47,145 bases of DNA, taken from positions 1 to 47,145 of the forward strand of contig NZ_VOOR01000044.1 of assembly GCF_007993045.1 (NCBI RefSeq). Direction: 5' to 3'. The position numbers and the translations under genes are program-made. Under the pieces are notes generated by a model that made no database searches, had not been told where the DNA came from, and saw only the letters and a program-made list of their open reading frames with translations. This stretch comes from Phaeodactylibacter luteus (lineage in GTDB: Bacteria > Bacteroidota > Bacteroidia > Chitinophagales > Saprospiraceae). Every line of letters starts with the position of its first letter. Within the stretch, counting starts at the first letter, position 1. Of this stretch, positions 1-47,145 are shown in pieces.

Positions 1-1
1 G

Positions 2-415
2 CCTGTATACCGTTATGCGCGCGACATCATAGGCTGCCTGAACAGCCACGTAGATGGGTGGGTGGACTGGAATATGGTGCTAGACCGGCAGGGTGGCCCG
101 AACTGGGCCAAAAACTGGTGTGTCGCCCCGGTCATAGCGGACCCGGAGCAGGACGAGGTGTACTTCACGCCTTTGTATTATACCCTGTCCCATTTTAGCC
201 GGTTCATCCGGCCCGGCAGTGTGCGCATTGGGCTGGATCTGGAGGATGAAAGCTTGCGTGCTACGGCCGTGGAGAACCCGGATGGCAGTATAGCGGTCGT
301 GCTCTTCAACCCCGGGGCCGAAGCGCGCAGCCTGGAGCTTGCCCACAATGGCCAGATGGCCACTGTCACGATATCGGCCCAGGCCATTCAGACTATTATC
401 ATCCCCAAGGCTTGA
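2..415 (+). CDS. Glycoside hydrolase family 30 (glucosylceramidase-like), C-terminal part
   Basis: This is the 3' end of a gene that begins before the window; the reading frame is open from base 2 to the stop at 413-415. The translated 137 residues contain a WNMVLDRQGGPNW segment, then YFTPLYYTLSHFSRFIRPGS, which match the end of the GH30 (beta/alpha)8 barrel and its return to the side beta-sandwich. The final ~60 residues (LRATAVENPDGSIAVVLFNP onward) form the small beta domain that closes these enzymes. GH30 members hydrolyse beta-glucosidic or related bonds. The catalytic glutamates lie upstream of the window and cannot be checked. A GH3 beta-glucosidase further along (14705-17080) suggests glucan use, though the two genes are not adjacent. 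Confidence 0.8.
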   Translation, partial: PVYRYARDIIGCLNSHVDGWVDWNMVLDRQGGPNWAKNWCVAPVIADPEQDEVYFTPLYYTLSHFSRFIRPGSVRIGLDLEDESLRATAVENPDGSIAVVLFNPGAEARSLELAHNGQMATVTISAQAIQTIIIPKA

Positions 416-740
416 ACAGCCGGGCTTCGTCCAATCTATAGTTTGTTGCTATTGCACTGAGAGAAGAAGGCTAGCGGACAGGCGCTTAAGTATCTGATCG
501 ATAAATGGTGGAGTAGGGCTGATCATCTGTTTTTGTGTGTCGGCCCTGCTCTTGCCAGCCGGCTATGCCCCTCTTTGCCTATTACGTCATGGAGCCGTGC
601 AAAGAGGCTTATGGCGTGATATACTAGCCCTTAGTGGGAAGCACAATGCCCCTGCCCGGCAATGTAAGATACTGCCAAGGGACAGATTGCTGATGCTGTG
701 TCCGCATCATTATTCTAGCTGGCAAGAAGAGCTCCCCACC
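416..740. other. Intergenic stretch between convergent genes, one inverted repeat
   Basis: About 325 bases separate the GH30 gene from the 3' end of the adhesin-like gene. I see no convincing gene here; the open frame from 537 has no recognisable protein character and runs into the opposite gene. A perfect 9-base inverted repeat (CCTCTTTGC at 570-578, GCAAAGAGG at 599-607, 20-base loop) could be a weak terminator hairpin, but there is no T-run. Confidence 0.4.
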
Positions 741-1715
741 TTAAAACCCTTTATGGCCCGAGTTTTTGTCCTTTTCCAGGTAGATGTCACCGAAGGAGAC
801 AGAGATGGTGATGTTGGGGTAATACTCCTGTTGTGGCTGGAAAGAGACTTGTTTTAAAGCCTCCGTATTTTTAAGGAACTCCATGCGCAGGTCGCTGGGG
901 AAGATGATCCTGCCATGGGCAGCGGTAAGGGCGTAAGCATTTTCCAGCAGTTTCCTATCAAAGAGGTAGACATTGCTTTTCTCTGCCTGTATGTTGAGGT
1001 CCAGTAAGCCAGAAGAAGCAGATAAGATGCGGATTTCCCCGTACTCTGCCTGTATGTTGTAGCGCCCTTGAATCTCTTCGAGTACGAGGTCGGAGCGGCG
1101 GGTGCTGATCTGGATCTGCCCATCGAGCTGACGCCCTTGTATGTCTCCAAACCGGGAATCCATGTCTATTTCCCCGCTTACATTTTCCAGCCCCAGCGGG
1201 CTGAACTCCCCTTGGTAGCGGAAACGTTTTTCGAGGTTGGCCACCTGTGCAGCACCGAAGTAATTTTTAAGGTACACAGGGCAATCTTTGGGGACTTTCA
1301 CTTGGTACTTGGCCTGCATATTGGAAGCGGGCGGAGCTTCGCCTTCTGCAATGGAAAGGTAGTTGCGCACATAAATTTTGTTGCGGACCCGGTCAGCCAC
1401 ATATTTCATTTTTTCCACATCTGCTTCGGCCACTGCTTTGTCCGGGTGGCGTGCCACGAACTGCACTTCGAAGAGTATTTCGTCCCGGTCCCAAGTCATT
1501 ATGGAGACATCGGCTTTCTCCCCTTCAATATTGACTTCATACCCACTTTGGTAGGCAAACCGCTTTTCTAATTTTTTGGTGATCACATGCAAATCTTGCC
1601 CTTGGGCAGCCAGCTTTGCGCCAGGGGACAGCACAGTCAGGGCTGTCGATAGCCCGATAAGGAGGAGGGTAGCAGCATGGGCGTTCATACGATTTGACAT
1701 TTTTTTCATTTTCAA
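741..1715 (-). CDS. Secreted adhesin-like beta-helix protein (DUF2807/DUF4097-like)
   Basis: The 324-residue product starts with a basic n-region and a hydrophobic segment ending LSPGAKLAAQG, a likely Sec signal peptide. The rest is a repetitive beta-strand pattern with many short hydrophobic/polar alternations (for example SGEIDMDSRFGDIQGRQLDG and FGDIYLEKD). That is typical of the 'putative auto-transporter adhesin head GIN' families of Bacteroidota. It is the last gene of a three-gene minus-strand run after an ECF sigma factor and its presumed anti-sigma factor, with 30 bases to the latter. Such genes often sit behind sigma/anti-sigma pairs as envelope components of the regulon. The exact role is unknown. 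Family placement is by pattern, not by a diagnostic motif. Confidence 0.6.
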   Translation of the reverse strand: MKMKKMSNRMNAHAATLLLIGLSTALTVLSPGAKLAAQGQDLHVITKKLEKRFAYQSGYEVNIEGEKADVSIMTWDRDEILFEVQFVARHPDKAVAEADVEKMKYVADRVRNKIYVRNYLSIAEGEAPPASNMQAKYQVKVPKDCPVYLKNYFGAAQVANLEKRFRYQGEFSPLGLENVSGEIDMDSRFGDIQGRQLDGQIQISTRRSDLVLEEIQGRYNIQAEYGEIRILSASSGLLDLNIQAEKSNVYLFDRKLLENAYALTAAHGRIIFPSDLRMEFLKNTEALKQVSFQPQQEYYPNITISVSFGDIYLEKDKNSGHKGF

Positions 1716-1745
1716 GGTAGGTCGTTACCAAATATTTGGGCAAGC

Positions 1746-2462
1746 CTAGATTTCCCGGACCATTTTTTGGATAAGGCCAGCACGTTCCCGCTCTATTTCG
1801 CCAATCTGCCGGATGAGCGCCGGGTCTTGCCCATATCTGGCCATTATAGACTTGATCTCTTCGTGTGCAGCAGACAGCTCCTTCCATTCCTGCAAAGTAC
1901 GTTGGTATTCAGGGTGGCGCTGGGCCACAGGGTCTTCGCGGAAAGCGACGACAACAGCCTGCACGCCCTCTGCTTCAGCGGCAGGAGGGGAGGATCCCAT
2001 CAGGCTGGGGTCTAAAGCTGAAGCCCCATATTCATAAGCCACTTTCAGCCCGCTTTCCCCCGTTGCAGGCCAAACTGCCCAAAGGGCAGCCAATAGGGCT
2101 GCTGTTGCGGCAGCAGCCTGTAATATTTTTGGCCAGAGCCGCCGTCTTTTCCCAGTCGGGCCAAGCCGCTGTTCAATGTCCTCCCAAGCAGATTCAGGAG
2201 GGGTGTAGACAGGGAGTCCGCTCAGCGCAGTGCGGAAGGCTATCCCCTGTGGGCTTTGGCCCAACCGCTCTGCGATGGCATCCCAGTTTTCGGCCCCAGG
2301 CTCGTATTTGGGCAGAGCTGCTAAGGCCTGCCGCAGGGGCTGTTCTTCCTTTTGCCGGGCGAGTGTTTGCTCCACATTGCCCCACAGGCTATCCGGAGGG
2401 CTATAGCCCGGCAACTGCGCTACAGCACGGTCCAGAGTGGGCTTGTTGATTTCTTGCTTCAT
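1746..2462 (-). CDS. Membrane-anchored anti-sigma-like protein with three 33-residue repeats
   Basis: The 238-residue protein starts with the ATG at 2462, overlapping the stop of the ECF sigma gene by four bases, so the two are probably translationally coupled. Residues 1-105 contain three tandem copies of a motif (leucine-rich helix, LPxYxPP, four residues later W, then IExxL) starting at residues 10, 43 and 76, so the period is exactly 33. A basic stretch GKRRR precedes one transmembrane segment at about 111-132. The remaining ~105 residues are predicted periplasmic and end in a helical, charged segment. The position directly after the sigma gene and the single-span topology support an anti-sigma role. 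I do not see a zinc-binding ZAS motif (HxxxCxxC), so the inhibitory domain would be of another kind. Confidence 0.6.
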   Translation of the reverse strand: MKQEINKPTLDRAVAQLPGYSPPDSLWGNVEQTLARQKEEQPLRQALAALPKYEPGAENWDAIAERLGQSPQGIAFRTALSGLPVYTPPESAWEDIEQRLGPTGKRRRLWPKILQAAAATAALLAALWAVWPATGESGLKVAYEYGASALDPSLMGSSPPAAEAEGVQAVVVAFREDPVAQRHPEYQRTLQEWKELSAAHEEIKSIMARYGQDPALIRQIGEIERERAGLIQKMVREI

Positions 2463-2998
2463 GGCAAATCGTATTGGCTGAGAGATGCGCGCAGGCGTTT
2501 TTTGGCATAGAAGAGCTGTGATTTGGAAGTGCCGACAGATATGCCGAGCATATCGGCCACTTCCTTGTGGGGATAGCCTTCAATTTCGACCAAGACAAAT
2601 ACGGCCCGGTAGCCTTCAGGCAGAGCCAGGATGGCTTTTTCCAAATACTCTGCATCAAGGCGGTGCCCCCAGTCTATTGGCTGCTCTAGCAATTGCGGGT
2701 CGAGCGCTTCAAAACGGATCTGTTTGCGGATGTGGCTCAGGGCTGTACGAACGACAATAGTCTTTATCCAGGCACCGAGGGTAGATTCTCTTCGGAACCG
2801 GGGCAGGGCCCGGAAGACTTTGATGAAGGCATCCTGAAGCACATCATTGGCCGCATCAAAATCATTGGTGATGCGGTATGCTGCTGTGTACATGGCCCGG
2901 CTGTAACGCTCGTACAGCGCGCGCTGCGCGAGGCGGTCGTCAGCTAGGCAGCCTTCGATAAGTTCGGATTCCGTCATACTATTGTGCGCATAAACCAT
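2459..2998 (-). CDS. RNA polymerase sigma factor, ECF subfamily
   Basis: This 179-residue protein has the two-domain layout of ECF sigma factors. Region 2 covers about residues 25-95, with the DAANDVLQDAFIKVFRALPRF segment that contacts the beta' coiled coil and reads the -10 element. Region 4 covers about 120-175, with the helix-turn-helix EVADMLGISVGTSKSQLFYAKKRL that reads the -35 element. Length is normal for the family. It is first in an operon with the presumed anti-sigma factor and the adhesin-like protein. It is expected to be held at the membrane by its partner and to drive an envelope-related regulon when released; the inducing signal cannot be read from the sequence. I see no good TAnnTTTG box directly upstream, so it may be transcribed by itself or another sigma factor. 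Confidence 0.9.
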   Translation of the reverse strand: MVYAHNSMTESELIEGCLADDRLAQRALYERYSRAMYTAAYRITNDFDAANDVLQDAFIKVFRALPRFRRESTLGAWIKTIVVRTALSHIRKQIRFEALDPQLLEQPIDWGHRLDAEYLEKAILALPEGYRAVFVLVEIEGYPHKEVADMLGISVGTSKSQLFYAKKRLRASLSQYDLP

Positions 2999-3074
2999 GA
3001 GCCTGCTGCATTCCTCTGAGTGTTACAATTGTGCTAAAAAGACAGGGGCACAGGCGGGTTGGGTTGTATGGGTT

Positions 3075-3098
3075 AAAAAAAAGCACTGCCCTGCGGGC
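3075..3098 (-). terminator. Possible short intrinsic terminator after the PorT-like gene
   Basis: On the minus strand a small stem (GCCC-GCA-GGGC, 3098 to 3088) touches the stop codon of the barrel gene and is followed after AGTGC by a run of eight T (3082-3075). The stem is short, so this is only a candidate. Confidence 0.35.
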
Positions 3099-3751
3099 TA
3101 TTTGCCGAATAGCAGCCCCACCGTAAACTGAAGGCGGGCCGGGCTTTCGCTGAAGGCATACCGCTCGCCATTGAAGTAGATATGGTCTCCGAACTTGGTG
3201 AAGTTGCCTTCGTAGCGGAAGTCGAACATCAGGTTCCAGATATCGAGACCTATCCCGGCCTGATAGCCGTAGGTGAGGTCGTCAAACCGTTGTTCATAGC
3301 TGTCATAGGTGAGCAGATCGGAAGTGCTATTGATGTAAAGGTGGCCAACGGGGCCTGCGGCAACCCTCAAAGGTCCCAAGCGGTACTGCAGCAGCATGGG
3401 AAGGTCTAGGGTCTGGTATTTTTCTGAGAGGATGCGCATGGCAGCCCCGCTCCCGCTGAGCTCTTCCACCTGGTAGTCTACCCGGTTAGAATTGAAGAGT
3501 GCTTCAGGTTGCAGCAGCAGCTTTTCGCCCAGCGGGATTTGCAGGACCAGGCCTGCCTGTATGCCAAAGCGGGCCTCTTCCAAATCTAGATTGAGGGCCG
3601 GGCTGCCGCCGGAGGCAGGCACAGCCACTTCACCGACCTGCAGGTCGGTGGTGAACATCCCGCCTCGTACACCAAGGCGGACTTGCCCCAGGAGCGGCTG
3701 CCCGTACAGCAGCAATAGGGCGAGCAGGGGCAGCATCAGATGGTTTTTCAT
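3098..3751 (-). CDS. Outer-membrane beta-barrel protein (PorT-like)
   Basis: The start is placed at 3751 (MKNHLMLPLLALLLLYGQ) because this gives a clean signal peptide with cleavage near LLGQ-VRLGVRGG; a longer frame from 3799 would add 16 residues without signal character. The mature ~200 residues alternate hydrophobic and polar residues in amphipathic strands (LGVRGGMF, FGIQAGLVLQIPL, LLLQPEALF, LDLPMLLQYRLGP, YGYQAGIGLDIWNLMFDFRYEG) and end in LQFTVGLLFGK. This fits the outer-membrane beta-barrel domain common in Bacteroidota (PorT/OmpA-barrel type). Substrate or function cannot be stated. It has its own promoter candidate at 3809-3816 and is divergent from engB. Confidence 0.75.
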   Translation of the reverse strand: MKNHLMLPLLALLLLYGQPLLGQVRLGVRGGMFTTDLQVGEVAVPASGGSPALNLDLEEARFGIQAGLVLQIPLGEKLLLQPEALFNSNRVDYQVEELSGSGAAMRILSEKYQTLDLPMLLQYRLGPLRVAAGPVGHLYINSTSDLLTYDSYEQRFDDLTYGYQAGIGLDIWNLMFDFRYEGNFTKFGDHIYFNGERYAFSESPARLQFTVGLLFGK

Positions 3752-3808
3752 AATTGGTGGCTTTTTGGTAGTGGTGAAAAGGAGAAAAGGAAAGGCCAAA
3801 AAGGCTTA

Positions 3809-3816
3809 CAAATGTA
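3809..3816 (-). promoter_or_regulatory. Bacteroidota -7 box for the PorT-like gene
   Basis: On the minus strand the sequence reads TACATTTG, an exact match to the Bacteroidota -7 consensus TAnnTTTG. It lies about 58 bases upstream of the chosen start at 3751. No clear TTTG -33 element was found at the usual spacing. Confidence 0.5.
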
Positions 3817-3942
3817 CCGAACCTGAATTTTTAATAACCATTTTTTTAGGGTATTATTGTCGTTTTAGGCAGCGGGGCACCGGACAGCCCCGCTCCGTTC
3901 CGGCAGAATTTTAGCAGGCCGGCAGGCCAAAGCAGAAAGACT

Positions 3943-4563
3943 ATGGTGATCAAGTACGCAGATTTTATAGGCAGTTATGCCAAGGAGACACAGTGCCCAC
4001 GGGACAATAAGCCTGAATACGCATTCATTGGCCGCTCTAATGTGGGCAAGTCTTCTTTGGTGAATATGTTGTGCGGCCGCAAGGACATGGCCCGGACTTC
4101 CCGCACGCCGGGGAAAACACAGCTGCTGAATTATTTCATGATCAATGGGGAGTGGTACCTGGTCGATCTGCCGGGGTACGGCTACGCCAAAATCTCAAAG
4201 AAAAAGCGTAAGGAATGGGAGCGGATGATACGCGACTACCTTACCCACCGAGCCACGCTGCAGTCGGCTTTCGTCCTGGTCGACAGCAATATCCCGCCTC
4301 AGCAGATTGATATCGACTTCATGAATCAGCTGGGGGAGATGCAGATCCCCTTTGCCATCGTTTATACCAAATCCGACCGCCTGAAGCCACAAGAGCTGGA
4401 AAGCAACCTCCAAGCCATACGGGCGGCCATCCTCGAGCATTGGGAAGAACTGCCCCCGGAGTTTATTTCCTCTGCCAATACCGGGCTGGGCAGGGAGGAG
4501 ATTTTGGCCTACATTGAGCAGGTCAATGCCCATTACGCAGATTTTTTGGAAAACCACCTGTAG
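3943..4563 (+). CDS. engB: YihA/EngB family ribosome-biogenesis GTP-binding protein
   Basis: The 206-residue protein has the full set of GTPase motifs: G1 GRSNVGKSS at residues 30-38, G3 DLPGYGYAK, and G4 TKSD. The segment SRTPGKTQLLNYF between G1 and G3 is the G2 switch region diagnostic of EngB/YsxC. EngB GTPases assist assembly of the large ribosomal subunit and are usually essential. Length matches the family. The start MVIKYADFIGSYA is the usual EngB beginning. It is the first of four closely spaced plus-strand genes, with 36 bases to the acyltransferase. The grouping looks like a convenience operon rather than a pathway. Confidence 0.95.
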   Translation: MVIKYADFIGSYAKETQCPRDNKPEYAFIGRSNVGKSSLVNMLCGRKDMARTSRTPGKTQLLNYFMINGEWYLVDLPGYGYAKISKKKRKEWERMIRDYLTHRATLQSAFVLVDSNIPPQQIDIDFMNQLGEMQIPFAIVYTKSDRLKPQELESNLQAIRAAILEHWEELPPEFISSANTGLGREEILAYIEQVNAHYADFLENHL

Positions 4564-4599
4564 GCGCTTGGGCATTAGCGGGAAGGACAAAGGAACAAT

Positions 4600-6309
4600 A
4601 TGGACGAGCAAAAAAAGAACAGCGGGTACGACCACGTCATCCCGGATATAGCAGATTGGCCAATCTACAAGTTGAGCCAAGACCGCCGTCATTTCATTGC
4701 AGAGATCAACACCTTCACTCTAGAGCGCCTCATGCAGCAGCCTACGGGCAAACTGACCGATATGCTTTCCAAGGCGATCTATCAGGAGCGTGCACGGATG
4801 AAGGAGGAGCCCTGGAAGGTAGATCCGCCCAACGAGAAGCAATTTTGGCGCAAAATCAGGGGGCAGCTGCTCGGGCAGTCGCTTGACCGCAGCGAGGAGG
4901 AAGCCCGTGCGACCAATGAGGAGATCTTGCGCAAGATTATCCACCGTTATGCGGAGGAGATTGTCGGGACCTTCCAAATCAAGACCTTCCTGTTCGCCAG
5001 GCGGTTCCTTACGCTATTCTTTACCCGGCTGCTGAATACGGCAGCTAGCAGGAACTGGCGCCGTTTTTTCGGTTCCCGCCACCGGCTTGTAGACCGCCTG
5101 CTCGTGGAAGGGCAGGTGGAGGCCGTGCGCGAGCTCATGAAAAAAGGGACGGTCATCATGGTGCCTACCCACTTCAGCAACCTCGACTCTATCCTGATCG
5201 GCTATGCCCTCGACTCCTTCGCAGGGCTGCCCTCTTTTAGTTATGGGGCCGGGCTGAACCTTTACAATACGGGGTATACCGCTTACTTCATGAACCGCCT
5301 GGGCGCCTACCGGGTAGACCGAAGAAAGAAGAACACCATCTATCTGGAAACGCTCAAGGCTATGTCCAACCTGTCTATACAGCGCGGAGTGAACAGCCTA
5401 TTCTTCCCCGGCGGCACCCGCTCGCGCTCTGGCGCGCTGGAGACCAAGCTGAAGCTCGGGCTGCTGAGCACGGCAGTGGAAGCGCAACGGGGCATTTATG
5501 AGCAGGGGAGAACGGAAAAAGTGTTCATCTGCCCACTGATACTGAGCTACCACTTCGTCCTTGAAGGGCAGTTCCTCATTGAGCAGCACTTGAAGCGGAT
5601 GGGGCGTGAGCGGTACATCAAGTCGAAAGATGAGTTTTACAGCCTGCGCAAGCTGGCCAAATTTGCCTGGCAGTTTTTCTCGGAAGAGAACGACATCACC
5701 CTGTCTTTTGGGCAGCCTATGGATGTTGTGGGCAACTATGTGGATGCGCAGGGGCGGAGCTTCGACCAATACGGCAATGAAATTGATCTGAGGGAGTATT
5801 TTTACAGCAGCGGCAGAGTAGCCAAAGACCTGCAACGGGAGTCGGAGTACACCAAACAGCTGGGGGACCGCATCGTAGACCGCTACTTCCGTGACAATAT
5901 CGTACTGACTAGCCACCTGATAGCCTTTGCTGCTTTTCAAGTGCTGAAGAACAATTTCAAGCGCCTAGATCTGTACGGGCTGCTCCGCCTGCCTGCCGAG
6001 GACTACATTTTCCCAATTGGCACGATAAAGGATGTTGTCGCTCAGCTAAGGGACGAGCTCCGGCAGCGGGCGGCGGCCGGCAAGATCAAAATGTCGGAGC
6101 AGTTGTCCTGGGATTTGGACAAGCTGATAGCGGATGGCGTCAACCGCTTGGGCACCTACCACGTCGATAAGCCACTGAGGTATAATAAGGAAGGGCAGAT
6201 CATCAGCGAAAGCTTCAAGGTGCTCTATTTCTACCACAACCGCTTGGACGGTTACGGGCTGGAGCACACCATACAGTGGAAAAAAGAGTACGCGCTGCAA
6301 CTGGTATAA
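4600..6309 (+). CDS. Glycerol-3-phosphate / lysophosphatidate acyltransferase-like protein (PlsB/PlsC fold)
   Basis: At 569 residues this is far longer than PlsC (~250) and shorter than E. coli PlsB (~800). The acyltransferase core begins near residue 185: HFSNLD at 191-196 is the catalytic H(x4)D box, and FFPGGTRSRSG at about 268-278 corresponds to the phosphate-binding block. N-terminal residues 1-130 are helical and charged, and the C-terminal ~180 residues have no motif I recognise. The expected reaction is transfer of an acyl chain to glycerol-3-phosphate or its monoacyl form at the inner membrane, early in phospholipid synthesis. The donor (acyl-CoA, ACP or acyl-phosphate) cannot be told. 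It lies between engB (36-base gap) and the ion channel (29-base gap). Confidence 0.85.
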   Translation: MDEQKKNSGYDHVIPDIADWPIYKLSQDRRHFIAEINTFTLERLMQQPTGKLTDMLSKAIYQERARMKEEPWKVDPPNEKQFWRKIRGQLLGQSLDRSEEEARATNEEILRKIIHRYAEEIVGTFQIKTFLFARRFLTLFFTRLLNTAASRNWRRFFGSRHRLVDRLLVEGQVEAVRELMKKGTVIMVPTHFSNLDSILIGYALDSFAGLPSFSYGAGLNLYNTGYTAYFMNRLGAYRVDRRKKNTIYLETLKAMSNLSIQRGVNSLFFPGGTRSRSGALETKLKLGLLSTAVEAQRGIYEQGRTEKVFICPLILSYHFVLEGQFLIEQHLKRMGRERYIKSKDEFYSLRKLAKFAWQFFSEENDITLSFGQPMDVVGNYVDAQGRSFDQYGNEIDLREYFYSSGRVAKDLQRESEYTKQLGDRIVDRYFRDNIVLTSHLIAFAAFQVLKNNFKRLDLYGLLRLPAEDYIFPIGTIKDVVAQLRDELRQRAAAGKIKMSEQLSWDLDKLIADGVNRLGTYHVDKPLRYNKEGQIISESFKVLYFYHNRLDGYGLEHTIQWKKEYALQLV

Positions 6310-6338
6310 CAATAGTCCTGGACGAACACCTGTAAGCT

Positions 6339-7163
6339 ATGCTGAAGCGATTTTTCCTTTCAGAGCGGAATATGATGGGGGCTATCCTGCTCAATGCAGT
6401 AGTCCTTTTTCTGTTGTACTTCCCAGCTTACAAGCACAACGATTGGCTCGAGCGCATTGACCACTTGTTCATCCTTTTCTTCTTATTGGAAGCAGGGGTG
6501 AAGATGTATATTTTGAAGCCTAAAGTGTACTTCGCAGATAGCTGGAACCGCTTTGACCTGGTGATTGTCTTGGGGTCGATACCAGCCCTGCTGGTACAAG
6601 TGATACCGGTGCCGGACACCTCTCTGTTGATCATTTTGAGGCTGTTCAGGCTGGTCCGGCTGATCCGCTTCATCCGTTTTGTACCCCACTTAGGCAAGGT
6701 CATTTCAGGTTTGGGAAGAGCTTTGCAAGCCTCCGTTTTTGTACTGTTGGCCCTGGTTTTCCTCAACCTTTTGCTGGCGATATTCACCTGTCACTTTTTT
6801 GCAGACATTGCGCCCGGCTATTTTGGCGACCCCCTGATATCGGCCTATTCCATCTTTCAGATGTTCACGGTGGAAGGTTGGAATGAGATCCCTGCAGACA
6901 TCGCGGCAGCGCTCAGGGATCGGGAAAAAAACGGGGAGGCGGTGATGAGGACCGATGTGCTGATTGGGCTGACCCGGCTATACTTTGTGCTCGTCGTTTT
7001 GTTGGGCGGCGTTTTCGGGATGTCCCTGGCCAATGCTGTTTTTGTTGATGAGATGACGATGGACAACAACGATGCGCTTGAGGATAAAATAGATGGGCTG
7101 AAGGAGGAGATTCAGGAGCTGAAAGCCATGCTCCGCAACCAGGCAAACGACAAAAAGCTATGA
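6339..7163 (+). CDS. Voltage-gated cation channel, bacterial single-repeat type (BacNav-like)
   Basis: The 274-residue protein has six predicted membrane segments. S4 carries five arginines at every third position (R101, R104, R107, R110, R113), the classic voltage sensor. The pore loop between S5 (about 130-150) and S6 (about 210-236) contains the filter T177-V-E179-G-W-N. After S6 the tail from about 245 to 268 (ALEDKIDGLKEEIQELKAM) is a heptad-patterned coiled coil, as in bacterial sodium channels that assemble as tetramers. The NaChBac/NavAb filter is LESW; here it is VEGW, closer to the TxEGW of eukaryotic calcium-channel repeats, so ion choice should not be assumed. The stop overlaps the exonuclease start by four bases (ATGA), implying coupled translation. 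Confidence 0.88.
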   Translation: MLKRFFLSERNMMGAILLNAVVLFLLYFPAYKHNDWLERIDHLFILFFLLEAGVKMYILKPKVYFADSWNRFDLVIVLGSIPALLVQVIPVPDTSLLIILRLFRLVRLIRFIRFVPHLGKVISGLGRALQASVFVLLALVFLNLLLAIFTCHFFADIAPGYFGDPLISAYSIFQMFTVEGWNEIPADIAAALRDREKNGEAVMRTDVLIGLTRLYFVLVVLLGGVFGMSLANAVFVDEMTMDNNDALEDKIDGLKEEIQELKAMLRNQANDKKL

Positions 7164-7702
7164 ACTTCATTGTATACGATATAGAAGCCACTTGCTGGGA
7201 GGGGCGGCCGCCGAATAAGGTGCAGGAAACGATTGAGATCGGCGCGGTCTCCCTCAACCGCTTTGGCGAAGTGCTGGGCACCTTCAACAAGTTCATACGG
7301 CCGGTGCTCAACCCCAACCTTTCCATGTTCTGCCGCAACCTGACGGGCATCCCGCAGGAGTACGTCGACCGGTCAATGGAGTTCCCAGAAGTCGTGGAGG
7401 TTTTTCAAGACTGGGCCTTGGTTTTTGAAGAAGATTACCTGCTGTGCGCCTGGGGCTCTTTTGATCAAAAACAGCTTATACGGGACTGCGAGCTGCACAG
7501 GCTGGAGTCAGATTGGCTGGAGCCTTACTTCAATGTGAAAAAAGAGTATCAGCAGCTCAAGCGCCTCCGGAAGCCTTGGGGGTTGAGGAAATGTGTAGAA
7601 AGAGAGGGTTTTGAATTTACTGGAGACCACCACCGGGCGATTGACGATGCGGAGAATTTGGCCAAGGTATTCGCCAAATACCTGGATGAGTGGCAGTATT
7701 AG
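7160..7702 (+). CDS. DEDDh 3'-5' exonuclease (RNase T / ERI1-like)
   Basis: The 180-residue protein is a single exonuclease domain. ExoI motif is DIEATC (D7, E9); the ExoII aspartate lies in WGSFDQKQL; ExoIII is GDHHRAIDDAENLA, giving the histidine and last aspartate of the DEDDh set. The WEG insertion after the first motif and the GIPQEYVDRS segment are typical of the KapD/ERI1-like branch, which trims RNA 3' ends or short single strands. There are no extra domains, so it is not a full DNA polymerase III epsilon subunit. It follows the ion channel with a four-base overlap and ends at a strong inverted repeat. Confidence 0.88.
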   Translation: MNFIVYDIEATCWEGRPPNKVQETIEIGAVSLNRFGEVLGTFNKFIRPVLNPNLSMFCRNLTGIPQEYVDRSMEFPEVVEVFQDWALVFEEDYLLCAWGSFDQKQLIRDCELHRLESDWLEPYFNVKKEYQQLKRLRKPWGLRKCVEREGFEFTGDHHRAIDDAENLAKVFAKYLDEWQY

Positions 7703-7746
7703 CAGAAAGGCTGTGCTCAAGGCGCATCGAGGCCAGCCCTTCTGCT
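7701..7746. terminator. Bidirectional terminator-like stem between convergent genes
   Basis: AGCAGAAAGGCTG (7701-7713) and CAGCCCTTCTGCT (7734-7746) form a 13-base stem with one mismatch and a 20-base loop. It sits exactly between the 3' ends of the exonuclease and DUF1080 genes, the expected place for a shared terminator. No long T-run follows on either strand. Confidence 0.5.
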
Positions 7747-7755
7747 GTTCAGGTA

Positions 7756-8538
7756 TTACAGTTCGCGTATTTTAATATTTTTGAACCAAACTTCGCTGCC
7801 GTGGTCTTGCAGCCCGATATAGCCTTCGCGCACTTTTCCGTAATCAGGGTAGTCTTTCCACTTGCCCTCCTTTTTGTTGATCTGCCATTGGATGGAGTTG
7901 GGGTAAAATCCGATCGTCTTCCGCCCATTTAGCGTATAGGTGGCCTGCTGAGGAGTGAAAGTGATGGTGGAGGTGTTCCATTCGCCGGCAGGCTTAGTCA
8001 GCCTGGGGATTGAGGGCTCGAACATGGCGTAGTCGGCCCCTGTGACCTGCCAAGGCTCTAGGGGCTCTGGGAAATTCTCCTCATCGATGATCTGGTACTC
8101 TGGCCCTGTCTCATAGGGCGTGCTGAAACGCTCCTCCTCCCTTACGTGATAAAAAATGCCACTATTGCCGCCTTCTGCTATTTTCCAGTCCACTGTCAGT
8201 TCAAAGCTTTCAAACATTTGTGCGCCATATAGGATATCGCCTGCGGCGTCTCCGCCCTGGCCTGAGGCTTTGAGCGTGCCATTTTCGACAGACCACCCTA
8301 AGGGCATCCCTTCTTGTTGGAAGCCCCGCCAGCCATCAGCAGATTTTCCGTCGAACAATAGTTTCCAGCCCGTGGCCGCTTCCTTTTGAGAGAGGGTGTT
8401 GTCAGGCAGGTTGGGCTCTTCTTCGAATTGGGCCGGGGGAGCAGCCGGCTGTGCCTCAGATTGGGCGGTGTTGTTGTCGGCAGCACAGGCAAAAAGCCCG
8501 AAGGCCAGAGCGAACAGTAAGCTCAGATTTTTGATCAT
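7756..8538 (-). CDS. DUF1080 (3-keto-disaccharide hydrolase domain) lipoprotein
   Basis: The start is set at 8538, giving MIKNLSLLFALAFGLFACAADN: a short signal peptide with a lipobox (LFAC) whose cysteine would be lipidated. Upstream in-frame sequence to 8634 lacks signal character and contains the promoter box. After a low-complexity linker rich in A, P and E (about residues 22-50) comes one DUF1080 domain starting GWKLLFDGKSADGWRGF. It includes YEWK-type strands (LTVDWKIAEGGNSGIFYHVRE) and ends SEVWFKNIKIREL, the usual finish. The ~260-residue length is normal. The fold is a concanavalin-like sandwich; some members cleave 3-keto-glycosides. The protein is likely anchored to a membrane facing the periplasm or surface. 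Confidence 0.88.
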   Translation of the reverse strand: MIKNLSLLFALAFGLFACAADNNTAQSEAQPAAPPAQFEEEPNLPDNTLSQKEAATGWKLLFDGKSADGWRGFQQEGMPLGWSVENGTLKASGQGGDAAGDILYGAQMFESFELTVDWKIAEGGNSGIFYHVREEERFSTPYETGPEYQIIDEENFPEPLEPWQVTGADYAMFEPSIPRLTKPAGEWNTSTITFTPQQATYTLNGRKTIGFYPNSIQWQINKKEGKWKDYPDYGKVREGYIGLQDHGSEVWFKNIKIREL

Positions 8539-8564
8539 GGTAAATCGTTTTGGTAGTCTGTGGG

Positions 8565-8572
8565 CAAATGTA
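8565..8572 (-). promoter_or_regulatory. Bacteroidota -7 box for the DUF1080 gene
   Basis: The minus strand reads TACATTTG followed by C, an exact TAnnTTTG match, 27 bases upstream of the ATG at 8538. It supports the shorter start, because the longer frame would begin upstream of this promoter. Confidence 0.55.
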
Positions 8573-8741
8573 CACTTTACCTCGGAAAAAGGGATGCAGT
8601 ACAAATGGGGGCTGCCTATCTTATGAGTGGGCATAAGCTGCCTGCCAAGCCGGTTTTAGAAACGAAAATTGTAGCGGGAGAATATAGGGCAGAGGCGGGC
8701 ATGCTCTTTTTGAAGAAGAAGAAAATCTGTACGGGCATTTT

Positions 8742-8899
8742 GAGCGTGTTGGGGCTTTAGTAATCGGTCTATCCCGCTAGACAGCGGGACACTTTTTCGC
8801 TTATACTTCGCCCCGAAAATCCTTCCCGCTTTTGTGCATCAAAAGCGGGCTTGGCTAAACTCCGGTTTTCGACTAGAAGGCCAAAATCCCAACACGCTC
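8742..8899. repeat. 158-bp structured element with 12-bp perfect terminal inverted repeats
   Basis: The ends are GAGCGTGTTGGG (8742-8753) and its exact reverse complement CCCAACACGCTC (8888-8899). Inside are two further perfect stems: TCCCGCT/AGCGGGA (8772-8778 / 8783-8789, 4-base loop) and CCCGCTTTTG/CAAAAGCGGG (8825-8834 / 8840-8849, 5-base loop). The second stem is framed by CGAAAA (8814-8819) and TTTTCG (8866-8871). The whole stretch can fold as a nested cruciform or RNA. It has no coding potential that I trust. It may be a MITE-like mobile element or a structured RNA; it differs in sequence from the other repeat family in this window. Confidence 0.6.
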
Positions 8900-8961
8900 T
8901 CTTAGATCACTGCCCTGTCAGGTGCAGGCCGTCTTTTTAGGTGGTATGCCCCTTCCTATGC

Positions 8962-9075
8962 CGGACGAGCGATGCGGAGGGGTGGCAAGCCCGATAGGGC
9001 CGAGCGCAGAGCGAGCCCCGGAGCGTAGCGGCCCCAGCTGTCAGGCTGGGGCGGCCCCAAAAATGACAATCGTGT
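8962..9075 (+). repeat. Dispersed GC-rich hairpin repeat, copy A
   Basis: This is one of six related copies in the window. It has the shared core (GCGATGCGGAGGGGTG, then GCCCGATAGGGC, then AGCGAGCCCCGGAGC, TAGCGG). The second hairpin here is GCCCCAGC...GCTGGGGC instead of the CCTGCC...GGCAGG found in most copies; both arms have changed together. It lies in the divergent gap before the DEAD-box helicase. The usual end motif is present only as GACAATC. Confidence 0.7.
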
Positions 9076-9173
9076 TTTTACCTTTTAGCCTTTTGTTGCA
9101 CGGTGGGGGGAGGCTGTGATGGGGCGTGGTGAGTATATATGCTGCCTACCTACTTTTTCTCTACCTTTGGCCT

Positions 9174-10484
9174 ATGTCCAAAGTAAAAGACCAACAAGCC
9201 ATGCTGGAGAAGCTTGGCATAGCCGAGCTCAACCCCATGCAGTCCGCTGCGCATCAAGCCATAGCTGAACAGCCTGAGCTGATCCTGATAGCCCCTACGG
9301 GCACGGGCAAGACCCTGGCTTTCCTGCTGCCGGTCATAGCGCGGCTAGACCCCGGCCTTGAGGCGGTGCAAGCGCTCATTTTGGTGCCTTCCCGGGAGCT
9401 GGCCATCCAAATTGAGCAGATTGCCCGGGATATGGGCAGTGGGTTTAAAGTCAATGCCGTTTATGGTGGCCGTGCGGGCTATAAAGATAAGCAGGACCTC
9501 AAGCACCCGCCTGCGATCTTGGTAGGCACGCCGGGGCGCATTGCCGACCACATTGAGCGGGAGCACGTGGGCATGGAGCAGGTCAAGGCTCTGGTCCTCG
9601 ATGAGTTCGACAAGTCGCTGGAGACTGGTTTTGAAAAGCAGATGCGGGGGATAATAGCGTGCATGCCTGCTGTGGAGCGGAAAATCCTGACTTCTGCTAC
9701 TCAAAATGTCAATATACCTGATTTTGTTGGGCTGAAGGCCCCCGTCCGGTTGCAGTTTGGGGCAGAAGAGGCCTCACAGTTGGCGCTAAAAGCCATAGCT
9801 GCAGATGAGGTAGATGAGTATGGTGCCTTGGCACTGCTGTTGGCGGAGCTAGGGGAGGGAAGGGGCATAGTGTTTTGCAGCCTAAAGGAGACGCTGAACG
9901 AGGTGAGCGTTTTCTTGAGTAGGAAGAAAATCGCCCATGCTTCTTTTTATGGCGGCATGGGCCAATTGGAGCGGGAGCACGCCCTGATCCAATTCCGCAA
10001 TGGCACCCACCGCATACTTTTGTCGACCGACTTGGCGGCCCGGGGGCTAGATATACCCGAGCTAGATTACATCATCCACTTTGAGTTCCCCTTCGATGAA
10101 GCTTCTTTCGTCCACCGCAACGGGCGTACAGCCCGTATGCACAGCGAAGGGGCGGCCTACCTGATCAAGCCTCGGGGCAGGCAGCTGCCTCATTATGCCC
10201 GGGGGGCGGAGATGGTAAAGCTTTCTGGCAGCGGTAAGCCTGCCCTCAGCCATTGGGCAACCCTTCATATGCTGGGCGGGCGTAGAGATAAAATCTCCAA
10301 GGGGGATATTGCCGGCTTGTTCCTCAAAGAGGGCGGCCTCGAGCCTGGGCAGTTAGGGGTCATCGAGCTCAAGCAAGATGCGGCCTATATTGCTGTGGAT
10401 AGGGGGCAAGCGGATAGGCTGGCCAAAGCGCTGGACAACAAAAAGCTGAAGAAGAAAAAGATCCGGCTGCGCTTGATGGATTGA
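9174..10484 (+). CDS. DEAD-box family RNA helicase
   Basis: The start is set at 9174 (MSKVKDQQAMLEKLG); the frame upstream to 9126 encodes a hydrophobic leader foreign to the family. The 436 residues hold both RecA domains: a Q-motif-like LNPMQ, Walker A APTGTGKT, Ia PSRELAIQ, Ib GTPGR, motif II DEFD, motif III SAT, motif V STDLAARGLDIP, and motif VI HRNGRTAR. Motif II reads DEFD rather than DEAD, which keeps the acidic pair. The last ~80 residues form an RNA-binding-like tail ending in lysine/arginine-rich KNKKLKKKKIRLRLMD-type sequence, similar in style to DbpA-like helicases that act in ribosome assembly. The substrate is inferred, not shown. Confidence 0.9.
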   Translation: MSKVKDQQAMLEKLGIAELNPMQSAAHQAIAEQPELILIAPTGTGKTLAFLLPVIARLDPGLEAVQALILVPSRELAIQIEQIARDMGSGFKVNAVYGGRAGYKDKQDLKHPPAILVGTPGRIADHIEREHVGMEQVKALVLDEFDKSLETGFEKQMRGIIACMPAVERKILTSATQNVNIPDFVGLKAPVRLQFGAEEASQLALKAIAADEVDEYGALALLLAELGEGRGIVFCSLKETLNEVSVFLSRKKIAHASFYGGMGQLEREHALIQFRNGTHRILLSTDLAARGLDIPELDYIIHFEFPFDEASFVHRNGRTARMHSEGAAYLIKPRGRQLPHYARGAEMVKLSGSGKPALSHWATLHMLGGRRDKISKGDIAGLFLKEGGLEPGQLGVIELKQDAAYIAVDRGQADRLAKALDNKKLKKKKIRLRLMD

Positions 10485-10516
10485 GGCCGATCCGCCCTTG
10501 GGCCTTTGGGCTGCCG

Positions 10517-10549
10517 AAAAAAGCCCCGGGCAGCAACAGCCGCCCGGGG
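10517..10549 (-). terminator. Intrinsic terminator of the lipoprotein gene
   Basis: On the minus strand CCCCGGGC (10549-10542) pairs perfectly with GCCCGGGG (10531-10524) around a 10-base loop and is followed by C and TTTTTT (10522-10517). It lies 29 bases after the stop of the minus-strand lipoprotein gene. Confidence 0.7.
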
Positions 10550-10577
10550 GGATGTCCATAGGAATATGGGATAAGGG

Positions 10578-11252
10578 CTATTCGAGCTCTGCAACTACTG
10601 TAGACATGCCCACTGCCAGCGGTACTGCTGTGCCCCCGCCGCCAAGGAAGCCAATGCCGGCCCCCGCGGCGTCTGCCAAGACCACCTGCCACCATTTGGG
10701 CTTGCCATTTGCACGGTGCTGCAGCCAATATTGGCTGGAGTGGCGCGCGGTAGCCAGGAAAGCCATTGCGGCTGGGTAGCCTTCCTGGTCTTCCTGTGCA
10801 GACATCAGCTTCACCTCGGCTTCCCTTATGACCTGCTCGATCTCCTTTTGTGCCGCTTGCGTGCCGCCTTCAATAGCGAGCAGCCGGCCGATAGTGGGGC
10901 AGATGATGTCTGCCAGGGGCTGTGGGAAATCGAAAACATCGCATAGGGTGGAAGCATTGGCATAATTGGCCTGAGCGAGGGTCTGTTCTTGAGTAAGCCC
11001 CAAACGCTCTTTGGTGCCCCGCAGGGCCTGCATGCCGATGCCCTCTTCAAAAGCGGCCTGGAAGATATAGGCCTCCACTTCGAGCGGGGCGTCTATGCCG
11101 TCGAGCGCCGCTCTATGTTCGGTGCGCAGCTGGTGCAATTGTTCATTGTGAGCTTCCCCTACGTAGTTGTAAGGGTTTCCGGGCAGCTGCTCTTCTGTTT
11201 TTTCGCAGCCGAATAAAAGGAGCACAAACAAAGGCAAAATCAGGTTTTTCAT
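10578..11252 (-). CDS. Lipoprotein of unknown function with glycine-rich C-terminal segment
   Basis: The 224-residue product begins MKNLILPLFVLLLFGCEKT, a short signal peptide with lipobox LFGC, so Cys16 is probably lipidated. Next comes the segment NPYNYVGEAHNEQLHQL, then about 130 mostly helical residues. A cysteine pair lies in the middle (TLCDVF, DIICP). The C-terminus is unusual: KPKWWQVVLADAAGAGIGFL followed by a GGGG run and a small-residue hydrophobic stretch, resembling a membrane-inserting helix. I do not recognise a named family. It is a single gene with its own terminator at 10517-10549. A 13-base palindrome (CTGGCT-G-AGCCAG, 11272-11284) lies 20 bases upstream and may be an operator. 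Confidence 0.75.
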   Translation of the reverse strand: MKNLILPLFVLLLFGCEKTEEQLPGNPYNYVGEAHNEQLHQLRTEHRAALDGIDAPLEVEAYIFQAAFEEGIGMQALRGTKERLGLTQEQTLAQANYANASTLCDVFDFPQPLADIICPTIGRLLAIEGGTQAAQKEIEQVIREAEVKLMSAQEDQEGYPAAMAFLATARHSSQYWLQHRANGKPKWWQVVLADAAGAGIGFLGGGGTAVPLAVGMSTVVAELE

Positions 11253-11360
11253 GGTGAGTGTGTTTTTGGGACTGGCTGAGCCAGCCTGTTCATGAATGTG
11301 GATTTTGCCTGTAGATGTGCTTTGGCTTGGCCTTCTTACCTTTCGCTGTCAATTTTTTTC

Positions 11361-11404
11361 AAAAAAAAACAATTACAGGCCCCTGCTGTAAGGATAGGGG
11401 CCTG
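11361..11404 (-). terminator. Hairpin plus T9 tract on the minus strand at the edge of repeat copy B
   Basis: On the minus strand CAGGCCCCT (11404-11396) pairs with AGGGGCCTG (11384-11376), followed after TAATTG by nine T (11369-11361). This has the layout of an intrinsic terminator for a minus-strand transcript from beyond 11570. The stem also forms the distal end of repeat copy B. Confidence 0.45.
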
Positions 11405-11564
11405 CCCCTGCCCAACGGGCAGGTGCCGCTATGCTGCGGGGCTCGCTGCCCGCTCGGCCCCTCGCCCTACGGGCGTCGGGTCTGGCCTTCGGCCACCCCT
11501 TCGCAGCGCTAGGCCAATGCCCAAAAAGCATAACCGCCTGCGACATTTTGGGTTACGCCCGCCC
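11376..11564 (-). repeat. Dispersed GC-rich hairpin repeat, copy B
   Basis: Read on the minus strand it begins GGGCGTAACCCAAAATG, like the left ends of copies C and E, and continues GCAGGCGGTTATGC, then the shared core GGCCTAGCGCTGCGAAGGGG and AGCGAGCCCCGCAGC, TAGCGG. The second hairpin is CTGCCC-GTT-GGGCAG. The right terminal repeat seen in copies C and E is missing; a hairpin with T9 stands there instead. It lies in the divergent gap between the lipoprotein and pentapeptide-repeat genes. Confidence 0.75.
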
Positions 11565-11570
11565 GATGTA

Positions 11571-11989
11571 TCAAGCCTGAGGAAAAATTTCTTCAGGATA
11601 TGGAATCCGGCTGTTGCTGGTGGCTATTAAATGCTTCCATTGGTGTCTACAAAAAAGCACTCCGTCCACGCAAACACCACAGGTAAGGGTTATGCACTGG
11701 GGCAGATCCTGTTCAATGGAGATGAGGCATATCCGGCATTGGCTGCAGCTGCTTGCTAATTTGGGCTCAGCGCCTATCGCGCTCCGCAACCTGAGGTACA
11801 ACCGTGAGCGCACCTTCGTCCTTGGGCGTTACAGCCTGCCGATGTCCGGCCTTGAGCTTGGCTGTAGCCACAACCTGCCATTGGGCTTGGGCTTGGGCTA
11901 CCGTGCTGAACTCGGGCTGGCCCGTTTGTAGGGCAGCCCTCGGTTCGGGCGTTTGGCTGATAATGCCTAATTTCCTCCTCATTATCCAT
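11571..11989 (-). pseudogene. Possible decayed minus-strand gene (uncertain)
   Basis: Between repeat copy B and the pentapeptide gene the minus strand shows two short frames with some protein character. One is a start at 11989 (MDNEEEIRHYQPNAR) or 11982 (MRRKLGIISQTPEP). The other, shifted, runs 11813-11571 and has clustered cysteines (CSQCRIC, then TCGVC and FC), faintly like a zinc ribbon or RING-type motif. No single frame spans the region. A terminator-like hairpin with T9 lies just downstream. This could be a frameshifted remnant or plain intergenic DNA; I cannot decide. Confidence 0.2.
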
Positions 11990-12015
11990 ATTACCTCATC
12001 TCGATATAAAAAGCT

Positions 12016-12579
12016 ATGATCATATCAGGGGAAATAGGCGTAGGCGGCGAGGGCGAATTTCAGCACTCCGATCAGTTTGAAGACTGCCGGTTCAGTGGGC
12101 TCAGCCTCTCTACGGCCATGCTCGAGGGGAAGCGCTTTGCAGACTGTACCTTTAGCGGGTGCGACTTGAGCAACGCTGTCTTAGCAGATGTAGCCTTGCA
12201 GCAGGTAACCTTCAAATCGTGCCGGCTTACCGGTACCGATTTTACCGCTGTGCGCCCACTTTTACTGCAGGTTCAGCTGTTGAACTGCCAGGCTCACTTT
12301 GCGCTTTTTGGAGGTTTGGACCTGAAAGGCTCGCATTTTGAAGGGACAGACTTAACCGGAGCAGACTTTTCAGGGGCAGTGCTAAAGGGGGCGGATTTCA
12401 CTAAGGCCATCTTGTTCGAGTCGGGCTTTGAAGGTGCCGACCTTTCGAAGGCTGACTTTACAGGAAGCCAGGGGCTGCAGCTCCGTATGGGAGAGGCCCG
12501 GCTGGACAAGGCAAAGCTGCCTGTAGGCGCAGCTTTGAGCCTGGTGCGCAGTATGGGGGTGCTCATCTCCGAAGCCTGA
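12016..12579 (+). CDS. Pentapeptide-repeat protein (Qnr-like fold)
   Basis: The 187-residue protein consists largely of A(D/N)LxX-type pentapeptide repeats: for example FADCTFSGCDLSNAVLADVA near residues 42-61, and FEGTDLTGADFSGAVLKGAD at about 113-132. A central break (VRPLLLQVQLLNCQAHFALFG) interrupts the coils. Such repeats build a right-handed quadrilateral beta-helix. Qnr and MfpA members mimic DNA and protect gyrase, and proteins of this size often resemble Qnr, but most have no known role. I infer only the fold. It is a single gene, divergent from the lipoprotein and convergent with the SulP gene. Confidence 0.85.
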   Translation: MIISGEIGVGGEGEFQHSDQFEDCRFSGLSLSTAMLEGKRFADCTFSGCDLSNAVLADVALQQVTFKSCRLTGTDFTAVRPLLLQVQLLNCQAHFALFGGLDLKGSHFEGTDLTGADFSGAVLKGADFTKAILFESGFEGADLSKADFTGSQGLQLRMGEARLDKAKLPVGAALSLVRSMGVLISEA

Positions 12580-12602
12580 GCAAGATCAAAAGAAGGGGGT
12601 AG

Positions 12603-12637
12603 GCCGGGCTTTGGGCATTGCCTTGCCCGGGCCCGGC
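12603..12637. terminator. Stem-loop between convergent pentapeptide and SulP genes
   Basis: GCCGGGC (12603-12609) pairs with GCCCGGC (12631-12637), and inside it GGGCA (12613-12617) pairs with TGCCC (12624-12628). The position between two 3' ends suits a shared terminator, but there is no T-run. Confidence 0.4.
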
Positions 12638-12647
12638 TGCCAAGCCA

Positions 12648-14177
12648 TTAGAGCTGATCCACTACAAGCTTGTAGTTGGGGTCCTCCATAACATTTACCG
12701 TAATGATTTCTTCTGCATTTTTCAGCAGCTTTCGGCAATCGGGGCTTAGGTGCCTGAGGTGCACTTTTTTACCTACTTTTTGGTAGCGCTCCGTGATTTT
12801 GTTGAGCGCTTCTATGGCAGACATGTCTACCACACGGCTTTCTGCAAAGTCGATCACGACTTCCTCCGGGTCATTGAGCACATCGAATTTCTCGTTGAAC
12901 ACCGTAACGGAGCCAAAGAACAGAGGCCCATATATCTCATAATGCTTAACCCCCTTATCGTCGACGTATTTCCGTGCCCGGATGCGCTTGGCGTTGTCCC
13001 AGGCGAATACCAAAGCAGCAATGATGACCCCGATAAGCACCGCAAGGGCAAGGTTGTGGAGCACTGCTGTAATGCCCGTTACGACCACCATCACAAAGAT
13101 ATCGGATGGGGGCATCTTATTGAACGTCTTCAGGCTGGCCCACTCAAAAGTACCGATAGCGACCATGATCATCAGCCCGGTAAGGGCTGCCATAGGGAGT
13201 TTTTCCACCAGCCCAGCACCAAACATGATGAAGATGAGCAGCATGACAGAGGCAACGATGCCAGATAAGCGCGCCCGAGCGCCCGCTGAGATATTGATAA
13301 GGCTTTGACCGATCATGGCACAGCCGCCCATGCCGGAGAAAAGGCCAGACAGGATATTGGCGGTGCCCTGAGCCACAGCTTCTTTATTGCCCCGCCCACG
13401 GGTTTCCGTAATCTCATCTATGATGTTCAGCGTCAGCAGGCTCTCGATAAGCCCTACCCCTGCCATGACAAGGGCGTAGGGGAAGATAAGGGCTAGGGTC
13501 TCGAAGGTGAAGGGGACCACCGGGAGGTGGAATGGGGGGAAACTGCCCTGTATAGAGGCCATATCGCCTACCGTCCGGGTGTCTAGCCCCAACACCGTCA
13601 CCAGCCCAAACACCACAAGTATTGCTGCCAGAGAGCCGGGGAAGGCTTTAGTCAGCTTGGGAAGGCCCCAGATGATGAACATGGTGAGCAGCACCAGCCC
13701 TAGAAAAATATAGAGCATATTGCCCGACATCCAAGCCCCGTCCGGAGCTTTGAACTGCTCCAGCTGTGACATGAAGATGATGATGGCCAAGCCGTTCACA
13801 AAGCCGAAAATGACAGGGTGGGGCACAAGCCTCATCAGCTTCCCGAGCCGGAGCACGCCCGCTCCAACTTGCAAAAGGCCAGACAGGATCACAGTGGCAA
13901 AAACATATTCTACCCCATGGGAAAGGGCAAGCTCTGCTATAACCACAGCGACTGCCCCCGTAGCGCCTGAAATCATGCCAGGGCGGCCGCCCAATATGGA
14001 GGTCACCAGGCCCATCATAAAGGCCGCGTACAGCCCAGTGAGCGGGCTCAGCCCGGCAATGAAAGCGAAGGCTACTGCTTCAGGGATCAGCGCCATAGCA
14101 ACGGTGAGCCCTGAAAGGACTTCGGTTTTATAATCGACTTTCTGCTTGAGGTCAAAAAGGTTGAAAATCTTCTGCAT
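12648..14177 (-). CDS. SulP family inorganic anion transporter with STAS domain
   Basis: The 509-residue protein has the SulP membrane core (about residues 20-385, many hydrophobic helices). It includes the signature GLSPLTGLYAAFMMGLVTSI and the TGATG-like GMISGATGAVAVVIA segment in the first repeat. The C-terminal part from about 395 is a cytoplasmic STAS domain with DFAESRVVDMSAIEALNKI, the strand-loop-helix that holds the regulatory serine/aspartate region. SulP proteins move sulfate, bicarbonate or related anions, often with sodium or protons; the ion cannot be deduced here. Length is at the short end of the family but complete. It is a single gene. Confidence 0.93.
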   Translation of the reverse strand: MQKIFNLFDLKQKVDYKTEVLSGLTVAMALIPEAVAFAFIAGLSPLTGLYAAFMMGLVTSILGGRPGMISGATGAVAVVIAELALSHGVEYVFATVILSGLLQVGAGVLRLGKLMRLVPHPVIFGFVNGLAIIIFMSQLEQFKAPDGAWMSGNMLYIFLGLVLLTMFIIWGLPKLTKAFPGSLAAILVVFGLVTVLGLDTRTVGDMASIQGSFPPFHLPVVPFTFETLALIFPYALVMAGVGLIESLLTLNIIDEITETRGRGNKEAVAQGTANILSGLFSGMGGCAMIGQSLINISAGARARLSGIVASVMLLIFIMFGAGLVEKLPMAALTGLMIMVAIGTFEWASLKTFNKMPPSDIFVMVVVTGITAVLHNLALAVLIGVIIAALVFAWDNAKRIRARKYVDDKGVKHYEIYGPLFFGSVTVFNEKFDVLNDPEEVVIDFAESRVVDMSAIEALNKITERYQKVGKKVHLRHLSPDCRKLLKNAEEIITVNVMEDPNYKLVVDQL

Positions 14178-14422
14178 AATGATGTTTTGCCCTTTATTTT
14201 AAAAAGCTGAGCAGTTGCTGCAAAGCGGGAAGGTATGATACTATTGGGTTGGGTTGAGCGGCGCAAAAGTAGGTTTTTTCGCTCAGGCAAGCCTTGGTTG
14301 CAGATTGTTTTTTCGTAAACAAATGCCTTGGGGTGCGGATTTGGAATTATATTTCGCTATGCTGCTGTTTGCTTTTGTTTCAGCAGGGCACAGCGGTGCA
14401 CAGGAAATTTGTTTTGGCAGCA

Positions 14423-14458
14423 AAAAAGCCTGGCGCTCCGCAAAACGTCAGGCTTTTT
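14423..14458. terminator. Bidirectional intrinsic terminator
   Basis: AAAAAGCCTG (14423-14432) and CAGGCTTTTT (14449-14458) form a perfect 10-base stem with A-run and T-run at its feet, so it can work on both strands. It lies in the 527-base gap between the GH3 gene end and the SulP gene start, next to repeat copy C. Confidence 0.6.
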
Positions 14459-14687
14459 GGGCGTGAACCAAAATGCTGCAGGCGTTCCTGCTTTTTGGGC
14501 TTTAGCCTGGCACCGGCCTAGCGCTGCGAAGGGGTGTGAAGCCCGACAGGGCCGAGCGGATAGCGAGCCCCGCAGCATAGCGGCACCTGCCCTCAGGCAG
14601 GGGCAGGCCCCTATCCTTGCGGCAAGGGCAGGCCCATCACGCGAAGCAAGCTGGGCAGGCAAAAAAAAGACAACCTGGTTTACGCCT
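14459..14687 (+). repeat. Dispersed GC-rich hairpin repeat, copy C (full length, with terminal inverted repeats)
   Basis: Left end GGGCGTGAACCAAAATG; right end TGGTTTACGCC, whose reverse complement matches the left end at 10 of 11 bases. The core contains AGCGCTGCGAAGGGGTG, hairpin GCCC-GACA-GGGC, AGCGAGCCCCGCAGC, TAGCGG and hairpin CCTGCC-CTCA-GGCAGG. About 40 extra bases near the right end appear to be a partial duplication of the GGCAGG part. It fills most of the gap downstream of the GH3 gene. Confidence 0.8.
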
Positions 14688-14704
14688 AGTTTTTACAGCA
14701 CCGG

Positions 14705-17080
14705 TTAGGGCTTGATCACCTCCAAGGCCCTTGTGGGCTTTAGATCGGCAATAGCGCGCTCTGCCTCGATGTCGAAAGCAAGGTCGAAGCGGGCTTCGTG
14801 CAAAATCTGGTTGGCAGAAGTGCCAATCAGTACCTTATAAGTGCCCGCCTCTGCGATCCAAGCCCGTTCGGACGGGCTGAAGGAAGCGAGGTCCTTTGGC
14901 GAAAGCTGCATGACGAGGGTTTCCGACTGGCCTGGCGCCAACAAGCTGGTTTTGGCAAAAGCCTTAAGCTCCCGGGCCGGTTTGTAAAGGACGGTGTCTG
15001 GCGCAGAGAGGTAAAGCTGTACGACTTCCTGCCCGGGCGTGCTGCCTGTGTTGGTAACGCTGACTTCTACGGACAGGGCCCCTCTGAAGGCTTTATCGCT
15101 CAGCCTGGGCGCGCCAATATCGAATGTGGTATAGGACAGCCCATAGCCAAAGGGGTAGGCGACTTCTTTCCCAAAGGAGGTGTAGTACCGGTAGCCCACG
15201 TAGATATCGTCCTGATAAGCCGTCTCAGAGGGCACGCCCTTGGAAAGCATGCCCACTTGTTCCTCCTCGGCACCGGGCAGGGCTGTGCCCGGGAAGTAAC
15301 GGTCCGAGCCCTGATCGGTGTAGTCTAAGGGGAAAGAGGTAGGCAGTTTCCCGGAAGGGTTGACCTTGCCCGTCACCACATCTGCTACCGCGTTGCCCGC
15401 TTCTTGCCCGCCCTGCCAAGGCAGCAGGATGGCATCCGCATATCCCTCCCAAGAAGCTGTTTCGATGACATTCCCGATATTGAGGATGACAATAACCGGC
15501 TTGCCCAATTTTCGGTAAGCGGCAGCTACGTTCTTGAGAAGGTTTTTCTCTTCGGCTGTGAGGTAGTAATCTGCTTCAAGGGCGCGGTCCTGAAATTCGC
15601 CAGAGTTGCGGGTGAACGTCACGAATGCTGCATCCGTGGTTTGGGCGTACTTTGCTATGGCCTTGCTTTCCAAGGGCATTTCAGGAATGGGCGGCAGCAG
15701 CTCGAAGAAAAACCTCTTTTCTGGGAGTTTGGCTTTCTCGGCATCCCGGTAGGCTTCATACCTGCTGCGCAGCGCAGCAGGTATGGCCAGGCCTGCATTA
15801 GCAAGGCCCTCGACCAGGGAGACGGTATAGGCTTCATTGACATCCCCACTGCCAGTGCCCCCGGCGATGAAATCGTACGCGCCGACGCCAAATGCAGCCA
15901 CATTGGCCTGCCCGGCCTGTAGCGGCAAGGCTCCCCCTTCGTTCTTTAGCAATACTGCGCCAGCTGCTGCCACCTTCCGTGCGAGCTGTGCATGCCTGTC
16001 CAGGGGCGGGCTATTGTCGTATGGCAAGCCCTGTTGTGAGGGGCTCTGCAAGATCACCCTCAGGATGCGCCGGACATTCTTATTGAGCTCGTGTATGCTC
16101 AGCTCTCCGTTGTCGATGGCTTGCGCCACCTGTTCGAGCTGCTGAGGGGTGCCCGGCATCATCAGGTCATTGCCGGCCTTGAGCTGGGCTACAGCATTGT
16201 CTCCTGCGAACCAATCGGTCATGACCAGCCCTTCAAAGCCCCATTCTTTGCGGAGCACCTCTTCCAGCAGGGCTTTATGCTGTGAGGCATAAACGCCGTT
16301 GATCTTGTTGTACGCGCTCATCACCGTCCAAGGCGCTGCCGTTTTGATGGCAATCTCAAAGCCGCGCAGGTAGATTTCGCGCAAAGCCCGTTCGCTGACG
16401 ATGGCGTTCAGTACCATACGGTTAGTCTCTTGGTTGTTGGCCGCAAAATGCTTGATAGAAGTGCCTACCCCTTGAGACTGCACGCCTTTGGCAAGATGGC
16501 CAGACATGGTGCCGCTCAGCAGGGGGTCTTCTGAAAAATACTCGAAGTTGCGCCCGGCAAGCAGATGCCTGTGGATATTGAGGGCAGGGGCCAGCAAGAT
16601 ATCGGCACCGTAGGCCCGGGCTTCCGCGCCCATAGCGGCACCTACCTCCTCCGATAACGCTGGGTCCCAGGTAGAGGCCACCAAAGTGGCTATGGGGAAA
16701 GCGGTGCAGTAAAAGGTCTCCTCCGTGCCCTCCCGGGTGGGGTCGATGCGCAGCCCCGCAGGCCCGTCTGCCAGAACAATAGGGGCGATGCCAAGGGCTT
16801 CGACCGGCCGGGTATTCCCTGCTGCCCCTGCTACTTTCTCAGGGCTCTCCGTAGATGAAACGCCCGGCAGCCGCATGCCGGTGCCAATGACAAGCCCGAT
16901 CTTGTCTTCAAGCGGTAGGCGGTTGAGCAGGTCTTCTACCCTTGTGTCTAGAGGGATGTTGACGTTCTCGTACACGTCTTGTTTGCCGTTTTGGTTCAGG
17001 TCCCGGAACGGGAGCTTTTGCCCAAGTGCCAGTGTGCAGCAGAGCAGCCCCGCGCCCAGGGGCAGGAGTATCCTTTTCAT
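14705..17080 (-). CDS. Glycoside hydrolase family 3 (beta-glucosidase-like), secreted
   Basis: The 791-residue protein opens with a signal peptide (MKRILLPLGAGLLCCTLALGQ). The N-terminal (beta/alpha)8 domain contains the KHFAANNQETNR segment and the nucleophile region GLVMTDWFAG with Asp at about residue 289. The alpha/beta sandwich domain follows, then a fibronectin-III-like domain near the C-terminus (VEVSVTNTGSTPGQEVVQLY). This is the three-domain layout of periplasmic BglX-type enzymes, which release glucose or other sugars from beta-linked oligosaccharides. Specificity is not readable. It is divergent from a Nudix-type regulator, with a promoter and an inverted repeat in the shared 98-base gap, so control by that regulator is likely. 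Confidence 0.93.
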   Translation of the reverse strand: MKRILLPLGAGLLCCTLALGQKLPFRDLNQNGKQDVYENVNIPLDTRVEDLLNRLPLEDKIGLVIGTGMRLPGVSSTESPEKVAGAAGNTRPVEALGIAPIVLADGPAGLRIDPTREGTEETFYCTAFPIATLVASTWDPALSEEVGAAMGAEARAYGADILLAPALNIHRHLLAGRNFEYFSEDPLLSGTMSGHLAKGVQSQGVGTSIKHFAANNQETNRMVLNAIVSERALREIYLRGFEIAIKTAAPWTVMSAYNKINGVYASQHKALLEEVLRKEWGFEGLVMTDWFAGDNAVAQLKAGNDLMMPGTPQQLEQVAQAIDNGELSIHELNKNVRRILRVILQSPSQQGLPYDNSPPLDRHAQLARKVAAAGAVLLKNEGGALPLQAGQANVAAFGVGAYDFIAGGTGSGDVNEAYTVSLVEGLANAGLAIPAALRSRYEAYRDAEKAKLPEKRFFFELLPPIPEMPLESKAIAKYAQTTDAAFVTFTRNSGEFQDRALEADYYLTAEEKNLLKNVAAAYRKLGKPVIVILNIGNVIETASWEGYADAILLPWQGGQEAGNAVADVVTGKVNPSGKLPTSFPLDYTDQGSDRYFPGTALPGAEEEQVGMLSKGVPSETAYQDDIYVGYRYYTSFGKEVAYPFGYGLSYTTFDIGAPRLSDKAFRGALSVEVSVTNTGSTPGQEVVQLYLSAPDTVLYKPARELKAFAKTSLLAPGQSETLVMQLSPKDLASFSPSERAWIAEAGTYKVLIGTSANQILHEARFDLAFDIEAERAIADLKPTRALEVIKP

Positions 17081-17093
17081 AGCTGAAATTTAA

Positions 17094-17110
17094 TGTGTCA
17101 AAACTACACA
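17094..17110. promoter_or_regulatory. Candidate operator (inverted repeat) in the GH3 / regulator gap
   Basis: TGTGT (17094-17098) and ACACA (17106-17110) are separated by seven bases. The site falls where transcription of the GH3 gene should start (just after the -7 box at 17112-17119). That makes it a plausible repressor site for the adjacent Nudix-type regulator. The repeat is short, so this is only a candidate. Confidence 0.35.
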
Positions 17111-17111
17111 A

Positions 17112-17142
17112 TAAAGATAGCCCGAAATACGGATTCAACAAA
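17112..17142 (-). promoter_or_regulatory. Promoter of the GH3 gene
   Basis: On the minus strand TTTG (17142-17139), 19 bases, then TATCTTTA (17119-17112). This fits the Bacteroidota -33 / -7 arrangement (TTTG, about 19 bases, TAnnTTTG) with one mismatch at the last base, 31 bases before the ATG at 17080. Confidence 0.5.
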
Positions 17143-17178
17143 CTTTTGGCATCTTTGCCTTTCAATCATTAAGTAAAT

Positions 17179-17928
17179 ATGGCCAAGCTTCCTTTAGCCG
17201 ACTGGCACCCCGGCTTATCAGTAGACTGTGTAATATTTGGGTTTCATAATGGGGCGTTGAAGGTTTTGCTCCTTCAGATGCAAGGGATGGACAAATGGGC
17301 GCTTCCCGGTGGTTTTGTGCGCAAGGCGGAAGATGTAGACGAAGCAGCGGTCCGGGTGCTTGAAGAACGCACAGGGCTGAAGGAGATATTCTTAGAGCAG
17401 TACCGGCTGTTCGGCCAGGCGGGCCGCAGCACGACGGAGCATGCTAGGGTGCTGCACCAAAATGGCTGGCTCGATGAGGAAGACTTGGCCTGGTTTCAGC
17501 AGCGGTTTGTCAGTGCAGGCTATTATGCGCTCGTAGAGTACTCTAAAGTCAGTGCGCCCAGGGCGGACTACTTCTCTTCTGCCTGCGAATGGTGGCCGCT
17601 AGAACGCCTGCCTGACCTGATGCTGGACCACAGCAGCTTATTGGATGCCGCACTTGCTGCCCTGCGCCTGCACCTCAACCACAAGCCTGTAGGGCTAAGC
17701 CTGCTGCCGGAGCAGTTCACTATGCCGGAGCTGCAGCAGCTGTACGAGGCTATTCTGGGCAAAAGCCTGGACCGCAGGAATTTCCAGCGGAGGATGTTGG
17801 GGTATGGCATCCTGTGCAGGACGGGGGAAAGGCGTAGGGGAGGGGCGCACAAAGCCCCTTGGCTATACGAATTTGAGGAGGAGGCTTACGAACAGGCTTT
17901 ACAGTCGGGGCTGGGCTCTACCTGGTAG
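17179..17928 (+). CDS. Nudix-domain transcriptional regulator (NrtR/AraR-like)
   Basis: Residues ~10-150 form a Nudix domain and ~160-240 a winged helix ([20 protein letters not shown], then [20 protein letters not shown]), the two-part layout of NrtR-type regulators. The Nudix box starts correctly ([20 protein letters not shown]), but the expected REUxEExGU reads RVLEERTGL, so two catalytic glutamates are replaced. Hydrolase activity is therefore unlikely, and the domain probably senses a ligand. NrtR members bind ADP-ribose derivatives, and the Bacteroides member AraR binds arabinose. Divergence from the GH3 gene suggests a sugar ligand here. A CATCTTTG box (17150-17157), one mismatch from consensus, lies upstream. 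Confidence 0.88.
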
Positions 17929-17950
17929 CCCAGGCCACTTTCTTTTGTAT

Positions 17951-17958
17951 TACATTTG
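17951..17958 (+). promoter_or_regulatory. Bacteroidota -7 box for trmD
   Basis: TACATTTG followed by C is an exact TAnnTTTG match, 20 bases before the trmD start at 17979. No TTTG at the right distance was found for the -33 element. Confidence 0.55.
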
Positions 17959-17978
17959 CGCTAAACAGAGCAGAGAAC

Positions 17979-18659
17979 ATGAGAATAGACATCATCACCG
18001 TTTTGCCGGAGCTTCTGGAAAGCCCATTGGGGCACTCTATCATGAAACGGGCACAAGACAAAGGGCTGCTGCAGGTCGTTGTGCACGACCTTAGGGCGTT
18101 CGGCCACGGCAAGCACCGTCAGGTAGATGACTATCAGTATGGAGGGGGCGCTGGCATGGTCATGATGGCAGAGCCATTGGTCAATTGCATCGAGCAGCTA
18201 CAGGCCGAACGGGGCTACGATGAAGTGATCTATATGACGCCCGATGGCAAACGCTTCGCACAGCCTACGGCTAACCGTTTGTCCCTGCTCACCAACCTCA
18301 TGATCATCTGTGGGCACTACAAAGGCATAGACGAGCGCGTCCGCGAACATTTCGTCACCATGGAGATCTCGATCGGCGACTTTGTGCTGTCTGGGGGAGA
18401 ACTGCCCGCCGCCATGGTCGTAGACGCGGTCGGCCGGCTGCTGCCCGGTGTCCTTAATGACGAGACCTCCGCCCTGTTCGATTCTTTCCAAGACAACCTC
18501 CTTGCCCCTCCGGTCTATACCCGCCCGGAGGAGTTCAGGGGCTGGAAAGTGCCAGACATATTGCTTTCTGGCCACAGCCGTAAAATAGAGGATTGGCGGT
18601 ATGAGCAAGCCCTTAAGCGGACCCAAGAGCGGCGCCCGGATTTGCTCGAAGGAGAGTAG
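17979..18659 (+). CDS. trmD: tRNA (guanine(37)-N1)-methyltransferase
   Basis: The 226-residue protein starts [20 protein letters not shown], with the [11 protein letters not shown] loop, [24 protein letters not shown] and [18 protein letters not shown]. These are the deep-trefoil-knot SAM-binding elements of TrmD. It methylates N1 of G37 in tRNAs to prevent +1 frameshifting and is normally essential. Length is typical. Unlike many genomes, it is not inside an rpsP-rimM-trmD-rplS operon: it stands alone with its own -7 box. Confidence 0.96.
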
Positions 18660-18677
18660 CCCACCTTGCCGGCCCCA

Positions 18678-20267
18678 TCAGGGAGCTGAAACCACTATGC
18701 TTTTCACAATTGGCTGCCCGCCTTTTCTGCCCCAAGCGCTGACCCAATAAATGCCGGGGGGCAGCCCATTGAGGCGGAGCGCCCCTTGCTGTATTGCCGC
18801 CTCAGCCCACGACCGGAGCAGTTGCCCATCCGCAGCGTACAAGACCAAGCGGTCAAAAACGCCGGGAGGGCAGTCGATGTACAGTTGCCCGTCCGCAGCC
18901 GGGTTGGGGTAGATGCGGAGCTCACTCGGGCTATCTTGCTTAAAGACCGTGCTCGGGACAGGCGTCAGCAAAACCTCGAACTCCTGACTGCTTCCTTCCA
19001 TCAGGCTGATTTGGGCCTCTTTGCCCAGATAGCCCGATTTGTTGATGCTGAGGGTAATCTCCCCAGGCAGCCCCCCTCCGCTAAATTCACCGTTGAAGCC
19101 GGTAAGCAGCGCCTGCCCAGGCACACCGGCCAAGGTGATCACCGCATTGGCGATGGGCTCTTCTGTCAGGCTGTCTTTGACTACGCCATAATACCTTCCT
19201 GCACGGGCGCCGTTGTAGCTCCAAAGGTAAAGCCCATCTTCCCGGTTGCCCCCAATGATTTTGCCGGAAGGCAGGTAAGGGCAGGCAGACCAAAGCCCGT
19301 TGAAGCCGCCGCTCGGGCCATCGAAGGTGTCGTAAAATCCTGTTTCTACGGGCACTTCCGGGTCTGCCAGGTCCACCACCCGCAGCCCTTCGGTATTGTG
19401 GGTGATGTAGGCGAAATCCCCCCGTATATAAGGATTGTGGACCAGGCTGGCCAAATTGGCCGTGTAGGTGGCTACCGGCTCCGGGTTGTTGAGGTCTGAG
19501 ATGTCAAAGATGCGGGCGATAAGCCCGTCCTGCTCATTGGCCAGGAATAAATACTGCATATCAGCCGTAGTGGCCACGCTGTGGGTGTTGCCGCTCGGGT
19601 CGTCAAGGCGGTAAAGCAGTTCCGGGTTGGCAGGGTCAGCTATGCTTACCACATCTATTGTGCCCTCGTAAAAGGCTGCCGCAAAAAGCAGGGTATCGCG
19701 CACGTGGCAGTCGTGGATGTAATACCCCGGCTCGTACAGCCCAATCTGCGACGGGCTGTCCGGGTTGGAGACATCAATGATGTGTACGCCCTGTGTTAGG
19801 GTGGTGCCACAGACATAGACCCAGTCCCTCGCTTCGGAGAACAAGTCTTTTTGGATGATGTGGGCCCGTACAAAGTAGGAGTTGAATACCCCGGAGAGTA
19901 CAGGTGGATTTGCCGGCAAGGGGCTAAGGTCGATGATCTGCATGCCCGGGTGCTCCAGTGCGGAGCCTTCTGTCACCACGTAGGCATGCCCCTTCACGAC
20001 TGTGACCTCCCGCCAATTGGAGGGCGGGCCGGGGATGAACCCCCGTTGCGTCAGTTCGTTCTCTGGGCCAATCTCAATAATGTAGGTGCCAGTCTGCCCG
20101 CCGAGGATGGCGTACTCGGTGCCGTCGGGCGCAGCGTAGCCCCAGCTTCCTGAAGCCCTGCCGTCCTCAGGGTTGTACTGGCCGAGCAGCTCGACATTGA
20201 GGGAGGGCTGTGCCAAGGCAGTGCCCCCAATGAAGAAGAGGGCTAGGAAGAGGCAATAGGGTTTCAT
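18678..20267 (-). CDS. Secreted LVIVD-repeat / choice-of-anchor B protein with T9SS sorting domain
   Basis: The start is set at 20267 (MKPYCLFLALFFIGGTALAQ, signal peptide), four bases after the upstream gene's stop; 14 more in-frame residues exist upstream. The 529-residue protein has a beta-propeller made of LVIVD-type repeats (for example MQIIDLSPL, VHIIDVSNPD, IDVVSIADPANPE, LRVVDLADPEVP) over ~residues 25-340. A carboxypeptidase-regulatory-like domain follows (YYGVVKDSLTEEPIANAVIT). The C-terminal T9SS type A sorting domain starts LRIYPNPAADGQLYIDC and ends IVKSIVVSAP. It should be exported by the Por system and either released or anchored. No enzymatic role is evident. Confidence 0.9.
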   Translation of the reverse strand: MKPYCLFLALFFIGGTALAQPSLNVELLGQYNPEDGRASGSWGYAAPDGTEYAILGGQTGTYIIEIGPENELTQRGFIPGPPSNWREVTVVKGHAYVVTEGSALEHPGMQIIDLSPLPANPPVLSGVFNSYFVRAHIIQKDLFSEARDWVYVCGTTLTQGVHIIDVSNPDSPSQIGLYEPGYYIHDCHVRDTLLFAAAFYEGTIDVVSIADPANPELLYRLDDPSGNTHSVATTADMQYLFLANEQDGLIARIFDISDLNNPEPVATYTANLASLVHNPYIRGDFAYITHNTEGLRVVDLADPEVPVETGFYDTFDGPSGGFNGLWSACPYLPSGKIIGGNREDGLYLWSYNGARAGRYYGVVKDSLTEEPIANAVITLAGVPGQALLTGFNGEFSGGGLPGEITLSINKSGYLGKEAQISLMEGSSQEFEVLLTPVPSTVFKQDSPSELRIYPNPAADGQLYIDCPPGVFDRLVLYAADGQLLRSWAEAAIQQGALRLNGLPPGIYWVSAWGRKGGQPIVKSIVVSAP

Positions 20268-20271
20268 GCTG

Positions 20272-20754
20272 CTATTTTTTAAGGGATTCAAGAGCTTTGT
20301 ACAACGCACCGTCTTTGGAGATGAGCGCGCCAGCTTCCATGAGCAGGAAGGCTTCCATCTCCTTCGTTTTGGTGTATTTTTTTTCGGCGCTGTAGAGCTT
20401 AAGGCTTGCGCCAGAAAGCTGCAGCTGCTGCATCAGCTGCTCCACAGATTGGTTTTGGGTAAGGTCCATGCTGGTCTCCCCTTCAACCCGGAGGCCGTTC
20501 ATGACGGCCTTGTCTTCGAGGAAGCGGAAAGTCTTCAAGTCTTGAGGGGCTTTATACTCCAGATATTCCACCCCGGAGAGGACCTTGTCGAAAACAATAT
20601 CGCTGAACAGGGCGATCAGCTGCTCCGCTTTGCCAGCATCATTAGCTTTCAGCTTCTCCCAGTCCTCGGCAGTCACCTGGTTGGCGGCAAGGAAACGCAC
20701 AAACTCTGGTTGTAGTTCTTCTAGTTCATCGGTGCGCAAACGTCGGTACTTCAT
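20272..20754 (-). CDS. DUF6495 family protein
   Basis: The start is set at 20754 (MKYRRLRTDELEELQPEFVRFLAANQ), the common beginning of a conserved 155-165-residue protein of Bacteroidota. No signal peptide or membrane segment is present, so it should be cytoplasmic. The N-terminal half has a TAEDWEKLKA motif, and the middle contains FLEDKAVMNGLRVEGE. Function is unknown. It precedes the secreted LVIVD protein by four bases, so the two are co-transcribed although one is cytoplasmic and the other secreted. The family assignment is from memory of the N-terminal motif. Confidence 0.7.
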   Translation of the reverse strand: MKYRRLRTDELEELQPEFVRFLAANQVTAEDWEKLKANDAGKAEQLIALFSDIVFDKVLSGVEYLEYKAPQDLKTFRFLEDKAVMNGLRVEGETSMDLTQNQSVEQLMQQLQLSGASLKLYSAEKKYTKTKEMEAFLLMEAGALISKDGALYKALESLKK

Positions 20755-20868
20755 CTTATTGGTAGGTTTGAGAATTGGTGGGCGGGCAAGATACAAATTT
20801 CAGGGCGCTGGATTTTAAGGCTATTGTCTTATCTTTCGCCCGCTATTTGAACACCAAAAGAACGGAAT

Positions 20869-21708
20869 ATGGAATTCATTATGCCCGATTTTGCGAGCGC
20901 AGCTGTTTGGATGAGCTTGCTGACGCTCACCTTCCTCGAAATTGTGCTGGGTATCGATAACATTATTTTCATTTCCATAGCAGCAGGGAAACTGCCGGAA
21001 GAGGAGCGCCCGAAAGCGACCAACATCGGCCTCATTCTGGCTATGCTGATGCGCATAGTGCTCCTGCTGGGGGTGTCCGTTCTGGTTGCTATGGAAGAGC
21101 CCTGGTTCGAAATCCACGCGGGATGGATCCACGGCGGCTTCTCTGGCCAGAGCCTCATTCTCATCGCTGGCGGGCTGTTCCTGCTCTACAAATCAACAAC
21201 TGAAATCCGCCATAAGCTAGAGGAAGAAGACCCCCACGAGGCAGGTAGCGGCAAAGGCAAAGCTACCATGAGCAGCGTCATCATTCAGATCACCATCATC
21301 AATATCGTGTTTTCCTTTGACTCCATTTTGACGGCAGTCGGCATGACCAACGGCCTGACCGGCGCTCTGATTGTGATGATCATCGCTGTGGTGGCCTCCG
21401 TACTGATCATGATGCTCTTTGCCACCCCCGTCGCCAATTTCGTCAACCAACACCCGACCATTCAAATGCTGGGCATGGCCTTCCTCATCCTCATCGGTTT
21501 TATGCTCATCGCAGAAGGCGCACACCTGGCCCACCTGTCCATCGCAGGCTCAGAGGTCGGCGCTATCCCCAAAGGCTACCTCTACTTCGCCATCGCCTTC
21601 TCCCTTTTCGTTGAATTTTTGAACATGAAACTACGGGCGAACCGCAAAAAAGCCCCGGTACAGCTGCATGGCTATACCGAAGATGCAAAGCGGGAAGGGC
21701 TGTTGTAA
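20869..21708 (+). CDS. TerC family integral membrane protein
   Basis: The 279-residue protein has seven or more hydrophobic helices. Conserved acidic motifs include FLEIVLGIDNIIFISI near residues 24-39, the first TerC signature, and VFSFDSILTAVGM near 148-160, the second. The family is linked to metal export (manganese) and tellurium resistance; the paired intramembrane aspartates are thought to bind the metal. The start could be 20869 or 20881 (MPDFAS). A charged cytoplasmic loop with EEEDPHEAGSGKGKA separates the two halves. A TATCTTTC box at 20830-20837 (one mismatch from consensus) is a likely promoter. Confidence 0.93.
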   Translation: MEFIMPDFASAAVWMSLLTLTFLEIVLGIDNIIFISIAAGKLPEEERPKATNIGLILAMLMRIVLLLGVSVLVAMEEPWFEIHAGWIHGGFSGQSLILIAGGLFLLYKSTTEIRHKLEEEDPHEAGSGKGKATMSSVIIQITIINIVFSFDSILTAVGMTNGLTGALIVMIIAVVASVLIMMLFATPVANFVNQHPTIQMLGMAFLILIGFMLIAEGAHLAHLSIAGSEVGAIPKGYLYFAIAFSLFVEFLNMKLRANRKKAPVQLHGYTEDAKREGLL

Positions 21709-21721
21709 GGGGCAATGAGGT

Positions 21722-21820
21722 GGGGCCTGCCCCTGCCATCGGGCAGGTGCCGCTATGCTCCGGGGCTCGCTGCCCGCTCGGCCCTGTCGGGCTTCACACC
21801 CCTGCGCAGCGCTAGGCCGA
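21722..21820 (-). repeat. Dispersed GC-rich hairpin repeat, copy D (core only)
   Basis: Read on the minus strand: GGCCTAGCGCTGCGCAGGGG, hairpin GCCC-GACA-GGGC, AGCGAGCCCCGGAGC, TAGCGG, hairpin CTGCC-CGAT-GGCAG, GGCAGGCCCC. Neither terminal inverted repeat is recognisable. It starts 14 bases after the terC stop. The rest of the 373-base gap to the next gene holds no gene I can support. Confidence 0.75.
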
Positions 21821-22026
21821 TGCTGTCCTCTGCTTTCAGTTAGTGGCCTGCCGGAGCGGGCCCTGTTAGCCGCTCCAAACCCTTTCCCGGGCGGCCGCCG
21901 CAGCGTGGCCAAAGGCAGCTTACACAGCATCAGCGCTTGGAGCGATTTCTGTTTTGCCCAAAATAATCACCGGCAGGCTACCGTTATAGGCTGCGGGCAA
22001 AGCGGCCAGGAGCCGCCTTGCCCTCA

Positions 22027-22047
22027 TGCCCGGCACCAAGCCGGGCA
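22027..22047. other. Perfect hairpin upstream of a hypothetical gene
   Basis: TGCCCGGC (22027-22034) and GCCGGGCA (22040-22047) enclose a 5-base loop. It lies just ahead of a TAAATTTG box (22064-22071), an exact -7 consensus that would put the transcript start only a few bases before the ATG at 22082. It may be a terminator of upstream transcription or an operator. Confidence 0.35.
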
Positions 22048-22081
22048 GTGCCCTCTTCCCGGCTAAATTTGAAGGAAAACT

Positions 22082-22996
22082 ATGAAACGTTCTATGCTTT
22101 TCGCCCTGCTGATGGGCATTGGGCTGCTGGCCCCCAAGGTGTACGCGCAGTACCGCGATATTTCTGCCGCTGATTATGCTCAGCTGCAAGAACTGGAAGA
22201 TACCATCGCGCTGCTGGCCTACGCGGTAGTCAACGATTCCCTGGAAGAACACCGGTTTGGGGCCTGCCGGGAGATGATCCCCCGCCTGGTCAAGGCCCTT
22301 AAAACCGAGCACAGTTTTCAATACCCTTTCGAGCAGCTGAAGTCTGTTTCCATCCAATATCCCCGCGACAGCACCTTCCGGATTTTCACTTGGCAGCTAT
22401 ACGTTGGCAAGGACGAATACCGCTATTATGGGGCCGTACAGCTCAACACCAAAGAGCTGAAGCTTTTCCCTTTGCTCGACCGCTCTTTTGAGGTGGAAGC
22501 CCCCGAACATGAAGTCCTTTCACCTGACGGATGGTATGGCGCAGTTTACTACAATCTCCGTCAGGTAGACGGGCCGGAGGGGCCGTATTACCTGCTTTTT
22601 GGCTTTGATGGAAATGAATTTTTCCGGAAACGGAAACTCATCGATGTGCTTACTTTCCCGAAGGGCGAGCCGCAATTTGGTGCGCCGGTTTTTGTGCATG
22701 GCCCCAATAGGGTAAAACACCGGGTTTTGAGGGAATACTCAGCAGAGGTAAGCACCAAGCTGAATTATGACGATATTTTGGAGGCCATTATTTTTGACCA
22801 CCTTGTCCCACAGAATGGCCCCTATGGAGAAGGGATGACTTACTACCCTGACGGCAGCTATGAAGGGTACCGTTATGAAAAAGATGGCCGTTGGCACCAC
22901 GTCGAAAAGATGTTTCATGAGGTTTCCGATGAAGCGCCAATGCCGGCACCCGTTTTGAACAACCGGAGCAAAAATATTTTTGGGGAACAAAAGTAA
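22082..22996 (+). CDS. Conserved secreted protein of unknown function
   Basis: The 304-residue product has a signal peptide (MKRSMLFALLMGIGLLAPKVYAQ, cleavage after YAQ) and no other membrane segment, so it is periplasmic or exported. The mature part has a helical start with LQELEDTIALLAYAVVNDS, then a mixed alpha/beta region with many aromatic residues (FTWQLYVGKDEYRYYGAVQL, GPYYLLFGFDGNEFFRKRKL). The terminal region is polar and ends IFGEQK. I do not recognise a named family, though proteins with this pattern are common in Bacteroidota. The stop codon lies within a 9-base direct repeat that flanks repeat copy E. Confidence 0.75.
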   Translation: MKRSMLFALLMGIGLLAPKVYAQYRDISAADYAQLQELEDTIALLAYAVVNDSLEEHRFGACREMIPRLVKALKTEHSFQYPFEQLKSVSIQYPRDSTFRIFTWQLYVGKDEYRYYGAVQLNTKELKLFPLLDRSFEVEAPEHEVLSPDGWYGAVYYNLRQVDGPEGPYYLLFGFDGNEFFRKRKLIDVLTFPKGEPQFGAPVFVHGPNRVKHRVLREYSAEVSTKLNYDDILEAIIFDHLVPQNGPYGEGMTYYPDGSYEGYRYEKDGRWHHVEKMFHEVSDEAPMPAPVLNNRSKNIFGEQK

Positions 22997-22997
22997 G

Positions 22998-23186
22998 CTG
23001 GGCGTGAACCAAAATGTCGCAGGCGTTTATGCTTTTGGGGCTTTATAGCCTGGCATTGGCCTAGCGCTGCGAAGGGGCGGCAGGCCTGATAAGGCCGAGC
23101 GAAGAGCGAGCCCCGTAGCATAGCGGCACCTGCCCTCATGGCAGGGGCAGGCCCCCCAATAAAACGACAATCTGGTTTGCGCCCAG
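22998..23186 (+). repeat. Dispersed GC-rich hairpin repeat, copy E (full length, TIRs and flanking direct repeat)
   Basis: Left end CTGGGCGTGAACCA (22998-23011) and right end TGGTTTGCGCCCAG (23173-23186) are inverted repeats with 12 of 14 bases matching. The 9-base sequence AGTAAGCTG occurs at both borders (22992-23000 and 23185-23193), partly overlapping the ends, as a target-site duplication would. The first hairpin is GCCT-GATA-AGGC, a paired change from GCCC/GGGC in other copies; the second is CTGCC-CTCAT-GGCAG. It starts directly behind the stop codon of the preceding gene. Confidence 0.85.
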
Positions 23187-23297
23187 TAAGCTGTCTACGC
23201 GCGGCCCCAATATTCACTGCCCGCCTGCAGCAGTTTGCAGGGCTTTTCCGGGCAAACCCTTTGCCATTCCTTCCATGGATATCCGTACTTTCGCTTT

Positions 23298-23963
23298 ATG
23301 GAAGAGCACAAACTCACCGTGAGCCGCACGGCCCGCTACTATACTATGGGCAAGCCCGGCCCGCATATCAAATACTGGGTGATCGCCTGCCACGGCTATG
23401 GGCAGTTGGGCAAACATTTTATCCGCAAGTTCGATGCCATTCAGAGGGAAGACACCTTTGTGCTTGCGCCCGAGGGGCTTTCCAGGTTTTATTGGGGTGG
23501 GCTTAGCGGGCAGCCGGCTGCCAGTTGGATGACTTCGGAGGGCAGGCTGGAAGAGATAGCGGATTATACTGCTTACCTCAGCAGCCTTCACGAGCGGTAC
23601 CTTGGGCAGTTCAGCGGGGCAGCTAAGCTTGTGCTGCTTGGGTTTTCCCAAGGGGCTACGACACTTGTAAGGTGGCTGCATGCCGCTCGGCCGGCGTTTT
23701 CGGACCTGGTCCTGTGGGCCGGCACCGCTCCTGAGGATATCACATACCAAGGGCTGGAGGCTTATCTTTCAGGCAGGCAAGTGCACAGCGTATGTGGGGA
23801 CGAAGACCCTTACCTCACCCCGAGCCGTATGGAGGCACAGCTCCGGTTGCTGAAGGGATGGCCCGCTATACTGCACGAGCGGGGCTTCACCGGAGGGCAC
23901 ACCGTCGACCGGGCTGCGTTGAAGGCCCTTTTTGACGAGATTAGAAAGGAAGGGGAAAACTAA
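23298..23963 (+). CDS. Alpha/beta hydrolase (carboxylesterase/phospholipase-like)
   Basis: The start is set at 23298 (MEEHKLTVSRTARYYTMG); the frame upstream overlaps repeat-derived sequence. The 221-residue protein has the oxyanion-hole motif ACHGYGQLG, the nucleophile elbow GFSQG, an acid in CGDEDPYLTP and the catalytic histidine in GGHTVD. This matches the small PF02230-type esterases. There is no signal peptide, so it is cytoplasmic. The substrate is unknown; relatives act on short acyl esters or lysophospholipids. A TACTTTCG box (one mismatch) ends close to the start codon, so the transcript may be nearly leaderless. Confidence 0.87.
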   Translation: MEEHKLTVSRTARYYTMGKPGPHIKYWVIACHGYGQLGKHFIRKFDAIQREDTFVLAPEGLSRFYWGGLSGQPAASWMTSEGRLEEIADYTAYLSSLHERYLGQFSGAAKLVLLGFSQGATTLVRWLHAARPAFSDLVLWAGTAPEDITYQGLEAYLSGRQVHSVCGDEDPYLTPSRMEAQLRLLKGWPAILHERGFTGGHTVDRAALKALFDEIRKEGEN

Positions 23964-23996
23964 TCCGCCAGAGCGCAGTGACTGCGCTGGCGGATT
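23962..23996. terminator. Strong hairpin after the esterase gene
   Basis: AATCCGCC (23962-23969) pairs with GGCGGATT (23989-23996), continuing inward as CGCAG/CTGCG with a small bulge. It begins at the stop codon. There is no T-run, so it may be a terminator or mRNA stabiliser. The remaining ~300 bases to 24294 show no gene that I can support. Confidence 0.45.
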
Positions 23997-24294
23997 GTCG
24001 GGAATGCAAATCTGTATATCGTGTTATCCGGGAATGCCCGAATTTGGGAAATTATCGGTTTTACGTTTTATCAAAAGTGCTATATTCCGCCGACAGTCAC
24101 AATCATTTGTAGCAGACAGGCCTTTTTTTGTAGTAATCAGGATGATCTAGAGAAGGTCAAGCCCTACAGCGCACTGCCCCATGCACAGACACTGAGGCAC
24201 AGCGCGCACGGAACATCACGGGGCAAAACCCTCCGTGGCTTCTCTTTCCCCTTGGCAAAACCAGTCTTTATGGGGGTAAAGCGTACACAACGAT

Positions 24295-25443
24295 ATGAGC
24301 ATAAGCAGAGCCCAAGATAAACTGTATGAAGCATTGAGGCGGGACCTGACGCAGCACTTGGCGTTTGGCTTTGTGGTGCTGCTGGTGGTCTTCTGCTTTT
24401 TTGCGGTGCATGCCTGGTATCAGGGCAAAGCCGAACTGTTAGACACATTTGGCTATCAGCGGGAAGCATTCTGGAAGGTGTTCCGGGAAGCCTTGGGGTA
24501 TACCCTGCTGATGGGCGTGCCGGTCTATTTCAACCTGTTTTTTGTTTACCAGGGCCGGCTACAAGATTTTATCGGCCGCCGGCTGATGGACCGGGCTGCG
24601 GTGAAAACTTATGCTTTTTACTTTTTCCTTCTCTTGAGCTTGCTGACCGCCGTCCTGTTCTCCTTTGTCTATGCCCCCCTTATGCAAGCTGCTTTTGATA
24701 TCATAGATCAGCAGTGGTACGAGCTGGTCATTGCCATATTGGTATTTATCCTGAGCACCACAGGCTTGTCCTATACCAAAGATGCCATTGAGCGGAGCCG
24801 GGAGCTGGAGCGCAAAGAGCGCCTTGATACCATCCGGAAGCGCAAAGAAGCCGAACGGCAGCTGGATTTTATCAAGCGGCAGATACGGCCTCATTTCCTG
24901 TTCAACACCTTAGCCAACCTGCAGATACTGGCCCGTAGGAAGTCGGACGACCTCCCCGAGCACATTGGGCAGCTTTCCCGGCTTCTGCGCCATCTGGTTT
25001 ACCAGACCAATACACGGTTTGTGCCCCTGGAAGAAGAGCTGAGCTTTATCCGCAGCTACCTGGAGCTGCAGCGCCTACAGTTGTCAAGGGAAGCTATCTT
25101 GGATTACAGCGAAGAGGGGCAGGCACCGGCAGGAGCGCGGATCGCCCCAATGATATTGCTGCTTTTTGTAGAGAACTGCTTTAAGCACTACAATAGCCGC
25201 AGCCAAGGCCCCAAGGAGATCCGCATACGGTTTGCTATGAGGAAAGGGCGCCTGAACGCAGTGATTTCCAATACCTTCAAGCCCCACGCCCGCAATGAAG
25301 GGACACAGGAGCCTCCGGGGCAGGGTATCGGGCTTGCAGCTGCGATTGAGCACCTTGCCCTGGTCTACGGTGAAGACTATGAGCTGTCGGTGTCCAATGA
25401 GCCTCCGTATTATACGGTAAAGCTGGAAATCCCAATATTATGA
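24295..25443 (+). CDS. LytS-family sensor histidine kinase
   Basis: The 382-residue protein has four membrane helices (about 22-42, 62-84, 103-125, 136-160) and a charged coiled-coil linker (SRELERKERLDTIRKRKEAER). The His_kinase domain has RPHFLFNTLANLQ with His at about 200, then the ATPase domain with FVENCFKHY (N-box, Asn about 294) and GQGIGLAAAIEHL. This architecture is the usual Bacteroidota partner of LytTR regulators. There is no extracellular sensor domain, so the membrane part itself probably senses. The stop overlaps the regulator start by four bases (ATGA). Confidence 0.93.
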   Translation: MSISRAQDKLYEALRRDLTQHLAFGFVVLLVVFCFFAVHAWYQGKAELLDTFGYQREAFWKVFREALGYTLLMGVPVYFNLFFVYQGRLQDFIGRRLMDRAAVKTYAFYFFLLLSLLTAVLFSFVYAPLMQAAFDIIDQQWYELVIAILVFILSTTGLSYTKDAIERSRELERKERLDTIRKRKEAERQLDFIKRQIRPHFLFNTLANLQILARRKSDDLPEHIGQLSRLLRHLVYQTNTRFVPLEEELSFIRSYLELQRLQLSREAILDYSEEGQAPAGARIAPMILLLFVENCFKHYNSRSQGPKEIRIRFAMRKGRLNAVISNTFKPHARNEGTQEPPGQGIGLAAAIEHLALVYGEDYELSVSNEPPYYTVKLEIPIL

Positions 25444-26186
25444 TCCAATACCCTTTCATCATTGTGGAAGATGTTGCGCTGCAGCGCGAATATTTGTCAG
25501 AGCTGCTCAGCTCCCGCCTGGAGCTGTCCCCCTTAGGCGCTTTTGACAACGCAGAAGAGGCCTACGAGTTTCTGGCCAGCCCGGAAGAGCGAAAGCCTGC
25601 GCTCATTTTTCTAGACATAGAGATGCCAGAAGCCAGTGGCTTCAATCTGCTGGAGTCCCTCCGTAATTTGCGGTTGCAGTGCAAAGTCATCATCACGACC
25701 GCCTTCGCCGAGTATGCGGTAAAGGGGTACGAATACGGCTTGTCTGGCTATCTGCTGAAGCCTATCGAGCCCCAGCAGCTCAACAAAGCGGTTGACCGTG
25801 CGATACAGGAGCTACAGGCGGCAGGCCAGGCCAGGAGGAACGACGACCAGCATTTGTTGATCAAGGAAAAGGGGCGGTGGGTACGGCTGCAATATGATGA
25901 AATTTTGTACTTGGAAGGGGCAAATGTGGATGTCCGGATCATTACACAGGGCGGCACATTTTTGACCCGCGACCGGATAAAAAACCTTGCTCAGGCCCTG
26001 CCATCGGCCCTTTTTCTTAGAGTGCACGACAGCTTCATCGTCAACCTCAGCTATGTCAAAGCCTATGCCAGCAATTACTCTTTCCTAGAGCTGTGCCCCG
26101 GGCCAGGCGAAGCCTTGGTGAAGCTTCCTGTGGGCCCCAAATACCGGCCAAAGGTAAAGGAACAAGTATCTACTATGGACGGGTAG
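25440..26186 (+). CDS. LytTR-family response regulator
   Basis: The 248-residue protein has a receiver domain with phospho-acceptor Asp59 in FLDIEMPEASGF and the conserved LKPIEP lysine at about 107. A LytTR DNA-binding domain starts near residue 140 (LLIKEKGRWVRLQYDEILYL) and includes RVHDSFIVNLSYVKAY. It should be phosphorylated by the adjacent kinase and bind direct-repeat promoter sites. The target genes are not evident. Its 3' end overlaps the convergent ATE-like gene by 14 bases. Confidence 0.94.
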   Translation: MIQYPFIIVEDVALQREYLSELLSSRLELSPLGAFDNAEEAYEFLASPEERKPALIFLDIEMPEASGFNLLESLRNLRLQCKVIITTAFAEYAVKGYEYGLSGYLLKPIEPQQLNKAVDRAIQELQAAGQARRNDDQHLLIKEKGRWVRLQYDEILYLEGANVDVRIITQGGTFLTRDRIKNLAQALPSALFLRVHDSFIVNLSYVKAYASNYSFLELCPGPGEALVKLPVGPKYRPKVKEQVSTMDG

Positions 26187-27252
26187 CCATTTGCCCCAGG
26201 GCTTGCCTTATCGCTTCCGGTTTGGAGGACGTTTCGAGTATGGATTCGACCACCAGCAGCTCAACGTAGTTGTGGCGTTTGTCGAAAGAAGCCGTGTAGG
26301 AATTATTGAAATAAAGCTGGAGGTCATTGAAAGGTGCAGCTACCGTCAGCTGATACTTTTTTAGCCCTGGTTCGTAGAGGACCATCCAAACGCGCTCGTC
26401 AGCAGCGGCCCGCTCCACCTTGAGGAAAATCGGGTGGTCTACATAGGGCGCATTCCAAAAGCCGAACAAGTTGGCTTCGAAAAGCGGGTAGTACATCACC
26501 TGAGCAGCAATGCCAAAGTGTGCCAAGTATTGCTGCATATCGGAAAGGTGCTGTTCCATCTGCAGCATCGGGATATCCGTTTCGCGCAGTGCCTTGTAGG
26601 GCTTCCACGATTGCGTGCCCAGCTCAAAGTAATCAGCCTCCCCGATCCGGAGCTTGTAATCGAAGCGCGGATAGCCGGGGACCACATAGCCCGGATAGAA
26701 ATATTGCAGCCCGGCTGCCTTGGCGTGCTCTATTTCTTTGAGCATAGTATAAAACCCCACACTGTGCTTGCTGTAGTCAGGGTCATAAACCCCCATGATG
26801 CTTGCTGCGCTTTCGGCACCCGTATCAAAATAGCTTAGGCCGATCAGCCTGTTGCCATGGTAAACGGCTACCTCCAGGGTTTGGAAAATATTGTGGTCTT
26901 CCCCATCCATAAGGGCATCGTGGAGGGTAGGGGCGAGCAGGCCCGAGAAAGCGCTTTTGTAACGCCGGTAGAGCCGTTCTTTTTCTGGCGTGATGCTGGC
27001 TGGCCTGACCTGTGCTGTGAAGAGGGCATCGTTTTTCCTGACCAGCTTTCTCAGGCTTTTGCGGAAGCGGTACCCCTGAAGGCCAAGCCGCACCCAGATT
27101 GCGGAGTAAAAAGAGCGGCCAAAGCAAAGGAAGTGCGTGGTGAACATCGTCTGCCCCATGCGGTACCAGCCCTTAGACAGGTAGGCATCGAGCTCTTCTG
27201 GCAATAAAATTTCAGGATAATGTTTTTCAGCAAACATGGGCTTTTTTTCCAT
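26173..27252 (-). CDS. ATE/Bpt-like arginyl/leucyl-tRNA-protein transferase family, paralog 2
   Basis: The 359-residue product (start 27252 or MFAEKHYPE at 27237) has an N-terminal region with YLSKGWYRMGQTMFTTHFL. The GNAT-like core carries the signature LQYFYPGYVVPGYPRFDYK, comparable to the YYYxGYYI...MxYK motif of ATE1/Bpt transferases that add an amino acid from tRNA to protein N-termini. The C-terminal ~130 residues extend beyond the ~250-residue bacterial Bpt. It lies 82 bases after its close relative at 27335-28447; the pair is probably an old tandem duplication, since sequence identity is moderate and concentrated in the signature. The enzymatic activity is inferred. Confidence 0.65.
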   Translation of the reverse strand: MEKKPMFAEKHYPEILLPEELDAYLSKGWYRMGQTMFTTHFLCFGRSFYSAIWVRLGLQGYRFRKSLRKLVRKNDALFTAQVRPASITPEKERLYRRYKSAFSGLLAPTLHDALMDGEDHNIFQTLEVAVYHGNRLIGLSYFDTGAESAASIMGVYDPDYSKHSVGFYTMLKEIEHAKAAGLQYFYPGYVVPGYPRFDYKLRIGEADYFELGTQSWKPYKALRETDIPMLQMEQHLSDMQQYLAHFGIAAQVMYYPLFEANLFGFWNAPYVDHPIFLKVERAAADERVWMVLYEPGLKKYQLTVAAPFNDLQLYFNNSYTASFDKRHNYVELLVVESILETSSKPEAIRQALGQMATRP

Positions 27253-27334
27253 CCAACCACATCAATAAAAAGCGATAATAACAATTATTTTCGGATTGCC
27301 GCTCTACGCGCACTGCTTATGTGAAGCGGTTTGG

Positions 27335-28447
27335 TCACGGGTTGCTGGAATTGAACAGTGGCAAAGGGGACCGAGGTTGAGCAAAACCTTGGATTATTTC
27401 CAGTGCACTGTTCTGGCACAGGTCTTGCCCCAGGGTGCTCAGCACAGCCACTGGCAAGCGCAACAGCCCTGGCTTCTGTTTCATAAGCTGTTGGTAAGCT
27501 GGGGTATGGTGTACTCCCAGCCCAAAAAATTTTGCGTTCAGTACCTGAAAGTTCTGGCGCTCTGGGTGGAAAACCGCCATGGGCACAATTTTGGACGGCT
27601 CTGGGACTTCGGGGATCAGGACGAAAGGGAATTCCAGGTAGGGCAGTGGCCGGTCATCAAAAAAACGGATGTCGAAGTGCAGGTAATCACAGACGATGGC
27701 GCCAATGCCGTTGCCCTGCAGCAGGCTTTTTAGCTGGGCAAGCGCTGTTTTCATCTGATTGACCGGAATATCCTGCGGCGCTACAGTCTCAGCCGGCTGC
27801 CAGGTGCCGCTCGGCAGGAGGTAATACTCAAGCGGCCCCACCCGGTGCTTGTAATCGAATTCTGGGTAGCCAGGGACCACATACCCGGGGTAAAAGTACT
27901 GTCTGCCTGTTGCAAGCCCATACTCGATTTCAGCCAGCATGGTGAGCAGGCCAAGGCTGTGGGCACGGTAGGCAGGGTCATAAACCCCTTGGCTGCTGTA
28001 GATGCTTTTTTCCCCGAGGTTGAACACACTAAATGCGATGAGCCGCTCTCCATCAAATACCTTGACAGAGCGGGTATCAAAAGTGAAGGGCCCCTGCGGC
28101 GCGTTGAGGTAAAATTCCAGGCCGGTCAGCGGGCGGTCAGGGAACGCTCGGGTATAAGCTTCATGCACCCTCTGTGCAGCCTCGTCAAAATGAAAACAGC
28201 TGCCTGCCTCTATCTTGAATTTCTGGCTGCCTCGTTTCCACAGCCGCCGCATGCTCTTGGAGCTGCCATATTCCGATAAGGGCAGGCGGGTCGGGACCGT
28301 AGAGTACAGCTGCCCTTCCTCTTCTGGCGGGAAGCGCATGAAATGGGAGGTGTATATTTCTTGCCCGATACAGCGCCAGCCGGCTTCCAGGTAGTCATCG
28401 AGCAAAGCTGGCGCAACGTTTTGGGGGGATCTTATTCTTGAGTACAT
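27335..28447 (-). CDS. ATE/Bpt-like arginyl/leucyl-tRNA-protein transferase family, paralog 1
   Basis: The 370-residue product has the same layout as its neighbour: N-terminal LDDYLEAGWRCIGQEIYTSHF, a long middle, then GVYDPAYRAHSLGLLTMLAEIEYG and the signature RQYFYPGYVVPGYPEFDYK. The shared blocks (GVYDPxY, SxGxxTML.EIE, QYFYPGYVVPGYPxFDYK) show common descent. The C-terminus is divergent from paralog 2. In the ATE family these residues bind the aminoacyl-tRNA end. There is no signal peptide, so it is cytoplasmic. A role in N-degron tagging or another aminoacylation is inferred from family only. Confidence 0.65.
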   Translation of the reverse strand: MYSRIRSPQNVAPALLDDYLEAGWRCIGQEIYTSHFMRFPPEEEGQLYSTVPTRLPLSEYGSSKSMRRLWKRGSQKFKIEAGSCFHFDEAAQRVHEAYTRAFPDRPLTGLEFYLNAPQGPFTFDTRSVKVFDGERLIAFSVFNLGEKSIYSSQGVYDPAYRAHSLGLLTMLAEIEYGLATGRQYFYPGYVVPGYPEFDYKHRVGPLEYYLLPSGTWQPAETVAPQDIPVNQMKTALAQLKSLLQGNGIGAIVCDYLHFDIRFFDDRPLPYLEFPFVLIPEVPEPSKIVPMAVFHPERQNFQVLNAKFFGLGVHHTPAYQQLMKQKPGLLRLPVAVLSTLGQDLCQNSALEIIQGFAQPRSPLPLFNSSNP

Positions 28448-28522
28448 CCCGCAAAATTAATCAAATTGATTTGCACCCTACAGTCTTTGCGCCCAATCGT
28501 TTTATTTTCTGGCCCATCTAGG

Positions 28523-29344
28523 TCAGGGAGCGGGCTGAGTTTGCAAGCGGTAGACGAGGGAAAGCCCGTACCGCCGGGAAAGCCCGATGTTTTCCCCTGA
28601 GACGATCCACGCTGCGTTGCCGGCAATGCCTAGCCCTTCCCAAATTGGGAGATATAGGGTAGCGCCAACCCTGGCCCAGTCCGAACCGCTTCCGCCCGTT
28701 ACGGATTGATCGGTGCCATTGTTTAGGGTGTTGTACCATTCAGACCAGACTTCGGCGAAATACCACCGCCCGCCAAAACCTGCTCGGGCCAGAATGGGGA
28801 TAGCGGTCTGAAGTGGGCTGAGGAACCGGAAGTCAGCGCCGGTCTGCACATGGGCAAAAAAGCCGTAGTCGGCCTGGTACTGTAGGGCAATACGGCCTTG
28901 GAACATAAAAGCGCCGACGCCGATAGGGTTTTCCGTTGCGGTAGGGTAACTGGACAGCGGAGCGGTAATGCCCACTGCCGTGATGGTGCTCAGCAGCCCC
29001 TTGCTTTTCCGCTGCTGGCCATTGAGGTATTTGAGGAAAAAACTGCCGTCCTGCAGCCCACGGTTCTGCTCATCGATAATGAGGTAGGGGATGGAAGCCA
29101 CCAAAGCGCCCCTTTTGTTGAAACTATACTCTGTGAACAGGTTGTAGGATTGTGTCGTAAGCGAACGCGCTTCGGGCGTATTGCCAAACAGGTACTCGTC
29201 AAAGGATTCTGTGGCGTAGCCCAAGGCAATGTCAAGGGTGCCCCCGCTGTTCATAAAGCCACTGATTGGCCCCTGTGCGGAGAGTGTTGTAAGGCTAATG
29301 AGGAGTGTACCCAAGGTACAGGTGAATATTCTGAGCATGTGCAT
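28523..29344 (-). CDS. Outer-membrane beta-barrel protein (transporter-like)
   Basis: The start is set at 29344 (MHMLRIFTCTLGTLLISLTT) or 29338; both give a signal peptide cleaved near LSAQG. A longer frame to 29512 runs through the promoter and into the opposite gene and is rejected. The ~250 mature residues are amphipathic strands (LDIALGYATESFDEYLFG, YNLFTEYSFNKRGALVASIP, FAHVQTGADFRFL, YGLSLVYRLQ) and finish in an aromatic-containing strand. This resembles small channel-like barrels annotated as 'transporter'. The cargo is unknown. Confidence 0.72.
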   Translation of the reverse strand: MHMLRIFTCTLGTLLISLTTLSAQGPISGFMNSGGTLDIALGYATESFDEYLFGNTPEARSLTTQSYNLFTEYSFNKRGALVASIPYLIIDEQNRGLQDGSFFLKYLNGQQRKSKGLLSTITAVGITAPLSSYPTATENPIGVGAFMFQGRIALQYQADYGFFAHVQTGADFRFLSPLQTAIPILARAGFGGRWYFAEVWSEWYNTLNNGTDQSVTGGSGSDWARVGATLYLPIWEGLGIAGNAAWIVSGENIGLSRRYGLSLVYRLQTQPAP

Positions 29345-29355
29345 TGTAGTTTCTG

Positions 29356-29363
29356 CAAAGGTA
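29356..29363 (-). promoter_or_regulatory. Bacteroidota -7 box for the barrel gene
   Basis: The minus strand reads TACCTTTG followed by C, an exact TAnnTTTG match, ending 12 bases before the ATG at 29344. It rules out the longer reading frame and implies a very short leader. Confidence 0.55.
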
Positions 29364-29469
29364 GCCGCAGAAAGGCACAGGGTACGGTGGGGCGGTGACA
29401 AAATGAGCGTATTGGGCAGGCATTGGCAAAGTTTTTGGAGGGTGGCCGCAAAATACTCCCTAAAGGGTC

Positions 29470-29477
29470 TATATTTG
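29470..29477 (+). promoter_or_regulatory. Bacteroidota -7 box for the mannosyltransferase gene
   Basis: TATATTTG is an exact TAnnTTTG match, 67 bases before the TTG start at 29544. With the box at 29356-29363 it makes a compact divergent promoter region. Confidence 0.5.
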
Positions 29478-29543
29478 TGGGCCGGCAGCGGCATTGCCTG
29501 CAAGCGTACCAATTCCTGTTATTCACAAAAGCTCTATTCGGTC

Positions 29544-30287
29544 TTGTCAGATAGCCTAGTCATAATTCCTACCTACAACGAGAAGGAAAACATCGCACGC
29601 ATGATCGATAAGGTCATGAGCCTGCCCCTTGGTTTCCACTTGCTTATTGTAGATGATGGTTCGCCCGATGGCACAGCAGATATTGTCCGTGGGAAAATGG
29701 AGGAATACCCTGGCCGAGTGCACATCAAAGAACGGCAAGGCAAGCTAGGGTTGGGCACTGCCTATATCGCTGGCTTCAGATGGGGGCTGGAAAAAGGCTA
29801 CGATTTTATTTTCGAAATGGATGCCGACTTTTCACATAACCCCGACGACCTGGCCCGTCTGTACGACGCCTGTGCCAAGGGGGCGGGCATGGCAGTAGGC
29901 TCTCGTTATGTGAAAGGGGGGAAGCTGGAGAACTGGCCTGCCGACCGTGTTTTGCTGTCTTATGGGGCATCCATCTATGTCCGCATGATCACTTTCATGC
30001 CCGTCAACGACCCTACCGCAGGTTTTGTCTGCTACCGGCGGGAAGTCTTGGAAGCGATTGATTTAGATAAAATCCGTTTTGTAGGGTATGCTTTTCAGAT
30101 CGAGATGAAGTTTGCTGCATTCCAATTAGGCTATCGCATTGCAGAGGTGCCCATCACCTTTACCGATAGGATAGAGGGGACATCGAAAATGTCTTCTGGC
30201 ATCATCAAAGAGGCGGTGCTCGGCGTGCTCCAAATGCGGGTCCGTGGTTTTTTTAATACCTATAAAGCTGATCCTCCCACCGCCTGA
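29544..30287 (+). CDS. Polyprenol-phosphate mannosyltransferase (GT2, Dpm1-like)
   Basis: The start is a TTG at 29544, giving MSDSLVIIPTYNEKENIARM, the usual beginning of the family; the frame stays open upstream but enters the divergent promoter and gene, and no ATG is available. The 247-residue GT2 domain has LIVDDGSPDGT (nucleotide and metal binding) and EMDADFSHNPDD (DxD-like acceptor metal site), followed by the DPTAGFVCYRREVL segment typical of dolichyl/polyprenyl-phosphate mannose synthases. No C-terminal membrane helices are present, so it is the short peripheral type. It transfers a sugar from a GDP-sugar to polyprenyl phosphate at the membrane, probably for surface glycans. Confidence 0.9.
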   Translation: MSDSLVIIPTYNEKENIARMIDKVMSLPLGFHLLIVDDGSPDGTADIVRGKMEEYPGRVHIKERQGKLGLGTAYIAGFRWGLEKGYDFIFEMDADFSHNPDDLARLYDACAKGAGMAVGSRYVKGGKLENWPADRVLLSYGASIYVRMITFMPVNDPTAGFVCYRREVLEAIDLDKIRFVGYAFQIEMKFAAFQLGYRIAEVPITFTDRIEGTSKMSSGIIKEAVLGVLQMRVRGFFNTYKADPPTA

Positions 30288-30328
30288 TCTTCTTACCATT
30301 ATTGCTATGCTACCATAGCAGCTACCGC

Positions 30329-30424
30329 TGCACAGAGATAAGTTAGCCACTGAGGCACTGAGTACACAAAGCTGCACAGAGGTGAAGTGCTCCGTGTGCC
30401 TCCGTGCCCTCTCTGTCTCCGTGA
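30329..30424. repeat. CACNGAG / CTCCGTG heptamer array (inverted halves)
   Basis: In this 96-base stretch the left half carries CACAGAG, CACTGAG, CACTGAG and CACAGAG. The right half carries the complementary-sense CTCCGTG three times plus CTCTCTGT. The halves can fold into a long imperfect hairpin. Similar CACNGAG-rich intergenic stretches occur in many environmental bacterial genomes. It lies between the mannosyltransferase gene and holA; the rest of that 233-base gap holds no gene. Confidence 0.6.
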
Positions 30425-30520
30425 CGAAAACAGAGCGCAAATGAAAGCCAAATCCGGCGGAAGAGTAGGGGGGAAGTCGCCGTTCTTGCGTATTATTGTC
30501 CTTCACTGAAACCATGAATA

Positions 30521-31528
30521 TTGGAATTCCAGCAGATCCTGGCAGAAATAAAAAACAAGAAGTTCCACCCGGTCTACTTCCTGCACGGAAAAGAGCCCTA
30601 CTTTATCGATGCCATCGCTAAGCAGATTGAGGAGCACACCCTTTCCGAAAGCGAGCGGGCTTTCAATCAGTCTGTATTTTATGGTAAAGACGTAGACCAT
30701 ATGGCCATAGTGGACACCGCCCGGCGCTTCCCAATGATGGCACCGCGGCAGTTAGTCCTGCTCAAAGAAGCCCAGGACATGCGCAGTTTGGACAGCCTAT
30801 TGCCCTATATTGAGAAACCGGCCGAATCTACTGTGCTTGTTATTGCCTACAAGTACAAGAAGCTCAATATGAACACCAAGTTGGGCAAGGCGCTTAAGAA
30901 GACCGCCCTGGTCTTTGAGTCCAAGCCCCTTTACGACAATCAGGTGCCGGGCTGGATCGCTAACTTCCTCAAGGGACAGGGGCTTAAGGTGACGCCCAAA
31001 GCAGCGGAGCTGATTGCAGAGAACCTCGGTGCCGACCTTTCGAAGGTGGCCAACGAGCTCGACAAATTAGCGCTCAATTTGCCTGCCAATGCCACTGTAG
31101 ACGACGCCGCTGTTGAAAGGTATGTAGGCATCAGCAAAGATTTTAATGTCTTTGAGCTTCAGAAGGCAATAGGCCTGCGGGATTTCCTGAAAGCGCAGCG
31201 CATAGTAGCCTACTTTACGGCCAACCCCAAAAAAGGCCCCCTGCCTATGCTCGTTGGCTCCCTCTACAACTACTTCAGCAAAATCTACCTCTACCACGCC
31301 GTCAAAGATCAAGGCGAACCGGCCATTTTACAGGCCCTTGGGCTGCGTTCCAGCTTTTTTCTGAAAGAATACCGGGCAGCAGCTAAAAACTACCCGCGCG
31401 CCAAAGCAGAGCAGGCCATTGCCCTGTTGCAGGAGTTCGATTTGAAGTCGAAAGGGGTGGGCTACAACAGCACCGGCAAACCGGAGGGGGAGCTGATGAA
31501 GGAAATGGTCTGGCGCCTGATGCACTGA
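30521..31528 (+). CDS. holA: DNA polymerase III subunit delta
   Basis: The 335-residue protein starts at a TTG (30521, MEFQQILAEIKNKKFHPVYF); an in-frame TGA two codons upstream excludes a longer start. FHPVYFLHGKEPYFIDAI is the typical N-terminal strand-turn of HolA. The AAA+-like domain includes PRQLVLLKEAQDM and FESKPLYDNQVPGWIANFLK, and the collar domain covers the last ~120 residues. HolA opens the sliding clamp as part of the clamp loader. It lacks a Walker A motif, as expected for delta. A TATTATTG box (one mismatch) lies near 30491. Confidence 0.92.
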   Translation: MEFQQILAEIKNKKFHPVYFLHGKEPYFIDAIAKQIEEHTLSESERAFNQSVFYGKDVDHMAIVDTARRFPMMAPRQLVLLKEAQDMRSLDSLLPYIEKPAESTVLVIAYKYKKLNMNTKLGKALKKTALVFESKPLYDNQVPGWIANFLKGQGLKVTPKAAELIAENLGADLSKVANELDKLALNLPANATVDDAAVERYVGISKDFNVFELQKAIGLRDFLKAQRIVAYFTANPKKGPLPMLVGSLYNYFSKIYLYHAVKDQGEPAILQALGLRSSFFLKEYRAAAKNYPRAKAEQAIALLQEFDLKSKGVGYNSTGKPEGELMKEMVWRLMH

Positions 31529-31649
31529 CCGGGCCGCGAAAGATTTAATATATGGATAACAAGGAGCTTTCTTGCCTATCTGCGGAATCGCTTACCTTTC
31601 TGGTTTAATTTGTGCGGCGCTATTTTGGCGCTGCTCTAACTTCCGCCTT

Positions 31650-33716
31650 ATGGCCCAATCAGCAGAGACGCCCTTAACTCCACGCGATATCAGTTGGCTA
31701 CATTTCAACCACAGGGTGTTACAAGAGGCTGCAGACCCTTGCAACCCCCTTTACGACCGGCTCCGGTTCCTGGCCATTTACAGCTCCAACCTCGATGAGT
31801 TTTATCGGGTGAGGGTGGCAGCGCTCCGGAGTTTCCGGAAAGTTGCGAAAGCCGACCGCAAGGATTGGCATATTGCTCTGCGCCCAAGGCGGGTGCTCAG
31901 GGAGATCAAACAGATGGTCAAGGCACAGCAGGCCGAGTTTGGGGCGATTTTCAGGACAGGCATATTGCCGGGCTTGGCCGAGCAGGGCATTTACTTGCGC
32001 AAGCCGGCAGAATTCACGCCACAGCAAGTCGAATGGGCTTTTGCTTTCTATTTCCGAGACCTGGCCCCCCACATCAAGGTGCTCAATATTGGCCCTGCTG
32101 AGGGCACGCCCTTTCTGGAAAACCAAGCACTGTACCTCGCTTTCCACGCAGGGGGGGAGGCCGTGCTCAGTTTGGTGAAAATCCCGGTCAGCCATTTCCC
32201 TCGTTTCATTGCCCTCCCTGCTTCAGCGGAAGGCGCCCATGAATGGGCTTTTCTGGATGATATGGTGCGGCATGGGCTGGGGCAGCAGTTCGGCCTGCCG
32301 GGCTCAGCTTTTTATGCCCTGAAGCTTTCAAGGGATGCCGACCTTTATCTGGAGGACGAGTACGGAGAAGACATCGTCGAGAAAATCCGGCGCAGCCTTG
32401 GCAAGCGGGAAGTTGGAGCGCCCACCCGGCTGCTTTATGATGACAGGATGCCCAAGCCGATGCGGCAGCAGCTGAAAGCTTGTTTTGGCCTTAGCAAATA
32501 CGATATGGTGCCCGGGGCGCCTTACCACAACTTTCACGATTTTGCAGATTTCCCGCTTCCGGATGGCATGGCGGGCCTTCAACGGGAAACCCTGCCGCCC
32601 CTGCCTCACCCCAAGCTTCAGCATGCCGCTTCTCTGATTGATGAGGTGCTGGAGGCCGATCAGTTCCTGCATTTCCCTTACCATGATTACCGTGCGGTGC
32701 CGGCCCTTATCCGGGAAGCGGCGCGCAGGCCAGAGGTGGCCTATATCAAAATCACCCTATACCGGGCAGCAGACCGCTCTGCAGTCATTAGCGCGCTGCA
32801 GCAAGCATTATCAAATGGCAAACGGGTAGTGGCTTTCATAGAGGCCAAAGCCCGGTTTGACGAGGCGGCCAACTTGCATTGGGGGGAGCAGCTGGAAGAG
32901 CAGGGGGCCGAGGTGCGCTACAACATCCCGGGGTTGAAGGTGCACACCAAGCTGCTGCTGATCGGGCTTAAATCTCCGGAGGGCCTGCGGCATTTGGCTT
33001 ACCTTGGCACCGGCAATTTTAATGAGAAAACGGCCCGGTTTTACACGGACTTCGCCCTGATGACGGCAGATGCGCGCCTGGCCGATGAAGTGGCCCTGCT
33101 CTTCGCCTTCCTAGAAGGCCGGCGGGAGCAATTGCCCTTCCGCCACCTGATGGCAGCGCCTTCCAATCTAAGGGCTTCCCTGTTCCGGCTTATTGAGCAG
33201 GAGGTTGCACAGGCTAGGGCAGGGGGCGAAGCCTGGATATTCCTGAAGATGAACAACCTTGAAGATGCTGCCATTATCCGCAAGCTGTATGAGGCCTGCG
33301 AAGCAGGTGTGAAAGTGCGCATGATCGTCCGTGGCATTTGCAGGGCTGTTGCAGGCCCGGAAGGGGCAGGGGAGAATATGCAGATCATTTCGGTCGTTGA
33401 CCGCTATCTTGAGCATGCCCGTGCTTACATTTTTGCGAACGGAGGGCGGCCAAAGACTTTCCTCGCATCGGCAGATTGGATGACCCGTAACTTGGACCAT
33501 CGGGTGGAAGTTGCTTTCCCGCTGTACGATGAGGAGATCGCCGCCGAAGTCAGGAAGGTCATGGAGCTGCAATGGGCTGACCCGCTCAAGGCACGTTGTA
33601 TAGAGGGCCTTGAGCCTGACAACCGCTACATGCGCCGTACGCTTGGCGAACCCACTTCACAAGAAGCGATATACCAAAGGATGAAGGCTGCATTGGCCAT
33701 TACCCCTGTGTTATAG
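31650..33716 (+). CDS. ppk1: Polyphosphate kinase 1
   Basis: The start is set at 31650 (MAQSAETPLTPRDISWLHFNHRVLQEA); 26 more in-frame residues upstream do not fit the family. The 688-residue protein has the four PPK1 parts: the N domain with ISWLHFNHRVL and YSSNLDEFYRVRVA, the H domain, and two PLD-like C domains. The autophosphorylated histidine is in PGLKVHTKLLLI and the second catalytic histidine in the LEHARAYIFANGG region; FNEKTARFYTDFALMT is also diagnostic. It makes polyphosphate from ATP reversibly. No ppx or phoU gene is adjacent. Confidence 0.96.
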   Translation: MAQSAETPLTPRDISWLHFNHRVLQEAADPCNPLYDRLRFLAIYSSNLDEFYRVRVAALRSFRKVAKADRKDWHIALRPRRVLREIKQMVKAQQAEFGAIFRTGILPGLAEQGIYLRKPAEFTPQQVEWAFAFYFRDLAPHIKVLNIGPAEGTPFLENQALYLAFHAGGEAVLSLVKIPVSHFPRFIALPASAEGAHEWAFLDDMVRHGLGQQFGLPGSAFYALKLSRDADLYLEDEYGEDIVEKIRRSLGKREVGAPTRLLYDDRMPKPMRQQLKACFGLSKYDMVPGAPYHNFHDFADFPLPDGMAGLQRETLPPLPHPKLQHAASLIDEVLEADQFLHFPYHDYRAVPALIREAARRPEVAYIKITLYRAADRSAVISALQQALSNGKRVVAFIEAKARFDEAANLHWGEQLEEQGAEVRYNIPGLKVHTKLLLIGLKSPEGLRHLAYLGTGNFNEKTARFYTDFALMTADARLADEVALLFAFLEGRREQLPFRHLMAAPSNLRASLFRLIEQEVAQARAGGEAWIFLKMNNLEDAAIIRKLYEACEAGVKVRMIVRGICRAVAGPEGAGENMQIISVVDRYLEHARAYIFANGGRPKTFLASADWMTRNLDHRVEVAFPLYDEEIAAEVRKVMELQWADPLKARCIEGLEPDNRYMRRTLGEPTSQEAIYQRMKAALAITPVL

Positions 33717-33754
33717 CTCTGCTTGGGGCAACACTGAGCTGTAGCGGGCTTGAG

Positions 33755-33917
33755 CAAAGCGCAGGTTGGCGCGGGGACCGGCCTAGCGCTGCGGAGGGGT
33801 GTTAAGCCCGCTAGGGCCGAGCGGGCAGCGAGCCCCGGAGCATAGCGGCACCTGCCGGCTGGGCCCCTCCTTGCGGCAGGGGCAGGCCCCATCAAAAACA
33901 AACGGCAACCTGCTTTG
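33755..33917 (+). repeat. Dispersed GC-rich hairpin repeat, copy F
   Basis: The shared core is present (GGCCTAGCGCTGCGGAGGGG, hairpin GCCC-GCTA-GGGC, AGCGAGCCCCGGAGC, TAGCGG, GGCAGGGGCAGGCCCC). The ends are again inverted relative to each other: CAAAGCGCAGGTTG (33755-33768) and CAACCTGCTTTG (33906-33917), matching except for a GC insertion. These end sequences differ from those of copies C and E. It lies between ppk1 and the DinB-like gene. Confidence 0.72.
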
Positions 33918-33921
33918 TAGC

Positions 33922-34416
33922 ATGAACGCCTTATTCAAAACGGACAAGATGACTCAATCAGAGCTGATCATTTTAAACTTTACGGAAATCAGGAGAAGAA
34001 GCATCAAGCTTTGGAGCGTGCTCCCGGAAAGCCACTATCATTGGAAGCCGGATGAAGAAGCCATGACTGCGATAGAGATGGTCCGGCACGTTTTGGAAGC
34101 CGATTATGGATGGGATATGATCATCAATAAGGGGAGTATGGCGAACTATAGGACGCCTTGGCAGGGCAGGGCATTGGGCAGTGTCTCCGGCGAGCTTGAA
34201 TTTGCACAGCCCTATAGGGATGCCTTTTTGGAAAGTGTACGGCAATTTTCAGATAAAGACCTCAGCGAAGGCTATGTCATACACCCGGGGAATGGTGAAC
34301 AGAAGGCCCTTGGGAAGTACTTATTGCGGATTGGGTACCATGAATCTGTGCACGCAGGGCAATTTTTAGCTTATCTGAGGGCAATGAACATTGAACGGCC
34401 AAGAATATGGGACTGA
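33922..34416 (+). CDS. DinB-like metal-dependent protein
   Basis: The start is set at 33922 (MNALFKTDKMTQSELIILNF) or 33949 (MTQSEL); earlier in-frame sequence is repeat DNA. The 164-residue protein is a four-helix bundle of DinB type with histidines in MVRHVLEADYGWD and GYHESVHAGQFLAYLR that would bind a divalent metal. Family members include thiol transferases and stress-induced proteins of unknown substrate. There is no signal peptide. Confidence 0.8.
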   Translation: MNALFKTDKMTQSELIILNFTEIRRRSIKLWSVLPESHYHWKPDEEAMTAIEMVRHVLEADYGWDMIINKGSMANYRTPWQGRALGSVSGELEFAQPYRDAFLESVRQFSDKDLSEGYVIHPGNGEQKALGKYLLRIGYHESVHAGQFLAYLRAMNIERPRIWD

Positions 34417-34532
34417 GCAGGGGCTGTGGCAGCTTTGAGAACATAAGGAACTGGTTTTGCACCTTGAGATGGCTTCAGAAGCAGTTACCGGGCGCGCTGT
34501 CCTGCTTTAGGAGAGTATAGCATAGCATGTTC

Positions 34533-36245
34533 CTAAGTACTCAATTGAGCGATCCTCCAAATAGCCGTTGCCTGACGGGCCAGCCATTTTTGGTGCGCAA
34601 TGATTCGGTCGGGCCCCCACCGATCATTCTCATTGGCTATCCGTTGAGTGATTGCGAATTCACTTTGTGCAAAAGCCTCCCGCTTGGTTTCGAACCCTTT
34701 ATTGCCGATCTCCCGATTTGCCGATTTGTTGAGTATCGTCATATTGCCCAGACGGTACAGGAACTGTTCGTGATCTCTGTCGCCGATATGATCCCATGCT
34801 TCCTGTACCGACTCCGGCATGATGTGCTCAATATTGTACGCATCGCTCTCAAAATCATAGCTGCTGCCCGAAGTATGCCGTTCGATCTCGAACAGGATGT
34901 ACCGGATGATCCGCTTGTTTCGGGCCTGAGTCGTCCGCATAACCTTATCTGTAAAATCGCCTCTGAATTTATCATCGGCAATATAAATGGGCTTTAAAGC
35001 GGTAAGCACTTGCTGTAACCCCCTGATTTCGTCAGATGAAAGCTGCACAGCAACCCGGTTGTACACTCTTTCCTGCTCATTCGCCGCTAAACTTCCGATG
35101 ACATTGTACCGGAATGAAATGATACAACAGGCGCGCAGCAAGCCCGTAAAGTCTCCCGGCTGTAGTTTGTGGTGAGCGGCCAGCAGCAGTGGGTACAATT
35201 GCCGGACATTGAACATCCGCAGGTACTTGATATATTCAGCCTGCTCACTATTCCAAAGGCTGTCCTCCGCATGAGGCAAAGCGGCATAGACCTGCGCATT
35301 TTGCTCTACATCCCGGATCAAATCAAAGACCGCTTTTTTTCCGGCTATCCGCTCCCTTACCCGTTTAAAAAGTTCTGCATGGCGTACAAACCGATTTTTA
35401 CTGTTCCAATAGGCACGCAGGAAGTCGGGCAGGCTTTCGTTACCGATCACCCCAACCAGCCGCTCCCACTGATCTTCGATTTCGCGCAGTTCATGCTCAT
35501 CGCCACCCTGACTGTGCACCACCGAAAACAGGTAATTCTTCAGCAGGTCAGTCGAGGAGAGTTTGACCCCTCTCGCATTTAAGGTCTCAAAAACCTTGTA
35601 GGCATTAAGCTCGTCATTTACCGTGATGACCGTGAAGAAGAGTTTGTCCGATAAAGAATCAATAAACTGTGCCAGTTCCGCTCCCTTTTGATTGGAGGCA
35701 AAGCGCTTTCTCACCTGATCATAGAGCCAGTCGTAAGCCTTCCGCATCAGATGCTCCGTTGCTTTCAGGTTTCGTCTTGGAGCCGGTTCAAGTGCCACCA
35801 GATAGCGCTGATACAGGTTGTTGTTATTCCGGTTGAGGTACAGCTTGCTTTTTGGAATGAGCGTGACCGGATCAAGATAGCCAATAAAGGCACTGCGCAA
35901 TTGATCTAAGCGCCGCTGATTCGGATCTGACTCAATATCATTATCAATCAGATTCTGCAAATTCCCTAAAACCGCCAGCACCAATATACTTAAAGTCGTT
36001 AAACGCTGCTGACCGTCTATGACATCAAAGTTTTTGCTGTCCCTGGATTGCAAGACCAAATACCCCATATAGTGCTCCTGCTCTCCGCTTTCTTCAAACA
36101 GCCCCTCAATATCCTGCCATAGGTCGTCCCACTCCGTGCTCGTCCAGCTGTAGTCGCGCTGAAAGCGGGGCACGGTGTAAATCAGCCCGTTTCCCATAAG
36201 TTGCCGGTAGGTTCTGTTGGAGGCACCTATGTTCATCACGCTCAC
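34533..36245 (-). CDS. DUF262/DUF1524 protein (GmrSD-like type IV restriction enzyme)
   Basis: The 570-residue protein fuses a DUF262 domain with DVIDGQQRLTTLSIL (DGQQR motif, about residues 75-90) and a DUF1524 HNH-type nuclease domain near the C-terminus with YNIEHIMPES and LGNMTILNKSANREIG. GmrS and GmrD are these two halves, here in one chain, as in many bacteria. GmrSD-type enzymes cut phage DNA with modified (glucosylated) cytosines using NTP; some other members serve as partners in defence systems. It lies at the edge of the defence island and is divergent from the CYTH gene. Fusion and motifs are seen; specificity is inferred. Confidence 0.88.
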   Translation of the reverse strand: MSVMNIGASNRTYRQLMGNGLIYTVPRFQRDYSWTSTEWDDLWQDIEGLFEESGEQEHYMGYLVLQSRDSKNFDVIDGQQRLTTLSILVLAVLGNLQNLIDNDIESDPNQRRLDQLRSAFIGYLDPVTLIPKSKLYLNRNNNNLYQRYLVALEPAPRRNLKATEHLMRKAYDWLYDQVRKRFASNQKGAELAQFIDSLSDKLFFTVITVNDELNAYKVFETLNARGVKLSSTDLLKNYLFSVVHSQGGDEHELREIEDQWERLVGVIGNESLPDFLRAYWNSKNRFVRHAELFKRVRERIAGKKAVFDLIRDVEQNAQVYAALPHAEDSLWNSEQAEYIKYLRMFNVRQLYPLLLAAHHKLQPGDFTGLLRACCIISFRYNVIGSLAANEQERVYNRVAVQLSSDEIRGLQQVLTALKPIYIADDKFRGDFTDKVMRTTQARNKRIIRYILFEIERHTSGSSYDFESDAYNIEHIMPESVQEAWDHIGDRDHEQFLYRLGNMTILNKSANREIGNKGFETKREAFAQSEFAITQRIANENDRWGPDRIIAHQKWLARQATAIWRIAQLST

Positions 36246-36369
36246 TTAATGGTGCAGTCACCGTCTGTTTAATAGGGTGAAAATAGGGAAAGCGTAATAA
36301 AAACAGGCGCAGTTGCCCCGTTTTTCCTATTTTGGCAGGCGACCCTCACACGACGAACTGAACCATCGT

Positions 36370-37380
36370 ATGTTTGAAAACCTCCTTCCGGACAAAGCCA
36401 GCGGAGTAATATACAGCGCAACCAAATACAGCGGGCAGATCTGCCAGCCAATCTTGATGTTCCTGATTCTTTTCTCCTTCAGCCGGGCGGTGGCTCAGGA
36501 GGCGCCGGGCCGTGGTATTGATGCCCTTCGGATTGAAAACGAAGTCAAACTCAGCGTACCCGAAGCCCTGTCGGATTCCGTTTGGAATTACCTGCTGCAG
36601 GCTTACCTGGACGGCACGCCTGACTTCCTGCGCAATCATATCCCGCCCTTCAGCTATCAGGTTGCCACCGACTCCTTCGTTGACCAATACTACGACACTC
36701 ACAGGTTCAGCCTGTTGCAGCTCCGCAGCGGTGCCCGCTACCGGCAGCGGTTCTCCCTTTCCGGCGCAGGGGGCGAAAAAGACGGCCGGGAGCTGATACA
36801 GCTCAAAATGGATAGCGAAGGCAGCAACGCCCTCAGCCGGGGGGAATACAAATACGATGTGGAGCACTATCAAAAAGCGGAGGAGCCCCTCGATTACCAC
36901 CCCTTTATGGGGCGGGTGAAAAGAGGGCAGCGCGACGAACTGATTGGCCGGCTGAAAGAATATGGCATCAACCCCGAAAGCTTGTCTCCTACCATCCGTA
37001 TCACACAAATCAGAAGGCGGCTCTACTTTTTTACGGGCGACCGCCCCTTTTCCACCCTCACCCTCGATGCTGTAACGGCGGATTATCAGGGGAAAGGCAC
37101 TCATTTCCATGAACTGGAGCTGGAGCTCAATGAAATACGCTATACCGAAAGCCAAGCTTCCGAAAGGGAAGCTATGGAGGCTGTCAACAACCTAGTGCAG
37201 GAGGATATCCTGCGGCGCTTCCCGGGCATCGTACAAGATCAGACTCCAAAATACAACAAGGCCGCTACTGCGATCGGCATCTCCGCCGGGGCTTCCAATA
37301 CCCGCTACTACCTCCTCGGGCTCATAGGGCTGCTACTGGCTGGCTTCCTTTTCTGGTGGTTGCAGACAAGCCGCCGCTGA
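36370..37380 (+). CDS. CYTH / triphosphate-tunnel-like protein with membrane anchor
   Basis: The start could be 36370 (MFENLLPDKASG) or 36457 (MFLILFSFSRAVAQ); both lead into one hydrophobic N-terminal segment that looks like a signal peptide. The first position of the frame (36313) overlaps likely promoter sequence. The CYTH domain begins with IENEVKL, an ExExK signature, and continues with YYDTHRF, RYRQRF, ELIQLKMDSE and ELELELNEIRY, alternating charged strands that would line the tunnel. A C-terminal hydrophobic helix (YYLLGLIGLLLAGFLFWWLQ) ends the protein. Relatives hydrolyse or make inorganic triphosphate, polyphosphate or ATP derivatives. With both a signal-like start and a C-terminal anchor, the domain should face the periplasm, which is unusual for the family. 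Confidence 0.7.
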   Translation: MFENLLPDKASGVIYSATKYSGQICQPILMFLILFSFSRAVAQEAPGRGIDALRIENEVKLSVPEALSDSVWNYLLQAYLDGTPDFLRNHIPPFSYQVATDSFVDQYYDTHRFSLLQLRSGARYRQRFSLSGAGGEKDGRELIQLKMDSEGSNALSRGEYKYDVEHYQKAEEPLDYHPFMGRVKRGQRDELIGRLKEYGINPESLSPTIRITQIRRRLYFFTGDRPFSTLTLDAVTADYQGKGTHFHELELELNEIRYTESQASEREAMEAVNNLVQEDILRRFPGIVQDQTPKYNKAATAIGISAGASNTRYYLLGLIGLLLAGFLFWWLQTSRR

Positions 37381-37409
37381 GCCGGTAGCCCGGAAAATAT
37401 TAAATTGTA

Positions 37410-37421
37410 ATGCTTAAGCAT
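37410..37421. promoter_or_regulatory. Perfect 12-bp palindrome before the methyltransferase gene
   Basis: ATGCTTAAGCAT reads the same on both strands and ends five bases before the methyltransferase ATG at 37427. The position suits an operator or a site controlling expression of the island's first gene. The preceding ATATTAAATTG stretch may be the promoter. Confidence 0.4.
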
Positions 37422-37426
37422 CAACC

Positions 37427-40183
37427 ATGAACGCAGTAGAAATAGAAGAAGCCGTCTCCCAACTGGTCAGCCAACCCTTTGACCCAGACGAGTTTCCCTT
37501 TGCCTTCCTGGAAGCCTATGGGAATAAGGAAACGACCGTCAAGCGCCTGCGGAAGGGCAACTCCAATAAGTCTAAGATGGAAGGCGGGGTGCTGCAGCGC
37601 AACAACATTCACATTGCGACCTGCGAACCGGGCGCGGTAGCGGATACGCTGCGGCAGCTGCAGGAAGCCCGGGAAACCGCCAAAAATAAAGCTAAATTCG
37701 TACTCGCTACCGATGGCGAAGAGTTGCAGGCCGAAAACCTGAACAGCGGAGAGACCCTGGCGTGCGCCTACCCCGATTTCCATCAACACTTTACTTTCTT
37801 CTTTGAGCTGGCGGGCATCAGCACCGTAAAGGAGATACGGGAAAGCTCCTTCGACATCAAAGCCACGGGGCGGCTCAATAAGCTGTACATGGAGCTGCTG
37901 CGCGCCAATCCTGACTGGGCGACTCCGGAGCGCAAGCAGGACATGAACCACTTCATGGCCCGCCTCATCTTCTGCTTTTTTGCGGAAGACACGAGTATTT
38001 TTGCTGGCGATAACCTCTTCACGGGCACAGTGGAGCAGATGAGCGCGCCGGATGCTTCCAATATGCACGAGATCATCGGGGAGCTGTTCCGGGCGATGGA
38101 TGTCAAAACGGAGGAGCGCGAAGCACAGGGTATCCGTACCTGGGCGCGCAAATTCCCCTACGTCAACGGGGAGCTGTTTTCCGGGGCGACGGACTGCCCC
38201 CGCTTTACCAAGATTGCCCGCTCTTACCTGCTGCATGTGGGGCGGCTTGACTGGCAGCAGATCAACCCGGATATCTTCGGCTCTATGATACAGGCGGTGG
38301 CGGACGAGGACGAGCGGGGCTCCCTGGGGATGCACTATACCTCCGTGCCCAATATCCTGAAGGTGCTCAACCCGCTCTTCCTGGATGAGCTGCGGGAGCA
38401 ACTGGAGGAAGCGGGCGACAACCCCCGTAAACTGCTCAACCTGCGCAAGCGCATTGCCCGCATCCGCGTTTTTGACCCGGCCTGTGGCTCGGGCAACTTC
38501 CTGGTCATTGCCTACAAGCAACTGCGGGAAATCGAGCACGAGATCAACCTCCGGCGGGGAGAGCCGGACCGCCCCACCGAAATTCCCCTGACCAACTTCC
38601 GGGGCATAGAGATCAAAGGATTTTCTGCCGAAATTGCCCGCCTGGCGCTCATCATAGCCGAGTACCAATGCGATGTGCTCTACCTGGGGCAGCAGCTGGC
38701 CCTGGCGGAGTTCCTGCCGCTGGATGCGGAAAACTGGATTACCTGCGGGAATGCGCTGCGCCTGAACTGGCTGACGGTTTGCCCGCCTACGGGTACGGGG
38801 GTAGAACTAGGTGGAGATGACCTCTTTAGTGCACTACAGCAGCAAGCGAATATTGATTTTGAGAATGAGGGTGGGGAAACGTTTATTTGTGGGAATCCGC
38901 CGTATTTGGGCTCTACCTGGCAGTCTAAAGAGCAGAAATCGGACCTGAAAGAAATTTTTGCAAAGTACACGAAAAGCTGGAAGTCGCTGGATTATGTGGC
39001 AGGCTGGTTTATGAAGGCAGCTGAGTACGGTACGCATACCAATGCCTCTGCCGCTTTTGTATCAACGAACTCGATCTGCCAAGGGCAGCAAGTGCCAATT
39101 TTATGGCCTTTGATTTTTAAAAAGGAATACGAGATTAGTTTTGCTCATACTTCTTTTAAGTGGGCTAATTTAGCGAGTTATAATGCGGGGGTGACTGTTG
39201 TTATCGTTGGGATTTCAAGTCAACCCAATAAGGTGAGACGGTTATTTTCATTGGATGAGCAAAATGAAACGATTGAGAAGAAGGCCGAAAATATCAATGC
39301 TTACCTTACTCCATCTGAAAATGTAATCGTTCAGAAAATATCCAAACCGATGTCTGAAGTCTACGAAATGCGGTTTGGTAATAAACCAGTGGATGGTGGG
39401 AACCTTCTTTTATCTAAAGATGACTTATCAAGTCTCAATTTCAATAATATTCAACAAAAGAAGTTCATTCGCCGAATTTATGGATCTGCTGAGTTTATCC
39501 GTGGATTGAGCCGCTATGTACTCTGGATAAAAGATGACCATTTGGAAGAAGCTTCTATGATCCCTCCCATTTCTAAGCGTATTGAAGCAGTAAAAGAAAT
39601 GCGATTAGCAAGTCGGGATAAAAGCGCAAATAAAATGGCGGAGCGTGCTCACCAAATGCGCGAAATGAATATATCAGAAGTATGGACGATTGTAGTACCG
39701 AGGACATCCTCAGAAAGGAGAAGGTTTCTACCTACAGGGTTAATCGGAAACTATGCTACGGTTACAAGTGAAACATTTGCTCTCTTCGACGCCCCCCTCT
39801 GGAACCTAGCCCTCATCGCCTCAAAACTCCATCTGGTATGGATAGCCACCGTTTGCGGTAAGTTAAAAACCGACTATCGCTACTCCAACACCCTCGGCTG
39901 GAACACCTTCCCCGTCCCCCAGCTGACTACCAAAAACAAGGAAGACCTGACCCGCTGCGCCGAAGACATCCTGCTCGCCCGCGAGCGCCACTTCCCAGCC
40001 ACGATAGCCGAGCTGTACGACCCGGAAAAGATGCCCGAAGACCTCCGGCATGCCCACGAGCGCAACGATGAGGTGCTGGAGCGCATCTACATCGGCCGCC
40101 GCTTCAAAAACGATACCGAGCGCCTGGAAAAGCTCTTTGAACTGTATACGGAAATGACTGCAAAAAAATCGGATAGATCATGA
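37427..40183 (+). CDS. N6-adenine DNA methyltransferase, MmeI/COG1002-like, with restriction-type architecture
   Basis: The 918-residue protein has an N-terminal ~300-residue domain (FPFAFLEAYGNKETTVKRLR, then HFMARLIFCFFAEDTSIFAG) found in MmeI-like enzymes. The methyltransferase core holds motif I FDPACGSGNFL (Asp about 350) and motif IV NPPY at 490-493, the signature of N6-adenine methylases. The C-terminal third contains the target-recognition region and ends in a helical segment. Whether the N-terminus still cuts DNA is unclear; I see no complete PD-(D/E)XK set. The gene is mosaic: about 38,820-39,780 is AT-rich (35% G+C in one counted line) between flanks of 58-65%. It overlaps the next gene by four bases (ATGA). 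Confidence 0.9.
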   Translation: MNAVEIEEAVSQLVSQPFDPDEFPFAFLEAYGNKETTVKRLRKGNSNKSKMEGGVLQRNNIHIATCEPGAVADTLRQLQEARETAKNKAKFVLATDGEELQAENLNSGETLACAYPDFHQHFTFFFELAGISTVKEIRESSFDIKATGRLNKLYMELLRANPDWATPERKQDMNHFMARLIFCFFAEDTSIFAGDNLFTGTVEQMSAPDASNMHEIIGELFRAMDVKTEEREAQGIRTWARKFPYVNGELFSGATDCPRFTKIARSYLLHVGRLDWQQINPDIFGSMIQAVADEDERGSLGMHYTSVPNILKVLNPLFLDELREQLEEAGDNPRKLLNLRKRIARIRVFDPACGSGNFLVIAYKQLREIEHEINLRRGEPDRPTEIPLTNFRGIEIKGFSAEIARLALIIAEYQCDVLYLGQQLALAEFLPLDAENWITCGNALRLNWLTVCPPTGTGVELGGDDLFSALQQQANIDFENEGGETFICGNPPYLGSTWQSKEQKSDLKEIFAKYTKSWKSLDYVAGWFMKAAEYGTHTNASAAFVSTNSICQGQQVPILWPLIFKKEYEISFAHTSFKWANLASYNAGVTVVIVGISSQPNKVRRLFSLDEQNETIEKKAENINAYLTPSENVIVQKISKPMSEVYEMRFGNKPVDGGNLLLSKDDLSSLNFNNIQQKKFIRRIYGSAEFIRGLSRYVLWIKDDHLEEASMIPPISKRIEAVKEMRLASRDKSANKMAERAHQMREMNISEVWTIVVPRTSSERRRFLPTGLIGNYATVTSETFALFDAPLWNLALIASKLHLVWIATVCGKLKTDYRYSNTLGWNTFPVPQLTTKNKEDLTRCAEDILLARERHFPATIAELYDPEKMPEDLRHAHERNDEVLERIYIGRRFKNDTERLEKLFELYTEMTAKKSDRS

Positions 40184-40602
40184 ACCCACATCGGAATGTA
40201 GAAGAAAAGCTTTACACGCAAATAGGGGAATTGCTTTCCCTCGCGAGAAGAAAAGTGGTCAGTCAGGTCAATCAGACGATGGTCGTCACCTATTATGAAA
40301 TCGGTCGGATCATCGTTGAAAATGAGCAAGGGGGAAATGAACGGGCGGAGTATGGTAAAGGAATCCTGAACGGGCTTTCGAAGCGTTTGTCCCAGGATTT
40401 TGGCAGAGGGTTCTCAACGGATAATTTGGAGAACATGAGACGGTTCTATTTGACGTACTCAAAATCCGAGACACTGTCTCGGAAATCTGAACTTCCTGAT
40501 TTTCGGTTAAGCTGGTCCCATTACCTCAAACTAATGAGAATTGAAGACGAGGCTGGGTACAGCGTCTCCTTTGGCAGTGACCATAAAAAAGTACAAGCAT
40601 GA
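40180..40602 (+). CDS. Truncated DUF1016 (YhcG N-terminal domain) protein
   Basis: The 140-residue product matches the N-terminal winged-helix part of DUF1016/YhcG proteins (YTQIGELLSLARRKVVSQVN, TYYEIGRIIVENEQ, LSKRLSQDFGRGFS, LSWSHYLKLMRIEDE). Full-length members of ~340 residues continue into a PDDEXK nuclease; here the sequence leaves the family after RIEDEAG and stops 14 residues later, so the nuclease is missing. Both borders are ATGA overlaps (with the methyltransferase and with the helicase), so the gene is translationally locked into the operon. It may be a remnant kept for coupling, or a DNA-binding or assembly subunit. G+C is intermediate (43% in one counted line). Confidence 0.8.
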   Translation: MNPHRNVEEKLYTQIGELLSLARRKVVSQVNQTMVVTYYEIGRIIVENEQGGNERAEYGKGILNGLSKRLSQDFGRGFSTDNLENMRRFYLTYSKSETLSRKSELPDFRLSWSHYLKLMRIEDEAGYSVSFGSDHKKVQA

Positions 40603-42650
40603 CCCCTAGAAAAAACATCCCATCCGTTGCCGTCCACTACAAAAGCACCGGCAGCTCCATTACTTCCAATGAGCTGGGTATGCGCGCCATGCAGGAGCGG
40701 GCCTACGAAAAGCGGGGGGAGCAATACCTGCTGCTCAAATCGCCCCCCGCATCTGGCAAAAGCCGGGCGCTGATGTTCATTGCGCTGGACAAGCTGAACC
40801 GGCAAGGTATCAAGCAGGCCATCATTGCCGTGCCGGAAAAATCCATCGGTTCCAGTTTCGCCAATGAGCCGCTGACAAAGTTTGGCTTTTACTACGACTG
40901 GGAAGTTGCGCCAAAGTGGAACCTGTGCAATGCGCCTGGGGAAGACGGCAGCAAGGTGAACGCCGTGAAGTCATTCCTGGACAGTGAAGACCGGGTGCTG
41001 GTCTGCACCCACGCCACCTTCCGCTTCGCCGTGGAGCGCTTCGGCATCGAGCCCTTTGACAATCGCCTGATTGCCATTGATGAGTTCCACCACGTAAGCG
41101 CTGATGAAAACAACGTGCTGGGTACGCAGCTCAAGCAGTTTATCGAGCGGGATAAAGTCCACATCGTGGCCATGACTGGCTCCTACTTCCGGGGCGACGC
41201 CAACCCGGTGCTTATGCCGGAAGACGAGGCGAAGTTTGAACCCGTCACCTACACCTACTACGAGCAGCTCAACGGTTATCAGCACCTCAAAACGCTGAAT
41301 CTTGGCTACTACTTCTACAGCGGGGCCTATGCTGATGAAATTCTGAGCGTACTCAACCCCAATGAAAAGACCATCATCCACATCCCCAATGTAAACTCCC
41401 GGGAAAGCATGGGCGATAAGATCAAGGAAGTGGATCACATCATCCACGAATTGGGCGACTGGCAAGGTGCCGACCCGGAGACGGGTTTCTATTTGGTAAA
41501 AACCGCCACCGGCAAAGTCATCCGCATTGCCGACCTGGTCGACGACGACCCGAGCAAGCGCAACCGGGTAGCCGCTGCGCTGCGTTCGCCCGAAGCCAAA
41601 AAGAACCGGGACTATGTGGACATCATTATCGCCCTGGGCATGGCCAAGGAAGGCTTCGACTGGGTATGGTGCGAGCACGCGCTGACGATTGGCTACCGTT
41701 CCAGCCTCACCGAGATTGTGCAGATCATCGGGCGGGCTACGAGAGATGCGCCAGGTAAAGTTCAAGCCCGTTTTACCAATCTGATTGCTGAGCCTGATGC
41801 TTCTGAGGATGCCGTCACAGATGCCGTCAATGATACCCTAAAAGCCATCTCCGCCAGCTTGCTGATGGAGCAGGTATTGGCGCCCCGTTTCAACTTCACG
41901 CCCAAAAAAGCCGATAGCGGCCCGGTCAAAGGCTACGATTACGGGGAAGAAGGCTACGACCCCAATAAGGAAAACATAGGCTTCAATGAAGAGTCCGGTC
42001 AGTACCAAATTGAGATCAAAGGACTGACCGAGCCCAAAAGCGAGGATGCCAAACGCATCTGCAAGGAAGACCTGAACGAAGTGATTGCCGCCTTCGTACA
42101 AGACAAGGAAGCCGTAGGCCGGGGCCTGTTTGATGAAGAAGCGGTACCACAGGAGCTGACCCAAATCCGCATGGGCAAGATCATCAAAGACAAATACCCC
42201 GAGCTGGATTCGGAGGATGTGGAGTCGGTGCGCCAACACGCTATTGCCGCGCTGAACCTGACGCAGAAAGCCAAGGAAATCATCAACGGGGACGAGGGGC
42301 TCAGCGCAAAAGCCAATACAGCACTGATAGACGGCATCCGTAAATTTGCCATGGACGTGCGCGAGCTGGATGTAGACTGGATCGACAGCATCAACCCCTT
42401 TAGCGAAGCCTATTCCATTCTGTCCAAAGCCATGACCGAGAGCAGCCTCAAGGCGATGGCAGAAGTCATAGCCGCCAAAAAGCACAACATTTCCGTAGAA
42501 GAGGCAAGGGATTTGGCCAAGCGGGCGTTAAAGTTCAAGCAGGAACTCGGCCGGCTCCCGGACATCAAGTCTTCAGATCCCTGGGAGCAGCGCATGGCGC
42601 AGGGTATCGCGGTATTGGCAAGACTAAAAGCGGAACAATCGAATGGCTAA
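40599..42650 (+). CDS. SF2 DEAD/DEAH helicase of the restriction-like operon
   Basis: The 683-residue protein has a Walker A variant KSPPASGKS (residues 47-55), motif II DEFHH at about 161-165, motif III MTGSYF, motif V IALGMAKEGFDWVWCEHAL and motif VI QIIGRATR. These are the two RecA domains of a type III/type I-like restriction helicase. After about residue 440 comes a charged helical region without a visible nuclease motif. The last ~60 residues hold an FKQELGRLP module also seen in the next protein's N-terminus. It should use ATP to translocate on DNA and bring the methyltransferase and nuclease together. It overlaps the following gene by eight bases. Confidence 0.9.
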   Translation: MTPRKNIPSVAVHYKSTGSSITSNELGMRAMQERAYEKRGEQYLLLKSPPASGKSRALMFIALDKLNRQGIKQAIIAVPEKSIGSSFANEPLTKFGFYYDWEVAPKWNLCNAPGEDGSKVNAVKSFLDSEDRVLVCTHATFRFAVERFGIEPFDNRLIAIDEFHHVSADENNVLGTQLKQFIERDKVHIVAMTGSYFRGDANPVLMPEDEAKFEPVTYTYYEQLNGYQHLKTLNLGYYFYSGAYADEILSVLNPNEKTIIHIPNVNSRESMGDKIKEVDHIIHELGDWQGADPETGFYLVKTATGKVIRIADLVDDDPSKRNRVAAALRSPEAKKNRDYVDIIIALGMAKEGFDWVWCEHALTIGYRSSLTEIVQIIGRATRDAPGKVQARFTNLIAEPDASEDAVTDAVNDTLKAISASLLMEQVLAPRFNFTPKKADSGPVKGYDYGEEGYDPNKENIGFNEESGQYQIEIKGLTEPKSEDAKRICKEDLNEVIAAFVQDKEAVGRGLFDEEAVPQELTQIRMGKIIKDKYPELDSEDVESVRQHAIAALNLTQKAKEIINGDEGLSAKANTALIDGIRKFAMDVRELDVDWIDSINPFSEAYSILSKAMTESSLKAMAEVIAAKKHNISVEEARDLAKRALKFKQELGRLPDIKSSDPWEQRMAQGIAVLARLKAEQSNG

Positions 42651-43851
42651 GAAGGACAAGTTTACGAAAGAAGATGAGGACCTGCTGGCAGAACTTGGCG
42701 TAGAGGTAGAGGCCAAAAAGGCCAAAAAATATACGGCGAAGGAGGAGCGCATCATAGCCGGTTTTGAGGAAATCCAAAAGTTTGTGGAAGAACACGGGCG
42801 GTTGCCACAGCACGGCGAAGAGCGGGACATCTTTGAGCGCCTGTACGCCGTACGCCTTGACCGTATCCGGGAACAAAAAGAATGCCGGGAACTACTCCAA
42901 GACCTGGACACGCAAAACCTGCTCACCGCTCAGCAATCCGCCGACCTTTCCATACCCGATGACATAAACGACGATGAGCTGCTGGAAGCCTTGGGCGTGG
43001 AGGTGGATAGCGACGCTTCCATCACCAAGCTGAAGCACGTGCGGTCAAGTGCCGATAAGCGCGCAGTGGAAGAAGTCGCCAACCGTACCCGCTGCGAGGA
43101 TTTTGAGCAATTCAAGCCGCTGTTTGAGCGCGTGCAAAAGGAGTTGGATGCGGGTATCCGCGAGACCATCCGCTTCCGCAAAGACGCCGGTTTTACCAAA
43201 ACGGAACTCAAAAAGGCCCAATTCGTGATCGTGGGCGGCCAAATGGCTTATATCGCCGAGGTTGGGGAGTCCTTCAAAGCCCCGAACGGGGAAGAAGACG
43301 CAAGGCTGCGCGTCATCTACTCCAACGGCATGGAAAGCAATATCCTGCTGCGCTCGCTCATCCGGGCCATGTACAAAGACGAGACGAGCCGTTTTGTTAC
43401 CGACCCCAAGCTGGGCGGCTTATTCTCCGGCGAGATTAGCGAGGACGATCAGTCGAGCGGAACGATTTATGTTTTGCGCAGTCAGTCCACGCATCCTACC
43501 ATACAAGAAAGCCGGGACGTCATCCACAAGATTGGCGTAACCGGTTCCGATATTAAGAAACGGATCGCCAATGCCAAAAACGAGCCCACATTCCTCATGG
43601 CGGATGTGGAGGTCGTGGCTACTTATCAGCTTGCGAACATCAACCGTTTCAAGTTGGAGCGGCTCATCCATCAGTTTTTTGACCATGCCCGGATTGATGT
43701 CGAGATTAAGGACCGGTTTGGGAAGCCGGTACGGGTGCGGGAGTGGTTTTTGGTGCCGCTTTTTGTGATTGATGAGATGGTGGAGAAGGTTATGGATGGG
43801 ACGATTGGGGATTATTATTATGATGTGGGGGCGGCGCGGTTGAGGCGATAG
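42643..43851 (+). CDS. GIY-YIG nuclease (T5orf172/MUG113-like) of the restriction-like operon
   Basis: The 402-residue protein has an N-terminal lysine-rich segment, then a FVEEHGRLPQHGEE module (about residues 46-59), a helical middle, and a C-terminal GIY-YIG domain. This starts GTIYVLRSQ (residue ~273), continues HKIGVTGSDIKKRI (H295 to R304) and ends with the LERLIHQFF segment holding the metal-binding glutamate. The spacing fits the T5orf172 branch. GIY-YIG enzymes cut DNA with one metal ion. It is the only evident nuclease of the first four genes, so it is the likely cutting subunit. It starts inside the helicase gene (eight-base overlap). Confidence 0.9.
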   Translation: MAKKDKFTKEDEDLLAELGVEVEAKKAKKYTAKEERIIAGFEEIQKFVEEHGRLPQHGEERDIFERLYAVRLDRIREQKECRELLQDLDTQNLLTAQQSADLSIPDDINDDELLEALGVEVDSDASITKLKHVRSSADKRAVEEVANRTRCEDFEQFKPLFERVQKELDAGIRETIRFRKDAGFTKTELKKAQFVIVGGQMAYIAEVGESFKAPNGEEDARLRVIYSNGMESNILLRSLIRAMYKDETSRFVTDPKLGGLFSGEISEDDQSSGTIYVLRSQSTHPTIQESRDVIHKIGVTGSDIKKRIANAKNEPTFLMADVEVVATYQLANINRFKLERLIHQFFDHARIDVEIKDRFGKPVRVREWFLVPLFVIDEMVEKVMDGTIGDYYYDVGAARLRR

Positions 43852-43898
43852 CCCATGTAAGTTTAAATGATTACCTAAGTTTTAATTTCACTGTCATT

Positions 43899-45185
43899 AT
43901 GAAAGTAATTTGTTTTAACGACGAGAAATATCCTAACCCAAAAGGTGAGGGGGATAAAGATTTGGTTATTGAAACTTATAACCTTTTTAGGGAGTCAACA
44001 ATTCTTGATGCAGAACTTTTAGTTTGGAATCTAAGTTCGACTTACTATTTTCTACCGGTAGATAAGCGTAGACCAGAGGTTTACACAGTAAGTAACCTAG
44101 ACTACTATAAGCCAGGGCTTGAAAGAAGGAGGAAGGAAATAAAAGAATTTTTAGAAAGGGGGAGAGTGATAATTATTCAAAAGCCATATGTAAAACCGAT
44201 AATCTTAAAGACTGAAGAAGGGGAGGAATTAACTCTTGATTTCTATAGTTTTATGGGTATAGAAAAGCCTATTATAGAGACTGTTTCTGGAGATAGAATG
44301 ACTACTCGGAGAGGGGATGAAGCTAAAGTATTTCTAAGCAAACATTCCCATTTATTGGTTTACGAGAATGAATTCATTAAGAGCTATGGTAAGCCACTAT
44401 TTTTTATTAATGATACAGATCATATCGTAGGTCAATACATTATTAAAGAAAGAGGCGTGATTATTTTTATGCCCACTATTAGAAATTTGGATGTAAGTAA
44501 TGTAACTCGTTTTTTCTATGATCTGCATAGTTTCGCACTGAGCTTGAAAAATGACCTTGGATTAAATAGAGGCGAGTTTTTGATGCCCGAATGGGCTTAT
44601 GGAGTTCAAACAAAGGAAGAAGTTTCTCTAAGAAAAAGGCTGGATGAGATTGAAAAATTAGGTCTTGAAATAAAAAGAGAGATAGACCTTTTTGAAAAGC
44701 AAAAAACCCTTTTTACTGGCACTGGATTTGAACTGGTGGAGATTGTAGAGTATGCTCTTCGGGAGCTTGGGTTTAATGTTGTTGCCAAGGATACTTTCAA
44801 GGACGACTTAATTATTTCAAAGGATGATGAAATAGCTATTGTCGAAATCAAAGGCGTCAAAAAAAGTGCAACCCAGCGGCATGCCGTACGGCTGCATAAA
44901 TGGGTGACAGACTACTTTTTTAGGCACGAAGTCAATCCTAAAGGCATACTGATCGTGAATACCTATAAAGATACACCTCCAGGCCAGAGAAAAGAGATTG
45001 ATTTTCCATCACAAATGATGGAATATGTCAATCAAATGAAAATATGCTTAATGACGGGAGTTGAGCTTTTTATTCTGATTACGGCTTTCAAAACAGGGAG
45101 AATGTCGCAAGAAGAAATAGAGAAGTTGCTTTTTGAGACTGTAGGGCAAGTTAAACTACCGTTTTCGCTAGAGGATCTCTACTAA
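43899..45185 (+). CDS. Unknown protein with C-terminal PD-(D/E)XK nuclease-like domain
   Basis: The 428-residue protein has an N-terminal ~220 residues of alternating strands and helices (DAELLVWNLSSTYYFLP, FLERGRVIIIQKPYV, KERGVIIFMPTIRN). They recall a flavodoxin- or GATase-like Rossmannoid sensor, but I do not recognise a family. A short coiled coil (~residues 245-275) leads to a C-terminal restriction-like fold: EIVEYALRELGF, then DDLIIS with Asp302/303, then VEIKG with E316 and K318, the E-D-ExK order. The gene is AT-rich (37% G+C in one counted line) and foreign to its neighbours. It starts 47 bases after the GIY-YIG gene and ends 10 bases before the STAND ATPase gene. Confidence 0.65.
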   Translation: MKVICFNDEKYPNPKGEGDKDLVIETYNLFRESTILDAELLVWNLSSTYYFLPVDKRRPEVYTVSNLDYYKPGLERRRKEIKEFLERGRVIIIQKPYVKPIILKTEEGEELTLDFYSFMGIEKPIIETVSGDRMTTRRGDEAKVFLSKHSHLLVYENEFIKSYGKPLFFINDTDHIVGQYIIKERGVIIFMPTIRNLDVSNVTRFFYDLHSFALSLKNDLGLNRGEFLMPEWAYGVQTKEEVSLRKRLDEIEKLGLEIKREIDLFEKQKTLFTGTGFELVEIVEYALRELGFNVVAKDTFKDDLIISKDDEIAIVEIKGVKKSATQRHAVRLHKWVTDYFFRHEVNPKGILIVNTYKDTPPGQRKEIDFPSQMMEYVNQMKICLMTGVELFILITAFKTGRMSQEEIEKLLFETVGQVKLPFSLEDLY

Positions 45186-45195
45186 AATAGAAGCT

Positions 45196-47145
45196 ATGCC
45201 ACGAAAAAGGCTCACCCTTAAGGACAAGCAAAAGAAAAAGCAACAGACCAGTTTTGTTGGGAGAACGGAGCAACTCACCGCTTTCCAGGAGAATTTGAAT
45301 CTCAGTGCAGAATCAGATGCCTTTATCAATATTTTCAATATTTACGGGCAAGGAGGGGTCGGTAAAACTACCCTACTGCGCAAATACGAGGACTCCTGTG
45401 GGCGCAAAGATGTTCTGACTGCCTACACCGATGAAGGGGTAAAAGATGTGGTAGATTTCATGGCATCTGTTGCAAGCGAACTGGAAAAGAAAGGCCATCC
45501 GCTGAAAAAATTCAACGAGCGCTATAAAGTCTATCGGCAAAAGAAGCAAGAGCTGGAAGCCGACCCTAAAGCCCCGGAAGGGCTTGCCGTATTTATGGAG
45601 AGTAGTATTGTTAAGAAATCTGTATTAGGCTCAGAAAGTGGGTTCGTAGGACTCATTATGGATATGGTGTACACCAATAGATTATCTAAATATGAGGGGA
45701 AATGGGAATGGGCGAACTTCGTAGCGAAAAAAATCGGCAATAAAGACGAAGTTCAACTTGTACTGGAACCGATTGAGGTACTCACCCCGATTTGGCTGGA
45801 AGGCTTGGTGGATATAGCGGAAGACCAACGGGTATGCTTACTCATTGATACCTATGAAATGGTAAGCACCTTCTTGGACGAATGGCTTTACAAAGTAATA
45901 GATAACCGTTACGCTGATTTCGATGCCAATATCCTGCTGACTATTGCGGGCCGTCATCCACTCGATGAAAACCGCTGGAGCGCATACGCCGAGTTCTGTG
46001 CGGCATTTCCAGTAGATCCTTTTACGGAAGAAGAAGCGAACACTTTTTTAGATCAACGGAAAATTACGGCAGAACCAGTACGAGCCGCTATAAAGAAACT
46101 ATCTGGTAATGTGCCCGTCCTAATGGCCACACTTGCCAAAGCCTCTCCGGATAAAGTGGAAGACTTAGACGACGTCAGCCATCTGGCGGTAGATCGTTTC
46201 CTAAAATGGATAGAAGACCCCAATAAGAGGGTCGCAGCGCTCTACGGAGCTGTGCCTCAGGAACTGAATATAGATGTTCTAAAACAAGTCTTACCAGAAG
46301 ATACTGCAGCGGAAGCGTTTGATTGGTTGCAAAGTATGCCCTTCGTACAAAAGCGTGCCAAACAGTGGGCTTATCACCCAGTAGTACGAGAGCAGATGTT
46401 GAAGTACCTCCGTTTGCGCTCTTTGGAAGATTGGGTGGAACTTCAACAAAAACTGTACGCCTATTATCAAGCTAAGCAATCGGCTTTAAACATTGAACAG
46501 CAGAAGCAGTACAAGAACGAGAATTGGCAACAATTCGCTTTACGTATGCTTTACCATGGCTTCTGCGGGCAGCCGGAAGCTTATTTGCCAACTGCATTGA
46601 ATGCGTTCGTAGCTGCATTGGATGAAAAGCAATCCTTTGCATTAGAAGTCGCCCGGACCTTGCGAGATGCTGAGGTAGATACTGAACTGGCACAGGAGCG
46701 GCAATGGGGAGAAGCGATGGAAAATGCACTGGAGGAATATGACAAAGAACAGTACCGTAAGCTGGAACGCTTGATGAAGCGCTTATTGGATGCTGGTCAT
46801 CTTAATGAGGCGCAACGGCCACTCGCTTATTCCTGGCAGGCTAATTGTTTGAGGCTTTCTGGAGAGTATGAACGCGCGATTGAACTATTCTCTAAGTCAA
46901 TTGGAATAAGGAAAGACTACAAGGAGGCAATTTTTTATCGTGGGCTGTTGAATCTTCATTTTGTTAAATACGAAGCGGCGCTGTCGGATTTCAACCGTGC
47001 TATTGAACTTGATCAGGAATACGGTTGGGCTTTGGCAAATCGAGGAGAAACGTACCGTCAGTTGGGCAAATACGAAGCGGCGCTGTCGGATTTCAACCGA
47101 TTAATTGAACTTGATCAGGAATACGACTGGGCTTTGGTAATTCGA
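45196..47145 (+). CDS. STAND-type NTPase with C-terminal TPR array (incomplete at window end)
   Basis: The frame is open from the ATG at 45196 to the last base (650 codons, no stop seen). After a lysine-rich start the P-loop GQGGVGKTTLL lies at residues 51-61, Walker B at CLLIDT (Asp218), an arginine sensor-like LLTIAGRHP follows, and GNVPVLMATLAKA resembles the GxP motif of STAND/NB-ARC ATPases. A winged-helix-like YHPVVREQML follows. TPRs begin near 46,820, and the last two units (from 46966 and 47068) are 34-residue, 102-base repeats. Such ATPases sense phage products and trigger an effector; here no effector domain is visible before the TPRs, so the adjacent nuclease-like protein may fill that role (inference). 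Confidence 0.85.
   Translation, partial: MPRKRLTLKDKQKKKQQTSFVGRTEQLTAFQENLNLSAESDAFINIFNIYGQGGVGKTTLLRKYEDSCGRKDVLTAYTDEGVKDVVDFMASVASELEKKGHPLKKFNERYKVYRQKKQELEADPKAPEGLAVFMESSIVKKSVLGSESGFVGLIMDMVYTNRLSKYEGKWEWANFVAKKIGNKDEVQLVLEPIEVLTPIWLEGLVDIAEDQRVCLLIDTYEMVSTFLDEWLYKVIDNRYADFDANILLTIAGRHPLDENRWSAYAEFCAAFPVDPFTEEEANTFLDQRKITAEPVRAAIKKLSGNVPVLMATLAKASPDKVEDLDDVSHLAVDRFLKWIEDPNKRVAALYGAVPQELNIDVLKQVLPEDTAAEAFDWLQSMPFVQKRAKQWAYHPVVREQMLKYLRLRSLEDWVELQQKLYAYYQAKQSALNIEQQKQYKNENWQQFALRMLYHGFCGQPEAYLPTALNAFVAALDEKQSFALEVARTLRDAEVDTELAQERQWGEAMENALEEYDKEQYRKLERLMKRLLDAGHLNEAQRPLAYSWQANCLRLSGEYERAIELFSKSIGIRKDYKEAIFYRGLLNLHFVKYEAALSDFNRAIELDQEYGWALANRGETYRQLGKYEAALSDFNRLIELDQEYDWALVIR
46966..47145 (+). 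repeat. 102-bp tandem repeat encoding TPR units
   Basis: Two units (46966-47067 and 47068-47145, the second cut by the window end) share a 32-base identical start and differ at only a few later positions. The near identity at the DNA level points to recent unit duplication. More units probably follow outside the window. Confidence 0.75.

Follow-up and report, generated by a model that had tools for sequence, protein, structure and literature searches.

The window, that is, the whole 47,145-nt stretch of Phaeodactylibacter luteus DNA that was analysed, carries a restriction-modification (R-M)-like operon of the DnmA-YeeB-YeeC type, in which the joint between the methyltransferase and helicase genes probably serves as a slot where accessory genes, often toxin- or nuclease-like, are plugged in; a gene for a short DUF1016_N protein occupies it here. 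What an earlier note had claimed as a new system of four genes is thereby recast as a known cluster, whose odd fourth gene appears to be one of many interchangeable passengers.

Core of the operon

All four genes lie on the forward (+) strand. The first (37427..40183) encodes a DnmA/YeeA-type DNA methyltransferase of 918 aa, the second (40180..40602) a stand-alone DUF1016_N protein of 140 aa, the third (40599..42650) a YeeB-type SF2 helicase/translocase of 683 aa, and the fourth (42643..43851) a YeeC-type protein of 402 aa with a C-terminal GIY-YIG (T5orf172) nuclease domain. The coordinates of the open reading frames confirm the reported overlaps of 4, 4 and 8 nt: an ATGA joins the methyltransferase stop to the DUF1016 start (40180..40183, +), another joins the DUF1016 stop to the helicase start (40599..40602, +), and the helicase and nuclease genes share 42643..42650 (+), a joint that is almost never occupied in relatives. 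Of 109 non-redundant operons, 75 share this exact 8-nt overlap, which is beyond chance. As matched by domains, gene order and published descriptions, the core of the operon is the DnmA(YeeA)-YeeB-YeeC cluster of PMC7261158 and PMC9973331, in the passages that describe it, and the view that the combination belongs to no named system therefore falls for these three genes.

The methyltransferase contains all five MmeI domains recognised by Pfam (MmeI_N, _hel, _Mtase, _TRD and _C) in MmeI order, with E 1.6e-117 for MmeI_Mtase and 4.3e-83 for MmeI_TRD, and its best solved relative is MmeI itself (5hr4, E 4.3e-141). Its translation includes motif I (FDPACGSGNF) and NPPY, just as had been read from the letters. 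The MmeI_N domain spans aa 1-159 (37427..37903, +) and the target-recognition domain (TRD) aa 630-833 (39314..39925, +); between otherwise near-identical operons, the DNA alignment also breaks at the TRD part of the gene. The nuclease-type motif [DE]xK[ST] was not found in the N-region of the window methylase and is missing from that of 105 of the 107 family methylases, the pattern having been scored without an intact MmeI as positive control; with the same reservation, a self-cutting enzyme of the MmeI type was rejected. The passages of PMC7261158 likewise describe DnmA as lacking the MmeI nuclease motif. In PADLOC, the protein matches type IIG at E 2.5e-291, with the best DrmMI and PglX matches at 3.7e-29 and 1e-8, respectively; PADLOC alone would file it as type IIG.

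The earlier calls of an SF2 helicase and a GIY-YIG protein also agree with Pfam, which reports DEAD and ResIII domains in gene 3 and T5orf172 and MUG113 domains, of GIY-YIG type, in gene 4. The helicase carries GKS, DEFH and QIIGRATRD, and the GIY-YIG domain was placed at aa 273-383 (43459..43791, +) by Pfam and the family alignment, in which all 127 aligned nuclease proteins share G273, Y276, K296, G298, R307 and E339. The motifs of both proteins, whose functional meaning is general knowledge, are intact in the window.

It has been proposed for B. subtilis that only the methylase matters, as an orphan enzyme with an epigenetic role, and the window operon could be a relic of this kind. Passages of PMC9973331 and PMC7261158 report that deletions in B. 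subtilis changed neither phage susceptibility nor transformation and that no restriction was detected under the tested conditions; moreover, truncated or split copies of the operon exist (L013, L014 and L098). However, all four reading frames of the window are open, helicase and nuclease show conserved motif residues, and the helicase gene is matched in 99 of 5426 E. coli genomes, in 88 of them over at least 80% of the gene length. Also, PMC9973331 mentions, citing its ref. 35, that deleting the dnmA or yeeB homologues of V. crassostreae raised the sensitivity to some phages. We consider a relic unlikely.

The accessory slot between methylase and helicase

In the window, the slot comprises 415 nt (40184..40598, no strand assigned). 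Across the family, 49 of 109 non-redundant operons have extra sequence of 200 nt or more at the methylase/helicase joint, and 1 of 109 has it at the helicase/nuclease joint (48:0 discordant, exact p 7e-15), and thresholds from 100 to 400 nt give 47-49 versus 0-1 occupied joints. Perhaps the asymmetry arises because the helicase/nuclease overlap is constrained, and not because the first joint has a special role. The genome loci were the best 80 of 559, so the close subfamily, in which 44 of 90 slots are filled, is over-represented relative to the distant one (5 of 19). Two of 137 loci (L137 and L145) had no long enough helicase and were left out; among the 135 helicase loci, 12 were without a methylase and 2 without a nuclease in the stretch, often at a contig edge. 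L098, where the methylase is a fragment without its C-terminus, was left out as well, and in place of L001-L009 the count used longer stretches or their duplicates.

No more than 30 nt occupies the slot in 55 of 109 non-redundant operons, which indicates that the cargo is dispensable, and among the 99 matching E. coli genomes the slot is empty in all four operons inspected. Slot content differs in six of the eight multi-member operon sets whose helicases are at least 97% identical, and a minimum of 32 changes between filled and empty is required on the helicase tree of 120 loci, where the nearest kin of the window (L016-L020 and L022) have empty slots. At the level of sequence, this comparison shows that slot content comes and goes as one discrete unit, whose borders coincide with the ends of the two flanking genes or lie close to them. 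In 39 of 49 slots, the longest ORF runs in the same direction as the operon. Of 48 slots with a cargo ORF on the + strand, the first such ORF and the methylase stop share 4 nt in 29, 24 of them reading ATGA; a 4-nt overlap at the 3' joint occurs in only 14 of 48.

Diverse genes serve as cargo, many of them toxin- or nuclease-like, with Pfam matches to BrnT, CcdAB, ParE, AbiEii, RhuM, Schlafen-AlbA and DUF1016; recurrent families without a match in Pfam, PADLOC or NCBIfam are found in slots as well. Some cargo decays: in the L117 slot, what is left of RhuM includes no sizeable + strand ORF. A HEPN fold is only suggested for cargo family F282, whose model (pLDDT 80) has no structural match with E below 0.001 and resembles HEPN chains weakly (2hsb, TMt 0.63, E 5). 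PDB sequence searches gave no usable match for families F137, F277 and F365, and a relative of F137 is encoded immediately after a type ISP enzyme.

We tentatively consider that the joint is a dedicated, swappable effector slot, in which toxins and nucleases would be coupled to the restriction motor, and that two modules of a common frame, the TRD for specificity and the slot for a second-line weapon, would be exchanged independently. This idea is best illustrated by two Bradyrhizobium operons (L051 and L077), which hold BrnT in the slot and a BrnA-like antitoxin segment fused in frame to the helicase, hinting that slot toxins may be wired to the motor; the similarity to BrnA extends over only 31 aa (E 9e-4), and Pfam reports none. 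If this segment, the N-terminal end of BrnA, binds the toxin, as it probably does, the toxin would be set free once a phage caused the motor to be lost, degraded or blocked. A place that merely permits insertion is also conceivable, and we hold it with comparable reserve: selfish or unrelated defence genes would hitch-hike there and use the transcription of the operon with no functional link to it. The great diversity of the cargo fits such a place, as do empty slots being as common as filled ones, the toxin-antitoxin (TA) genes just upstream of the methylase in L180 (VapC, with a 4-nt overlap with the methylase), L010 and L015, and the relatives of F282 that lie away from DnmA-type operons, near other defence-like genes; TA modules could simply be selfish. 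Nevertheless, mere permissiveness sits poorly with the strong asymmetry between two tight joints, the 4-nt coupling that recurs where the cargo begins and the BrnA-like segments fused to helicases in two operons.

If the slot is functional, it would provide a natural catalogue of effectors beside restriction, including families without a Pfam, PADLOC or NCBIfam match, and with the BrnA-helicase fusion the idea of a restriction motor standing guard over a toxin could be tested directly. Because cargo varies widely, operons may differ in activity according to their cargo, which possibly bears on the null yeeB and yeeC deletions of B. subtilis.

The DUF1016_N gene of the window

Pfam reports DUF1016_N as the only domain of gene 2 (E 1.2e-32), in line with the original DUF1016 call, and does not report there the YhcG_C PD-(D/E)XK nuclease domain that is present in the slot copies of L088 and L121. 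With DUF1016/YhcG, the PADLOC candidate PDC-S02, the gene shares the N-terminal domain (E 3.3e-46) and differs in being without the nuclease domain. We regard the cargo of the window as a short DUF1016_N protein of uncertain activity, without the nuclease half. No relative of it was found in a scan of viral contigs.

The earlier note had seen in these genes a new split R-M system, with DUF1016 as its essential fourth subunit. In favour of this view are the exact 4-nt overlaps on both sides of the gene in the window and the presence of DUF1016 in the slots of L054, L088 and L121/L122, and directly before the helicase, at a contig edge, in L080. We find this very improbable, as DUF1016 fills the slot in 4 of 109 non-redundant operons, is absent from the closest kin of the window, and is only 22-27% identical between the window and four other slot copies. 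Such divergence marks separate arrivals, and on the helicase tree of 120 loci DUF1016 entered the slot at least four times; a phmmer search with the window protein missed the other slot copies, which clustering recovered. An obligate four-gene unit was rejected by this distribution. The three-gene core co-occurs well beyond this one genome; for the exact four-gene set with a stand-alone DUF1016_N, no second case was seen among 120 operons.

It would also be tempting to see in gene 2 a decayed, now idle remnant of a full-length DUF1016/YhcG cargo, to which we give not far short of an even chance. At 140 aa it is short compared with most DUF1016 matches listed for the phylum, which have open frames above 300 aa; its matches in Pfam and PADLOC reach no further than about residue 125-131, and AlphaFold models it poorly (mean pLDDT 60; best Foldseek E 0.56). 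However, the frame is open and both operon joints are exact, open frames of about 120-190 aa likewise occur among the phylum matches listed, and the best PADLOC model, PDLC04797, is itself only 126 positions long.

Proposed working and comparison with known systems

We propose that the MmeI-type protein would recognise an asymmetric site and methylate adenine on one strand, as published work has shown for B. subtilis DnmA. With its nuclease motif gone, the N-domain probably docks partners. At unmethylated sites YeeB would translocate on ATP and YeeC would cut through its GIY-YIG domain, as their intact motifs suggest. The slot gene, lying between modification and restriction genes, would be translated by stop-start coupling and might serve as a second line when restriction fails or is countered, by analogy to PrrC-type genes in Type I operons and in view of the BrnA-helicase fusions. 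The earlier assignment of methylation, translocation and GIY-YIG cutting to separate chains stands as a reading of the motifs, and restriction is a putative activity of the operon.

Type I, Type III and Type ISP R-M systems follow a logic of methylase, SF2 translocase and nuclease; in the window, motor and nuclease are on separate chains and the nuclease is GIY-YIG. BREX, DISARM, Druantia and Zorya have signature genes such as PglZ, DrmA/B, DruE and ZorA/B. None was among the PADLOC matches listed for the eight proteins of 34533-47145 (for two proteins, the best 25 of 28 and the best 25 of 32), as the earlier note had held, and membership in BREX or DISARM was rejected on this ground. Type IIL MmeI has all five Pfam domains of the window methylase in common with it; since the nuclease motif was not found in the window N-domain, cutting would fall to the separate helicase and GIY-YIG chains.

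The closest system is DnmA-YeeB-YeeC of B. subtilis and its homologues, which, as described in passages of PMC7261158 and PMC9973331, shares three families, order and orientation with the window core and differs from it by the DUF1016_N gene in the methylase/helicase joint. A Type I-like R-M system was suggested for it by Morgan 2009, as reported in passages of PMC7261158. In the passages of the two papers, the slot is not described, and PMC9973331 mentions only unassigned, uncharacterised neighbours. Toxin-like PrrC- and HEPN-type genes inside R-M operons have been proposed as a further line of defence, and RhuM and Fic/DOC are named among the embedded genes (PMC3710099; PrrC in PMC12707154). 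A toxin-like gene within an R-M operon is common to both; DnmA-type operons instead hold many unrelated families at one fixed joint and, in two of them, an antitoxin-like segment fused to the helicase.

The operon and its published counterpart

All four genes of the operon lie on the forward strand: a methylase with all five MmeI domains (37427-40183), whose closest solved structure is MmeI (5hr4); a gene whose Pfam match is DUF1016_N alone (40180-40602); an SF2 helicase (40599-42650); and a nuclease with a C-terminal T5orf172/GIY-YIG domain (42643-43851). These ORF coordinates agree exactly with the layout proposed in the earlier note, with overlaps of 4, 4 and 8 nt. The combination that the note took to be unnamed is, DUF1016 excepted, already published: in two reports, B. 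subtilis dnmA (yeeA), yeeB and yeeC are the same three genes (PMC7261158, PMC9973331), an equation that rests on families, gene order and the YeeB name of an Acetobacter plasmid match. The same reports describe DnmA as MmeI-like, without the MmeI nuclease motif, and as producing m6A at GACGAG (PMC7261158, PMC9973331), and helicase and T5orf172 as the commonest families at positions 1 and 2 after dnmA homologues (PMC9973331). Morgan 2009, as cited in PMC7261158, suggested that DnmA, YeeB and YeeC form a Type I-like restriction-modification (R-M) system. In PMC9973331, B. subtilis deletions left phage killing and plaquing unchanged, and a V. crassostreae study is reported in which deletion of dnmA or yeeB raised sensitivity to some phages.

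PADLOC assigned the methylase to type IIG (E 2.5e-291) and the helicase, weakly, to PbeA (E 3.4e-6), and gave no match for the nuclease at E 0.001; such tools may thus misfile the operon. A [DE]xK[ST] motif in the N-region occurs in 2 of 107 aligned family methylases, a count without an intact MmeI as control. GKS, DEFH and the QIIGRATRD region are kept across 12 diverse helicases, and G273, Y276, K296, G298, R307 and E339 (window numbering) are invariant in 127 nuclease proteins, the R and E being the GIY-YIG catalytic pair. The parts for methylation, translocation and cutting thus appear to be intact, and each is on a separate chain.

The helicase has one match in the window's own genome and, at E 1e-30 or better, matches in 9 of 395 sampled genomes of the phylum, its own included. 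In addition, 74 Acinetobacter plasmid records match it, the Acinetobacter rows among the matches listed spanning only 22-75% of the helicase. Elsewhere on the contig, genes look chromosomal (e.g., polyphosphate kinase and DNA polymerase III delta). Slightly upstream, separated by a single ORF with a CYTH domain, a GmrSD (DUF262/DUF1524) gene on the reverse strand (34533-36245), with a strong PADLOC HEC-06 match, forms a small defence island with the operon. Downstream lie a 428-aa protein without Pfam match (43899-45185), with one weak plasmid relative, and directly after it an AAA/TPR protein (45196-47145), STAND-like by eye, which runs off the contig.

Occupancy and turnover of the methylase/helicase joint

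We collected 137 loci, namely the best 80 of 559 genome-contig loci, 43 viral-contig loci, 6 plasmid regions, 7 longer genome stretches and the window. A long helicase match was present in 135; leaving out 12 without methylase and 2 without nuclease within the fetched stretch gave 121, and exclusion of L098, which misses the methylase C-terminus, gave 120 loci in 109 clusters at 97% helicase identity. The sample tilts toward close relatives of the window helicase, and gene calls were mechanical.

The first joint, between methylase and helicase, measures at least 200 nt in 49 of the 109 clusters, 31-199 nt in 5 and at most 30 nt in 55, with a 4-nt overlap in 28 (20 ATGA, 8 GTGA). The second, between helicase and nuclease, reaches 200 nt in only one (L100), whose first joint is filled too, so that discordant clusters number 48 versus 0 (exact p 7e-15). 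Cut-offs from 100 to 400 nt give 47-49 filled first joints versus 0-1 second joints, and the choice of cluster representative moves the filled clusters between 48 and 52. Filled slots occur in both the close (44 of 90 operons) and the distant (5 of 19) subfamily. The second joint is an exact 8-nt overlap in 75 of 109 clusters, and constraint there could contribute to the contrast.

Slot content turns over among near-identical operons, differing in six of the eight clusters with more than one member (helicases at least 97% identical): L026 is filled and L027/L033 empty, L045 and L078 are empty versus L063 and L091, respectively, L084 carries family F282 and L096 F257, L118/L119/L130 have 90 nt where L120 has RhuM, and L076 and L089 differ in their first cargo. 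No such difference is seen between L110 and L111, both empty, or between L121 and L122, which share their cargo. By blastn, the methylase alignment runs to about 31 nt or less from the stop in five of six pairs, whereas in L045/L063 it stops 262 nt before the gene end; it restarts 0-21 nt past the helicase start or, in L076/L089, where the first cargo ends. A second, partial helicase N-terminus persists in 2 of 55 slots (L076:7144-7350 and L089:5083-5232), before the Schlafen-AlbA gene common to both. A FastTree helicase tree of the 120 loci implies at least 32 filled/empty changes and at least 4 DUF1016 changes, as minimum counts without shuffles on a tree in which many forks are weakly supported and 33 of the 116 inner branches are open.

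The methylase region that includes the target-recognition domain (window 39314-39925) also breaks the DNA alignment in the otherwise near-identical L084/L096, L078/L091 and L076/L089, so that specificity and slot seem to be exchanged as two separate modules. In L187 (E. coli ECCHD184), the operon adjoins an ISL3 transposase and is flanked on both sides by signal peptidase II pseudogene pieces, suggesting that it moved as a transposon-like unit.

In the window, the slot holds DUF1016_N, while its helicase-tree neighbours L016, L017, L018, L019, L020 and L022 have empty slots and L021, the next row of the clade, carries other cargo. In a direct comparison, the empty joint has the form methylase-ATGA-helicase; the window insert is bounded by ATGA at each end. 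Its DUF1016 is only 22-27% identical to those of L088, L121, L054 and L080 and is therefore a separate arrival. Slot copies are full-length in L088 and L121, with a 359-aa frame at a contig edge in L080, and DUF1016_N matches occur in 104 of 395 phylum genomes, where most open frames among the matches listed exceed 300 aa and a minority have about 120-190 aa. That the window's 140-aa form is a remnant seems slightly less likely than not.

Cargo of the slot

Among family representatives, Pfam finds RhuM, Schlafen-AlbA_2, DUF1016 with YhcG_C, GmrSD_N, CoiA-like, DUF559, BrnT, CcdAB, AbiEii together with DUF6088, ParE next to an Unstab_antitox partner, DUF4258 with a weak MqsA-like partner and, on the opposite strand in L090, Fic; PADLOC adds PDC-S42 and PDC-S67. 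Six recurrent families lack a Pfam match (F137, F257, F277, F282, F365 and F325). By eye, F137 resembles PD-(D/E)XK, F277 (motif RNYIH) HEPN, F365 PLD and F325 GIY-YIG. F282 carries an Rx6H motif, and its structure only weakly suggests HEPN. The 49 filled clusters contain F137, SLFN_AlbA and RhuM (6 each), F282, F365, F257 and DUF1016 (4 each), F277 (3), CoiA, BrnT and F325 (2 each), others once each and one unassigned, as counted by blastx similarity to a few family representatives, with several families possible per slot and L117 scored as RhuM from mere remains. In 39 of the 49, the longest slot ORF runs in the same direction as the operon. Of the 48 slots with a forward ORF of at least 55 aa, 29 have an overlap of exactly 4 nt between the methylase stop and the first cargo ORF, and 14 have a 4-nt overlap between the last cargo ORF and the helicase start.

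A weak F137 relative (39% identity) immediately follows a type ISP restriction enzyme (L181:6013-6465), and similar cargo may therefore serve other R-M types. In L180 (2859-6004), a VapC gene overlaps the methylase start by 4 nt, showing that toxin-antitoxin modules couple to the 5' side as well.

BrnT occupies the slots of the Bradyrhizobium loci L051 and L077 (Pfam E 7.9e-24 and 1.3e-23). In both, the frame directly after it, in the position of BrnA in brnTA (as in L183), continues stop-free into the YeeB helicase, adding a BrnA N-terminus-like segment (L051:8869-9048; L077:4856-5032). Pfam reports no family for this segment; that of L051 is 61% identical over 31 aa to the N-terminus of annotated BrnA antitoxins (best E 9e-4) and also aligns with L077 and a BrnA. 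The ribbon-helix-helix domain of BrnA is C-terminal, according to PMC11980606, and the helicase takes its place in the fusion. We infer that the N-terminal part of BrnA binds the toxin. The arrangement suggests, although it is no proof, that BrnT is neutralised by the helicase itself.

The slot and known R-M-associated genes

Among the top results of literature searches on these families, with most subscription papers outside their scope, we did not recognise a description of the slot, and its novelty is provisional. Where HEPN, RhuM and Fic/DOC genes adjoin R-M genes, PMC3710099 has proposed them as further defence lines, and the review PMC12707154 covers PrrC, whose gene lies within a Type IC locus and which is set off when restriction is inhibited. 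The slot accords with this logic in another kind of operon.
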